Source of the DNA: Isoetes taiwanensis
Lineage: Eukaryota; Streptophyta; Lycopodiopsida; Isoetales; Isoetaceae
Direction: 5' to 3'
Assembly (NCBI GenBank): GCA_021234155.1
Contig: JAJEKV010000013.1
Location: 17,833,781 to 17,897,780, forward strand
DNA: 64,000 nt
Within the stretch, counting starts at the first letter, position 1. Each line of letters starts with the position of its first letter. Under the pieces are notes generated by a model. It saw nothing but the letters and a program-made list of their open reading frames with translations, was not told the DNA's origin and made no database searches. Shown in pieces: positions 1 through 64,000 of the stretch. The translations under genes were made by a program, and so were the position numbers.

Positions 1-721
1 GAGGGCTAGGCCTGATGGTTTGCCACTGAGTGGGATCAAGGCATGGGCTCAACACATGGGTGATGCGTCACCTTCAATGGGGTTCAAGTCATAGAGGAGC
101 AGTAGCACTCTAGCCGCCTGTAATGGGCATGTGTGCCTTTAGAAGGAATGGTTTCCTCCTGTCTCATCAGGACTGGGGAGATGAAACCGAGGAGTAGCTC
201 CCTTGGCTATGCACCCGACAGGCTATGGTCAAGTCCCAAGACTTATCCGCCTACTGCAAAGTATGCACAGGAGGGGCAGATGGAGTGGACTACCCAACGA
301 CCATGTTCTATGCCAGCCAAGTCCATTGTTATGAACTCTGTCTGCTTTGACCTCTGGAGATCCAAGCTCTCTTTCGATCCCCTTGAGTCTAAGCCACGGG
401 TAGGATCTCCCTTATGTTGATGTTATTGATGTTGTTGTTATAGATGTTATGTTATGGTGAGCCACCCTTCGAGGTGGAACTACGTGTATTTGACGCTGTG
501 TGCTTACATTTGTTTACGCTTCCGTAGATAGGTCGATCCCGAGGGCGATGGGATGAATGACACGTCCATTCTGCCCCATCGAGTTCTTGTTGATCAGCAA
601 GGATCCGATGTTAGGTGGACGACCTCTGTCAGCATGCACATTGGCACGAGGGATAAACTCCAGTTCTTAGACGATGGAGCATCGTATATGAGCAAGGGAC
701 GTCACACCCCCCTACCAGGTT
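1..721. other. Unassigned repeat-like sequence cutting off a transposon copy
   Basis: No coding region is convincing here; the one open frame (133-420, plus) has no recognisable domain. The right edge matters: at about 721 the sequence changes abruptly into the minus-strand DDE transposon copy, just after that copy's DFSENY motif. This stretch is therefore probably an insertion or a rearrangement joint. On the minus strand it would begin near TGTGACGTCCC (about 696-706), which resembles an LTR start, but no second copy, primer site or target duplication is visible. Confidence 0.3.
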
Positions 722-2300
722 AAAGTATGTAATTTTCTGAAAAGTCTAGAACTGAAAGCACAACATCATTTCTCAAGTTGTCTGAACAAATTTTGAATTG
801 TTTAGTCTGCCAGTGTCAGGTGAAGTTATGTATGGTAAGCTTAACCAAATAACCCAACATGGCCTTCACCATGATAGCAAGTGCTGATGATTTCTTTATC
901 AGGTGTCCCTTTCTTTTACTCCTCATTTACAAAATGGTATGCTTCCCATTCCACCTCTTCTAATTCACTACCATTTGCAATTTCTTAAGGACACATTGCA
1001 ATCTGTTTGTCCCACGTTTGGTGTAGGTACCCTTCAGACAATCCAACATATGCCATGTTGTACAACATATTTGTCACACAGTGGCTCGTCATAGTGAACT
1101 TACACAACTGTATGTACTATTCTTTGCTTGGCAAATACCTCCATGGCTATCAGCAAGGTAGACACTGAGCAATTGCAAGTACAATTCTCATGCAGCTTTG
1201 ATCTCATTCTGTTGAAAGCTTTTTCTGGACAGATCAATTTGCCCATGTTTCACACACAAACATGTTTTCCTCTCCTTCAACATTCTCATACAAGTTGGCT
1301 TCAGGTACTCAAATGTTCGAAGACCAACCTTCATACGAGAACATTTATCTTTGAATGCCCTATAATGTTCAATCTGAAGGAAAAACAAATATAGATTAGA
1401 ATTGTATAAGAACTATATATGTAAACTCATGTAAAACTGTCCTAGATGTCATAAAGGATGATAACTAAATTACATTCTATTCCTTCACGTGCATGTGTAA
1501 ATTCATGTTCATAAATGTATGAGATGTCATAATGGGTGATCACTAGAGTACATTTTGTTGCTTCTCGTGCATTTGCCTAAATTCATGTTCATGCATGGGC
1601 CTTTATGATATCATCTACTCTTATACAATCGAGTGTTATAGTTCATAGATGTGTCTTATAATGCACTGCTAGCAATCATAAATGCTAGTTAGTACAAATG
1701 GATGGTTATGCAGTATATGCACCAACCAAGTTGTATTCCATGCACCAAAACTCCATCAGCACCAAAGTCATGGAAACTACCACATGTATACTTTGCTGCT
1801 GCACAGAAAAAGAAGATCATGCAAACTTAGAAACAAGGATGAATTTATGTAGAAAGAGAGCATGAAAGCATGAAATTAAAAGAGTTCTCAACCTTCATAT
1901 ACCTGAGGAATATCAAAGTAACGGATTGCATCAGTTCTTTTTTTTCTGCAAATCCCTCACATTAGGTGAAACTTTCGTGTGCGTGATGTTAAAATACTAT
2001 CTATCTATCTATTCTATTTCTTCTTGGTTTCCTTCCCATAAGAGCCCACAATTTCCTACCTGCCATAATCATTCGCCTGCTTTTGACAGCAAACCTAATA
2101 TTTCTTGGTTGCAAACCTATTATTTTCGATGCTAACTTCTTATGTTTGAGGCCACCATCCTTTCCTACAACCCTAGAGAGTGGAGCATGTTTAGCTGCTA
2201 ATTTGTTTTTACTACTAGAGCTTTTCACTTCTCGAAGCCCTTCTCTCAAATTTGTGAGGAGCATACCCCTGACAACCGCCTCTTTTGAATTTTTCAAGTA
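722..2300 (-). mobile_element. DDE DNA transposon, truncated inverted copy
   Basis: This is a diverged copy of the transposase gene found on the plus strand at 3010-5945, in the opposite orientation. Reading down the minus strand, 2297-2001 encodes the same N-terminal domain (shared features are AAKH, VVGK, LWAL and GRKPR). 1388-1188 encodes the Cys/His-rich segment (KERKTCLCVKHGQ against KERSICYCIKHEQ in the other copy). About 800-722 ends with V-L-S-V-L-D-F-S-E-N-Y, the first catalytic Asp motif. Copy-to-copy protein identity is roughly 45% over the N-terminal domain. The element stops at 722, so the second Asp and the Glu are missing and this copy cannot encode a working transposase. Confidence 0.7.
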
Positions 2301-3009
2301 CTAGTTTAAAGAACGATTGAAGCTCTAGATACTCCAACAATTTTGCTGCCATTATACTCCTCCAGTCAAGAACAAGGGTTTAGACTCAGGATGCATTATG
2401 CACCTTTAGCAAACCCTCTTCATAATCTTTTTTGTTGTGTAACCAAATTTACAAGTGGAATCAGATGCACCTTTTTGAACCTTGGTACCTGCATTCTCAT
2501 CTGCCCCTGATGTTGCTACCAGTTTTGCAATTGAGTCACAAAAAGAGATATAATTTAATATTCATTGATACCTTCAAAACTGTATGGAAGAGAGCTGCAC
2601 AGAGTTTTATTAGAGGCAAAGCTGCACCAAATTTCGTGCTGCACGAAATTATGTGCGAGAGATTTTTTTTTCTTTTTTTTTTATTTGGCATTTTCCATAA
2701 TTAGAAATTCCCACGTTAATTTGGGGTTACTACAATTCAAGTGCCTAACAACTCTTAGTGACGCGATAATTCAAAATTTACAATTCATGTAGAAAAATGC
2801 ACTCTAAATTCGTGCATTTTTATATAAAATAAGAAGGAATTTGACACATCTTTTTGTGTTTCTACTCTTCAGACCTCCATTTTTCTTTATTTAACACACA
2901 TCTATATGCATCTATTCCATCTGAAGTTTATATCTATGATCAAACATAAATAGTTATATGTTTCTGTAGCATCTATTTTTCCTTCCTTGAAATATTTGCC
3001 AAAAGACTC

Positions 3010-3369
3010 TTGCAGGACAAAAGATTATGTTTTCTATTCGAACCCATCGTTGGGAAGCCTGAAAAGGCCATTGTGAAGGAAAAAATGGTAAGAAATCTCA
3101 GGGATGGCCTTCAAGAGGTCAAAACAGCAAATAGCAATGATAAATTTGCTGCTAAACACTCTGTTCTTGCCATGGTAGTTGGAAAAGAGGGTGAATCATT
3201 GAAGCCTACAAAGGCAGCCAAATTGTTGAAATTACATCCACAGAATATGAGTCTTGCAACAAAAAGAAGGACGGAAATGTCATTGGGTGGAGCAAATTTG
3301 TGGGCATTAGCAGGTCGAAAACCCAGAACAAATGTTGTAGATCAAGCTATGAAGCATTTGATTGCCTAA
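3010..3369 (+). CDS. Transposase N-terminal domain exon
   Basis: The reading frame gives a basic domain rich in Lys and Arg (residues 20-110 of 119) that ends with LWALAGRKPR. It pairs with the minus-strand domain at 2001-2297, which shows selection acted on it in a common ancestor. No known fold is recognised; a DNA-binding role is plausible from the charge and the position ahead of the catalytic core. The following stretch to 3450 continues as coding-like (SSKVRDVMKKRTQAIQ) in another frame and ends at a GT, consistent with a frameshift followed by an intron. Confidence 0.5.
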   Translation: MQDKRLCFLFEPIVGKPEKAIVKEKMVRNLRDGLQEVKTANSNDKFAAKHSVLAMVVGKEGESLKPTKAAKLLKLHPQNMSLATKRRTEMSLGGANLWALAGRKPRTNVVDQAMKHLIA

Positions 3370-3923
3370 TTTTGGTTGGATAACACAAAAGTTTCATCAA
3401 AAGTTAGAGATGTCATGAAGAAAAGGACACAAGCAATTCAATATACACAGGTACAAATTATACATTGCCTTGATTTGGTATACAATATATATACTTGGGG
3501 TGTTATTATCTACATTGAAACAATATTCGTTCTTTCTAATTTACCTTATGAGCGTAATAACAGGAAAAGTTACTTTGCTTTATGGATGTACAAGTTCTGA
3601 AATTCTATTTTACATTTCTTCCCAATTGATTCATTCTGGAGATGTATTACAGAGGTAGACATTTCAAAGTAAGGATGTGAAAGATGTAGGATGTGTAATA
3701 GATGTGAAAGTTGTAATAAATGTAGGATGTGGACAAGGCTGTAATCTGTATGTGAAGCTATACTAGATGTAATAGAAAACTTGAAAATGTATTGATGTAA
3801 ACTCTGTTACTATGCATTTTACAGGCTGAATTATTTCAAAACTTTGTGGATCAGCATCCCGATGTTGGAATTGGCATTAGACAGTTTATATACTTAAAAT
3901 CAACTTGCATATAGAAGCTAAAA

Positions 3924-4140
3924 GGTAAGATAAGATAAGGTAAGAGTTTTTAACGTCCACGAGAACCCAATCGGGTTATGGGACCAGAACAGAAAAGAGG
4001 GCATGAGCCCTAACAGAACTCGGGGGGCTATGCCCCCTAACAAATCTCAAATACCAAGAACCAAACAAGCGGGCAGAAGCCCAAGCAGAACTTGGGGGCT
4101 ATGCCCCATATAAGATAACAATACAACCAATAAAACGAGA
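3924..4140 (-). repeat. LINE 3' end with (GATAA)n tail
   Basis: On the plus strand, a GATAA-like tail (3924-3946) is followed by TTTTTAACGTCCAC and a hairpin: AACCC (3964-3968), loop AATC, GGGTT (3973-3977), then TATGGGAC. This matches the 3' end of the LINEs at 37921 and 43247, so it is a 5'-truncated minus-strand insertion. Its inner part has two related GGGGGCTATGCCCC blocks (4022-4036 and 4094-4107). It interrupts the transposase gene. Confidence 0.65.
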
Positions 4141-4142
4141 GT

Positions 4143-4619
4143 ATGAAAGCCAAACTAGAACCAAATCAAAACGTAGGCAGGAAGCACAGGACTATACAAG
4201 AACTGTCCATGGGTCAATTGGCCAGTAAGGAAAGAAGCATATGCTATTGTATTAAACACGAGCAAGCATATTTGTTTAGGAAGGCATTTAAAATGATGAG
4301 GTCAAAAGTCCATGAGAATTGCTCTTGCAATTGTAGAATTTGCAACTCAGAAGATAATGCTGGAATTTGTCAGGCAAAGAAAAGGACATTTGAGAACGTC
4401 AGCATGCTTTGGAGAGCCATGGTATATGATAGAGCAGAAGATGAGGAGTGGCAATATCTAAAATGTATAAGTTCAGCTTGTGAAAATTGTGGAAAAAAGA
4501 AGATTGAATTATGTCCAAGGGAAGAGAGTGAAAGCATTGAAAACATGTTGCATGGCAAGCCTATAGCTATGTTAATGAACCTTCGAAGAAAGGAACTTCC
4601 CAAAGCTGAAGCTGATTGA
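4143..4619 (+). CDS. Transposase Cys/His-rich segment
   Basis: A 158-residue frame with Cys and His clusters: CYCIKHEQ (residues 32-39), CSCNCRICNS (about 60-69) and CENCGKKKIELCP (about 115-127). These look like zinc-binding pairs between the N-terminal domain and the catalytic core. The minus-strand copy retains the first cluster, which supports its being a genuine part of the protein. The ATG at 4143 is simply the first in frame and lies next to the LINE fragment; the true exon edge is unknown. The frame stops at 4619 and the DDE core starts in another frame at 4642. Confidence 0.55.
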   Translation: MKAKLEPNQNVGRKHRTIQELSMGQLASKERSICYCIKHEQAYLFRKAFKMMRSKVHENCSCNCRICNSEDNAGICQAKKRTFENVSMLWRAMVYDRAEDEEWQYLKCISSACENCGKKKIELCPREESESIENMLHGKPIAMLMNLRRKELPKAEAD

Positions 4620-4641
4620 CAAGAACAACAGTGCAAAATGT

Positions 4642-5172
4642 ATGTTAGATAGTATGTTTGATCATATGGCTAAATTTGTACATCATAACTTTGTGGCGCA
4701 TTGGCAAAGCAAGCAATTCAAGGAATCCATTAGAACACTTCGGGATGATATTGTACTATCGATTGTTGATTTCTCAGAGAATTATACTTTGAAACCATTC
4801 AATGAGATTCAAGCACAACATTGGTACAACGAGCAGATCAGCATTTTAGTTCATATCATAATGTTCAAGGTAAATGGAAAAATGAGGAAGTGTGTGCACT
4901 TCTTCATTTCAGATGATAAGACATATGATACTCATTTTGTACAGGATGCATTCAGGTTGCATCTTAAGTGCTTGCAAGAAAACAATGGCAGTCAGAAGAA
5001 GTTTCACTTAGTTTGGTCTGACGGGTGTGCAGCCCAATTCAAATCGAGGCGAGCATTCTATCATGTAACTAGGTATCATCATGAACATAAAATAAGAATG
5101 CAATGGAATTTTTTTGGTTCAAGACATGGTAAAGGCACACATGATGGAGAAGGGGCTATTGCGAAGCTATAG
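4642..5172 (+). CDS. Transposase DDE catalytic core
   Basis: A 176-residue frame holding the whole putative triad. The first Asp is in VDFSENY (residue about 48), followed by EIQAQHW, which fits the known spacing in this family. The second Asp is in VWSDGCAAQFK (about 129). The Glu is in HGKGTHDGEGA (about 162-172). Between them, HFFISDDKTYDTHF fits the beta-strand region of an RNase H fold. The family reading is from memory of similar eukaryotic sequences. The frame ends just after DGEGAIAKL, and coding resemblance continues downstream (EAKQRKKEGKVV). It would cut and join transposon DNA in the nucleus if intact. Confidence 0.65.
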   Translation: MLDSMFDHMAKFVHHNFVAHWQSKQFKESIRTLRDDIVLSIVDFSENYTLKPFNEIQAQHWYNEQISILVHIIMFKVNGKMRKCVHFFISDDKTYDTHFVQDAFRLHLKCLQENNGSQKKFHLVWSDGCAAQFKSRRAFYHVTRYHHEHKIRMQWNFFGSRHGKGTHDGEGAIAKL

Positions 5173-5386
5173 CTTGAGGCAAAACAAAGAAAGAAGGAGG
5201 GGAAGGTGGTCATAAATGCTAGAACTACATGTGATGTTTTGAGAGAAAAAAAACAGATGTGGAACGGGTATTTTGGGAGGTTACTAACATTGACTGATCA
5301 CAAAGACTTGACATGTTGTCAGTCAAAGGTATGCAGACAATTCATTGCGTGTCATCGATAGACCCTAACGATCCAACAAAGGTATT

Positions 5387-5704
5387 ATGCAGTCTCTTTC
5401 ATGTTTTTGCAAGGCATGCATAAGTTTTGATTGGCCTGCTTGCGAGAATGTTGGCCATTGTGGTAAGTGGGAGTTAAGAAAACTAGAGCCTACGAATCAG
5501 AACAGTCTAGAAGATGATGAGAACGAGCTACAAGACTTGCGGGCAAATGACATAGACAATGTAGATGAGACAGTCCAAGTTGGAGATTACTTCGAATCAT
5601 TCGCCGCTCCAGACAATTATGAAGGAGTAGCCTATTATACCATACAATGCACAGAAGTGAAACATGACCTTGAAGTAGACGTCATGGATGCCTATGGGAA
5701 TTAA
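5387..5704 (+). CDS. Transposase C-terminal tail
   Basis: A frame of 105 residues that starts with SLSCFCKACISFDWPAC, a Cys cluster (CxCxxC then C) followed by CGKWELRKL and an acidic stretch (about residues 43-65). A similar Cys cluster followed by a W occurs after the DDE core in related proteins, as I recall. The upstream stretch 5172-5386 is coding-like but broken. Another coding-like stretch, 5832-5945 in a different frame (KGVAYAYELSNYWHEM), may be the last exon. Confidence 0.5.
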   Translation: MQSLSCFCKACISFDWPACENVGHCGKWELRKLEPTNQNSLEDDENELQDLRANDIDNVDETVQVGDYFESFAAPDNYEGVAYYTIQCTEVKHDLEVDVMDAYGN

Positions 5705-5945
5705 TTTTACCATGGTGATGAAGTTATATCAGGTAACTATTTTAGCAAATACTTGCTTGCCATCAGAAGTATAAATTACTTAAAGGAAAGAAGTCCTTGT
5801 CCATCCCGAGTCCGTGACAGGGGCGAGATTTCCATTGGAGCCAGTCCAGCATAAAATAAAAGGTGTTGCTTATGCATATGAATTATCCAATTACTGGCAT
5901 GAGATGCTTTTAGGGAATCTGCCCGAGATTGTAGACTGTATGTAA

Positions 5946-6794
5946 ACTTATGACAGTTTTTTTATGCAGTCCCTAAGTCAGAAAATGACTGTCACGGAAA
6001 ATTGTTTACCATATTTACTGCCTTCATCATTTTCATGCCAAATCATGTGTGCTACTGTATGAGGAAGGTCATGTGAAAAGTCTGGCCAGATATCTCTAAT
6101 CGATTGGGAGCAATTCAATACATTGACTAGGTCAATGACCCAAACAGAATACAAAGTACATCTGATTTACATTCAGTGGACATTAATCAAACTTTTTTAT
6201 GCATGATCTGTGCCTTATCTTTGAACTGAAAATTGACATATTGATTGCAGATTACTATGCTACTATACAAGTCAAGAATGTAGAAATATTATCCTTTAAA
6301 AGTGGACAAAATTTTGTATTTAAAGATGAAGATTTGGTTACAAAATTTGTAGTCAATATGTTACAACATTTCACTTCATCTCATACGTTTACATGTCACC
6401 TCATTCACATCTCTTCATTTAGTTCCACACGTATGACTCCTGGACCTGCATCGATAAACAACATGAGATGGATAGTACACGTAACACATCACAAATTAAT
6501 CTTTAGAAGATTACTAATTAATTACCTCTTAAAGTATGCATGGTTGGAGCTCAAAATGATCCGAGCATGTCTAAATATGCAGCCATAGTAGCAGTGGGTG
6601 TCGTGATATGTTGGCATTCGAGAGCCAGTGCTTCTCGCCGAAGAACTTGTCTCCTCGTCATCGAGGTCATCGACCCATACATGTGTGGGTGCATGCAGCC
6701 AGCAACTGCGTCCTGGAACTGCCATACTCGCATGTTATCCGCTCCATAACCAACTTGTCAAATGCATCGATTGGTGAATGGAACGGGTGATCCC
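5946..6794. other. No gene seen between transposase and FCP1-like exon
   Basis: A-T rich sequence. Open frames at 6199-6588 and around 6522-6790 occur on both strands and overlap one another, with no domain and no splice logic. The stretch lies between two convergent genes (transposase on plus, HAD/Ulp1 gene on minus), so both 3' ends should fall here. Confidence 0.4.
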
Positions 6795-7355
6795 TCACGT
6801 ATGTTGTAATCTATCCGCATTGCGGAGCCCTTCAATCCAGGGGTAGAGTGTGCTCATAATGTTATCATTTTGTTTGATAAGTGACCATGGTGGTATACAA
6901 ATGTGCGAGTATAGGGGGTTTAATGAGCACTTATATTGTGCATCATCAAACAGTAGAGCCCTCCTATGATACTTGGGAGATTCAATTGAAATAACTTCCA
7001 AGTTCTTTACATAAAGATTTTTGCACGGGTTTATTCTGAATGGAAGCACCCAACACCTACTTCTTTCGAATATAAATTTCAGATCCGGAAAGCCTTCTAC
7101 TTTTAGCTGCTCAATTATGCTGCATACTAAACCAATTGGTAGCTCGGACCATATTCCCAAATCAAAGTTAATGGCATGTGCATAATAGAGGAAGACCCTC
7201 ATGCCAGGCCTGCATGCATACACTTTATCCCCTATCTCTATCGGCCTAGCATGTTGTGTGTTTGCAGCTGAAAACTCACTCTTGGATGTGAGACAACCCA
7301 ATCCTCCCTCAATATCAAACACTAAGACCTTTCTTTTTCCTAAGCCTGCCAACAA
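6795..7355 (-). CDS. FCP1/NIF-like HAD phosphatase domain exon
   Basis: The 186-residue frame has the layout of the FCP1 homology (NIF) domain of the HAD superfamily. Motif I is KVLVFDIEGGLG, where canonical enzymes have D-x-D-x-T/V; here the second Asp is Glu. Next come RPGMRVFLYYAHAINFDLGIW (about residues 50-70, where the family has RPG..EFL......-VWS), RSRC (about 104), and LLFDDAQYK (about 139-147) in the place of the DDSPYK motif, followed by NPLYSHICIPPW. Loss of the second Asp could weaken catalysis, but plant-specific members also deviate there. The ATG at 7355 comes shortly after a probable acceptor, so this is likely the last exon of a longer minus-strand gene carrying the Ulp1-like domain. 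Confidence 0.6.
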   Translation of the reverse strand: MLAGLGKRKVLVFDIEGGLGCLTSKSEFSAANTQHARPIEIGDKVYACRPGMRVFLYYAHAINFDLGIWSELPIGLVCSIIEQLKVEGFPDLKFIFERSRCWVLPFRINPCKNLYVKNLEVISIESPKYHRRALLFDDAQYKCSLNPLYSHICIPPWSLIKQNDNIMSTLYPWIEGLRNADRLQHT

Positions 7356-7541
7356 TAAAACACGATGAAATTGAATAAGAGAAATATTTCAGTTTACATT
7401 CCATCTGCTCATGAGAATCAGGTACATGCACAATATACCAAATGTATTTAGACCAGAAAAAATATAACTTAAACATTCAAGACTGCAAGTTAAAGGACAT
7501 GTTTGGAGACCAAAGTGGCATCCAAGGAAGATTTAACTACC

Positions 7542-7684
7542 AAATGGCTCTTCGAGTGCATCTGCCCGTGCTTGTTCTATAGAAGCTATTGTTGAGCTGC
7601 CACCACCCTCACTAATGAGAGCATCTATCAAGACCTGTCGTCGTGAAAGGGCATACTCATACGTAAACCAGTCTTGTGTAATCT
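7542..7684 (-). CDS. Exon between Ulp1-like and HAD-like parts
   Basis: On the minus strand an open stretch after an AG near 7684 encodes QDWFTYEYALSRRQVLIDAL, then a Gly/Ser-rich linker and EQARADALEEPFG, and stops. The helical, charged character and its place directly after the Ulp1-like domain suggest the C-terminal end of that protein. The HAD domain would then be either a separate gene or an alternative splice product. No domain is recognised. Confidence 0.4.
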
Positions 7685-7708
7685 ACAACATACAATAATG
7701 TGCTAATG

Positions 7709-8175
7709 TTAGAATTGATCATGAAAAAGGGTTTTGGGCAGCATATGCAAAGTGAATTTAATTATCTTTGAATCTTTTCCAGAAATAAGTAGGTCAACAA
7801 ACTTGTGCATAAATGCCATCACAAATAACCCGTAAGATGTTAAGTTAGGTTGTTGCGGTACTTTAACATAATTTATACCTTTTATGTTATTTTTCCTCAA
7901 GTAATCCAGCTGGTGCATCTAGAACTTTAGACTTGCTCTCAGCAAGAGCAAATATGGCCAACACGAAGTGTTCGTTCTCAAGTACAGGTATGAGGATGTA
8001 TTGGCATTTAGTCATCACTAGCCCAATAACTCCTTGCTTCACTGCGTCTACAGCTGACTTTGATGCGTCATTTTTTTTTCTTGCTGCTTGAAGCCTCCTT
8101 GAATAAGACAAAGTTGTAAGCAGGAAAGATATGGATTCTGCTTTTCCACTCCTGCGGCATCTTATCATGCAAATA
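7709..8175 (-). pseudogene. Ulp1-like (C48) peptidase domain, catalytic Cys replaced
   Basis: Ulp1-type cysteine peptidases remove SUMO-like modifiers in the nucleus. Reading the minus strand, the domain starts with YLHDKMPQEWKSRIHIFPAY and FVLFKEASS. It continues with CQYILIPVLENEHFVLAIF (catalytic His) and SKVLDAPAG (catalytic Asp), and ends with VPQQPNLTSYGLFVMAFMH. In active members the last segment reads Q-x4-D-C-G; here the Gln is present but the Cys position is Tyr (TAC, one base from TGC). There is also a frame change near 8075 (a run of A) and another near 7900. It is probably inactive as a protease. Ulp1-like domains are known as cargo of plant Mutator-like (Kaonashi) and CACTA elements, which suits the transposon next door. 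Confidence 0.65.
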
Positions 8176-8279
8176 CCTAATTGAGTACAAGGTCACAAAT
8201 AAGAGCATATTCATAAAAAAGCTTTCCAAATCAACGAATGCTTCAAAACGGGGAAAGAATGGATAATTTTACCTGCCAT

Positions 8280-8434
8280 AGAGTTCCACAAGATGGTTCG
8301 TCATCCTCGAGTTGGCTGCGTACAAAGCTTCAATGTCTAGATCAACCACTTTCATTGGAGGTGTAGGCGGGCTATTCTTGAATGGGACAAGTGGAGCGCA
8401 AGCCTTCAACGTCTTCATGTTCTCCACCATTCTA
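8280..8434 (-). CDS. Exon upstream of the Ulp1-like domain
   Basis: On the minus strand an open stretch encodes NMKTLKACAPLVPFKNSPPT, then VVDLDIEALYAANSRM and ends LVELYGR followed by GTAAAATT, a usable donor. The next exon opens with YLHDKMPQEW at 8175, so the join is sensible. This is the part that often precedes the Ulp1 catalytic domain in plant transposon-linked proteins. No independent domain is recognised. Confidence 0.45.
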
Positions 8435-8659
8435 CAAACAAGAATAGAATGTTAACTTCAAATGATGACAATTGTTTTAAAAAACATACACAAGTACCTT
8501 GCAGCAGATTCTAATTGAGCAATTTTATGCCTACAAAGATAAGTGTATGTAGTCAGAGATGTATTCATATGTTTAATATTTGAATTAGGCATTAGCATAC
8601 AAGAGTTAATGATGCCTATAATTACAATTCCAAGTAATTAAACCCTAAACTAAACGCCC

Positions 8660-8830
8660 AAAATAGGCAAGTCTCACTTTTACATTTGTTGCTTTCTTTC
8701 TTGAATCTACCATTCTTTTTAACTTTGCTGCCTCGTCCTCCTTTTTCACGAACACCTCTACAGCCTTTGCTACAACTTTGCAGGGCCCTTCAAGATCTAT
8801 GCTCTCCACTTAGCTACCCCTTTCACATGT
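8660..8830 (-). CDS. Lys-rich exon of the Ulp1-like gene
   Basis: The minus strand encodes SIDLEGPCKVVAKAVEVFVK, then KEDEAAKLKRMVDSRKKATN, a highly charged, probably helical segment. It lies in line with the Ulp1-like exons. Exact exon edges were not established. Confidence 0.35.
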
Positions 8831-9033
8831 AGGCTCTCCTCTCCCGTATCATTTACCACCAACAATTTAAAACCCCAATGCAAATTTGGTATAAAGCTGG
8901 AAAACATTAAAAATACGCACCTGACATTGAATCCTTGCATCATGGCAGCTTCATGTCATCAGGTTGCTCACCATTTAAATCAGCCCGTTCACCTAGAAAA
9001 TGGCAAGTTCGGGCTTTTGAGTTCAACACTAAA

Positions 9034-9390
9034 TTAAAACAGTAAGAGACACTTACTATTGAATGGCTCGTGTTGCTGCTGCAACAAAGCCAACTCTGTT
9101 TCCACATTTGGGATCTCACCTACAAGAATACATACTAAAATTAATTCATTAACAAATTGGCTAAAAACACTTTTAGTAGACCAGTTACCTTGCACATCTT
9201 CTATCAATGCCTCATGAGGTTTCTGCCCATGTAGTGTAGCCGACTTCTGCTCTAAATGTGCTTTGTCTTCCACATTGTCAAAGATTGTTTCTTTCACAGG
9301 CGACCTAGATGTGGATGGAGTTTCACAACTAAGGACATCATCCTTTATTGATGTTTCAGCTCCAGAGGACTCCTCATATGTCAATTTCAA
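9034..9390 (-). CDS. Hypothetical acidic/Ser-rich exon of the Ulp1-like gene
   Basis: A minus-strand frame encoding an unstructured acidic and Ser/Thr-rich segment (EESSGAETSIKDD, then TPSTSRSPVKE, then ALIEDVQGNW). After GNW the sequence contains a donor-like GTAACTGG and becomes intron-like, so the real exon is probably 9190-9390. Another coding-like bit (IPNVETELALLQQQHEPFN) lies at 9050-9120. Function unknown; it fits as a linker in the same minus-strand gene. Confidence 0.35.
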   Translation of the reverse strand: MKLTYEESSGAETSIKDDVLSCETPSTSRSPVKETIFDNVEDKAHLEQKSATLHGQKPHEALIEDVQGNWSTKSVFSQFVNELILVCILVGEIPNVETELALLQQQHEPFNSKCLLLF

Positions 9391-9961
9391 CCCTTTTCCA
9401 TGAAATTTCTTCTTGCAACCTATATCATAACATTGAAATCACAAACATGCAATGCAAATATACATCAATACTATATACTACCTGCCAATGTGGTTGGTTT
9501 CTTGATGCTATCCCACATCTACATTGAAGAAATTTGTGAGTAAATTAATTGTATTAACTTGTTAACATGTACATCCCAACATGTCAAAAGGTAAATGTAA
9601 AGGAAAAATTCATGTCAAGGAAAAAAGAAGCTAAAAAAATTGCAAACTAGATATAAATCAGAAGTGATAAAACAGATGTACAATTATAGTATAATAATAC
9701 CTACCAACATGACTGTTGTAAATGTAATTGAAAACTAGAAAGGTAGATGTAATCATAATCTCATTTGCATTCTAACATGTTATTATGTATATGTAAAGAG
9801 AAAATACATAAACCATTATGAAATTACAGATGTGAAAGAGAGCTGCTCAAAACAAAGATGCAATTACAATTAAAATACATTCAAAGGCAAGAAAGATTCA
9901 AATCCATGCACAAATTATACACTTAAGTTGTATGTAAAAACTTCAACAGATCTATGCATTG

Positions 9962-10130
9962 GCTTCAAACAAAGTCTTTTTTTTTTTTATTGAAGGATTA
10001 GTATGTATATATTAATATAGAGAGAATAAGTACAAAAAGGTTTGAGAATGCAAATGATATATGTATGCATTCTCTAAATCCCAAAATATATATGATAAGG
10101 TTTGAGAATGCAAATAAACGCTTCAAACAA
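9962..10130 (-). mobile_element. Short poly(A) retroposon with target duplication
   Basis: The 11-bp direct repeat GCTTCAAACAA lies at 9962-9972 and 10120-10130. Just inside the left copy is a run of 12 T (9977-9988), which is a poly(A) tail on the minus strand. The 147-bp body has no coding content and holds a 19-bp repeat (AAGGTTTGAGAATGCAAAT at 10037-10055 and 10097-10115). This is the signature of target-primed insertion of a SINE or a 5'-truncated LINE. It lies in an intron-like part of the Ulp1-like gene. Confidence 0.7.
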
Positions 10131-10273
10131 GGCCTTACTGACCTAGTTGAGGTATTCCAATGGTTCAACGTAACCCTTCTGGCCAGCAACATTCGTGTGT
10201 ACGCACCGATTCGTCGTAGACACCTTAAAGGCTAGACATAATAGGCAGTAGGGATGTCCACAACATAGCATTA

Positions 10274-10670
10274 TCACCATGGTAGAGTCGAGGTAGTCAT
10301 TGATGTAAACACATGAGCTGTGGATGCTACCAGATCTGATCCATGAACAGGAGCATGATGCAATGACATTACACCAGATTTCTCCATTTGAGCTATCATC
10401 TCATTGATCCTACTCATACTACTGTTATTTGCCTCCAGATTTGTCGTTATATGTTTGACAGAAGCATCCAATTCAGCCAGTTCATTGCAAAGGTTCTCAA
10501 TTGGTTTCAGCAAGGCATCCATCTCCATAACCAAACTTTTCTTTTCTTCTTCAAAGTTGGCTGCCAAGGCAAGTTGCAAATCAATTGGTTGCCTGCTTGC
10601 TCTTAAGGAGTCCAGTTGTCCATTTGGACTTTCACTTGAGCATCTTTGCTTTGCATAACTCTGCTGTATT
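10274..10670 (-). CDS. Coiled-coil exon of the minus-strand gene
   Basis: The minus strand is open from about 10670 to 10274. It encodes SYAKQRCSSESPNGQLDSLR, then QLALAANFEEEKKSLVMEMD and heptad-like LLKPIENLCNELAELDASVK, then EMIAQMEK. The hydrophobic spacing suggests a coiled coil of about 50 residues for oligomerisation. The first ATG is at 10579, but coding resemblance starts upstream of it, so the ATG is not necessarily the start. The solo LTR at 10717-11068 lies just upstream. Confidence 0.45.
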
Positions 10671-10716
10671 TTTTTATTTTTGGTCCAGCTAGACTAGTCT
10701 TGTCACTAGAATATCA

Positions 10717-11068
10717 TGTTAACCACCTAGTGGTTAACATTGTGCATGCACATGTTAGGTGCATGCACATGTTAGGTGTCAGTGGTGGCAGACTGACACT
10801 TGGCATGATTAGGTTAACATAAGTGTAGGGATTAGATTTAGTTAGATGTACGGCTCAGATTTGCGGTCTACACTATATTAGACTGGAGCCTCTTCAGATG
10901 TACTCAGGTTTTATCTCAAATTTGGAGAGCCTCACTTGGCCACGTTTCCTTCATTCTTTGTATATATTTCTTTGTCTTGTTCTTGTTTTGTGATCATGGG
11001 CATGGCAGCTTTGTAGCATCCGGCAGTCATGGACTGCTGCTGCAAGGTGTATGCCAAGAATCCAAACA
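10717..11068. mobile_element. Solo LTR, copy A
   Basis: A 352-bp unit beginning TGTTAACCAC and ending CCAAACA, flanked by the perfect 5-bp direct repeat TATCA (10712-10716 and 11069-11073). It has TG...CA ends and a TATA-like TATATATTT inside, with no internal region or second LTR, so it is a solo LTR left by recombination. Its start is palindromic (TGTTAACCAC, spacer CTA, GTGGTTAACA), and a 17-bp GTGCATGCACATGTTAG is repeated twice at 10742-10776. It differs from copy B (32854-33205) at about 11 positions. Confidence 0.85.
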
Positions 11069-11073
11069 TATCA

Positions 11074-11420
11074 TCTTGTACAGTCTCTAATTTACATACA
11101 TATGATTCTATTATCTTTCTCCCGATCTTAAAGATTTCAGTCGATTGCTCAAAGTTAATGAGTCATGGGATCTCGTTTCTAACAATTCTACCATCAATTT
11201 CATGTGCTGCCCTTCTTCAACTGCTGACTTACCATGCATGGCTTTCACATTGGAGGGTTTCAAGGTAATAACTTCAGTCAGGTCAGACTCCTTCTGAGCA
11301 GTTTTAGCAAATGCACATGCAACACTCTTTTAGCCCTTCCCAATCAACAGTTATGCCCTTGGAATGAAGAGCATATGCTCGAGCAAGGGGTACATGATGG
11401 TTTGCTATCTCTGTCCTATT
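11074..11420 (-). CDS. Coding-like segment upstream of solo LTR A
   Basis: The minus strand encodes SVACAFAKTAQKESDLTEVI, then TLKPSNVKAMHGKSAVEEGQ and HMKLMVELLETRSHDSLTL, a charged helical sequence in the style of the coiled-coil exon on the other side of the LTR. A further segment just upstream (VPLARAYALHSKGITVDWEG) is in another frame. I take this as an upstream exon of the same gene, disrupted by the LTR. No domain is recognised. Confidence 0.35.
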
Positions 11421-11568
11421 AAAGACAAACTCATAGATTTTAAAAAAGTCCTGCATTCATGTGGCTCGATCCTACTCTCCCGATAACCCCCACCGTGGTT
11501 GCCCTTAAAGCCATATCCGCATAGGTGTGATTTAGAAGGTGAGGCTAATCATAAGCTTTCTATATTAA

Positions 11569-14310
11569 TTTTTTTTTTTTTTTTTGAGGGACGCCAAGAA
11601 TTTATATTATGTAAAGAAAAATAACGGGGAAGGATTAGATGAGGTGGAAATAATCCCCCAAATCCTATCCTTCTCCCCTCATCGGTAAGTTAGAGACTTG
11701 AAATTGATTATATAGCCTAGACTTGACTTCTTGGAGCAAAGATTGAGCAAGAGAGAACTTCCCATGAAAGATGACCTGGTTCCTTCTCTTCCGTTACCCA
11801 ACAAATGATAGCTCTACAAATGTTGAAGGCGACCTTCTTAACACGAGGCCAATTAGTTGGAAGAAGACCCAACAATACTTGTTGGCTACTAAAGGCGATG
11901 TCGAAACATGACCGTGTCCATGCCCAAATACATTGAATGTCGGCACAAAGGTAGAAGCAATGCTCAATGGTTTCCGGCACAATTACAAACCCTCAACGAG
12001 TGGGCTTATTGCCGCTTGAATGAGTGAACTTGGGTATTCTTCCCTGATGCACGCATGCTTAATCGCCGAGAAGAACCGACCGCTTTGGGAGGGATACTTT
12101 TACACCAAATGGAGCTCCAAACCTTCACATATTGATCCTCTTCCACCCTTAAGCTCCCAGTGGGAAGAAGGTCTTGCCAACTGAAGCTGCCGATATGCAT
12201 AGCTACTCTTGACAAAGTTTTGCCAAACAAACTGCTTTAGGGTAAGCACCAAACCTTCCTCAGAGCAAAATTGGGGACCAGAGGAAGGAATGTTATCCCA
12301 ATCGCCTCCCGCATGACGAGAGAAGTAATTCAACGCATGCCAAACTTACGATCAAACCATCCCATGAAAGGAGAGACCACCATTCTCATACCACGCCCAA
12401 AGAAATGACTCCAGCAGCCTCCATCTATTTGGATAGCAGGGTGCATAGTAGCAAATGATGGGGAGATGAGGCATGGGAACCCACAAGAAAGGAGAAGAGG
12501 TCTGGGACCAATTGGGCAGGATGAAGGGAAATGAGAGGCCTAACCGCATCCCAAGCTTTAAGCAATCCCCTTCCAATAATGGAGAGGCCCTTGAGGAGTG
12601 GGGGAGCAAGGGGGATACAACAAAGCCCAAGGCAAAGGGGTTCAATACCTAGTTTACCAAGAGCTCGTGGAGTGCTGCAAAGAGCCCGAGCAATAAGACG
12701 TGTGCCCGAAGATCGATGATCATTGCAAATAACTTGCCGATAAGTTTAGAAGCCAAAGCAGCTTGCCATGTAGAGCTAGATCAAGCATCCCAAGCCGCCA
12801 TGGTTCTTAGGGGGACACACTTACTCCATGCAACTTTAACTACCGCCCCAACTCATTAACGCCCCATATGAAATTACGCAACAAGCAGCCATCTCCTTGA
12901 ACTTACTGGGGTGCAAGAAGCGAGACCGCATAAATGTGAGTACGCAGAAGGGATTGCAGGGTGGACTTAGCCACCGTATCCCCGCCGCCATTGACTTGAA
13001 ATTGATTCCTCGCCACCATGGGAGGTGCCTCAAGACCCAATAAGACTTGATCCCATGCCCGGCTAGAGAAACGTCCATACCAAAAGGGATTCGAGTAATC
13101 TAGTCACCTCCCAAATGCATGACTTGCCATGGGTAGCGGTGACAAAAGCAATTGGGGAGGGAGTGTCTAGAGCCCAGATCGCGACTACATTTTGCCAATT
13201 GAGCAAGCACCCCAAGCCAGAGAGAAGATATCCGTGGGGGCTGCTTAGCTTTATCAAGGTTGTCCTCATTAGCCTTTAGTAAGAGAAATGTGTCAATCGC
13301 AACCGACATGATAACTTGAGAACCAGGGGCCAACCGCAAACCCTCAATGAGGTCATCATTTAGAGCACGAACAAGAAGCTGAGATAAACCTTCAGCCACA
13401 ATGGTAAATAGGAATGGATTACTGGGGGCAGCCCTGCCTAATGCCCCTACCACGTAAAATATCCATGGAAGGCTCACCGAATGACGGGGCCGCATGATAC
13501 TGGCAAATAACATAGAGCTTCCACACAAGAGAGCAAAAGGATGGTCCAAAACCCAACCTAGGCATGATCCTCAAAAAGAAAATCCCAGGAAACACGTCAT
13601 ACGCTTTGGCAAAATCCGGCCGATATGCACCTTTGCTGCTTGGAGGCACGCGCTCCAATACATTCCCTCATATGTTGTAACATTGTTCAAGATCACCTCC
13701 CGCACGGTAGGAAACCCGTTTGCTCCTCTACCATTGAAGTGCCAAGAATAGCTTTGAGTTTCAAAGCATAAGCTTTAGCAATAATCTTGTAAACTATCGG
13801 CAACAAAGTGATCGGCCTCCACTTCGGATATATTTCGAAGGCTCCTTAACCTTAGGGATGAGGGCAATTAAGCCGGTGTTCAAAATTCTATCCAATTGGT
13901 GAGACTGCAAGAGCTCCCGATATGCTTGAGAGACTAGAGTTGATGACCATTCCCATGAAGCCTTGAAAACTCAACTGGAATACCATCCATACCGGACATT
14001 TGTCGTTAGCCATCATTTTCAAAGAAGATTGAAGATTGTCAAGGGTGAGAGGAAGCTCCATCTCTAGTTGCTGCGTTGGGGAAATAATAGGTTGGAGCTT
14101 GGAAAGAACGATGCTCTTCGCTTCCTCCTGGAAAGGTAGGTTCTTTTCTTGAAAAAAGTGAGCAAAGTGTTCTGCTAAAAAAGTTTTAAGCTGGTTTGGA
14201 TCAGTCACGCATTGACCATCAGATAATTGAATAGAGGATAGAGCGATTGTAGGCGATTACTTTTTGCGACTTGAACTATTTCATAGAAACTCTGGCGAAT
14301 CTTGCCAACG
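11569..14310 (-). mobile_element. LINE, 5'-truncated, poly(A)-tailed
   Basis: A 17-T run (11569-11585, a poly(A) tail on the minus strand) is followed by a minus-strand LINE ORF2. Read 5' to 3' there is an EN-RT linker (FLAEHFAHFFQEK, MANDKCP, about 14200-14000). RT pieces follow: DFAKAYDVFPGIFFLRIMPR and RGIRQGCPQ (about 13610-13420), then APSNPFLFTIVAEGLSQLL (about 13440-13390). The catalytic F/YADD box reads AIDT (about 13300). A zf-RVT domain (ETIEHCFYLCADIQCIWAW, about 11975-11920) ends it. The endonuclease is missing at the 5' side. Many frame changes show age. No target duplication was found. Confidence 0.75.
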
Positions 14311-14648
14311 TTAATGTGGTAATTGAAATAAATAAATTAGATGTCAATTGACATACAATTTACAGGATTAAAAAAACCTATTATGTTTAGCAAAATTTGA
14401 GTAGTTGTTGATTTTTTGAGTATTCTACTATGGTCCACTAGAGCTAGCAAACAATTACTTGATCTACAATGTTGGTAAGGGGATAATCTATGATCCTAAA
14501 TACTTAGATCCATGGAACTGGAGGCGAAACTCTAGATCTGAGCTTAAGAATGTATGGCTAATTTAAGAAAGGTGGGTGGATGAAATGGTAAAACTTTGGC
14601 GAAAGAATATAATTTATTTTCAATCGTAACCTATTCAGCTTTAGTATC

Positions 14649-15203
14649 TCATTTTCGAAAATATTCAAAATATAGCCATTTGGCTATAAATAGCCCCTTA
14701 AGGGCAACCCTGCCCACTGCTGGAGCTTCACTACCCCAAACTCCTTGCACTATTTGTAAAAGCCCTGGATAAAGAGTATCAAAATGGTTGCGCCTAAGGT
14801 GTTTTACAGTTACCTTCTCAAACTCGGGCTGATGTACTTGTAGCTTTCTCTTTACTGATGGAGACGTCCCACCCTTCATTTTCTTTGTTGCATGCTTTGG
14901 AGACCTTTGCAATGGCTTGAAACGTGGTGATTTCCTGGGGGAAACACGAGATGATGGAGGCTTTGTCATGATCCCAAACCTAAGAATTGGCCTTCTGATA
15001 CGGAATCGGCCTTCTAAGAAGACCAAGAACCTTCTGATGCAGAAGTTTGCCTTCAACACCCAGGAAACTAAGAATCGGCAAGAAGGATTTCTAATCGGCC
15101 ACTGAGACAGATATTTGCTAACACAGAGTTTGTGGAATGGCTTGTTGAGCAGGACCGAGAAAATTAACACGTTCAAAATCGTTCCAAAAGTGGTTTCCCC
15201 CAA
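14649..15203 (-). CDS. Hypothetical basic protein or exon
   Basis: A minus-strand frame whose convincing part starts at an internal Met near 14970: SSRVSPRKSPRFKPLQRSPK then HATKKMKGGTSPSVKRKLQ, a Ser-Pro-Arg-Lys-rich basic head, followed by a more ordered stretch (FEKVTVKHLRRNHFDTLYPG, VGRVALKGLFIAKWLYFEYF). It could be the first exon of the minus-strand Ulp1-like gene, now separated from the rest by the LINE at 11569-14310. The upstream part of the frame contains short direct repeats around ATCGGCCTTCT and is probably not coding. Confidence 0.35.
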   Translation of the reverse strand: MGETTFGTILNVLIFSVLLNKPFHKLCVSKYLSQWPIRNPSCRFLVSWVLKANFCIRRFLVFLEGRFRIRRPILRFGIMTKPPSSRVSPRKSPRFKPLQRSPKHATKKMKGGTSPSVKRKLQVHQPEFEKVTVKHLRRNHFDTLYPGLLQIVQGVWGSEAPAVGRVALKGLFIAKWLYFEYFRK

Positions 15204-15359
15204 CCTCCAACCATTAATTGTGGTATTAATGACATCCCTTTAAAATATTGCCTACATTTTGCCACTGTAAATGTAAATTATGGGCCCTTTTCATATCCAC
15301 CCTTTTGTGCAATTACCCAAGAAGCAATGGAAAGGGAGAGGAAATATACATGCAACAGG

Positions 15360-17138
15360 CACCAACATTTGAGGAAGGAGAAAATAAAGTATGGAAACTA
15401 AAAAAGTAGTATATGGGCTCAAAGAATCACCTAGACAGTGGTATCTATGTATTGATGTATTTTTGAACGACTAAGGATTATAAGGATTTGAAAAAATGCA
15501 AAATGATGGCAATTTGTATATGTTTAAAGAAAAATCTGTATTATTGCATTATATGTGGATGACAATATACTTGTCTCAAATAATATGAAGTGCTTAGAAC
15601 ATTGCAAACATGTGCTAGCCAATAGATTCTATATGACATATTTAGAAACAGTCAAAAGATTCCTTGGAATGGAAATATACAGAAAAAAAAAAGGATGACA
15701 TTGACTCAGGTTAACAACATACAAAGAATGTTGGATAAATTTGGTTTGGCAGCATGCAATAGTGGGAGGTCAGCTCTTGCTACAGGTCAGAAACTATCTC
15801 TCGAAATGTGTCCAAAAAATGATGGTGAAAGACTAGAAATAGAAAGATATCCATACAGAGATTTAGTAGGATGTCTGTTGTATGTTGCCAATTGTTGTAG
15901 GCCAGACATAACCTACAGTGTGAACTTGCTAAGTAGATTTGGAGACGATCTAGGAAACAACATTGGCTTGGAGCAAAAAGGGTTCTGAGGTATTTAAAGA
16001 GAACAGAAAATGGAGGAATAATATTCTCAAATGATAGCCTGGAATTAGCTACTTATTCTGATGCAGATTAGGGAGGGGACATAGATTCACGATAATTAAC
16101 ATCTGGTTATATTATAAAGGTTGGAGGAAGTTGTGTTGTATGGAGAAGCAAGAAACAAGATTGTGTATAGCAGTGTCTACAGCAGAGGCAGAATATGATG
16201 CTGCTTCATTGACTGCCAAAGAAATTATTTGGGTAAGGAGACTTCGAAATGAATTAGGTGCAGTACAGAAGGGATTTACAACACTCTATATAGATAGCCT
16301 GAGTTGTATTGCAATAACAAAAAATCCAGTCCTTCACAAAAGGACTAAACACATTGTTATTCATGTACACTATATTAGAGATATGGTGGCAAAGGGTTAT
16401 ATCAAGGTTGAATATCAAAATATTGAAGAACAGACTACAAGTATACTTACAAAAATATTATCCGTTCATATGTTTTAAAGTTACAGAAGGAACTTGGAAT
16501 TAAGAAAGCAGTTGAAGACTAAACTTAGAAGATAAATTGTAACATGAAAGGAGAATGTGAGAAAGAATTATGTAACAATTTATCTAGAGGAACATTTGCA
16601 GTGTGAAGCAGTTAAAGGATTAGAGTTGGAGATTTGAAGATTGAATGTTAAAGTGTGAAATACATTAACCATTGGACCATTGATGTATGATAGATATTAA
16701 AAGTGATGGTTCAAAAAAGGTGGGAAATTGTGGAGACAATATTATATGAACTAATACGGTCAAATAGACTCCAAGACTCATGGACCTTGGAGCGGAACCT
16801 GTGATCCCAAGCCGACTCCGGTTGGTTAGGATTTAACTTTTAATGAAGAGGAATAGCCTGCACTTTGATTAACTAAATGATCTAATTTATTTGCAGTTGT
16901 ATTTGAATCGTCAGATCAATCTTCAGCTCGTCTATAAGGTGCAATGTTTTAGATCAATGCAATGTGAACAATGCATTGACCAATATTGTTGTTTGAGTTA
17001 AATTCAATGGTTATTGAATTTGAAGGATTAGGTTTGAATGCTATATAAGTTGGCCACTCCACTTGATCAATATTATTTGATAAAGTAGAGATGCAAATCT
17101 AGATATTGTTGTTCTAATACTTGTATTAATTATTCACA
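15360..17138 (+). mobile_element. Ty1/Copia relic with 3' LTR
   Basis: Remains of reverse transcriptase (about 15395-15690, VYGLKESPRQWY), the connection region (15695-15988) and RNase H (16080-16480, STAEAEYDAASLTAKE). A purine-rich tract, then a candidate 3' LTR at 16729-17138, follow. The LTR starts TGTGGAGACA and ends ATTCACA and has a TATATAAG box near 17043. The upstream two thirds of the element are absent. It is an old fossil with many breaks. Confidence 0.8.
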
Positions 17139-17344
17139 GAACCAATGAACATTATGTACCAATATGCACCAGGGGATATGAGGGAGAATTATATGGTTAT
17201 ATTGTTACATGGTTTGTGTTTTAGATATTGTATAGTATTACGCATATCTTCTTATATTATAAAGCTCTGGTATATATTTATTCTGAATGTAAATCCGATG
17301 GCGTCATATTGACCTTCAAGATAATAAGGCCAAGAATCGTGGAA

Positions 17345-17505
17345 CAAACCCTAGCGAAGGGGGAAAAAAAGTAAAAGAAAAAAAAGGAGAAAAAGTGGGG
17401 AAAAAGGAAAGGGAAAAACGAAAAAAAGGGAAAAAAGAACAGGAGAAACAGAATTGGTGAAAAAAAAAAGGAAAAATAGGGGAAGGGAAAAATAAGAAGA
17501 ATGTG
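17345..17505. repeat. Purine-rich low-complexity tract
   Basis: About 160 bp of nearly pure A/G on the plus strand (runs of A with GG and GGG). The open frames it creates on the minus strand (Phe/Ser/Pro-rich) are artefacts of composition. Confidence 0.85.
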
Positions 17506-17587
17506 CACAAATCTTTTATAGCCTAGCGATGTTGGAATTGATTTTTAAGTAAAGTTTTAGTGCAGTATATGAGAACACACAATTAGT

Positions 17588-17720
17588 AAGAATAAGAATA
17601 AGAATAGTTTTTTATCGTCCACTGAGACCAATCGGCCTATGAGACCCAGAAGGAGCGCAGCAAACTTATTACTGTCCGGGTTAAAAAACCCTGCACAATT
17701 AAGTACAAAAGAATACTTTA
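17588..17720 (-). repeat. LINE 3' end with (AATAAG)n tail
   Basis: The tail AATAAGAATAAGAATAG (17591-17607) is followed by TTTTTTATCGTCCACTG and the hairpin AGACC (17625-17629), loop AATC, GGCCT (17634-17638), then ATGAGAC. This is the same 3' terminus as the full LINEs at 37921 and 43247. The body is cut short after about 100 bp. No gene is visible between here and 19076. Confidence 0.65.
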
Positions 17721-19076
17721 AATATAGCATAATGCATACTTAATCTAGACAACCTGAGTTTAAAGGCTTAATGCCATGAGAGACACACCTCTATCCTAGC
17801 AGGCTTCAATAGAATCTTGAGATGTTAGTACACGCATGTGCTTACAAATATTTGATAATAAAATATAGAGATGAATACTTTTGATAATGCGACATTGCAA
17901 CGGAGGAAGCTATCTTCAAACTATTCTTTGATGTGCTTAGCATTGATTTGCCTATCTTTACATTGCATACATGAGTGGGACCTTATGCACTCAATATCAA
18001 AATATAATTTAGATACAAAACTCTCATAGAAGGGGTTAACCTTAAAAATTGTAGAGGATGAAATATTGAAATTAAAGTAATTATGAATTTGGGACACCAT
18101 TATATCAATGTATTTGTTGATTGGTTGTTATGATGCAGCATCACTTCCCAATTGCAGAAGTTCCATATGCAATGGAATCTATCATCGAGGTTATGGGCTA
18201 GGACTTCAGTTTATTGGCATGTCTACGGAATCAATGGTTGAGGTTGTCACCCAGGTGAACTAAAGTTTGATTGCAGCTTTGAGTTGTCACAGGGCCACGT
18301 GGAGACACCCTCATAGGTACTTAATAAATAACTTTCTTTATGTCAAAAACAAGTACATTCAAGTTGTTTTAACTACTCACATTATTGCTTCCATTTAACT
18401 TAGGAAGCACATCCAATCACTACAAACAAAGGCCCACAGATTAAATAGGCTGGAATGACCAACAACCACCATTTGGATAGAAATAAAGACAACCAATGAC
18501 ATCATGCAAAGTAAAGCAGAGATGATGGGGTCCAAAAACTTTGCATGTATGTGCAGAGATGCTAGAATAATAGGTGGCCGGCAAAATGGGGACCACTGAG
18601 TACGAGATGTTTTTGTTTGGATGTGATGTCAGAGGAAAGTGGGTGGGAGAAGAGTGGAGTGGTGCATGGTGAATAGTATTGTGGGCATAGGCGAGCATAA
18701 GGTGGTGGCATGGCTATAAGGTCTCTGTAGTGCTAATTGCACTAATGTGTTTCCAACTAAACAACTTACTGAACTAGCTAGTAATCGCCGACAGGTGGGA
18801 ATAGCGTTTTACAGACAGACATGATTTAGGTAGCATACTGACTTTTTGAACTAAACAATATATCGATATTAAACAATATATCGATACTGCCGATAACTGG
18901 CATAAGTAATTAATGGTAGGGGGGAAGTTTTATGCGAGATGCGATATAAGCAGCCGATTGGATTTCAGACGAGACAACCTACTTAGCATGTTGCCACAGT
19001 TGCAATAGCGTCTATGGAGATGATGGGGTAAGTAATCTACTAGGTACAATGAACGTGGGTGGCTTTGGAAAGCATA

Positions 19077-19245
19077 GAATAGAATATGGGTGGCAAGTTG
19101 CAGTACATATGGAAGGTAGGGTAATGAAGAGCAACAATGTGAATAGAATATGGGAATGCAAGTTGCAGTACATATGGAAGGTAGGGTAACGAAGAGCAAC
19201 AATGTGATAGAATATGTGATGGTAATGAAGAGCAACAATGTGAAA
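19077..19245. repeat. Tandem repeat, about 63-bp unit
   Basis: Two full units and a partial third of a sequence containing TGCAGTACATATGGAAGG and GAAGAGCAACAATGTG. Units start near 19077, 19141 and 19203. The overlapping open frames on the minus strand follow from the repeat and are not genes. Confidence 0.8.
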
Positions 19246-19601
19246 TGCATGTTCGGCAGGGAACATGAGGTGAAGATGAGAAGCTAAAAGATATGGCTAG
19301 GATTGAATTAGTGCCGAGTTTGGGAAGGAAGAGAATCCACAGCAAGGTACGATAGTGTTACCAGGATGAGGATGATGATAACTATAGAAGAAGAGGAGGA
19401 AGCAATGTTTACACCATACCACATAGGTATAATCCGATTGGACATATGAAGCGAATGTGGGATCATCTGATTGGGCATATGAAACGCATACGAGAAGAGC
19501 ATTGATGTGTCGGATTTGTCTGTATTATCGTAATTGAATGCGACTTTGAACGGCTTAGAAGATTGAGGACATACGAGGGGAGTGAGATGATGATGATGGA
19601 A

Positions 19602-19800
19602 TTTTAACGTCCACGAGAGGGAGAGCTTAAGAATAGAATAGAATAGATTTTCTATTGTTCACGGAGACCAATTGGCCTATGGGACTCAAACAAAAGTGGA
19701 TTACATGGGAGCTTAAGAATAGAATAGAATAGATTTTATATCGTCCACAGAGACCAATTGGTCTATGGGACAAACAAAAGTGGGTTAAGGAGAACCATGG
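19602..19800 (-). repeat. Cluster of LINE 3' ends, tandemly duplicated
   Basis: Three LINE 3' termini in a row. The first (about 19590-19625) has a GAT tail and only TTTTAACGTCCACGAG. The second (19623-19708) and third (19709-19790) form an 85-bp tandem pair, each with a GAATA tail and the hairpin AGACC-AATT-GGCCT (19665-19678) or AGACC-AATT-GGTCT (19751-19764). The pair reads like local duplication of one tail. Confidence 0.65.
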
Positions 19801-20099
19801 TAGAGTGGGTGTAGAATAAAAGGAGAAGGAAGGGAAGGGAAGGAGCGTTTTATGGAAAAAAAAGGGGTATGTGTATGTCAGAAGAGAGAGTGGGTTCTAC
19901 ATGACAGAAGGGCGTGCACTGTGCGTGCCTGATGCATGCCCTGATACCTGCCGCTGTTGGGGCTGCAGTGCAGTGCAGCGGCAGCCGAAGCCGAAGCCAA
20001 GGCCGAGCCTGAGCCAGTGCCATAGCCAGGACATCGACAGGCCTTCCGCTGCAGCCTTGTGTTCCGCCCCGTGTGGAGACTCGCAAGCCCGGCCTTAAA

Positions 20100-22550
20100 A
20101 AATCCCAAAAAATTCGACCAATCTGCTCCTCAAAACCGGAAGTTTTAGGGCTGCTTCGATCCTTGTGGGATGATGATGCGCGTGCAGGTTTGCTTGCATG
20201 CCTTGCCCTTCTCCTCTCTGCCAGAGTTGATGTGGCCAGGCTTTTTTTCTAGGGGTTTCATCTTTTTCCTTCTTTCTTAGAGTAAAATTTTTGGCTTTCT
20301 ATTTCGTACTTGGTTGTTGGTTCGTTTGCCAGGCTTTCTTTCTTGGCCCTCTTCCTTTTTTTTTCTCTCTCTACCTCCCCTTCTTCTTTATATATACCTC
20401 CTTTTGCCTCTCATCATACAATTGCCCTTGCTGCTTCTTTCATTGCTCCTCTGATTTTGGTTTTTGCTCTAGAACAGGCCCTTCTCTTTGCTCCACAAGT
20501 GCTCAAATCTGGCTCAATTTTTCTCTTTCAGGCTTGTTTCTTTGCTAGATTGGTGCTTTGCCTCTCTTTCTGCATTGGGTTCTGCTCAGTCTTCTCCAAA
20601 TCTTCTGTTTTTCTGCTCTAATCTGCAAAGCACTTCTGTTTGCACTGTATCTTCACGAAATCTGTAAAGCTGCCTTGCAGCTGCACTTTCTGTAACTTCT
20701 TCATGCCCAATTGTGATGTTTTTGGCCTTTGCCTGTCACTAGAACCTTTCAGCTCGCCCTGACATGAGCCATGAAGTTTCTTTTCTTTCACCTAAAGCAG
20801 CATTTCCTCTTGCTGTTAGCCATGTTCAAATCCGATTGCTTTCACACACCAGATCTGATTGTTGCCTGTTCCTCTCGTCTCTATTTATCTTAGAACAGTC
20901 TAGCATGGAAATGATTCTATCTATCAGGTGAGAATCTTTCTAGCTAAGCCAGCCATATCTCTGCAGTCTTAAACCAACCCTTGCACTCCATGCCTCTTGC
21001 TTGTCTAAAAGGCAAGCAGAAACACCAGAAACAGTCTTTGTGAATCCTTTTGCTCTTCAATATGAAGGAACTTTTTTTCCTGCACATTAACCAACTCTCG
21101 GGCTTTTAGGCAGCCAACCAACTGTTGAGCTTTTCTGAGATGATGATCGAATTCTGGCATGATCTTCCACGGCTTTCTTGAACCAGGCACTCACTACGCG
21201 GGGTGCAAGGTTCAAGAAAGCTGTGGGAAACCATTATGGAATTCGGTGAAGGATTTTGAGTAAAGCAATGGCAAAGGGAAAAGCTCAGACTGAGAGATCC
21301 AATGGTAAAGTATAGATCCAAACCAATGGTAAGGTATATTTTCCCAAGGACAATTTCTCGAATATGGTTCTTGTAGATTTGATTGACTAAACAAGAATCC
21401 TAGCTTGTTATAGACCCAAGAAAGAAATCCTAGCTCGTTACAGGCCTACAGTATTGCTTCTGACATACCCTTGAGATTTTGGCTACATTGCAGGCAAGGA
21501 AGTATTTATTCATCTCTAGCCGCTACAAGCCTGTCTGATCTTTGTTTTTTCTTTTGCTTTTGCAGTTCTGTCTGACTGCACATGAATATAGCATTTCATT
21601 CTTTGGTATGCTGTACAGATCAAATTATTAAGCATTGTTTATTGGTTCTAATAATTGAGCTTTAAATATAGTCTGCTGCCAGAGTGGTGGAATGGTGGTT
21701 TGATCTCGCTGGAGGTCATGAATTGAACTGCAGTTACAGTTACTGGGTTCCATTAGAGCTGTATAAATGCTTCTGGCTTTGAATTTGTGATAGAATAACA
21801 ACCCACCACCACCAGCTTAGGCTCATTAAGGTCATGTCTTTTTCCTTACCAACAATTGCCTTTGAACAATTTCACCTACTTTCTCCACAGATGCCAATTT
21901 CATTGCAAGTAACTTTGCATGTCTAAACTACTATTAAGAACTTAGAAGTAAAATTAAATCAATTGGCATTTGTTTTGTTTTTTGCTGTAACATAACCATC
22001 AAAGTGGCAGGAAATTTCAATGCTCTATGCCAAGTAAACCCCTAACAATAGAATGAATTGAATTGTATAGGTTTTTATCTAGAATGAACTGAATTGAATA
22101 GGTTCTTATGTCTCCACACACCAAATAGGTAGCAAAATATAATGCTATTAAACCAAATGATGGCACCTACCAATGTAACACTATATCAATGCTGGAAGGG
22201 CTTATGCATATATAAAAAATGCACTTAAAATGCAAGAATTGGCACCTTCGTTCCTTTATATTATAGGACCCTTTATTCCTTTAAATTGCTTTAGATTAGT
22301 AGGTTGAAATCTCTCTTGTATCCCAATGCCCACTTCTTGTGATTGTCTAGTAACTTCATTGCTAGTTTTGTGGCGAACCTTTGGGCCACACCTGTCAAGT
22401 TAGATTAATTTGCTTGTTTCTCTTTTTGAGGACGAGGTACAATTGCTCAACTGAAAAGACAAGCTTGCCTCTTCAAAAATAACTTGGATATACAATATTG
22501 TCAAAGCTCTACAGAAGCCATATAATTAGGTAATGAAATGTCACGATCTC
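20100..22550. other. No gene supported; T/C-rich stretch
   Basis: 20200-21000 is strongly T/C-rich on the plus strand and contains a TATATATACC run at 20389. It resembles a transcribed leader or intron rather than coding DNA. Open frames there (20291-20621) encode hydrophobic low-complexity strings in two overlapping frames, as T/C-rich DNA would. The remainder is A/T-rich with no domain. Confidence 0.4.
21672..21815 (+). mobile_element. Candidate tRNA-derived SINE
   Basis: The segment GCCAGAGTGGTGGAATGG (about 21680) followed at about 40 bp by GAGGTCATGAATTGAACTGC resembles the A and B boxes of a degraded tRNA-like promoter. The end is GATAGAATAACAACCCACC-type sequence, similar in style to plant SINE tails. 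No clear target duplication is seen, so the call is tentative. Confidence 0.3.
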
Positions 22551-22552
22551 GC

Positions 22553-22658
22553 ATTGGAAATAGAACCTAGAACCTTTTATTGTTATATGGCGCCCTTTAC
22601 ATGTCATGTTGGAAATGGAACCTTTTATTGTTATATGGCACGCTTTACGTGTTAGTTT
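22553..22658. repeat. Tandem duplication of about 53 bp
   Basis: The block TTGGAAAT(A/G)GAACC...CCTTTTATTGTTATATGGC, ending CTTTAC(A/G)TGT, occurs twice in a row (22553-22608 and 22609-22658) with a small internal difference. From 22660 to 24138 no gene or repeat is recognised. Confidence 0.6.
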
Positions 22659-24138
22659 GTACCAGATTTATCAACTTTCAAGTAACATGATGAGAAGGAC
22701 CTTTTCTTCCCATGCCAATCAATACCAAAAGAATGGACATCATGAGTTTTTTGTGCAGGTTGCTTTGGAGACATCAAATATAATCAATTTCCCCAAATGC
22801 TTCCTCATAAACACTATAGACACTTATTGATAGGTAAATAAAACTGTTGTTGAGATATTGTAAGATTGTAAAAAAATTGCACTTGCAATAATGGTGATAA
22901 ACTAGAATGTAACAACTGGTATATTTCAAAGATTTATTTCTTGATAAAAGTTGTGTATTTACTTCCTAGTCAATAAGCACCGGTCATTTATGTGGTCCAA
23001 AGTTCGCAATCGTATAAGTGATAAAACATTCAAGCCTTAACACGCAGTCTGTTGGTAACGATGTCAAAATCTGAGGGGCAATTATAATCATTTTGACTCT
23101 AAGTATAAATATATTTCCATTTGCATACGTGGGTGACTTATTAATGCTTCGGAGCTTAATTAGTCTATTAACTCTCTTCATTTGAGTGTTGCACAAAACA
23201 ACATACCTGTTGCACATCTAAGATGTCTTCGAGGTAGAATTCTTCTCATATTTTTTATCCTTCTTGATGACTTTGACAAACATTGCTTCCCAATCAACAC
23301 GCATGATCATTAATGAGAAGTCACTTCCCACATAAGTCTCAAAAGTTTAATGTTTCACTTTTGAAAATCAGGCTTAATAATCAGATAGTAAGTTTAAAAA
23401 CCCCTATTCCACATTCTTTCTATGCTTAACTTTGCGACCAAGAAAATCCAAACGCTTGCTTCTACATGGAGCAAAATCATGTGAATTGCTTTTTATCAAA
23501 ACTATATAACGTATCAATTATTAAGCATTTGTTGTTTCAAAAGAAGAAAAAACACTAAGCCCAACCAACCGTGAATGGCCGAGGGGGTGACCCACCTAAA
23601 AGTTGTATGCGTGGCATTTGGCTGCCACACTACTTAAAAAAATATCACTAGTACCCTATATGATAACATATCATATTACAATTTTCTAGTATCAGCCATT
23701 AGATGCCTAAGGAATTTGCAATGTCGTCCTCAAGTAAGGCTGCCCACATTTCTTTTCCTTTTGAAGGACGAACAAAAAGTTTACTAACCAACCAAAAAAA
23801 ATACAACATGAACATTTCTCATCCAGTTGTGTAATCACAAGGAGATGCCGTTGGAACGTGAGCATGTCGCACTTGTACTTACTCCATACTAGATAAGTAA
23901 AAGGAGATACAACTCTGTTTAAGGGACTAACTGTATTGGACTTGTAATGGAGTCACATCGATCGCGCTCTTGGAATCTCAAGGGAGTTTGAAGTTATATC
24001 CTAGATCGCGACAACACAATGTTATTTTCAACCAAGTTAGCTCCAATGAAGTGGAGAAAAGCGATCATATGCAATAAGGGGCGTAATCACATAAAGCAAA
24101 GTGGTGACAAGAGTCGAGATGGAGAGGTACTATAACCC

Positions 24139-24752
24139 TTAGCTGATTTTTTGAGGTCGATAAAGAAACGAGATGTTTAGGTGGAGGTGGACGCCATGAT
24201 GATCAATGCCGATGTATGCGCCTACAAGCCTCTTCAACTTGCTCTTTCGATCTCCAATCTCGCCCAACCTTTGGCTCTGTTGATCCAATGGCGAGGTGTG
24301 GGACCCACACTGTAATAGAGGTAGAGGGAAGTCATAGGGAGACAAGAGACATCCATTGAAGAAAGGAGCAAATCTAGGGGCGCGAGGAGGTGCAAAGAAA
24401 AGCCAATGGAGGAATTTGCTGGTGAGATTTATGATATTGCACAAAGGGAGGGGCCTCAAGAAACATGTGAGCTAATTCTTGACCATTTAACGAATGCAGC
24501 TTGAAAGGAAAGAATATGGGCAGATATAGCATGATGAATGGGCCGTACTACACAAAGCTTGGTAATGCCATTGGTTATAGCATATTGCAAATGAAGTCCA
24601 ATATTCTTAACAATGGCAGCAATGAACTCGAAATCCTGAAATTCGGGAGGAAAATCTTCAATGGCAATCCAGAATCGGACATGTAAGGCATCTATCTGGC
24701 TTACCTGGGAAAGAACCAGGAACATCTTGTTAATACAACAAGAAATGAACAC
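24139..24752 (-). other. Possible DUF4283-like LINE ORF1 remnant
   Basis: The minus strand encodes VRFWIAIEDFPPEFQDFEFI followed by AAIVKNIGLHLQY and an RPI segment. This fits the W-V-R-l-x-x-l-P pattern of the DUF4283 domain found in plant LINE ORF1 and related proteins. The lower half (24459-24139) has a basic stretch (GDRKSKLKRLVG). No RT is linked to it. Weak evidence; it could be chance. Nothing else is seen between 24753 and 25410. Confidence 0.3.
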
Positions 24753-25410
24753 CTAACCGGCTCAGGTGTCTATATATGTTCACATTTAGTTGTGTCAGAG
24801 ATTGAACTTGAGAACATTTTACCTTCTGTGTACTGAACATTTTAACTTGTTAAGTGTTACGCACTGGTGAATAGTCAGGACAAACTGAGAATATTTTATC
24901 TTATTCTCAGTAGCAAGGAATGCACACATAATCAGTTTGATCAAGAGCCCCAACACCATAGTTCATGGTCTTCATGAAATTACCATAGGCTAAACATTCG
25001 AAGCAATTGGTTAAAGGTGTGAATATTACATTGTAAAGATATATGTATTCTGAGGAAAATTTGATTCAAAGCAGACATGAATGCCTCCGCCGAATGCGAT
25101 TCCAAACTGGCCAGAGGCATTCCTAATAAATACAAGATGAACTTCTGCTTGGATAGATCAACCGAGCTATGGAGATTGGATTGATCGCCTAACTTCATGT
25201 TAGGGCTTGGGTTTTTGAAGAATTGCATGCTATGAACTATAGTCAAAGTTGCTAGAGTAACTGAGTCATAATCTTTTCTACAGTGCTATTGAAATAAATA
25301 TTCAATTGTTAATGACATAGTATTTCACATAGTTCACATTCATTGTTTTATTCTAAGTTGCAATTATCAGAAATTGAGTTTGTGAACTATATTGATCATC
25401 TAACAGTAGT

Positions 25411-27530
25411 GTGAGAGTAGGATCAATCACGTCAAGTCGTTTTGATGCCAGTTTACTGAACATAATTAAGGTGTTCAAAGGGGGAGCCGGATTTCAAGTC
25501 TTGGAAGATTCTATTAAGCATGTCTTGGAGGTTGAGGACATGTGGAGTCTTGTAGACCCTGAAGATGAAGATGTTGGTGTTAATGTGTTCCCCAATCCAA
25601 AAGTTTTGTGAATATTGTAGCTAACATTACAGGTGAAAATAGTCCAGTAAGGGTGACCCTGGATGCAGGAGCAGGGAGGACAACCTTTGCCAAATTCAAA
25701 GAGGCTCAAGGCATAATTTTTGCAAGGTTAAACTCAGAAACTAGTCTCCTAGAGTAATGTGGATTTCTTTGTTGAAACATTAAATCTCCTCATAATTTGA
25801 TTTACTAGAGAATGAACAAAGAGGATTGAAATTACCAGAGGATGAGATTGTCACAGATTTTTACAATGTCTTTGATAATATAATAGCAGACCTGGCTGGG
25901 GTAGGGATGAGTGTTTCAGAAAGAAGTCGAGTCCAACAAGAGATATTTTATCTCATTCATTGATGACTTTAGTAGAAAATGCAGCTGTTATGTCTTAAAG
26001 GCAAAATCACAAGCCCTTGATGACTTGAAGCATTTTTTGACAGAAATGGAGAGGGAAACTAGCAAAAAAGCAAAGTGTATTAAGTCAAATTGTGGAAGGG
26101 AGTATCTCCTGCAAAAATTCAAGCAATATTGCATTTTAATTGCATCAAAAGACAATTTATATGCAGATACATTCTTCAACAAAATGGAATTGTAGAAAGG
26201 AAGAACAGAACGATTATGGATGTTGTAAGAACCATTATAAAATACAGTGGATTGCCAACTACCTTTGAGAAGGAACATTGATGACTGCTATCAAGATACA
26301 AAAGGAACTGCCCTTGGCAATACTTTAAGATAAAGTTCCTGAAAACCTTCTGTTAAATTCTAAAGAAAGACATTGATTTTAGCATGCAGAAGACATATGG
26401 GTGTCTTGCTTATGTTTATGTGCCTACTGAACTAAGGACGAAGCTAGATGATAAAGCACAAGTAGAATTTCTAATTGGATATGATTTAGAGTCCAAAGGA
26501 TATAGACTTGTTCATACCAGATACTAGGCAAGTAATTGTGAGCAGAACCTAAAGTTGAGAAGAAAGTACATTTTGAAGTAGATCTAGATTCAAATGATGA
26601 AAATGAAAATACCAGAAAGTGATGTCAGAAATGAACATGACAACCAAGGAGATCATAACAGTGATACTCTTGAACAGGTTGATTTGCCAAATAATAAACA
26701 ATGTCAATTAAAAAGGAGAAGGATACAGGCTGAATGATCGCAAGATGACCTAAAATTAAAGGCAAATATTTATGGCAGAAATGAAGCGGGAAAGAGTATG
26801 AGGCTTGAGAAATTTGACATTGAACATGAGCAAACTCTGATTATAATGGATGATATTGTGATTCTCAAAATAATTGAAGATGCATTACAAAATGCAGATA
26901 AGGATAAATGGCTTGATGCAATGGAGGAGGAACTAGAATCATTTAAAAGCACAGATACATATGAAATATTGGACTGCCCTGAACATGTGAACATAATTGG
27001 AAGTAAATGGTTGTACAAGATCAAAACAAGCTCTGACGGAAGTAAAAGATATAAAGCACGGCTTGTAGCATAGGGATACACTAAAAAAAAGGAGAAGGAT
27101 TATGATGAAACATACTCTCACATTGTTAAACTCACCAGTATAAGATTGTTACTGAGTTTAGCAAATGCTATGGATTTAGAGCTACATCATTTGGATATTA
27201 AGACTGCCTTTCAAAATACCAAACTAGAAGAGAAAGTGTTTATGAGACAGACACCAAGATTTAAGGTTGGAAATAACTAAGTATGGAAACTTAACAGGGC
27301 AGTTTATGGTCTGAAACAACCACCAAGAGAATGGTACAATTGCATTGATAGTTTCCTTAGAGAACAGGGTTTTGAGAAACTAAAAAATGATGACAACTTG
27401 TATAGGCTTAAACTGAATGACAATTTTTGCATCATAGCCCTCTTTATAGATGACTGTGTGATAGCCTCAGACATGCCTGAATTATTGCAAGGACATACTA
27501 AGAGCTAGGTTTCAAATGAGTGACATGGGG
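25411..27530 (+). mobile_element. Old Ty1/Copia relic
   Basis: Fossil of a Copia element, with a gag remnant (about 25411-25910), integrase (about 25911-26290, FISFIDDFSRK and a QQNG-VERKNRTI block) and reverse transcriptase (about 26800-27530, NIIGSKWLYKIKTSSDG and AVYGLKQPPREW-like blocks). It is related to, but clearly older than, the neighbouring Copia: it has many breaks. It ends within RT where the next element's candidate LTR begins, so it was probably the landing site. No LTR of its own is visible. Confidence 0.8.
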
Positions 27531-30500
27531 ATGTGCTTGTTAGCTCCCCCATCCCTTTTAATTGCAGTGAGAGTAGCCATCTTGTATTTTTCTACTACAT
27601 TTTGCAAGGTCTATTTACTTGGTGAGCATATTTCTCCTTCATTTCTACATAAGGCACCTAGATCTAAACATGTTCGTTTAATCAAATTCAAGAGATTATA
27701 TTTTGTTTGTTTGCTCTTGTTGGGATTGATCAGATCATTGTTGGTTCAGGTTAGGTTCGAGTTTAGATCAATACCCTAATACTTTAAACAAGTTAACCAT
27801 GGAAACCATTTCCAATGGTATTCATGTTATTGTTATTATTTCCTGTTTAAGGTGATTATGCTGGTCGAATATTTTAAAGCCAGCTATCATGTGAAAGTTC
27901 GGTTATGGCTTAACCGCCGGATCGAACTGATCGGCTCCATAACCACCGGAACCCTACTCTATATCTACTGAACACTGCGAGAATCATAATCATTAATTCT
28001 ACAGATAATCAATCAAATGAGAAGCTGTCTAATGGTGCATAGAGAGTGGAAGAATATTAAGTCTATTGACGAATTTGAGTTTATCGATTGTTTGACAATT
28101 GCTGTCTTATGTCTAACCATTAGAACTTTTATTGCTAGTAAATAAATAATTAACCAAGCTAGATTGTCTAGTGAAGATTCTCTACAATTAAAATACAACA
28201 ATTGGTATCAGGTTATCCAAAATGGCCAGTAGGAGTGCCATTAATGTGAGGAAGCCCAAGTAAAGGGAAGACATATGCAGATGCTGCAGCTAGTGGAGCT
28301 AGTTCAATTGGTGAAGCAGTTGGCAGAGGAGGCTCTAGTATCTCTGAAAGAACTAGTAGCTCAAGCATGGAAGCATCTACCAAATCACGCTTGCTGGAAG
28401 CTAGAAGTGTGATAAGCTGCAAGGTAAGTTCGAGCATTCTGCTACAGCTAAGGGGCATGACTCCCAAACAAATGTGGGAGTTTATGCTAGCCAATTATGA
28501 GAAGAAAACCTCTTCTCAACTTGATGTACTGGAAAAGGAGCTTAGGAAGCTCAAGTACAATGAAGATGATGATCATGTTGAGTTTTTTCAGAGATTTGAC
28601 AATCTCATAGCAGATTTGGATGCTGCAGGAGTTCCAATCCCAAATGAATATCAGGTATTGTCATTATCTCGAGCATTTTCTAGATTTGACCATTTGTCTA
28701 CACTTGTAAGGAATGCGGCTAGAGATAGGAAGCAAGCAGAGATCATGATAAGAACTGAACTTGAGCAGAAGGGAGTAATTGAAGAGGAACAAGCTGAAAT
28801 TCTGTATGTAGGAGGACGAGGGGACAAAGGTAAAACTGGACCTTGTTATTTGTGCAACCAACATGGTCATATTAAAGCAAACTGCCCCAAGAGAACAAAA
28901 GAAAATAGGTGTTACAACTGTGAAGGTTTTGGGCATATTGCTAGTAATTGTTCCTCTCCTAAAGATCAAGGGAAAATTAGAGGTAAGGGTACTAGTTCAG
29001 CCAGGGGTAAAGGCTATAATGCAAGAGGAGGCAGCTACAAGGGCAGAAGAGCTTACAAAAACAAAGGAAAGGCTAGTGCTATTAATGTGGCAAGAGAAAC
29101 AGAAGAAGAATTAGAAGAAGAGTTGGACGAAAATGCTGAGGTAAAATTCTGTCATGCTTTTTCAGTTTCAGAAAAACAAACTAAAGATGATGATGGTTTA
29201 TTTATCATAGATAGTGGAGCCGACAGAAGCGTAATTAAATCTAGTTTGAGACTTAAGGAGAAAACTAGGAGGAGTTCCAGCTTTGTTCAAATGGGTGATG
29301 GGAAGCTAGAGAAAGTTGAAGAGTCTGGACTTCTGGAATTATATGATATGAAAGGAAATCCAGTTGTACTTGACAATGTTCTATGTGTTCCAAATATTGT
29401 CAAAAATCTTATTTCTGTCACTCAGCTAGTAGATCTTGGATATGAAGTTCATTTTGATAAACTCAATTGTAGAATTTTGATGAATAATGAATTAAAGTTC
29501 TTGGGCAAACATGTTGGCAAACTGTTTGGATTTGACAATGACATTTCTGGAATAGTGAATGCAGTGGCAGTACCTAATGTAAAATTGTGGCATGAAAGGC
29601 TTGGACATACTCATGCAAATAATATTAACTATATGATCAAGAAGGGGTTAATAATTGGCGATGAAACAAATGATGATTACCTTAATTGTAAGGGTTGCTT
29701 ATTAGGAAAGCATAGCACATTGCCGTTTCAGAAACATTCAAAAAGGGCAAAAGAAGTTTTGGGAATTGTACATAGTGATCTTTGTGGTCCTTTAAATGTG
29801 AGAAGCATACATGGGAAAAGATACTTTATAACCTTTATAGACAACTTCACCAGAAAGACAAAGGTGTACACACTGAGACCAGCATTCAAATTATTTCAAG
29901 CTAAAGCAGAGAGACAAACAGGTAAAAAGATCAAGTGTTTAAGAACTGACAGGGGTGGTGAATTTGTTTCCTGTAGATTTAATAGATATTGTTTAAACAA
30001 TGGTATAAGGAGACAACTTACTTGTTCACATACACCTCAGCAAAATGGAGTTGCTGAGAGAAAGAATAGAACCATCCTAAATGCAGTGAGAGCCATGTTA
30101 AAACATGCTGGATTGCCAAATTATTTGTGGGAGGAAGCTGTCAAGACTGCTGTAAAAATTCAAAACAAATTGCCATCAAGAAGCTTGATGGAGAATTGCC
30201 TGATCATTTGTGGTATGGTATCTATCCCTCATTTGAATTATTTAAAGTCTATGGATGTGCTGGTTATGCTAGATGTGCCAGAAGAAACTAGAAGGAAGCT
30301 AGATGACAGAGCATGCTTGGGATATCTAGTTGGTTATGACGAGCAGTCAAAAGGATATTTGTTATATGAACCTATAAAAAAGAGATTAATTCTAAGCAGG
30401 GATGTAATATTTGATGAGGGAACACTGTATGGAAATAGAGAAAGAGTCTCCGAGAAATTAATCATCAAACCAAATCATAGTGAAAATGAAAGGAAAGGGA

Positions 30501-31563
30501 CTGATCTGAATTATGACAGCTCTGATGAAGAGGATACTCACAAAAATTCAGCAAAGAAATCAGATAAGCGGGTGGAAAGTGCAGAACCTAATAACAAGAA
30601 AAATGATAATGTAGAAGTTACAGTACAAGACAACAAAGTTGTGGAGAAGAGAAGAAGAAAAACTGAAGTAGAAAAGCTTAAAGATGATCTAGATATTGAA
30701 ACTGAATTTTTTGGAAGAGGAGAAGAAGGAAAAAGCAAAAGGCTCAGAAATGAAAATGAATTCGATAATATCATGGCAATATTAGAACCAAATGTACCAG
30801 CCAATTATGAGAAAGCTATAAATGTTATAGACTCAATGGAATGGAAAAAAGCTATGAAAGAAGAGATGAATGCTTTTGACAGAACATGTACTTATGAACT
30901 GGTCCAGAGACCTCAAGGGAAGAATATTGTGGAAAATAAATGGATTTATAAAATTAAATCCGACTCTGATGGCAAAGGGCAAAAGTATAAGGCTAGATTG
31001 GTAGCCAAAGGCTTCTCACAAAAAAAAGGGTTGGATTATGATGAGATTTTCTCGCCAATAGTTAAGCTATCAAGTATATGCATGCTGCTTGCTTTTGCTA
31101 ATGCTAGAAATCTGGAAATACATCATATGGATGTAAGTACTGCATTTTTGAATGCAAAATTAGATGAAGAAATTTTCATGAAACCACCAAAAGGATTTGA
31201 AACAGAAAATGATATGGTATGGAAGTTGAACAGAGCAGTGTATGGCTTGAAACAAGCCCCTAGACAGTGATACATTTGTATGGATGAATATCTTAGAGAA
31301 AAGGGTTTTTCAAAATTACAAACTGATGGGAACATTTATGTGCTAAAACAAGGAGATGAATTTTGCATTATTGCCTTATATGTAGATGACTGCATTATGA
31401 TTGCTAATACTATGACTTGTCTAAACAAATGCAAAACAGTGCTCAAGGACAGATTTAAAATGACAAATTTAGGGGAACTTCACAAATTTTTGGGGATTGA
31501 AGTACATAGAGATCGAGTTAATATGAAGCTGACCCTTACTCAGACAACAAACATACAAAGTAT

Positions 31564-32564
31564 CCCATCGATCCCAGACATCGGATCGCCATTCTAGAAT
31601 GGGACGAGCATGCATGTTTTGCATGCATGCGAGGTGGCGCATGCGTTACGGTTGGGGAGTTGGCCTATTTTTAGGGCGCGTTTACGCGCCGACTTCTCAT
31701 CTGGCTTCCTCTTCTCTCTCGGCAATACCTTATTCTCTTTGAATTGTTTCAAAGGCGAGGGAGGGGCTTCTTCACGCTTTTGGTTGGCCAATTGGCGTTT
31801 CTTTCATCTTTGTCCTTTCCGCCTTTAGCCTTCATCGCAATGACCTTAGGTCCCTCGATCCTAGTTTGTTAAGGAAGTCCTTTGTACCGCGGGTTTGTTG
31901 GTTTCATGCGAGTCCCATTCTAGAATCCCATCGATCCGACACATCGGATCGCCATTCTAGAATGGGACGAGCATGCATGTTTGCATGCATCGCGGGCGCG
32001 TTATGCCCGTTCTGGTTGGGAGTTCGCTATTTTTAGCGTTTACGCCGCCGACTTCTCATCGGCGCTTCCTCTTCTCTCTCCAGCCATTACCTTATTCTCT
32101 TTGAACCCACCCTCCCCCCTTCTTTGTTATTGTATTTTTTATCGCGTGGCACGCCATCAGAATCAACCCCTCCACTCACGGGAGGTTTGTTTTGTCTTGT
32201 TGTTTTGTTGGTGATGTGCAGTACGGGTTAGCGGCGGCATCTGTTTCGACTTTTCCATTCGTGGGTTTTGGGAGGCGATTTTTATGCCCACGTTTGTCCA
32301 AGCCCCCGTCGAAGGCTTATCACTAGGGTTTTTCCTCGAAAACCCGAAAGGGCGAGGATTTTTAATCCGGTGATAAGCTTTCGTGGTACACTAGCCGAGT
32401 CTCTATTAGCATTGTATTTTGTTGGGGTCCAAATGATATAATTGGATTTTCCCTTTATTTTTTATGGGTAGTTCGCATGTGTGCGGCTACCCACTATCCA
32501 CCATTGTAGAAAATCTGCTGAGATGAATGAGAAGCAAGGGCGGTTTGTTGGTTTCATGCGAGTC
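31564..32564. mobile_element. Hairpin-rich non-autonomous insertion with 13-bp target duplication
   Basis: A 1001-bp insertion flanked by the direct repeat ACATACAAAGTAT (31551-31563 and 32565-32577). It consists of two related units, 31564-31914 (351 bp) and 31927-32564 (638 bp), with a 12-bp joint CCATTCTAGAAT. The units share their first 180 bp and last 25 bp (ending TTTGTTGGTTTCATGCGAGTC in part) but differ in the middle. Short perfect hairpins abound: CGATCCGA-CACA-TCGGATCG, the palindrome CCATTCTAGAATGG, GGCGCG-TTTA-CGCGCC, GCCGA-7 nt-TCGGC, GGGTAG...CTACCC, and GCTTATCAC...GTGATAAGC (32307-32371). It is more G+C rich than its surroundings. No protein is encoded. Confidence 0.75.
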
Positions 32565-32853
32565 ACATACAAAGTATGCTAAAAGGTTTGGTATGGAATA
32601 TTGCGCAGTGGATACACCATTAGTCCCTGGACATAAGATTTCCGAGGAGATGTGCCCAAAAACAATAGAAGAATTTGAGGATATGGAAAGCACTCCTTTA
32701 AGAGAATTAATAGGTTGTCTTCTCTATGTGTCCAATTGTACACGACCTAACATTGCATTCTCAGTAAGTCTGTAAGCAGATATTCCAACAACCCAGGGAA
32801 GATGCATTGGATGGCAGCAAAGAGAGTATTGAGGTTTCTTAAGGGCACTCAAG

Positions 32854-33205
32854 TGTTAACCACCTAGTGGTTAACATTGTGCATGCACATGTTAGGTGCA
32901 TGCACATGTTAGGTGTCAGTGGTGGCAGACTGACACTTGGCATGATTAGGTTAACATAAGTGTAGGGATTAGATTTAGTTAGACGTATGGCTCAGATTTG
33001 CGGTCTACACTATATTAGACCGGAGCCTCTTCAGATGTACTCAGGTTTATCTCATATTTGGAGAGCCTCATTTGGCCACGTTCCCCTTCATTCTTTGTAT
33101 ATATTTCCTTGTCTTGTTCTTGTTTTGTGATCATGAGCATGGCAGCTTTGTAGCATCCGGCAGTCATGGACTGCTGCTGCAGGGTGTATGCCAAGAATCC
33201 AAACA
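32854..33205. mobile_element. Solo LTR, copy B
   Basis: A 352-bp copy of the same LTR as at 10717-11068, with TG...CA ends and the perfect 5-bp direct repeat TCAAG (32849-32853 and 33206-33210). It sits inside the younger Copia between its connection region and RNase H. It carries the palindromic start, the duplicated 17-mer and the TATATATTT box. It must be younger than its host Copia. Confidence 0.87.
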
Positions 33206-33724
33206 TCAAGAACAAGGAATCTGCTACTCTAATGACAACATGACACTTACAGGATATTGTGATGCAGACTGGGTATCTGATCTAGACTGTAGGAAATCAA
33301 CATCTGGATTTTCACTTTTACTTCGTGGAGGATCAGTTGCATGGAAATCCAAGAAGCAATCAAGCATTGCCATGTCTACAGCTGAGGCAGAATATACTGC
33401 CACTACCCTTGTGGCCAAAGAAATCATATGGGCCAGAAGAGTATTAAATGAGCTTGGAATTATGCAAAAGCATCCAACTACATTACTATGTGACAGTCAA
33501 AGCTGCATAGCCATTACTAGAAATCCAGTCCTTCATCAAAGGACCAAATATATTGAACTCAGTATGCATTTCATTAGAGAGATGGTTGCACAAAAGAACA
33601 TTGATGTCAAATATGTAAGCACACAAGAACAGGCAGCTGACATCCTGACAAAGGCATTACCACAAATTAAGTTTAACAAGTTCAAGGCAATACTTGGTGT
33701 GCAGCAGCAGGTGAAGGTATAGGT

Positions 33725-33950
33725 ACAGTTTTTTTTTGTAAAGCAAGAAAAAAAAGTCTGAGGTTGGCACAGATATTGCTAAAGAAAGGTTGCTGGAACA
33801 TGCATGTGAACTAGAAAAAATATTAAACAGGAAGTACAGTTGAAGAGAGAATGATACAGTTCTTTTGTAAAGCAAGGAAGAAAGTCTGAGGTTGACACAG
33901 ATATTGCTAAGGAAAGGTTGCTGGAACATGCATATGAACTAGAAAATATT
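33725..33950. repeat. Tandem duplication in the Copia 3' untranslated part
   Basis: A block of roughly 115 bp containing AAGTCTGAGGTT(G)(G/A)CACAG and GGTTGCTGGAACATGCAT occurs twice, at about 33725-33840 and 33845-33950, with modest divergence. It follows the end of the RNase H coding part and precedes the LINE fragment. Confidence 0.7.
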
Positions 33951-34034
33951 TTATGCAAAGAAGTTGTCAAAAATCATATGTTTGGAACATGGATATGAAG
34001 AGGATGCTGTATAAATGCTTAGTGTAGTTAGTAG

Positions 34035-34570
34035 TGTTGGATGGATGTGAAGTCTGGAGGTCGGGATTACCAAACTGTCGGTGGAACCAAGTCGAAAAGT
34101 TAAAAAAAGAGTTTCTTATACGAAATTGAGTAAAACCCATACATCTTATGAGATGATATTAGTGGAGTATGGAATGATTTCTTTAGAAGGAGAAGCTCTC
34201 CTTCAAGCTGTGATATATATGAAAAAACAACAAAAAAATATCAAATGATCGATTACCACATCTATCTACGATGGAAAGTAAGGCAAAGGACTGACACATG
34301 GTTGGCAAAATAGAACATGCACATAGATGATTGTCCCAAGAAGGTACCGGGGAGTAGATCGTGCAAGGGATAAAATCAGTGTTGTGGAAATCGAATTCAA
34401 AAAATGGAAGAATACAGAAAAAAACATGAATCCAAAACTTATAAAGGCTAAATACTTGAAGAATGATGTACCAACCGTGAAGCACAAGGTATTGTGCATG
34501 CGACTTAGTTTCATCATCTAGGTATCGAGGAGGGCAGATGGAAGAACATTTCGAGGGAGAGAAGAACATG
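34035..34570 (+). mobile_element. LINE ORF2 C-terminal fragment
   Basis: The plus strand encodes DGCEVWRSGLPNCRWNQVEK followed by LKKEFLIR and VKPIHLM, then LVEYGMISLEGEALLQAVIY. This is the Y/D-G-x-E-V-W-G...W...v-e-k-l-q-k-x-F-L pattern found after the RT of EN-type LINEs, as in the LINE at 37921. It continues to about 34520 (RARDKISVVEIEFKKWKN). It is broken by frame changes and lacks RT. From 34570 to 34920 nothing clear is seen. Confidence 0.6.
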
Positions 34571-34921
34571 TAGAGCTCATGGCAAGGATGCAGTAGAACT
34601 GAAATCCATACTCTCTCACTTTGCGCAGCTTATGTAGTTCTGAGATCGAGATATGGGATACAGGGGAATCTAGATGACTTGTTTTACCACTATCTATTGC
34701 TAGAAATTTCATTGTAGATGTTCTAAATGTAAGAAAAGCATGTATCTCTAGTATAGATGTGATATTAGATGTTAAATATGAGGGAGATTTGATTGAGTTG
34801 AGCAATGATGCTTCTAACTAAGGAAGCTCATTAGATGATTGGAATGGTGTATCACATATTTTGGACGTCTGATAGACTTGATGGTCTCAGTAGACATAAG
34901 AGGACATGTCATTTTCTTTCA

Positions 34922-34967
34922 TCTCTCCCTCCCTCCCTCCCTCCCTCTCTCTCACACACACACACAA
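34922..34967. repeat. (TCCC)n-(CA)n microsatellite
   Basis: CTCCCTCCCTCCCTCCCTCC followed by CTCTCTCTCACACACACACA on the plus strand. Confidence 0.9.
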
Positions 34968-35089
34968 ATGCCACTGGTTGCCTCGTCTCAGACATAGGGC
35001 ATACTTTAACCACAATGCTTACTGAATTGGAGCCACTAATCAAAAGGGAATGTGCTAAGATGAAACAAATCGCAGTTCTTTAATGTCAA

Positions 35090-36088
35090 TGTATCTGCTT
35101 ACTGGCCTTGCAATTCCAATACGGATTTTTTTTTAAATTTGCCTCCCAAAATTGAAAATATTTTATGTTTTGACATTGCTAAATGTTATGAAAACATTCC
35201 ATTAGAAGGCGAGGATGGGATTATTAATATCATGTCCAAAATGGTAAACTTGGCCTTTAAAACTTGACTCAAGGTGAGCATGTATATTTTAAAACATGTG
35301 GCAACAACATTAAATGCAGAATTGCAGCTCGAGTTCCAGAAGGTTGGAATATCCTAAATAAAGAAACAATTATCATATGGAACACATGGCTCTTGAATTG
35401 TGGAATCATTAGATGTGGTAATGATTTGTAGCGCCAACTAAGAGGCATACCAATGGGTTTCTCGTGTTCACCCTTGTGGTGCAACTAGTATTTGTCGTGG
35501 TATGAAATTACTTTTTTTAAAAGATTGGCTTCCCTAGATAAATATGACCTAATGAAACTATTTGCTTTTTCATATCGCTACATAGATGATTTGTGCACCT
35601 TGAATAATTCCATGGCTCCTGCTTTCTTTCGGCTTGAGGAACCAAGGGTCCATGATAACCCCTTTTGGATATATCCAAGTGAGCACTTAAAATTTGAATT
35701 CCAGTCTAAAGACCAATTTCATGCTTATTTCCTTAGGACGGAAATTGACTGCTCCATTATGAACAATGTGATGATAAATAAATATGATAAAAGACGAGAG
35801 TTGAACTTTAAATTTGTCCAATTCATTCACTTGGAGTCTAATAGACCTATTGGTAATGCTTACAAAGTCATTCTTTCACAAGTATTTACACTTGTGTATT
35901 GCTGCAATTCAGTAGAAGGTTTTGTAAAGGAGTTGAAAACCTTAATAGATGCATTTGTGTTGAATGGCTTCCAAGAACAGCGATTATTGGCATTAGTGCG
36001 CAAATATTTGAGGAATAACATATTTCCAGCGGCAAGGTTCAGCATTAATGATGCGACATCCTCGCCACTACTAGAAAGTAAACATTAA
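35090..36088 (+). mobile_element. Penelope-like element reverse transcriptase fragment
   Basis: The RT motifs are those of Penelope-like elements, not of LINEs or LTR elements. FDIAKCYENIPLEG (about 35172-35213) and RGIPMGFSCSPLW (about 35442-35482) lie in separate frames. The frame 35492-36088 (198 residues) follows, with YEITFFKRL, the catalytic SYRYIDDLCTLNN (about residues 27-39), IYPSEHLKFEF, FLRTEIDCSI, YDKRRELNFKF and SQVFTLVYCCNSVEGFVKEL. This last order (IYP, YDKR-x-x-F-x-F, SQ...C...F) is characteristic of the PLE RT and thumb. The upstream region is shifted in frame and the N-terminal part is not visible. No GIY-YIG endonuclease is found in 36089-36540. The element is old and inactive. 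Confidence 0.7.
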
Positions 36089-37796
36089 TAAGGTACTATT
36101 TTGTTCCATATTGTGGCAAATGTTGCATTTTCTTCCTTATTAATTTAAAGACAAGTGTGAATTCGACAATTACGTATTTGGCCTTGTGCATTGTGAAAAA
36201 ATCAACTTGGTAATACCGAGAATCCTTCCTTTTTTTATTGCTTTAAGACCACTAAGTTTTTTAAACCAGAATTGGTACTATCTACAATTGCTACTGTCAA
36301 TTATTTTAATATCTAACAAACACAATTGTGATTGTCAATTATTTTAACATCTAGCAAAAAGCGGCAGATTACATTCACGATTAAGGCAGCTCTACTTTTG
36401 CTATTTTTCAATTCTTGGCCTGATTTAGATGGGCAGATGGAGGAGCCTGAACCCTGACCCAAATCGATTCTAACAGATGGAGATGCCGGATGCCACATTT
36501 CAGATCTGGTCCACCTCTTCCAGGCGGTCTATTCGCCATCTGTTTTGCTCTTGAAGCTGCAATTGACACATCATAGACTGCATGAACAGGTATTGCATGC
36601 TGATTTCGAATTAAATAGAGTGATTAAACATGGGCTACACTATCCAAAGCCCAAAGCATGCTCGGATATTGTCACAGGCTTTGTTTCATTATCCTCTAAC
36701 TCCACAGACAGCTATAAAGCACTGATTTCCTTCGTGGGCTCCAAACCGATTACACAACCCAATTATGGCTTTCACTTCTTCACATCTTGATGACGATGGC
36801 TCTTCAAATCAGGTCCTATTTTAATTGATTGCCTTTATCTCTTGTGTTTGAAGATCCAGGACATTTTTCTGAATGCTTTGAGCTGTCTATTAAATTGCTT
36901 TTAGAACTGATTGCATAATCACTTCTGCATATGCTATGCAAAATTTTCTTTGCCAGTTTACACGTGTTATGTGATTAGTTATTGACTAGATACATCTGAG
37001 CTTTTCTATTTGTACCGCATTGTTTTTCCATACTCATGTATTTGCTTTTGCGGGCTGATTTCCATCAATATGTATTGTTCTTCTATACTCATGTATTTGT
37101 TTTTGCGGGCTGATGTATATCAATATGTAACTAAAATTACATGCTTATATACTCCTTTATGTGCTTATATACTTACAATCATGGGGCTGATCACATCTGT
37201 ATGTTGTTAGAATTATATGCATGTATACTAATCTAATAGCCAGCTTCTACTCTTACACCTAGTTAATGATACTCCTAGTAAAATATTATTGCTTATGGGA
37301 GGATGCCTTTTTTATAGTATTTCCCTTTCCTATTTATTTTCAACAGTCAGTCTATATGGACAAGTCTTACTTTTTACAATCTTCAGGAATGTGGCTCCTA
37401 TTTTCTTAACAAAGTTTAGCTTCACTGTTCATTCCTGTTACTATTCTGTCGGAATTTATAACTCGTGTGAGACCGTTTTTTACATTCATAATACTTAGAA
37501 GGTTTGACATCGATAACAAATGGTTCTTTGCTACGACACCTGTAATACGGCTTGCAACTAACTTCGTTTGTTTGCTTGCTATGGATGCAGGTAACAGCAA
37601 AGGCCTTGACCTTTGACGTATTTAAACAACAGAAGTTGCCTTCGTAGAAGGGAGTAATTATTTCTGTTTGTTTGAATGCATCTTTAATCTACTCTTGAAG
37701 AGATATGATACGGTCATATATATTATACTATTCTACATTGAGTTAGTTAAAATATGGTTTTGCTTGGTTTAGCTTTTGCTAAGGTGTTCTACGTCT
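36089..37796. other. No gene supported; one 57-bp tandem duplication
   Basis: A/T-rich sequence. A tandem pair (about 37028-37084 and 37085-37140) repeats ATACTCATGTATTTG(C/T)TTTTGCGGGCTGAT. A plus-strand frame at 36545-36790 has no domain and no splice context. Confidence 0.45.
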
Positions 37797-37919
37797 CTGT
37801 CTCCTCCCTCCCTCCCTCTCTCCCTTCCTCCCCCTCCCCCCCTCTCCCTCTCCCTCTCTCACAAATTGGCCACATGCACTATACATCGAGAGACAAAAAT
37901 TATATAGCATAGCTCGAGA
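37797..37919. repeat. Left arm of a 5-kb-spaced inverted repeat
   Basis: A pyrimidine tract (37797-37860) followed by ACAAATTGGCCACATGCACT and a stretch ending AGCATAGCTCGAGAG. The reverse complement lies at 43106-43245 with a few differences. The two arms bracket the LINE at 37921-42880 and the foldback element at 42885. Confidence 0.7.
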
Positions 37920-37920
37920 G

Positions 37921-40900
37921 AAGGAAGGAAGGAAGGAAGGAAGGAAGTTTATTTTAACGTCCACGGAGGCCAGAGGCCTATGAGACGGTACATGCAGAGA
38001 ACAGGCAAAAAGCCAAAACCCCAACACCAAAACAAACAATGTAATCAGACAAGAGAACCCTACCAGGGATGAAAAACCCCCACTTGGGAGGAAAACCCTA
38101 ACAAGAGGGCTCTCAAATACCATGCCCCTCAAGAGCAAGTCGAAGCCGAAATCTGCGGGGATGTAAGCTCCCGGTCAAGGCTACCATAGGTGATGCGAGT
38201 AATCGATGTAGCGGTGTGTCGAGCATCTAAGATCGATTGTGCCACCGCGCCGGACATGGGCATATGCCGGGCACCGCCTGGAGGGCATGGTGCTCATCCT
38301 CTATCACGTGCATCTCACAACACCGACATATCCTCTCCTCCCACGAAGGGGATCCCGTGCCCGCCATTCACCCCCAACTGTTTCACCCCCGAGGTAATGG
38401 GAACCCGTCCCTATGGCGCAATAGCTCTCCGCTTCTTCCACGAGATGTGTGCTTTCAAGCACCGATGGGGTCCATGCTCAAGGCCGGGATTAACTGAAAG
38501 CGTGATAGTGCTCTCGTCTTGGGCTTTGCAAGAGTAGAGGCATCCCCAGGTGGTGGTAGCATAGCCCGTGATCCAATTGCCCATTGCATCGGGAATGCGC
38601 GGTCTGCCACCATCCGTTGGTAATCCATAGACCACCTCCTAAACCATCCCTTACATGCTGGTTTCGCCGCCATACCCTCTTGGTGGGGGCCGGCGTTAAC
38701 AACACGGCTCGTGGGGGCAAGCGATGCTCATCCATCCCATCCACCTTATGGAAGCAAGTAAGATGCCTGCAAGATAGCGAATGCGGTAAAGGCCGTAACC
38801 CCGCCTCATACAACAAAATCTCGATGCGCATTTGTCCTTCACTCCCAAGCTATATGTCAAGAAAGCTTTACGCACCCTTTCCAACCTATCCCACGTGTTT
38901 TGCTAATCGGGCGGGCCCCAAACCTCCACCCCATATAGCAAAGACTGCTCGACTAAAGCTCCTAAAGCGGTGTGCTCTCCTCGCCCAAATACGGAGATCT
39001 ATCCCAAGAACACGCCGCTTTTAATCGTGATATAAAGCCTTCCAAACCAGACCGGCTCTCCTCTCCACACACTCATCCCACAAAGATGTTAGTAGTGAAA
39101 TCAATTCCCGTGATACTTGAAGCTCGCGACCATCTCCACTTCCCCGCCCCTCGTAATATAACTCCGGGATAGGGTGTTGCGAGGACAGGATCGCGGAGAA
39201 GCTTAGTTTTGTGCAAGTTCACTGTCATTCCCGCTGCCCCCACGTAACCCATCGAGGGCATCCAAATGCCGCTGCATACCGCTGGCCGCGGTGGGCTAGC
39301 AAAGCTACATCATCCGCGATATAGCAACGGGGCTCACGAGGTCGCCAGATAATTGCACCCCGCTCCCCATGGTGCCGCATCCACGCCTCCAAGCTATCAA
39401 TGTACAACCCAAAAGCGTTGGAGACAACGGGCAGCCCCGCTTAACTCCCATAGTGCTAGCTACCCCACGATCTTCTTCATAAGGCAAAGGCAAAGCATGA
39501 ATCCCATCATAAAGCCGGTGCACCCCATCTCGCAACTCCCCGTGGAACTCGCAAGTCTTGCAACCTCTCGCCACAAGATGTCTCGGGACGGATCATATGC
39601 GCCTTTAAAATCTACAAAGCAAAGAATACAAGTCCTCGTCACAAGATTCAGGCTTGCCTCCATCAACACTCTCAAAGTGAAGATATGGTCGGTCGTGGAG
39701 TGAGTCGGGCGAAAGCCCCGCCGGCCAATTGCCTCCCCGCCCCACTTTAGTGAGTTTCTCCACCACCCCCGCCGGGGAGCTTTCAAACGGCAAGCTTACC
39801 ATAATCATCCGGTAATTACGGCCATCCTTATTACCGGCTTTATGCACGTGAACAACCTTACTAACCATCCACTCTGGGGGAGCCCTCGCCGTGAGCCTGG
39901 TTGATGATCACCGGCAGGGCCCCTATCACGATGGGCCACCCCATTTCAAATTTCTACCGCAGCCCTTTGTAAATCCTTTTGCCTTGCCATTCGCCGGATG
40001 CTCGAGACCCGGGCTGACATCCTCCCGCTGTGAGCTGCAAGCACCTCTCCTACCTCGATCAGGGACCCCGCATTAGCTCCGGTGGGTCATATAACTCCCG
40101 CAGCCGGTGCATCCATTGCTCCACACTTACATTACGACCACCGGGCGCTTCGGTATAACACCTTACGCCAAAAGCTTTTGGCTCGCCCACGAAAGCATAT
40201 CAAACAGCGCCCCGGTTTACGCCATGTATCTCCCCTTCTTGGCTTTTAGGAAGAGCTTATAGTCTTGCGAGCCTCGTGGGTCGCGAACTCGTGGATCTAT
40301 GACCAAAGCGCCACTGGCTCTTTAGAGCCTTGCAATCAAACATCAAACCACGGGTTCTCGTGAAAATCGCGCGGTGTCCCTCCTTGGAGGGCCCTTCACC
40401 GCAAAGGAAGCCCCAAAGAAATGCAAGCGCCCTCACCAGCCATGCACACTGCCTTGCGAAGGTGTGTAAAAGCTATCAAACCCCCAGAACTCCCCGCACC
40501 AACACAGATTCATACCGGGCCCTCGCCCCGATAGCGTGGGATGTATGGTAACCCTCCACCCCTTTGCGGTGTCTCCACTATTGAGTGCTCCCAATTCAAT
40601 TGACATAAAGCGGTAGTGATCCGGACAAAGCCTCCTCATCCCCCGTGCTTTGCCAATGGAGAAGTGTGTAACCATATCAAGTGCCGCACCGGGCGAAGGT
40701 AATCCAACACACTAGCTCCCCATCCGCCTATCACTCCCGCAAGTAACACCCCCGAAAGTGTGGCCATCGGCGATACCATTACAAATTACCATGTCAAAAC
40801 CCGGCAGAGCGGACCCGGTACGCCAAATGGTCTAGCCACCATATCCCGAGGGAGTGCCGTGTATGCTTTGAATAGCCGCCTCTGCCAAAGCGGATCGGCA

Positions 40901-42880
40901 TTAGCGCCACCTTGGAAGGTCACCGACCGCGAATCTAGGCCGACGAGCATTGAAATCTCCTAGCAAAAACACTTTGCCCCCGCGCCTATAGCGGTCTATG
41001 TCATCATACGAGTTCCCTATCACAAGATTCGGACATCGTAGGTTCCGTGATCATGTACCTGGTAGAACTTAGAGCCCGTGATGGGGAATGTAGCGACTAG
41101 CAAGAAACAATGGGACATGACTAGGCTCTAATACCATTACCCACATGTAGCGCTTAAATGCATCGGACTTCTGAAGTGTGATCTTGCATGCTAAGGCGCC
41201 CCTAAAGTAGCAAGCCACTCCCACCGCACGTGCGCGTCGCCATGGGCTTCATTAGCAAGTGAGAAATGCCGATATCCTCGAATGTCCGGAAATCGATGCC
41301 CTTCATACTCCCATGTCTCCCCGGTAGAAGACGATGTCCATGTCTCGCCGCGATCCCATTCAAGCCATCGCCCTTCGCCACGGGAAGCCTCTACAATTCC
41401 GTGAAACAATGCGAAGACACTTTCCCCTATGCCGATCAAGGGCCGTGGACCCATCCCGAGTGCCCGAGGGACGCAGCTGCGTGGTTGGAATAACTCGGGC
41501 AGCCTGGACGATGGGACCCCGATGGATGTCTTTGCAGGTTGTGGAAGGCCTCAATCCGCCCTCTCCCCTCCCCGGCCTCGGCGTTCTGATGTTCCCTGGG
41601 CCTGGCCGCCCTGCGACGCTGTTGCGTGGGAATGCGGGCCCGGGAACTGTTTGACGAGGAGGCACATATACCTTCATCTTGCCATTAACCAAACCAGCGG
41701 TCCCTCCAAATTTTGTCGAATCTCTCTTATCTTGACCAACTCTTGGCTTCTTTCCCGTTGTTGCGATGGCGTGGAGATCCAGGATCGGGTATATGGGCGC
41801 CTTTCAAGCGGCGAGCGGTGCAACAACAAAGATTTTGCCTCCCAATCCAAGGCTGCAAACTTAACTAGCCGAGGTCTCATGCTCGGTCCTCAGGCCACGA
41901 TTGGACTCTTGATAACCAAATCTTGTAAGCTTACCCACGGCAAATCCTGCCTTGCTCCTCCCGGCAATCCCCGCACACAATAAGGTTGAGGCGGCGTGCA
42001 CGGATGTCTTGCTCCTCACGGTACCCTTTGATTCCACGAGCCACCTCGGCCTGCGGTATAGGGTGCTGGTGCGATGACGTGGTGCACTCCGGGACTCGTT
42101 GCACCTCCATTAGGAGGTCCTGCATCTCTTGGTCGTAAGTGGGCCATATGGTTCTCTATATGTAAGCATCTTCCCGACATCTCTGCCAATGCGCCTTTGC
42201 TTCATCAAGGAATTGGAGCCTGCCCCACACCGCTTCCACATCCTTTTCCTTAGCATCTATCCTACCAGCCATGCTTGTGACTTGTACAATCTGCCAAAAA
42301 GAACCCTTCATGTCGGTCCATGCTTGCGCCATGTCTTCCATCCATCATTTGGTGGACCTTATCCAAGCGGTGCCCCATCTCCTCGTTGACTATTTTGCGT
42401 TGTTGCTTGTATCTCCCTCTTATCCGGTCATTAGCCTTTTGGGCTCCCCGCAATCATAATCCCCGAGGCGAACTTCCACAAGGGAAATTCGGCCCTTACT
42501 TCTGGAGAAGCCGCTTCTTGAGCTGACCCCGGGCAGATGGTCCGTGATGCCTCCAAGCTTGCCGCCTTAGCACGAGGGAACCGGCCTGTTCTCGCACAAC
42601 CACGATTGCCTCACCGTGATACCGCTTTCGATGGGGACGAGGTATCCAAATTGCGGGCTCTTTTCTTCAGCCGCGCATGCATCTTTGTCGGGTCGCCATA
42701 GAGGGCCGGACCGGCGGGTGGATTCCGGCTACTAAAACAAAGGAAACACCATACAAATCATAATCACCGGAAAAGCTCATTCGATAAGCTTTCCAAGAGC
42801 CCATGAACACCGAATCGACACCGTAATCCCCGAGTTATGAGCAAAAGAGCGGGGCTGAAACCCTAAGCCAAAGATGGCGC
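37921..42880 (-). mobile_element. LINE 1: EN-RT retrotransposon with (AAGG)n tail
   Basis: Minus strand, 5' at right. ORF1: a start near 42684 (MHARLKKRARNLD), a charged region (42341-42156), and an RNA-binding-like piece (RARRLNLIVCGDCREEQG, about 42030). ORF2: an AP-type endonuclease opening with LRIVSRNCRGF (about 41412). RT pieces follow: GFRPTHSTTDHIFTLRVLME and FVDFKGAYDP (39720-39600), GVKRGCPLSP (about 39440), and the catalytic CYIADDVALLA (about 39330). A YGVEVWGPP and VRKAFLTYSLGVK segment follows (38930-38820). 3' end: hairpin AGGCC-AGA-GGCCT (37967-37979), GTGGACGTTAAAATAAAC and the tail. It is about 5 kb and looks full length. It is unusually G+C and CpG rich, and the frames are much broken. 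Confidence 0.8.
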
Positions 42881-42884
42881 CGAG

Positions 42885-43107
42885 GAAGAGGATCTTTCGA
42901 TGCCTAACAGGTTCCATTTGGGAGCAAAATTCAAGCCTTCCACTAGATTTTCTCGCCATTATTCCTATTTCGTAAAGTCTGATTTTATGAGATTGAAGGA
43001 AAAATCTCATAAGATGAGACTTACGGAATAGTGGCAAAAAAAAACTGGCGGGGGGCTTGAATTTTGTTCCCAAATGGAACTCGTTAGGGCATCGAGAGAT
43101 CATCTTC
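42885..43107. repeat. Foldback (hairpin) element, 105-110 bp arms
   Basis: The left arm 42885-42994 and the right arm 43003-43107 are inverted copies with about 85-90% match, separated by about 8 bp. For example GGTTCCATTTGGGAGCAAAA (42910-42929) pairs with the complement of TTTTGTTCCCAAATGGAAC (43062-43080). The outer ends pair as GAAGAGGATC and GATCATCTTC. This is the structure of a foldback MITE. It lies just upstream of the 5' end of LINE 1. Confidence 0.75.
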
Positions 43108-43245
43108 TCGAAGCTATGCTATATAATTTTGTCTTTCAATGTATAGTGCATGTGGCCAATTTGTGAGAGAGGGAGGGGGGGGGAGGGGGGAGGGGAGGGA
43201 GAGAGAGGGGGCAGGGGGAGAGGGAGAGGGAGAGGGAGAGAGAGA
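43106..43245. repeat. Right arm of the inverted repeat with purine tract
   Basis: TCTCGAAGCTATGCTATATA (43106-43125) and GTATAGTGCATGTGGCCAAT (43141-43160) followed by (GA/GGGA)n to 43245. It is the inverted counterpart of 37797-37919. LINE 2's tail starts directly after it. Confidence 0.7.
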
Positions 43246-44610
43246 GATGAAATGAAATGAAATCTATTATTCCATCTTCGAGACCACCAGGTCTATGAGA
43301 CGTTTACAAGTTACATTCAAAATTATAAAACAAATCATCCAGTGCGTCTTCTGAGAGTAACACACTGGGCTCCTCTATCTCAATCTCTCGCACCTTCTGA
43401 TTTTTCAAACAAGCATCTCTATATTTAAGAATGTCAACAATATATCCCCAATGGATACCCCTGGTGCGAAAAGAACTCCTCAAGGGAGGTAGCACTGATC
43501 CCATGTATGACTCTTAAGTCCGAATAAGCACGGCAACAAAGTAAGATATGAGCCTCATCCTCCACCACACCGTCACTACACAAGTTATGATTGTCTAAGA
43601 TCATGGCGATGTTCCGCCCATCTCCCTACCTCCACACCAAGATGGTGCGAGCTTAACCGCATCCTTGCAATTGCTTGCCTATGCTTCATAGATATGGGTT
43701 CACTAAGATATCATTTGCCTTCAATGTAGAATTCATCCGAAGTCCGATAGTACTCTTTCTTCACAATTTGGCGTATCTATGTCTTAGTGAGAACACTCTT
43801 CCAAACCCATCCCTCAATATCTTCCCCGATTCATCTCGCAATTCAGTGAATATCCATCCCCATTTCACCACCATCTACTAATATCCGTGATACCAACCTT
43901 TATTCACTACTCTCACGCTGCAGCAATTCTTTTGCAAGCTATTCTGGGCATATCATATAAAACCTTATGCAGATAACGTAAGGTTTTGCAAAGAGCTTCA
44001 TCTTCAAGGAGTATCATCCCAAGACTCTCCTAACATCATATCATATGGCGTTTGCATTTTAGTGCCCAGTTCCGTTTGAAAAAATTTCTTTTGTATTTTT
44101 CCACCTTTTTCCACCCATCATTAGCTTAGGCCCGGCCTCCGTGCTTCATAACCATACAAGATAACCGTTTGTACCAATACTTTAAAGAGCATCGTTTCAT
44201 TTCAAAGTTCCAAATGTCAAAGATTCACACACCTTCTCGCAGATTGCATATAGTGTCTTTAAGCCCAAGACTCACTCTATGTCCGGACCGCCGATTCCAA
44301 TTCGGACTTTTGTCTACAAATAAACCCAGATACTTATAGCTTTCAACGACCTCAACTTGCTTACCCTTGTAAAGTAGCCGCGACATGATCTGTTTTATTC
44401 GGCTCCAAAAACAACAATTTTAGTCTTTTCCAGATTCACCGCATACTTTTAGCATCACAAAAAACCGCAAGCACATCCAAATGTCTTTGAATCCCCTATA
44501 TGCTCCGAGATAGCAACACAATATCATCAGCATATAGCAAGAGCATAAGTACATACCCATTCAAGGATGTACCATCCCTCCATGTGCTCTTATCCACCCC
44601 TCCGCCTGAT

Positions 44611-44889
44611 CTATGAACAATCCAAACAAGGTAGGGGACAAAGGACACCCCTGATTTTAACTCCCATATTACTCTCTACTACATCATCACACATTCCAAC
44701 AAAAGGGAAAGAGAGTTGCACGAGTACTTTGTTGTAAAGAACACTTACCGCATGCCTAAGCCCCATCGGGATGCCCAAATCTACCATCCTATGCCACAGA
44801 TTTTGCCTATTCACCATGTCAAAGGCCTTGCTGAAATCCACAAATATAGCATACAAAGGTTTCCTTTTTCCCACCACTGAATCCATCAT
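44611..44889 (-). CDS. LINE 2 reverse transcriptase, part
   Basis: A 92-residue frame with KRKPLYAIFVDFSKAFDMVN (the RT motif carrying the first catalytic Asp), LWHRMVDLGIPMGLRHAVSV and the VLYNK segment. It stops shortly after GVKIRGVLCPLPCLD, where an active enzyme would have G-V-(R/K)-Q-G-x-x-L-S-P. The Y/FADD box region lies just downstream on the minus strand (about 44540-44500) in another frame. It copies element RNA into DNA at the target if intact; here it is decayed. Confidence 0.7.
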   Translation of the reverse strand: MMDSVVGKRKPLYAIFVDFSKAFDMVNRQNLWHRMVDLGIPMGLRHAVSVLYNKVLVQLSFPFVGMCDDVVESNMGVKIRGVLCPLPCLDCS

Positions 44890-45980
44890 AGCATCTAAGG
44901 GTGACCAAATGGCCAGCCAGACTTTTTAGGTCTAAAGCCCGCTTGGCCTATTGCTCTAGCATTGTGATCCTCCGCCAGCTTGCTTATCTTGCCCTCAAGT
45001 ATAGAGGCATCTGAGCTTTTTTGCATAAAGGTCGCCAACCATAATGGTACCTGGAAGTTACCCGGATCGATACATCCCCCGACTTGTGCAATGGCACAAC
45101 CCTATTAACCCGCCAGACCTAGGAAACCCATCTCTCAAAGCCATGTCGACCCAGCCTATTTAAGAATCAGCTTCTCCAGCCCATTTAAGCATTTTCGCCT
45201 TAAGGCCACAAGCATATGCCGCTTTGCCATTAGCAAGTCTCTTGAGCCCCACCTGAACATCCTCCAGAGTAAAGGTAAGCATATCATCCATCTCACATGT
45301 CTCTTCGCCATCTTATCCTCAACTCCATGGACATGGTATAAATTATGACATGCTCCATTAGTGCCTCCGCTTTCAACACATTACCCCCATGCTTCAAGGG
45401 TTTAAGCCTATTCCAAAATTTCTTTTGGATCAACTAGCGTTCTTCCACCATTCGGGCCTATGTTTATTTATGTAAATATGCCTTCTTCTTATTTTTGACC
45501 AGCTTGGTATACACTCTCCTTTTTCAGACTTTAGTCGCCCTTGTGCCGCTTCTAAATTTTTGCCTCCATTAATTTTACATTCCATGTCAAACCATCCATT
45601 ACATGGCAGCCCCCCTCCGTTTGCCCGTTGGGATACAAAACATTCATCCGCTGATTCAAGCAAAACCCTAGACAACGCCTCACCATATCCCCCTATCGAT
45701 CCGGGTCATGCAAAGATGCCATTTTCTGCCGCATATCTTGCTATATTCATGAGCTTTATCATACTTGAGAGACATCCATTTACCTTTATATGTATCTTCT
45801 TGCTGCCTATGATGCCACTGTACATGAAGTTCAATGAGCAAAGGTACATGATCCGAGCAAAGGTTCATTCTCATCTCCAATGTGTAAGCTAATAACATGT
45901 TCTCGCAAAAAGTAGGTTTGGCAATAACATAATCCACCACGCTAGCATTTTTACAAGCGCGCTTTACCGAGCCTGGGTAC

Positions 45981-46475
45981 CTATCCGTGCCATTGAATCA
46001 CCATCTCAAAACCGCTACACATATGTAAGACATGACGCCCCTGTGGTGTCAGCCATTTCATATTGTCTTCTGATGTTCTGCTCCATCCAATTGTCCTCAC
46101 CTCAGTATCATCCAGCATTTCCAACCATTCTGCTTCTCCATCTAGGCCCATCAAAGCTGCTTGATGGTTTCCCGTACGCCCATTAAAGTCTCCTAACAAT
46201 AGCACTTCCCCGCCAAAACCCAAAGCTAGTATATCCCCGCCTAAGTGAAAGAATGGGTCATCCTTATCCGTGATCTCCTTTGTTATACGGTGTGATTCCC
46301 TTGGGGGAAAATAACAACCAGCTACATATATCTTGTTGCCCCTACCTGGCAATTCAATCCAAATGTATTGTGCAGTTGCCTTATGTGTCAAAACACACAC
46401 TGCGTGCGCAATTTCATTGCGAGTATAGCATGCAATACCACCTGTACCTTTAAGATTCCAGCCCTTCTTATTCAT
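45981..46475 (-). CDS. LINE 2 AP-type endonuclease, best of three copies
   Basis: A 164-residue frame starting NKKGWNLKGTGGIACYTRNE. It then has WIELPGRGNKIYVAGCYFPP (beta strand and loop of the exonuclease/endonuclease/phosphatase fold) and the diagnostic VLLLGDFNGRTG (about residues 108-119; the D and N are catalytic). This nuclease nicks target DNA to prime reverse transcription. The first half (to about residue 85) is repeated at 47092 and 47730; the GDFN part occurs only here, next to the rest of ORF2. Confidence 0.7.
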   Translation of the reverse strand: MNKKGWNLKGTGGIACYTRNEIAHAVCVLTHKATAQYIWIELPGRGNKIYVAGCYFPPRESHRITKEITDKDDPFFHLGGDILALGFGGEVLLLGDFNGRTGNHQAALMGLDGEAEWLEMLDDTEVRTIGWSRTSEDNMKWLTPQGRHVLHMCSGFEMVIQWHG

Positions 46476-48089
46476 ACTGAATGTAATAGCGTAAAACCAA
46501 AAATATCTGGAAGAGCCTTTTCCTCATGCTCACATGTTTCCAAAAAGAAAACTATGTCTACATTTGCTAGCAAGTCATCCATAGCACAAATCTTACTACT
46601 TTTTAACGTATTTACATTCCAGCAAACTAACTTGGCGGTCGCTACTTCCTATGCATCCTCCACAATCACTTTTCCGCCTCTCCAGTTGTCCAGCCGCTCT
46701 TGCTTCCTTCATCCTCTGAAGATCTTCTTTTCTCTACTGAAATTGCGTCTTAGTTTAGTCGTCATTGACCCATATATATTTGCCCTTAAGCAATGTTCGC
46801 TTCTGCATAACCCGAGCCTTCGCTTCCCTGCCAAATCCAAAGCTAGTATATCCTGCTCTAAGTGAAAGAATGGGTCATCCTTATCCAGATCTCCTTTGTT
46901 ATACACAGGTGATTCTCTTGGGGGGAAATAACAACCAGCTACATATATCTTGTTGCCCCTACCTGGCAATTCAATCCAAATGTATTGTGCAGTTGCCTTA
47001 TGTGTCAAAACACACACTGCGTGCGCAATTTCATTGCGAGTATAGCATGCAATACCACCTGTACCTTTAAGATTCCAGCCCTTCTTATTCATACTGAATG
47101 TAATAGCGTAAAACCAAAAATATCTGGAAGAGCCTTTTCCTCATGGAAGAGCCTTTTCCTCATGCTCACATGTTTCCAAAAAGAAAACTATGTCTACATT
47201 TGCTAGCAAGTCATCCATAGCACAAATCTTACTACTTTTTAACGTATTTACATTCCAGCAAACTAACTTGGCGGTCGCTACTTCCTATGCATCCTCCACA
47301 ATCACTTTTCCGCCTCTCCAGTTGTCCAACTGCTCTTGCTTCCTTCATCCTCTGAAGATCTTCTCTTCTCTACTGAAATTGGGTCTTAGTTTAGTCGTCA
47401 TTGACCCATATATATTTGCCCTTAAGCAATGTTCGCTTCTGCATAACCCGAGCCTTCGCTTCCCTGCCAAACCCAAAGCTAGTATATCCTGCTCTAAGTG
47501 AAAGAATGGGTCATCCTTATCCAGATCTCCTTTGTTATACACAGGTGATTCCCTTGGGGGAAATAACAACCAGCTACATATATCTTGTTGCCCCTACCTG
47601 GCAATTCAATCCAAATGTATTGTGCGGTTGCCTTATGTGTCAAAAAACACAAGGCTGCGCGCAATTTCATTCGAAAGTATAGCATGCAATACCACCCTGC
47701 ACCTTTAAGATTCCAGCCCTTCTTATTCATACTGAATGTAATAGCGTAAAACCAAAAATATCTGGAAGAGCCTTTTCCTCATGCTCACATGTTTCCAAAA
47801 AGAGAACTATGTCTACATTTGCTAGCAAGTCATCCATAGCACAAATCTTACTACTTTTTAACGTATTTACATTCCAGCAAACTAACTTGGCGGTCGCTAC
47901 TTCCTATGCATCCTCCACAATCACTTTTCCGCCTCTCCAGCTTGTCCAATGCGCTCTTGCTTCCTTCATCCCTCTGAAGATCTTCTCTTCTCTACTGAAA
48001 TTGGGTCTTAGTTTAGTCGCGTCATTGACCCATATATATTTGTTCTTAAGCAATGTTCGCTCAGATAACCCGAGCCTTCGCTTCCTTGG
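46221..48089. repeat. Tandem triplication of the ORF1/ORF2 junction in LINE 2
   Basis: Three consecutive units, at about 46221-46837 (617 bp), 46838-47473 (636 bp) and 47474-48089 (616 bp). Each begins CAAAGCTAGTATATCC and includes the endonuclease start (a Met codon at 46475, 47092 and 47730 on the minus strand) and TTAAGCAATGTTCGCT. Unit 2 carries a short extra duplication (GGAAGAGCCTTTTCCTCAT twice, about 47127-47163). Units 2 and 3 are about 97% alike by eye. Confidence 0.8.
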
Positions 48090-48573
48090 ATGCGCACTTC
48101 ACCAACACATTCCGTGTTCCTTCCCCCTTCCTTCCAACCCGGTAAGCCTCCAAAATATCCACCTGCACCTGCATATTACCTGCAAGAAATGTTTGAACAG
48201 CCATGCTTGTGTCCTCATTCTCCTTTTCTGGTAGGCCAAAAATTCTGAAATTATTAGCCTTCGACTCCCTTTCATGCATATCAGCCAAGTGCTCCATTTT
48301 CTCATTCAAAGCATCAATTGCTCCTTGAAAACCATCATTTGAGCCCCTATTCGAAGTCTCAGCTTGATCTATGACCTGCTTTGTCTCTGATACGCTTGCT
48401 AGCTGCTGCTTTAGCTCTACATTTTCACTCTTTAAAGAACACAGAGACTCATTCATACCTTGCAAAAGCTTAAGCATTTGTGCCTGATGGGCTGCCGCCT
48501 CCTTCCTTGCTTGCTCTTGCTCCATGGATTCTAGTAGCTTCATCATCACCGTAAGCAATTGACCCATTAGCAT
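48061..48573 (-). CDS. LINE 2 ORF1 protein
   Basis: A 170-residue frame with the layout of an L1-type ORF1 nucleic-acid chaperone. It has a long coiled coil (residues about 10-60, KLLESMEQEQARKEAAAHQA and SLKSENVELKQQLASVSET), a second coil (about 82-105) and then NFRIFGLPEKENED, the start of an RRM-like fold, and VDILEAYRVGRKGEGTRNVL. It ends at KEAKARVI where the triplicated region begins. The ATG at 48573 is the first in frame and lies 28 bp from the (AG)n tract. Confidence 0.65.
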   Translation of the reverse strand: MLMGQLLTVMMKLLESMEQEQARKEAAAHQAQMLKLLQGMNESLCSLKSENVELKQQLASVSETKQVIDQAETSNRGSNDGFQGAIDALNEKMEHLADMHERESKANNFRIFGLPEKENEDTSMAVQTFLAGNMQVQVDILEAYRVGRKGEGTRNVLVKCASKEAKARVI

Positions 48574-48597
48574 CTCTCCTCCAAAGAATCCGTAAGG

Positions 48598-48600
<3 letters not shown>

Positions 48601-48694
<94 letters not shown>
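48601..48694. repeat. (AG)47 microsatellite
   Basis: An uninterrupted AG run of 94 bp next to the 5' end of LINE 2. Confidence 0.97.
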
Positions 48695-48695
<1 letters not shown>

Positions 48696-48989
48696 CTTGA
48701 ATCCGGTCTGGGACATTTGTGTCATCCGGCTATGTCATCCACAGCATCAGTTATACAAAAAATTTGAATTGCAATTTTAGGTCAAATATCGACACAACCA
48801 ATGACACTAATGGACCTCTTCTCTTGTAGTGCTTGAAGCATTGTTCAAAATTCAGGATATGAGATATTTCGAGTTCTTTGAGCCCGCTTCTTGGCAGCAA
48901 GTTTTAGGGTTCCCATGTCTTTGTTTAAGCCAGATTCTATAAGAAATGAGTTGAGGTAATTATGTCCTTCCTATCAAAACATCGATGAA

Positions 48990-49722
48990 GCGGCATTTCA
49001 ACATTTTTGATAAATGGATTCAGTCATTTTAGATATAACTGCAATGCTTATGAGGCCATTTTGTTTGGTTTAGCAATGCAAAAATTTTGCTTGGATCTGA
49101 TGCAAGAAAATGAACTTGAAGATCCCATGCCAACAGTCGATGAGGAAAATCCATTCAAAGACGATATTAGTTTTCAATATGCATCGTCCATCTTACTCCT
49201 GGCTGTAGCAACTCGGTTAAGAAGACCATCAAGAAGATTCTGGGTTTGTCCTAGACAAACCACCCAATGGGATAACATTGACAATTATGTATGGAATTGC
49301 CTACCATCATTTGAAGATGATATACGGCATCATTTTTACAGAATGAAGAGAGGTTTATTTGAGAAACTGGTAGGTCTCATTGTATATCTAATTAAACTAG
49401 GCTAGAAAGTCAGACCTCTTATAGACCCTAGGAAGGCTTAGTTATAGTTCTCTATTTCCTTGCTCATGGTGAGATGCCTTTACATGGCCAAAGGTTTTAT
49501 GTTGGAAAAGCAACTGTCCAAAAATATACCAAGAAGGTGACATTAGCTCTTGCTTCTAAACCATACCTATTCATGTTGGCAGGGCAGCTAAGATCATTCG
49601 TGCCACATTGGAAACCTATTCCAAATCTTCACAAAGCCTTACTAGATCCAACTAAACATTTGAGTTCCCTACATCGTAATATGATTAGTTTGTTCTCTTA
49701 TGAGCAGGATAAGACACTGTAG
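48990..49722 (+). mobile_element. PIF/Harbinger transposase fragment
   Basis: The first frame (49007-49405) contains SRRFWVCPRQTTQWDNIDNY and FYRMKRGLFEKLVGLI, matching the RRFWVRP...WWDN...FRM-x-x-x-F-x-x-L entry segment of HARBI1-like transposases. The second (49474-49722) has FYVGKATVQKYTKKVTLAL, the helix-turn-helix part usually written F-x-V-G-K-S-T-V. The DDE part is missing after 49722, so it is a broken remnant. No terminal repeats or the partner Myb-like gene are seen. Confidence 0.65.
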
Positions 49723-49879
49723 ATTCCTTTTTGTGGCAATTTTAGCTTCTTAATAGGCAGGATTTGTGATCAGCACAATCCTGAGCGTCTGTTGCAGAGT
49801 TCTGATATGCTGGCCTCCATTGTGCGCCAGAATCTGCTTCTCCTCGGCTCTTGTGGTAGATATTTAGCTCTGGTGGTAT

Positions 49880-50095
49880 CTCTTGTCCTGATAATTTTGC
49901 TCTGGATCGTGATAACCGTGCTCTGGATCACGATAATCTTGCTATAGGCATCCAAACTAGCTGATATTCTTGCTCTGGATCTGGTTAATCTTGCTATGGA
50001 GCAAAGTTCATGGCTTGTCGGTTAAGGGGGTTAATCCCCTTTGCTTGCATGGTATAGCAAATAAACAGGCTCGCAAATGGGATTAACCCCATCAT
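49880..50095. repeat. Degenerate short repeats and an inverted repeat
   Basis: TTGCTCTGGATC(G/T) with GATAA occurs about four times between 49905 and 49995. Next to it, GGGGTTAATCCCCTTTGC (50027-50045) is inverted at 50073-50090 (GCAAATGGGATTAACCCC) with a 27-nt loop. No gene is seen from 49723 to 51820; a 65-bp tandem duplication (about 50898-51033, CATAGCAAACTTT...GCATCTATTCAGCATCA) also occurs. Confidence 0.55.
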
Positions 50096-51526
50096 AAAAG
50101 ATAGTATGAAGACTCCAATAGTCAACCTGTTCAATAAATTGTCCTCGTAGTTATCTGATGTTGGTATCACCAATATAAGCCTACAGTTTTAGCAATTAAG
50201 TAATGATAGGGATTGCTCGAAGTCAACTTCTTCCTCTTCCTCCTTCTCGCTGCTTTTGGTAATAAGCTTTACACCTTCTGCAGGCATGTATTAACTGCAT
50301 GAGATATAAAGAGTCACACGCAGAATACAAAGCACAAGGAATGGCCAATTTAAACTCCTAACTATAGCTCTTTCAAACCGAGCTCTTCAAGCAAGGCATT
50401 TCATGCTTGTGCCCATCAGTGCAGATTCTGGCATGAGCCTATAATAAGATACCAATTAAAAGCCATTGAGATCAAAATAGCTACCAGCTTTCAACCAGGC
50501 AGAACTGGAGCATACAAGGGTAAGAAGACAATTGATGTAAAACTTAATTTGTCCATTCAAGTGCAAGCTCTGTCTCAAACCACTCTCTCCAAGCAATAAA
50601 TGTTTCACTTGATACAACCTCACCATGTGGATCAAGTGCTAGAAAACAGTAGATCGTACTAGTAAAAAATGACAAATGGTATCTGAACGCCTGCAATTTA
50701 TACTCATCTACTAGAACTTAATTTGTAATGACCTCATCTACTTCAGCAACCTCATCTTGATACCTACATTTTGAGCATACTTCTCTAAAAGTCTTTCTAT
50801 GGCTGATTGCCTAGTGTGACCATCATGGACATGCCAAGATTTTCTTCTGCCCTGCTACGAAGCCCCTATGTGCCACATTAATCTGCCAACAACAAAAGCT
50901 TATCCAATTCATAGCAAACTTTCAAGTCTTATGTTACGCATCTATTCAGCATCATACAAATAAAAAAGAAATAGAAAGCTTCTCCAATCATAGCAAACTT
51001 TAAGTATTATGTTTTGCATCTATTCAGCATCACCCAAGAACAATAGTCAAGGAAGCTTACTTTTGAATGTAACTTCCTCTTTAACTCCTTGAAATCATCA
51101 TGTTTCACTCCTTCAGGATCCTAAGCTGCCAACATTAGAGATGGTAAATATGGCGCCCTTTCTCATAGAAACCATCGTGCAAGCATCCGGTAAACAACTT
51201 CTTAGCTTCTTGCTAAAACATTGATTCTAATTCTTCCATCGATGGTATGATATTAGCTGTCATGAAAATAATGAGGCTGAGGATTCATTCCTCTTCTAGT
51301 TATATGCCAAGGATCCGGTGTCATACTATGGAATTGGTCATAATTTTGATAAACTCCACCGACACAAGCAGGAAGAATAATCTTGTCTAGCAACAGGGGC
51401 AATGGGGAGATTACCTGCCACAACAAGTTTTGGCCACAACAAAGTTTAGCGTCAAGAGTGTATATCCGAGTATATACCGACATATATCTAGACTATTCCA
51501 CATTCCCACACGAGCGAGGGTTTGTC

Positions 51527-51576
51527 CTTTAGGGACGTAAAAATATACTTCCTTCCTTCCTTCCTTTAGGGACAAC
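51527..51576 (+). repeat. Minimal LINE 3' tail insertion
   Basis: TTTAGGGAC is repeated at 51528-51536 and 51564-51572, enclosing GTAAAAATATAC and (TTCC)4. The enclosed piece matches the last bases of the LINE 3' end (GGACGTTAAAATAAAC then TTCC repeats on the sense strand). It looks like a nearly complete 5' truncation that left only the tail. Confidence 0.5.
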
Positions 51577-51821
51577 CCAAAAATCAAAATAACCCAAACA
51601 TACAATTTCTCACCAAAATACGAGCCAAACCATTGCTTTTTGTCCGACCCCATTCCACATCATTACCGTGTTTATTTAAATTTGGTAAAATTATAACGTC
51701 CCATATCCAAGATGAAGCCTATGCTATGTAAAACCTCTAAACCGTGAGAAGAGAAAAGGGCTGCTTATGGGACGAGATACAAATTTTTGAACGAGGCTAG
51801 CATTTGATTGAACTATTTGCA

Positions 51822-54800
51822 ATGGCGTTTTGCATGCTCGGCACTTCTCTCATCTCTCTGCCACGCGCTTTGCAACATCCATCAAAAATATGTTTGAAAC
51901 GGCTGCGTCATGACAATGCAGATTCTGTAAGTCTTTCAATACCAATCTGGAATACTCCTTTAAATCAGAAGACATCCAGGATAAAGACGCAAGCAATTAA
52001 CATATGCACGTATGGTTCCAATAAAAATTCATGGTGTGCTTGGAAGTTCAAGTTGGATCTGATGCTATGGCTCACTTCGACCTCTTTTAGCATTGGTTTG
52101 GCACTTCTTGCCTTGCTTTTAAGTTTTAAGCTACGACCCACTAGAAGAGTGTGCCTTCCATTAGCTCATGTTTCTTCTGTCGTCTCGGGAAATATTGGAG
52201 AAAGTACTGGGAATGGTTCCCAAACAGCCACTTCCAACATAAGTAATGGAGAGGTATTAGAAGTAGCAGAGCAAAATGATAGCGTTGAAAATAGGGCAGA
52301 AGAATATTCAGCTGAGATTGGACATGTTACATTAAATGAGAAAATCCATCTTGATGGGGAGACTGAAGGAAACCAGGATTTAACAAATCGAAATGGAAAC
52401 GTTCCCACGAATGATATCCAGACCATGGCTGATGATATCAAATTTCATGCAGGTATTGAGTCTATTAAGCACTAGTATGAAAGCATTTCTAGTATTCCAA
52501 TTCTGTGCATGCTTTTGAAATATTTGTAGGATATGAACAGATTGATAAGGATAAGACAAGCCATGATAAGGTTGGTGTTGACATTTTGGGAGACATGAAG
52601 CAACCATCAATAGAAATTCTAGAGGACACCACCACCTCAGGTAGATATTCTATTTAGACCATGATTTAAATATATGTTCCTGCGATTTATTTATTTACAT
52701 CACTTGCAATGGCTATCTCAATTACATTAGCCAGTTACTTTTCCCAAATGGAAGATCACATTCACGATGCAAGAATAAAAAACTGAAATAAATTCACCTT
52801 TGAAAAAAGTAGTTATTACTCGAATCCCCAGGGCATTAAAAAGAGGTTATGTTGCAGAAGAGACTAGAGGAGAACGGGTCAGAAAGGAACTCGAGGAATC
52901 CTTTAAGAAGTGGAAAGCTACTCCGTATGCTTTGAAAGTGCCACTCAGAATTGTCTCATTGCAAGGTTCCATGCCTTCTGCATGGATCGAGGTGTGTTTC
53001 TCTTATCAATATCCGTAGAAATTGTAAAAATGTGGAGACCTGAAGCATCCTTAATTCTGCAGGATTTCAGGCAATGCCAAGGCCGCAAGGCAGTGATTTC
53101 TACTTCGTCTTATGGTAGTTTAAGGGATATTGTTGCCCAGCTTTCTTCATCCGTGCGTAAAGGTCAGATTTCCAAAATTTCAGTAATGGCGGCAGATCTT
53201 GTCACCATTGGTGATTCTTGGCTGGTAAAAGCTATTCAAGGAAATTTAATTGAACCAATTAGCTCTGCCTCAAATAATGAGTGGTTTGAGAAGCTTAGTC
53301 CTAAATTACAGGTAAACAGCCAGGTCTTTTGCTCGTAACTTCATGTTGCTGAATAGTGATAATGTTTATCTTTAGTCATTCCTCCGAAGGGACAGAGCAG
53401 GACAAATTAAACCTGATGGGGAAGTGTGGGCTGTCCCATATCGATGGGGCTGCACTGTCATCGCATACAGGAAGGACAAATTAGACCAAGCAGCTGTTAC
53501 AATCAAGGCAGGTGATAGTAGCCATCTCACAAATAATTATTATATTTGATTTGTCCTTTGGAGATACTCGCATGTGTTAGGTAAATATACATACGACTAT
53601 TATGCTTCAAAGAGTTCATGCATGTTAGCACTGCTGGCTTTTCTCAATCTTGTTGATCATGCTATTTTGGTACTTGTCAACAACAGGATTGGCATGATCT
53701 GTGGAAACCAGAGCTAACAGGAAGGATAGCTATGGTAGATTCTCCTAGAGAGATCATTGGGGCCGTATTGAAATCGTTGGGCTGCTCTTACAACATTAAA
53801 AGCTTTGAGAAGGATGTTCCGGGGGGTCGACTGGCTGTAAAACGATCTTTTGCCGAGTTCAAAGGACAGGTAATTTACCCTGATACTGAGATACAACGTT
53901 GCAAGACCAATTATCAGGCAGACCAAGATATCTACGATGTCATTGAACATTATGAATCCCTTTACAATAATTGGTTGCTTAGAAATGAGATGACACATTA
54001 CAGAAATTCTTTGTAACATAGAAAGATTGGAACTTACCTTACATAAGCAATGATGTTCAACTTTGCAGTCATAAAAACTGACTTAAGCTTCTTCATGGCC
54101 TTGGCAATTTTCTCTCTCTATTATGATACATTTTGACAGCTTGCTGCAAGTGCAGGTCCGTTTGTTTGATGGCATTCATTATCTGGATGCATTAAGTGCA
54201 GGAGATGCATGGGTTGCTATTGGATGGTCGAATGAAGTGGTTCCATTCGCAAAACAAATGCCTGGAATTGAAGTTATAGTGCCTGAATCAGGGACAAGCC
54301 TTTGGGCTGACCTATGGGTAACATGTCTTTTGAAAGGTTTGGATTTCGTTTTTAAAGTCTTTTGATTATTTGAGTGGGATTATCAGGCCATTCCTGCAAC
54401 GAATCGTTTTAAAACAGATAAAGTTGGTGGTCGGATAAGAGGCCCTTCACCGCTAATTTATCAATGGCTTGATTTCTGTCTTCAACCTGCACGAGCATTG
54501 TCCTTCATGCAGCAAAGCACAATCACTGGAGCGTCTCCTTGTTTGTTTAAAGATAAAGGCTTAGAAGTTGAAGAATTAAAACCTGAAACTTCAAGACGTA
54601 ACCTTTTCCAGGTTGGCATAATGGAAATCATGCATCGAGCAGATAAGTCAGATGGGAAGCATTTGGTTGGAGGTGTTCCTCCTGCTGATGTACTTGCACG
54701 GAGTGAATTCTTAGAGCCACTGACGACGAATGCTGTTGCTGATTTTAATTGGCTCCTCTCAGAGAGTGGGAAGTTCCCCAGTTGGTCTCCGAGCTTTTGC

Positions 54801-54860
54801 GAATATATGTGGATGAAGTGTGAATCACTAAGATTGCGCCACCCAAAAGGCAGTAGATAG
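51822..54860 (+). CDS. PotD-like polyamine-type solute-binding protein, 8 exons
   Basis: Exons: 51822-52452, 52530-52640, 52810-52991, 53063-53311, 53376-53507, 53687-53869, 54156-54317 and 54387-54860. They sum to 2124 nt (707 residues) with all phases consistent. The start ATG at 51822 is chosen over 51804 for its GCAATGGC context. Residues 1-75 are Ser/Arg/Lys-rich, like a plastid transit peptide; 80-103 form a membrane segment; 110-250 are acidic and poorly ordered. The rest is a type 1 periplasmic-binding fold (STSSYGSLRDIVAQL, VWAVPYRWGCTVIAYRKDKL, DWHDLWKPELTGRIAMVDSP, GDAWVAIGWSNEVV, PESGTSLWADLW). It resembles the Arabidopsis putrescine-binding-related protein (At1g31410, from memory). 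Such proteins bind polyamines or similar small solutes in bacteria; the plant role is not settled. Intron 5 uses a GC donor (AAG then GCAGGT). Confidence 0.85.
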
Positions 54861-56430
54861 TAACTGCAGAATGTGGATGTTAACTGCATATTGCAAAGAT
54901 GTTGGTGCTCAACTTATGGGAAAAAGTTTCCAAAATCTTCCGTTTGGTTTTGGCAGACGTTTTTTTAAGTAGCTTAGTTCTACCTGTGATATGTGGGACC
55001 AGTGACACCGACCGGAATTCATGTTTTGAAGCATAAAGTTGCAGGGAATTTTACACCTTGAACAACTGTATTTTACAGTCAGAAGAACACCAGTATAGGA
55101 AAGCCCTTGTTGGGTTTACAGACTGGGGTGCTCGAATCTTCTTCGCCCATGTGCTCAGATCTTCTCCATCTTTTATGATTCGTTTTAATAATTTGATTAG
55201 ACAGCACTTCCAAGAGAGCTGGGCTTGCTGACAAGAACCATCAACATTTGGGGACTCCCATAAGTCTCGTTTTGCTCAGGTAGATATAAATGACATTGTC
55301 GTTCATTTCTGGAATGCTATTCAAATCCTCATATCTTTATTATTGGATGGCAATGCAGTTTGTACCAAGCACTCATTCATTGTTGAAAGACCATTTAGTA
55401 AACTACTAGGATGCGTGTCCTGTTAACAGCAAACAACATTACACTGCAATCTTTGTGCAAATAAGCCAGGCCTCTGGTAGTTGTGGCCAAGTTTTCCAGA
55501 AGGCAGCCCTTGTCTGGTTCAACTACTTGCCTAAGGTTGATGCTTGGGTCTTACAAGATCTTAACGAGATTTCAAGCTTGTCGTGGGCTTTGCTGTTTGT
55601 TTCTAGGTTAGTTTTCATATTACTGCCCTTATGTTTGATGTTTGTTAATCAGGCAGTGGTTTACTTGGGAAAGGAATAGTAATGGTTAAACTGGGCAAGG
55701 GATGCTAGTGGTTTAACTCGGCAATGCTTGCTAGTAGTTCAAATTAGTTGTGATTTAAGTGGTCTACTGCCTAGGCGTTGGTGTTTAAGAAGTTGGCCTT
55801 CCACATTGCAAGGGGTTCAGGTCTGCTGGATAGTTTGTTGTCCGTTGATGGTTAGATAGGAAATATTATTTGCCCAAGTTCGAGTTACAAAGAGTAAGTA
55901 ATCTCCTCAAAAGAGTCCACCTCAAACATTTAGAGGGTACTATAAGAGTGGCCACCCCTTTCACGTAGAGATATATTTTAGCAACATGGTAGTATAGGAG
56001 ATGATTAGTGTTTTTTCTAAATCCATATAGCTGCCCTAAAAAAAAAACACCTTGTCAGCCTTGGTGCCTGGGGTCAGAGCTAATTAGAATGCCAGGCAAG
56101 AGCCTAGAAGAAAGGAGTTAGAGCCTATTAAAATGTTAAGCAGGAGCTTAGAAGAATATCACAAGAAGAATATCACGGGAAAGACATTATTGAAGGTTTG
56201 GAGAAACACCTGTTTTGGTGGTCAATTACAAAGTTGTCTCTTGGTGATTGTATTTTAGTGGCCAAATTAGTTCAGTACCAATGTTTATATAGCTTCCTTG
56301 CTGCAAGCCTACAAGTCAAAGTATAAAACTATAAGAGCTCATTGCAATAGTCCAAAATTTTTATATAGGCTGGCAGTGAGGAGGTCAATGTAGTTAGGTG
56401 ATCTCTTAACTTAGGAGGCTAATATAATTA
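54861..56430. other. No gene supported
   Basis: Sequence after the PotD-like stop codon. The first few hundred bases are presumably 3' UTR. Open frames such as 55455-55679 show no domain. A run of nine A lies at 56039-56047. Nothing else is recognised. Confidence 0.4.
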
Positions 56431-57270
56431 AGGTGGCCTAGTTTAATAGTGTCCTTCCCAAGTGGGCAGGTGGTGTGGGTATGATAAATTTTTTAGTGCA
56501 AAATAAGAACCTCATTTTAAAATTCATTTGGAAGCTAATAATGAAGATGACTCTCTTGATTTACACCACCTGAAACAATCTCTTGGTCATTGTATCCCTC
56601 TAGGCACGAAAGCAGTCAAACCAGTTATTCTTTGGGCACTATTTCAGATTCTCGAGTCTTTTCCAAATATTTCTCCTATCTTACGACGGTCATTGGAGAA
56701 TTATTGGTAGCATGGGATGCTATCAGACATTTATTTTAGTCATGTCCAGATATTCCGTGGTGGTGTTGAATTGCCGCCCCAAACATCTCAACACCTCTAC
56801 TTGCTGCATCAATTCATCTCCTTGCACAAAGACAATGGGTCCTAGTAGGTGTCGTCTCTATTCAAGCGTAGTATGAATAAAGATAGTCGCCTTCCTGCTC
56901 TCATGTAGGGATGTGTTTGTATAGGAGAAGATAGCAGAGAATTTGCCTTTTATAGTGGAGGTTGGTGTCATGGAAAGGGAAAGGGTGCCTTGCAGTTGTC
57001 ACGAGAATATTCACACACAAGCACTTTGTTCGCTCCATAAATAGTCTCTTTTTAGCTCCACAACCTCTACCACTGACAATTGTGTAGCAATTGCAGATCC
57101 TAGAATCCATGTGGGTTCGTGTATGGTGCTGGCTTTGGGATAAGTTGCTCCATCCTAAAGCTTCTGTATTTTGGTGGCAAGTTATACTTACGACGCGGCA
57201 TTGCTGTGATTTTTATATCACTGCAGTATGCCCTTTTTGCTTTTTAGATGTTAAAACCTTTAGATGTTAG
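56430..57270 (+). mobile_element. LINE ORF2 C-terminal remnant with zf-RVT
   Basis: The plus strand encodes WAGGVGMINFLVQNKNLILK (about 56463-56522), matching the G-G-L-G-x-x-x-l-x-x-x-N segment after LINE RTs. Further on is WDKLLHPKASVFWWQVILTT followed by CPFC (about 57135-57245), the zf-RVT zinc-binding end. The part between is broken. It is an old fragment with no RT, lying directly before the Gypsy relic. Confidence 0.5.
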
Positions 57271-57289
57271 ATGTCACACACCTTTACCA

Positions 57290-59812
57290 AGTGCACTACC
57301 AATATTTGTTGAAAACATTCTTTCACATCTTCCTCATATGCGGGATTGTTTCTGGGAGGTTCTAGAATATTCTAGAACCTACATGCATGCATGACACTTG
57401 TCGTGATCTCATCCATTGGAGTGGCGCGATCCTAACCATTGGCCTAGATATATAAGGAGGCACCTCGATTCAACGCCAGTCTTGAGCCTTCTAGGCATCT
57501 GTCTCGTACTTTCGGGCCATTGAGCCTTCAGGCTCTTGTACTTTTGATTCCTGTTCATATATCAGATTCTTTGCCGATCTTGGCGTATTTCTTCTGTATT
57601 TCTTGCATATTTTTCACGTATTTTCCTTGTTTTCGCGTAGGTTTATGATAGTTTGAACCGAAATCCCTTACCGGTTCTTGCCTGCTTTGACCCTGTCATT
57701 TTTTTTGTTCATATTTGGCGATTTTATCTCTATGGAGGAGGTTTTGACTTTATTGCAACAGGTCTGCAGCTTGTTCAAGTATGCCAGCAGTTGCAGTTGG
57801 ATAATAAAGAGCTTAAAGAATGTGTTGCTTCATATGAATCTGCTTCTAGCTCTGAATTGAGGCTATCAGAGCGTAAGATTAGCCTGCCAGAGAATTTTGA
57901 CGGCACTCGGTCCAAGCTTCGTGGTTTTTTGAATCGCATCAAGCTTGTGATCCGTCGGCTCCATTCTCATAATGATCTCATGGCCCGTAAAACAAGTTGG
58001 GTTAATTGATTCTCTCCCTCACGGGCCGGCCAAGTTGGTTTTTTCTTATTATTAGAGAAAGGAGCCCTGTGAGTTGCAAGATTTTGTCGCCTTCACCGTG
58101 ATAATCGAGGCATGCTTTGGAGACACCGATCGTCAACGCGACAGTTAGCTTCACAAAGCTTTGCAATCTAAGGCAAAGCTCGGCCCCGGCTTCAACATAT
58201 GCATCGAATTGGTCACATTGCCGTGAGTACCGGGATGATGTTGCACTTCGGAGATTGTTCCGGAAGGGTTTACGGAGGATGTCAAAGATATGTTATCTAT
58301 GGAGGACCCTCTGACTTAGAAGAAGCCATCAAATTTGGCAAAATTGCACAGATAATCTAGTTTTTGAACGTAGGGCAAGAGAGATGTAGTCGCTTTTTCA
58401 ATCACCCAGTGCCACGTAGCTACACCCGCCCGATCTCATCTAGAATCCACTGTGTCCGGACTCAACCTATGCAAATTGATCGTAGTTCGAGGACTTTATC
58501 TCACGCCAAAAAGCCACGGAGAGAGAGGGTAATCTTTGCCTCTACCGTGGAGGAGCCGCGGCATATTACTTGTGGATGCCCTCCAAGCTTCCAAATCAGC
58601 CTTTAAAACTTCAAGGGTCGGTCCGGTAGTAGGAGTCTCTCATCGGGTTTGGCCGCCATTTCTGAGACTCCTTCCATACTTCTTGACAAATTTATCCCAT
58701 CGATAAGGTCGACAAGGAATTTAGTTCTATATCATTGGAATCGAGGTTGGGAGGTTGAAAACATTGGCGCAACTTCATTGTGGTGCAAATGCCTGCTTTA
58801 TGGATAATGTGTTTGTCATTAAGCACGTCATTCCTAGAAGCAAGGTTGAGCATCCCAGTTCTGTCGATGTGATTGATGGACGTGAGATCTCCCCTGGGCG
58901 CGATCCACGTATCTGAAATCGCGACTTCTTGGGTTGTATTCAAAGGGGCTTCTTGTAGCATTTCCTTCAATCTAATTGCTAGCCTATATGTGCCGATCCC
59001 CGCTCCCGTTTTGCTCCTCGTTCCTATTCCAAATTCTCGCCTTAGAGGTTGCTCATGTTCCCGCTCCCCGCCCTTACGTAGAGGCTTTTCGCCTCTAAGC
59101 CAGATCTCAAGATTTCACTTCACGAAGTTTATTAAACGGAAGGCAAGATCCAAGTTCAAGATTTGCAATCGTGTGCATCCGGCCGGGCTAGCTCTCAAGA
59201 CCGGGTGAAGTTCGCTCCAATGCTCCCAGATAAATATGACGACTTCTCTGATGTTTTTGACAAAGTGAAGGCTAAGAAGCTTCCAGAGCATCGTCCATAT
59301 GATTGTCCTATTGTTTTACAGCCCGAGACAATGCCGCTATCTGGTCTGATATATGGTCTATCTCCCGCTGAGTTGAAGGTTTTGCGGGATTATATTGAAG
59401 AGAATCTAGCCACTGATTTCATTCGGCATTCTCAGTCCCCTGCTAGAGCACCTATCTTCTTTGTCAAAAAGAAGGATGATTCTCTGCGGCTGGTAGTTGA
59501 TTATCGTGGCCTCAATAAAAGTACGGTGCCAAATCGGTATCCGCTTCCTTTGATCCCAGAGTTGTTGAAGCGACTCCAAAGTGCGCGTTATTTTACGAAG
59601 ATTGATCTTTGGGGTGCCTACAATCTTATCCGGATCCGAGAGGGTAATGAGTGAAAACAGCTTTTAGTACTCGATATGGCCATTTTGAGTACGTAGTTAT
59701 GCCGTTTGGGCTTACCAATGCTCCAGCAGTATTCCAACATATGGCCAATGATGTCTTCCGGGAGTTCTTAGACACTTTTGTTATCATCTGTTTGGATGAT
59801 ATTCTTGGTCCT
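57290..59812 (+). mobile_element. Ty3/Gypsy relic
   Basis: A TATATAAGG box at 57449 suggests the 5' LTR (start somewhere in 57240-57340, end before 57650). Then come gag (about 57720-58310, LPENFDGTRSKLRGFLNRIK), a protease/linker region, and RT (59180-59812, [51 protein letters not shown]). The element ends abruptly within RT at about 59812; RNase H, integrase and the 3' LTR are absent. It is a fossil with several breaks. Confidence 0.8.
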
Positions 59813-59985
59813 TATTAGTCCGGCCGGGTCAGCCATACCTATCGCCTCCTTGAAGAATAGACTTTTACTAAGACAAGGAATTGAATAGAAGCCTTGGTGG
59901 TTTTAATCCTCTATGCGGTCTATAATTCTTTTCCAAAGGAGAAATACAACCCAATAAGTATTGCATGGAGACATCTAGAAGTACT

Positions 59986-60275
59986 GAGCCGACCATGTCC
60001 TTGCCCTAGCTACCTCTAGCTAAAACTGACAATGAACGTGAACTAAGGCCCGAACACCTGGTCCTCTCCACTTGCGGTGGAGCCGACCATGTCCTTGCCG
60101 TAGCCACCTCTACCTAAGAATGAGAAGAAAAGTGGACTTGAACCCGGACATCTGGTCCTCTCCACGCAAGGTGGAGCCGACCGTGCCCTTGAACAAGCCA
60201 CTACAATTTTATTTTAGACCTAACAAATAACAAGTCGAAGTCGACTTGAACCCGGGTAAGTGATCCTCGGCCTAC
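59986..60275 (-). repeat. SINE-like tandem units, 94-bp period
   Basis: Three units start at 59986, 60080 and 60174, each with GAGCCGACC(A/G)TG(T/C)CCTTG. On the minus strand each contains CGGGTTCAAGTCC or a variant, a good match to the pol III B box of tRNA genes, but no complete cloverleaf. The units look like a tRNA-derived SINE head multiplied in tandem. Confidence 0.5.
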
Positions 60276-60451
60276 TTCTTATCACAAGCAAGCTCCTATA
60301 ATCAATCAAGAGCAACCTATAACATAAAGTAATCCTCATCTATATATTAACAATTGCCTCTTTGTACTAAGAGTAATACAGATCATGCACTGAGTTCTTA
60401 AAATACATTAAATACTATGAAGGACCCCTTTTCAATTCTAGCTCCAACAAC

Positions 60452-60612
60452 CTCAAACAAGGTAGAAAGACATGTCAACCAAGATTGAACAAGCGTAAAG
60501 CCAAGATTGAAATAACGGAAGCAACAAAACATCCCTCAAGTAAGGTAGAAAGACATGCCAACCCAGCATAAAGCCAAAATTGAAGAAAGGAAAGCAACAA
60601 AACATCCATTGA
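60452..60612. repeat. Tandem duplication, about 80 bp
   Basis: AAGGTAGAAAGACATG(T/C)CAACC...AAAGCCAA(G/A)ATTGAA...GGAAGCAACAAAACATCC occurs twice in a row with small differences. From 60620 to 61600 no gene is recognised. Confidence 0.65.
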
Positions 60613-61609
60613 CTCACACCTTCTGAAGCACCCCATGACGACAATGCCAAAGAACAGCTCATATGCCTAGCCACAATAAAAGATCACATACCCCCCGCCC
60701 TATGATCATTACATCAGAGTAGCTTCACGCTGCCAGATTGAAGGTGGCACAACTCTCCTCCAGCTAGGATGAAGTAGGGGAATCTACCTGGCTCTAGTAA
60801 CAATACAGAGCATGCAACATATAAGCTCTTTATCACATTAGAGATTGCTAATCTTCTTGTTCAAATTTTAGTCTTTCATGCATTCTTAATGGATTGCCAC
60901 ATGTTCTAAGCGCCACCAAAACGATTCTTCATCTAAGACTCAAATTCCACTAAATCGAAATTTCTTATCTTGATGAATTGTAAAAGTCCACAAATAGCAA
61001 AAGTTTGAGTTATTGACATTCCATTACAGCCCGACAGTTTGTGATATCAAAGATTTACTCCCAGGTAGGATCATCCACGAGTTTGTTGTGCCACCTGGAT
61101 ATAGCTGCGTGTTCTTGAAAATTTGCCAAAATGGGAGTGGAATAGTGGCTCTGACGGAAGATCGTGGGTTAAATGCCATTCAATGGAATTTGGGCCTAAC
61201 TATTTTTCTGTCTAAATAAATACTAACCATGCCCTTGGTTCGGGAAATACCGAGGATCTTGTAACCTATCGTGTAAATCTGAAAATTCATAGTATTGTTT
61301 AGAAATAGCAGAAAAAAGTCCTGCTAAGAATCACAGTTTTTCTGGTTACTGTGCGGAGTAGGAATATGTAGCTAGTAGGCTGGACTAGATCTAGCAGAAA
61401 ATGTGCCGATTGTGCTTAAAAGGTTTCCTGAACCAAGACCATGCCTCCCTTGTCGTTAATTATAGTGATCATAGCTAGGCCCAAATTCCATGGGTGGAAC
61501 TTCCTAATTGGATATGGAGCTCTCCATGACCTAGAATTTCCACATTGCATTAGAGATCAGCAGTCACACGTTGGCATCAGATTAAACAGGACACCTCCGT
61601 TTTAAAAAA

Positions 61610-61636
61610 AACCACCACCACCACCACCACCACCAA
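61610..61636. repeat. (CCA)n microsatellite
   Basis: About eight CCA/CAC repeats upstream of the PPR gene, next to an A run. Confidence 0.9.
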
Positions 61637-61863
61637 TCCAGACCATATAATCTGCAAATCAAGGGCTGACATAATGCCACGTTGGAGGGGGCTGCGCTGC
61701 AAAACGAAGACTACCCGATTAAACTCCAGGGCAATCCCCTTGAGCAATCTGCCACATTGGACAGAAGTCTACTTGGCAACGCTGATGTGGCTTCCACGTC
61801 TTTACATGACGTGGCTGCTGCTACACACTTTGTGCAGTGGTGTTTGGTAGTAGAAAGCAAAAA

Positions 61864-63885
61864 ATGTTCGCAAGCGAGCGGCCGCGCAGTACCTGTTCCC
61901 TCATCACCCGAGGTCTCAAGAGCTTCACCAGAGTTCGTTCTGCTGCCCCCAACACTCCAACAGGTTTAATCACCAACTGGTCATGATATTTCGGTTGGAA
62001 AAATCATCTTGTGAAATAGCCATTTATCCATACCACTGTTCAGCTGATATGAAATGTCTATGTTTTCCTTATCTATAGAAACACAAATGCAAGGCACTAT
62101 TTCTTGTGTTTTTCTCTTCATTGTCTCTTTTACTACGAAATCTGATTCGCATATCCTGTTGGATCATCAGACTCTGGGCCAGAGTCAGAGGCTTCACAAA
62201 CCATACCACCTAAGAAGGGACAGAGGAGCAGAGTAAAAAGATCAGCAAAATTGAAGTCAGATATAGTGCGGACAATACAGTTGGGAAAAAACGAGGAAGC
62301 ATTAAAGCTCCTGTCGGCAGAAAAATCAACAACATTACATGGTGATTGGAGTCCTGTATTTGTTGCCTGTGCACGAACTAACAATGGGAAGGTGTGTGCC
62401 TAAAATTGCTTCATAACTGAAGGGAGGGAATTTGCTGATGTGTGTTAATTTCACATAAGTGCTATATGTATCAAATTCACAACCTGTAACTGACAATCCA
62501 GGTAGCAATGGAGGCTTACAAAACTTTTAAGGACCATCTGACTGAATGTTCCTATGGTTATTTCCTTGGAGCCCTTAGCAGGGGTGGCTATTTACACGAG
62601 GTTGTGACTGACAACTGTTGGTTTTGTTTTTCTTTGTTTTCATGAATCATCTCTCTCTTAAAGCAGTTATGACTTTTGCGGGATGAAATATTATCGCAGG
62701 CTGTGGAGCTTTTGGAATCGATGTCTCTAGATAGTAAAGGAAAGATACAACCAAATATTACAATGTATAATTCAGTATTAAGTGGCTGTGCATCTGCATG
62801 CAATACAGATCTTGCAAAAAGGTGTTTGCATTTAATGAAGAATCAGGGTGTGGAAGAAAATACTGGAACCTATCTTGAACTTATGAGGGTAGGATTATTC
62901 TCTCATTCCAATTTTCCATAACAATCCTTTTACCTCCTTGCCTGGCATGCCCTTGATAGCAAGGAATCATGGACTTCCTATAACGTTACTAGCTAGTGTG
63001 ATTGACACAATGCTTGTTTACAGCTTTCAGGAAAAAGGAAAGATAATGTAGCAGTGAAAACCTTCTGGAGGAAGATTCAGGAAATGAATGCACTAGACAT
63101 TTCATCATATCGTTATTATATTATTGCGCTTTGTGAGACTGGAAGTATTGAAGATGCTGTGGTTGCCCTGAAAGAAATGTTAGACCTTTACTCTAAGGAG
63201 GTTGCCATCGATCTCGAGAATGATAAACCTTCCATCAAGAAAGTTATCTCTCAAGCCTTCAATGCCCTATTGAATGCTGCTGGAAAGGATGGACGATATG
63301 AGTTGACAGAATTTTTGTTCTCTGAGGTGCTTTCTACATTCTCTTTGTCAAGTTGAAACCTCACACAAAAGATGGCATGTTACTATTATAAATCACATGT
63401 CTTCTGGGGGGCTAATCACTTCCTGTGTTAGGTCAACGCTTGAGCAATAGCTATTGTGCCATATGTTGGAGACTTGTGTAAACAAAGTTGTGGCCCTCAG
63501 AGTTTCTCTTCCTGCTGTAGATGAAGCGGATGGAATTAGAGTTGAACATATACTGCATACAATGCACTTATAAGAGCTGTGGCAAAAGGGAAGGGAATTG
63601 ATGATGCTCTCAAAGTTGTAAGTGTTAATGGTCATTGGCAACACTATGAAATACATCTATGGTTGTGAAGCATTCTTCCATGTTTCTATTTCACAGTTTC
63701 AGGCCATGGAAGGTGATGGCTTAGAACCTGACGTTTTTACCTACAGTGCATTAGTTGAAGGGTACTGCAAAATACTAGAGCTTGACAAGGCTGAAGATCT
63801 TCTCCATCAAATGCTTGAGGGGAACATAAGTGAGAGACCATCAACTTACACGTTCAACTTCATTTTGCGTGCCTGTGCGTTCACG
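61864..63885 (+). CDS. PPR protein, partial, with one frameshift
   Basis: Seven exons: 61864-61963, 62171-62391, 62502-62600, 62700-62888, 63024-63326, 63521-63617 and 63697-63885, continuing past the window. Start: MFASERPRSTCSLITRGLKS, a Ser/Arg-rich presequence for mitochondrion or plastid. Exons 1-5 keep phase. PPR-type helices appear as ITMYNSVLSGCASACNTDLA (exon 4), YYIIALCETGSIEDAVVAL (exon 5), YNALIRAVAKGKGIDDAL (exon 6) and VFTYSALVEGYCKILELDKA (exon 7). Such proteins bind organelle RNA; the low motif density resembles Arabidopsis At1g76280 (from memory). Odd point: exon 6 has one base too many at 63554-63557, between NIY and YNALIRA, which breaks the frame. The exon 4 acceptor is the least certain edge. 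Confidence 0.75.
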
Positions 63886-64000
63886 GTAATCTGGCATCTT
63901 CTATGAAACTGTTCTATACTGTATTGGTTTTCCCACTTTGTTCTCCTGTTATGTGGACACAAATATTTTCTAAATTCTCTCTTTGGTTATGCCGCCTATT

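Follow-up and report, generated by a model that had tools for sequence, protein, structure and literature searches.

A hairpin-rich noncoding insertion in a Copia element of Isoetes taiwanensis: a probable non-autonomous split-direct-repeat retroelement of the tyrosine-recombinase type

Results

Structure of the insertion

The window, that is, the whole stretch of 64,000 nucleotides analysed in this work, harbors a Copia pol frame that is interrupted by an insert of 1001 bp (31564-32564). The 13-bp sequence ACATACAAAGTAT flanks the insert on both sides (31551-31563 and 32565-32577, no mismatches), and pol continues across the outer sequence (TQTTNIQS-MLKRFGMEY, by eye), in agreement with the exact edges and the flanking duplication described in an earlier note on this DNA. 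The insert is composed of two units (31564-31914 and 31927-32564) separated by the joint CCATTCTAGAAT (31915-31926). Their heads of about 180 bp are related, as the note had it, but not identical (85.6% alike, gaps counted, with the gaps mainly in GC-rich hairpins); the identical tail measures 23 bp instead of 25; and the middles, correctly described as unrelated, show no relation by blastn. The joint does repeat a palindrome internal to the insert; it is not a linker, because the arrays of the family run head-m1-tail-head (see below), which makes it the end of the first tail.

The insert contains eight non-overlapping perfect stems of at least 6 bp, versus 1.26 ± 1.05 (maximum 5) in 300 dinucleotide shuffles, so the count of at least seven hairpins stands, including the CGATCCGA/TCGGATCG stem, unbroken in unit 2. 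At 1.06, the CpG o/e of the insert exceeds that of the host Copia pol (0.16) and that of the window (0.51); when 1-kb segments were slid across the window, the maximum (1.07) fell on the insert and the next value was 0.96.

The only ATG-started frame of at least 50 residues lying wholly within the insert has 72 amino acids, with no tyrosine recombinase (YR), reverse transcriptase or RNase H of the insert's own. The tRNA search of the insert returned nothing, no poly(A), A-rich or simple-repeat 3' end could be read in it, and no hammerhead was found in region 31300-32800 (Rfam, E up to 10), all of which the note had anticipated. A genome search with the hammerhead model RF00163 gave 0 matches, but its controls were silent as well, so it is uninformative. 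Rfam retrieved no credible family from the region, mir-3145 alone appearing at 25 and 24 bits (gathering 98), and a further Rfam search none; a miRNA was discarded, the mir-3145 model having matched the junction inverted repeat alone, with 25 of 98 bits and on both strands. Likewise, a bacterial, phage or plasmid origin was discarded (0 matches). Neither the insert nor its family has the TG...CA ends with 4-6 bp duplications that mark LTR retroelements, in keeping with the earlier exclusion of an LTR integrase, and there is neither the 3' end of a LINE or SINE (A-rich or simple-repeat) nor a Pol III-type head (tRNA, 5S or 7SL). The insert is noncoding and is classed solely as a non-autonomous derivative.

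In the following, H is the head, m1 and m2 are the middles, T is the 35-bp tail ending CCATTCTAGAAT, R is H from about position 140 and E is the end of m2 (...AAGCAAGTCTAAGTC or AAGCCTATCTAT). With these names, the window copy can be divided as follows:

31551-31563, plus strand: left copy of the 13-bp target duplication, ending TAT beside the left end (repeat match, target logo).
31564-31743, plus strand: A1 (head H), with the U part at about 31564-31705 and the R part at about 31706-31743.
About 31706, plus strand: opening of the R part of A1 with TTCCTCTTCTC, the candidate RNA start.
31569-31588, unstranded: crossover-adjacent hairpin, shorter here than in unit 2 and also found in the YR-linked locus L109.
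31744-31891, plus strand: m1, a short internal region, putative remnant of a coding region; its end bears GGAAGTCCTTTG, which locus L110 also has upstream of the T-like end that follows its YR frame.
31892-31926, plus strand: B1, the first tail (T), in complete form with CCATTCTAGAAT at its end (22-mer with 1081 exact occurrences in the genome).
31905-31975, unstranded: B1|A2 junction inverted repeat around AAT|CCC, with 22-nt arms 91% complementary; putative recombinase site.
31924-31926, plus strand: AAT, putative 3-bp circular junction (target logo, permuted copies, DIRS1-like precedent).
31927-32106, plus strand: A2 (head H), with the R part from about 32066.
32107-32541, plus strand: m2, hairpin-rich 3' region (similar block downstream of the YR in L109), ending at 32541 in a short form of the putative RNA 3' end, GAGAAGCAAG.
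32542-32564, plus strand: B2 without its last 12 bp (CCATTCTAGAAT).
32565-32577, plus strand: right copy of the target duplication, occupying the place of the 12 bp missing from B2.

Other repeats were observed in the window. A 353-bp TG...CA repeat occurs at 32854-33206 and 10717-11069 (97% alike), with 5-bp flanking repeats by eye (TCAAG; TATCA); both copies are probably solo LTRs of a short LTR element, one of them sitting in the same Copia as the insert, and genome-wide the same repeat occurs in five pairs of places 2.4-2.7 kb apart. LINE-like frames with an (AAGG)n end lie at about 37920-48730 on the minus strand and at a further locus (L026), in which 76 bp match window 37925-38000 without a difference; at 46-48 kb a frame that resembles an endonuclease by eye is present repeatedly, with no Pfam match.

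Copy number and repeat design of the family

The search of the genome with the head and the tail, as the note had advised, was carried out on the Isoetes taiwanensis (quillwort) assembly of 1,658,258,908 bp in 1110 contigs. There are 1962 exact occurrences of the 31-nt head motif, of which a full copy has two (971 forward and 991 reverse; none for the reversed control), 1081 of the 22-nt tail (control 0) and 1030 of the R-m1 23-mer, one per full copy (control 0). The family thus comprises at least about a thousand copies.

The loci read are not a random sample: the first 40 places are the best 40 of 3940 candidates, biased to close relatives, and L048-L077 and L088-L107 are the first listed places of the exact tail and head searches (20 of the 58 head clusters were used). 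L002-L008 were excluded, being the same places as L009-L015. Eighty arrays were first kept, all of which by construction start with H no later than position 6; those starting otherwise (L045-L047, L050 and others), those at locus edges and those with repeated left flanks had been left out. Removal of eight inverted-repeat-only matches and one fragment (L033) gave 71 usable arrays, and removal of L051, L094, L095 and L104, whose left end is off the expected motif, gave 67 loci. L067 and L106 count as complete in the sorting of arrays and as incomplete once the right end is required to read CTAGAAT.

Among the 71 usable arrays, 60 start H-m1-T-H, most of them going on with m2 and T; three read H-m2-E-R-m1-T and eight are single units or parts. 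According to these data, the whole insert can be read as a split direct repeat, A1(H)-m1-B1(T)-A2(H)-m2-B2(T).

The folding of the units proposed in the note gave z values of -3.5 and -6.3 for the two window units on the plus strand, while the comparison of strands in the family was indecisive. RNAalifold on 146 heads predicted two hairpins on either strand, none of them in the unalignable GC-rich part; the plus-strand fold was lower in 135 of the 146, and against shuffles z was -2.18 (plus) and -1.63 (minus) for 40 of the 146 heads. For m2 and m1 (12 copies each) the plus/minus values were -2.7/-2.2 and +1.0/-0.8, respectively. Fold energies are not decisive as a strand test.

Family copies are about 6% apart, yet their CpG o/e is 0.83-1.08 (37 copies). 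Singletons comprise 153 transitions versus 178 transversions in these 37 copies, and 20 versus 9 in 12 control LTR copies. This spectrum is suggestive of diversity arising from replication, with an assembly that is Nanopore-based and singletons that need not be private among 37 copies; any one of error-prone replication, young age and errors in the assembly could account for the transversion excess and the high CpG. Moreover, L061, L062, L066 and L077 are tail-to-tail inverted copies, with H outside and the join near the end of m2.

Ends, target site and duplications

Position 1 of H is the start in 37 of the best 40 of 3940 places. The 67 loci had been chosen for their intact left ends. All of them (67/67) have T directly before CCC; position -2 is A in 88% and otherwise T, position -3 is A in 69%, and the target consensus is AAT. 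The right end is complete (...CTAGAAT) in 44 of the 67, and none of these 44 has a duplication of at least 6 bp (0.60 expected from shuffled flanks). The incomplete right ends (23/67) include 10 with duplications of 6-13 bp (0.71 expected; maximum 4 in 2000 shuffles). Absence of a duplication, therefore, holds for 44/44 complete copies, and fails in the window copy (13 bp) and in 10/23 incomplete ones. Another Copia pol is interrupted by L057, a complete copy whose flanks match the window's Copia protein up to residue 935 on the left and from 938 on the right (tblastn; two frames on the right), and have in common at most AT/AAT by eye. The pair L039/L050 provided no usable empty site.

The tally of duplication lengths that the note called for goes against its reading of the 13 bp as a sign of target-primed, LINE-like integration: the 13-bp duplication is exceptional and is not the integration signature of the family. 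Among the incomplete copies, nine retain the GAGTC of B2; six of these have a target repeat that ends 12, 12, 12, 13, 13 and 13 nt past GAGTC, the position that the 12-nt terminus of the element would take up, and the remaining three have no duplication. The window copy is the extreme case, with all 12 nt of the B2 end replaced, in register with five other copies. The register, for which no null was computed, is not what is expected of random truncation plus a staggered cut; it suggests that target sequence may overwrite the B end in the course of recombination or afterwards. The window duplication would then be a target-derived patch in place of the last 12 bp of B2. Duplications ending elsewhere (L058, the same place as L037, 13 bp; L088, 7 bp; L076 and L030, 6 bp) may have arisen by another route.

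Permuted copies and similarity between A1 and A2

Three copies (L048, L051, which has an altered left end and lies outside the 67 loci, and L091) read H-m2-E-R-m1-T, an order that would most simply result from a ring with its closure at E|R and its opening at T|H. Two others (L045, L046) extend from R to E, lack AAT on their left side and look like copies of a linear RNA, so some copies seem to have come in by another route. The start of L047 lies within R, and L069 joins both forms, its R beginning about 10 nt earlier. The simplest reading of the whole set would be an RNA running from R to E, two points placed from genomic ends only, whose cDNA is able to close into a ring opened at T|H.

Within copies, A1 and A2 are 0.926 alike in their U parts, against 0.890 between copies (60 pairs; 0 of 5000 permutations as high). 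The likeness is higher within than between in 47/60 copies, and a copy's own A2 ranks first in 14/60, where about one is expected. The R parts are 0.890 alike within and 0.861 between (0/5000; own partner first in 6/60); since the R parts too are more alike within copies, the likeness extends beyond the U part, to which the model would confine it. In some copies the U parts are identical, so that a number of insertions appear recent. With a U likeness of 0.84, below its between-copy mean (0.848), the window copy belongs to the more diverged ones.

Tyrosine-recombinase loci and the linked junction

With PF00589, 58 matches were retrieved from the genome (148 of 246 candidates scored), 53 of them without an inner stop. 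In L111, a 321-residue frame that is still open where the stretch ends matches PF00589 at 4e-9; a search by sequence among solved structures retrieved none. It is preceded by a 277-residue frame with an RNase H match (RVT_3, E 0.0072) below the cut-off. A methyltransferase-like domain is present in DIRS and PAT elements and absent in Ngaro; the 277-residue frame, which covers only part of the element, gave no such Pfam match with an E limit of 1.

Locus L109 continues from the YR match at C1042 with a T-like end and then AGAAT|CCCATCGATCCGAG..., with H 1-46 at 87%; 0.7 kb further lies an m2b-like block (85% over 53 bp) with hairpins and the CTATCTAT end seen in L091. The family has GAGTCCCATTCTAGAAT/ATTCTAGAATGGGACGAG as the arms of the junction inverted repeat, and L109 has GAGTCCTTTCCCAGAAT/ATTCTGGGAAAGGACGAG; 15 of 17 positions are complementary in both, hence the four changes per arm are paired. 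In L110, the YR match at C1030:8354892 is followed by a T-like end that is identical to L109 over 29 bp, with no H afterwards. L109 and L110 are 3' parts only, with no A1 upstream of the YR frame in the sequence read. The ends that the family has in common with YR-linked loci are, therefore, similar and not identical, as the 87% of H 1-46 in L109 indicates.

The L109-type junction occurs at 369 places with two mismatches or fewer, 64 of them exact (reversed control 0). At four of the 58 YR places (C919:15633089, C1031:10867664, C1042:8889569 and C1061:8043426) an exact junction lies 89-98 bp downstream on the same strand; the other 60 of the 64 exact places have no YR among the matches listed beside them. 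The pairing figures cover the exact places and those listed among the inexact ones, and since the latter are 36 of 305, the other 54 YR places may have a linked junction as well.

A Penelope partner was also considered and rejected: the sole locus read (L108, 1.7 kb) of 121 GIY-YIG matches has no notable match to H or T and no reverse transcriptase frame by eye. Many of the 121 matches are open frames of 115-154 residues; they represent an amplified family of GIY-YIG genes or elements, whose likeness to Penelope would be hypothetical.

Discussion

Interpretation and proposed cycle

The family has the repeat order, the A1/A2 likeness and, at YR loci, the related ends of split-direct-repeat tyrosine-recombinase retroelements, a known group into which an insert described as fitting no known family can be placed. 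We consider it very probable that the insert is a copy of a high-copy, non-autonomous element of this kind, which integrates at AAT-like sites, normally without target duplication. The retroelement reading of the note is thereby retained, the family being mobile, probably RNA-derived and present in about a thousand copies or more. The element appears to borrow the tyrosine recombinase of larger retroelements in the same genome, and the co-varying junction beside YR frames is consistent with such a dependence.

In principle, the following cycle can be depicted. A plus-strand RNA would start at R inside A1 (at TTCCTCTTC), pass through m1-B1-A2-m2 and stop at E, just before B2 (at GCAAGTCTAAG). 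The reverse transcriptase of a larger relative would copy this RNA; B2 and the U part of A1, which the RNA lacks, would be supplied by the internal B1|A2 block. The cDNA would circularise with a B|A junction (...AGAAT|CCC...), and the recombinase of the relative would join AAT|CCC to an AAT-like genomic site, normally leaving no duplication of the target.

The rival that survives best, although it is improbable, is target-primed reverse transcription of a minus-strand RNA, 5'-truncated and with its structured 3' end at H, which would make the insert a SINE-like or LINE-derived element. The constant left end and variable right end, the excess of 6-13 bp duplications in incomplete copies and the inverted copies with H outermost (L062, L077) would all suit such an element. 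The lack of both poly(A) and a tRNA head, the 44 complete copies without duplication, the resemblance between the A1 and A2 of one copy and the YR frames on the T|H strand, beside the same kind of ends, argue against it, as does the register of the duplications near B2 (12 or 13 nt from GAGTC in 6/6, with no null computed); the minus-strand scheme was dropped after the YR matches, the ends of L109 and the pairing of junction and YR.

Helitrons have a CTAG end with a 3' hairpin shortly upstream. A rolling-circle (HUH, Helitron-like) element would share with the family an A|T target, tandem arrays, termini of the form TC...CTAG(AA) and the combination of conserved ends and variable middles. The left flank A(T)|(T)CCC, the complete copies without duplication and the head-to-tail arrays speak for it; against this, AA follows CTAG, no hairpin is seen by eye just upstream, 23/67 right ends are incomplete and the co-varying junction adjoins tyrosine-recombinase matches, so that we regard it as very unlikely. 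Hairpin-rich organelle DNA used as break filler, to which the higher GC and a CpG o/e near 1 in an AT-rich host might point, has hardly any chance of being right, given 1962 exact head motifs genome-wide and a fixed target at the left end.

A broader reading of the split-direct-repeat element is tentative and, taken as a whole, somewhat doubtful: land plants would have a living lineage of YR retroelements, with a protein-less parasite of about a thousand copies or more that would depart at times from a precise 3-bp crossover on integration and whose B end can be rewritten from the target over 12-13 bp, the apparent duplications being patches in register and not staggered-cut repeats.

Comparison with known systems

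Plant dimeric SINEs consist of two joined units, as the insert does; the quillwort element differs from them in having neither a tRNA head nor an A-rich tail, and its joint is the B1|A2 boundary, recurrent in the family and not a chance fusion. Retrozymes and Penelope-like elements are noncoding or tandem, RNA-derived elements with dimeric copies, features that they share with the family; they differ in target and ends, and the window region has no hammerhead.

The closest agreement is with the DIRS order. According to the passages cited, in Ngaro A1 lies at the 5' end and B1, A2 and B2 at the 3' end, downstream of the YR (PMC9210276, PMC8547959), and PAT-type and VIPER elements have the same split-direct-repeat design (PMC4157794, PMC6681497), with A1 and A2 100% alike in some VIPER copies (PMC6681497). 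The order A1-internal region-B1-A2-B2 of Ngaro, PAT, TOC and VIPER is thus, as far as these passages describe it, also that of the quillwort element. DIRS1-like elements are described as having a 3-bp circular junction and ends that are mostly ATT, and the published DIRS model leaves no target duplication (PMC3266345, in the part concerned); the AAT junction and the complete copies without duplication match this closely. Unlike Ngaro, PAT, TOC and VIPER, the quillwort element is noncoding, has a land-plant host, bears an m2 of 435 bp between A2 and B2 and shows duplications of 6-13 bp in some copies.

The nearest described analogue found is SIRE of Trypanosoma cruzi, a non-autonomous relative of VIPER and likewise a short noncoding derivative of a YR retroelement built of split direct repeats; in the account consulted, SIRE corresponds to the A2-B2 region, whereas the quillwort element retains A1-m1-B1-A2-m2-B2, and the mobility of SIRE is left open there (PMC6681497). 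No earlier report of the quillwort element was found in the open-licence literature searched.

The statements on plants differ among the passages cited. A 2022 review excludes DIRS from land plants because they are known only in green algae (PMC9033089), and a 2011 survey found green plants devoid of DIRS1-like elements, yet with uncertain traces in Plantae (PMC3266345); elsewhere, Dirs1-like elements are said to occur in Viridiplantae (PMC4157794), PAT-like DIRS are reported in Chlamydomonas (PMC8226300) and DIRS are listed among plant retroelements generally in a 2024 review (PMC11630846). The ALOG domain, in turn, is described as derived from the YR of a DIRS1-type element (PMC3537659, in the part cited), and the family may bear on the origin of ALOG regulators; the Pfam scan of one YR frame (L111) gave no ALOG match.

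Because the permuted copies resemble footprints of a ring, the family offers material for testing the circular-intermediate model. The unexpected part is the host, a land plant: open YR frames, together with about a thousand or more non-autonomous copies in a lycophyte, would extend the DIRS order to a land plant.
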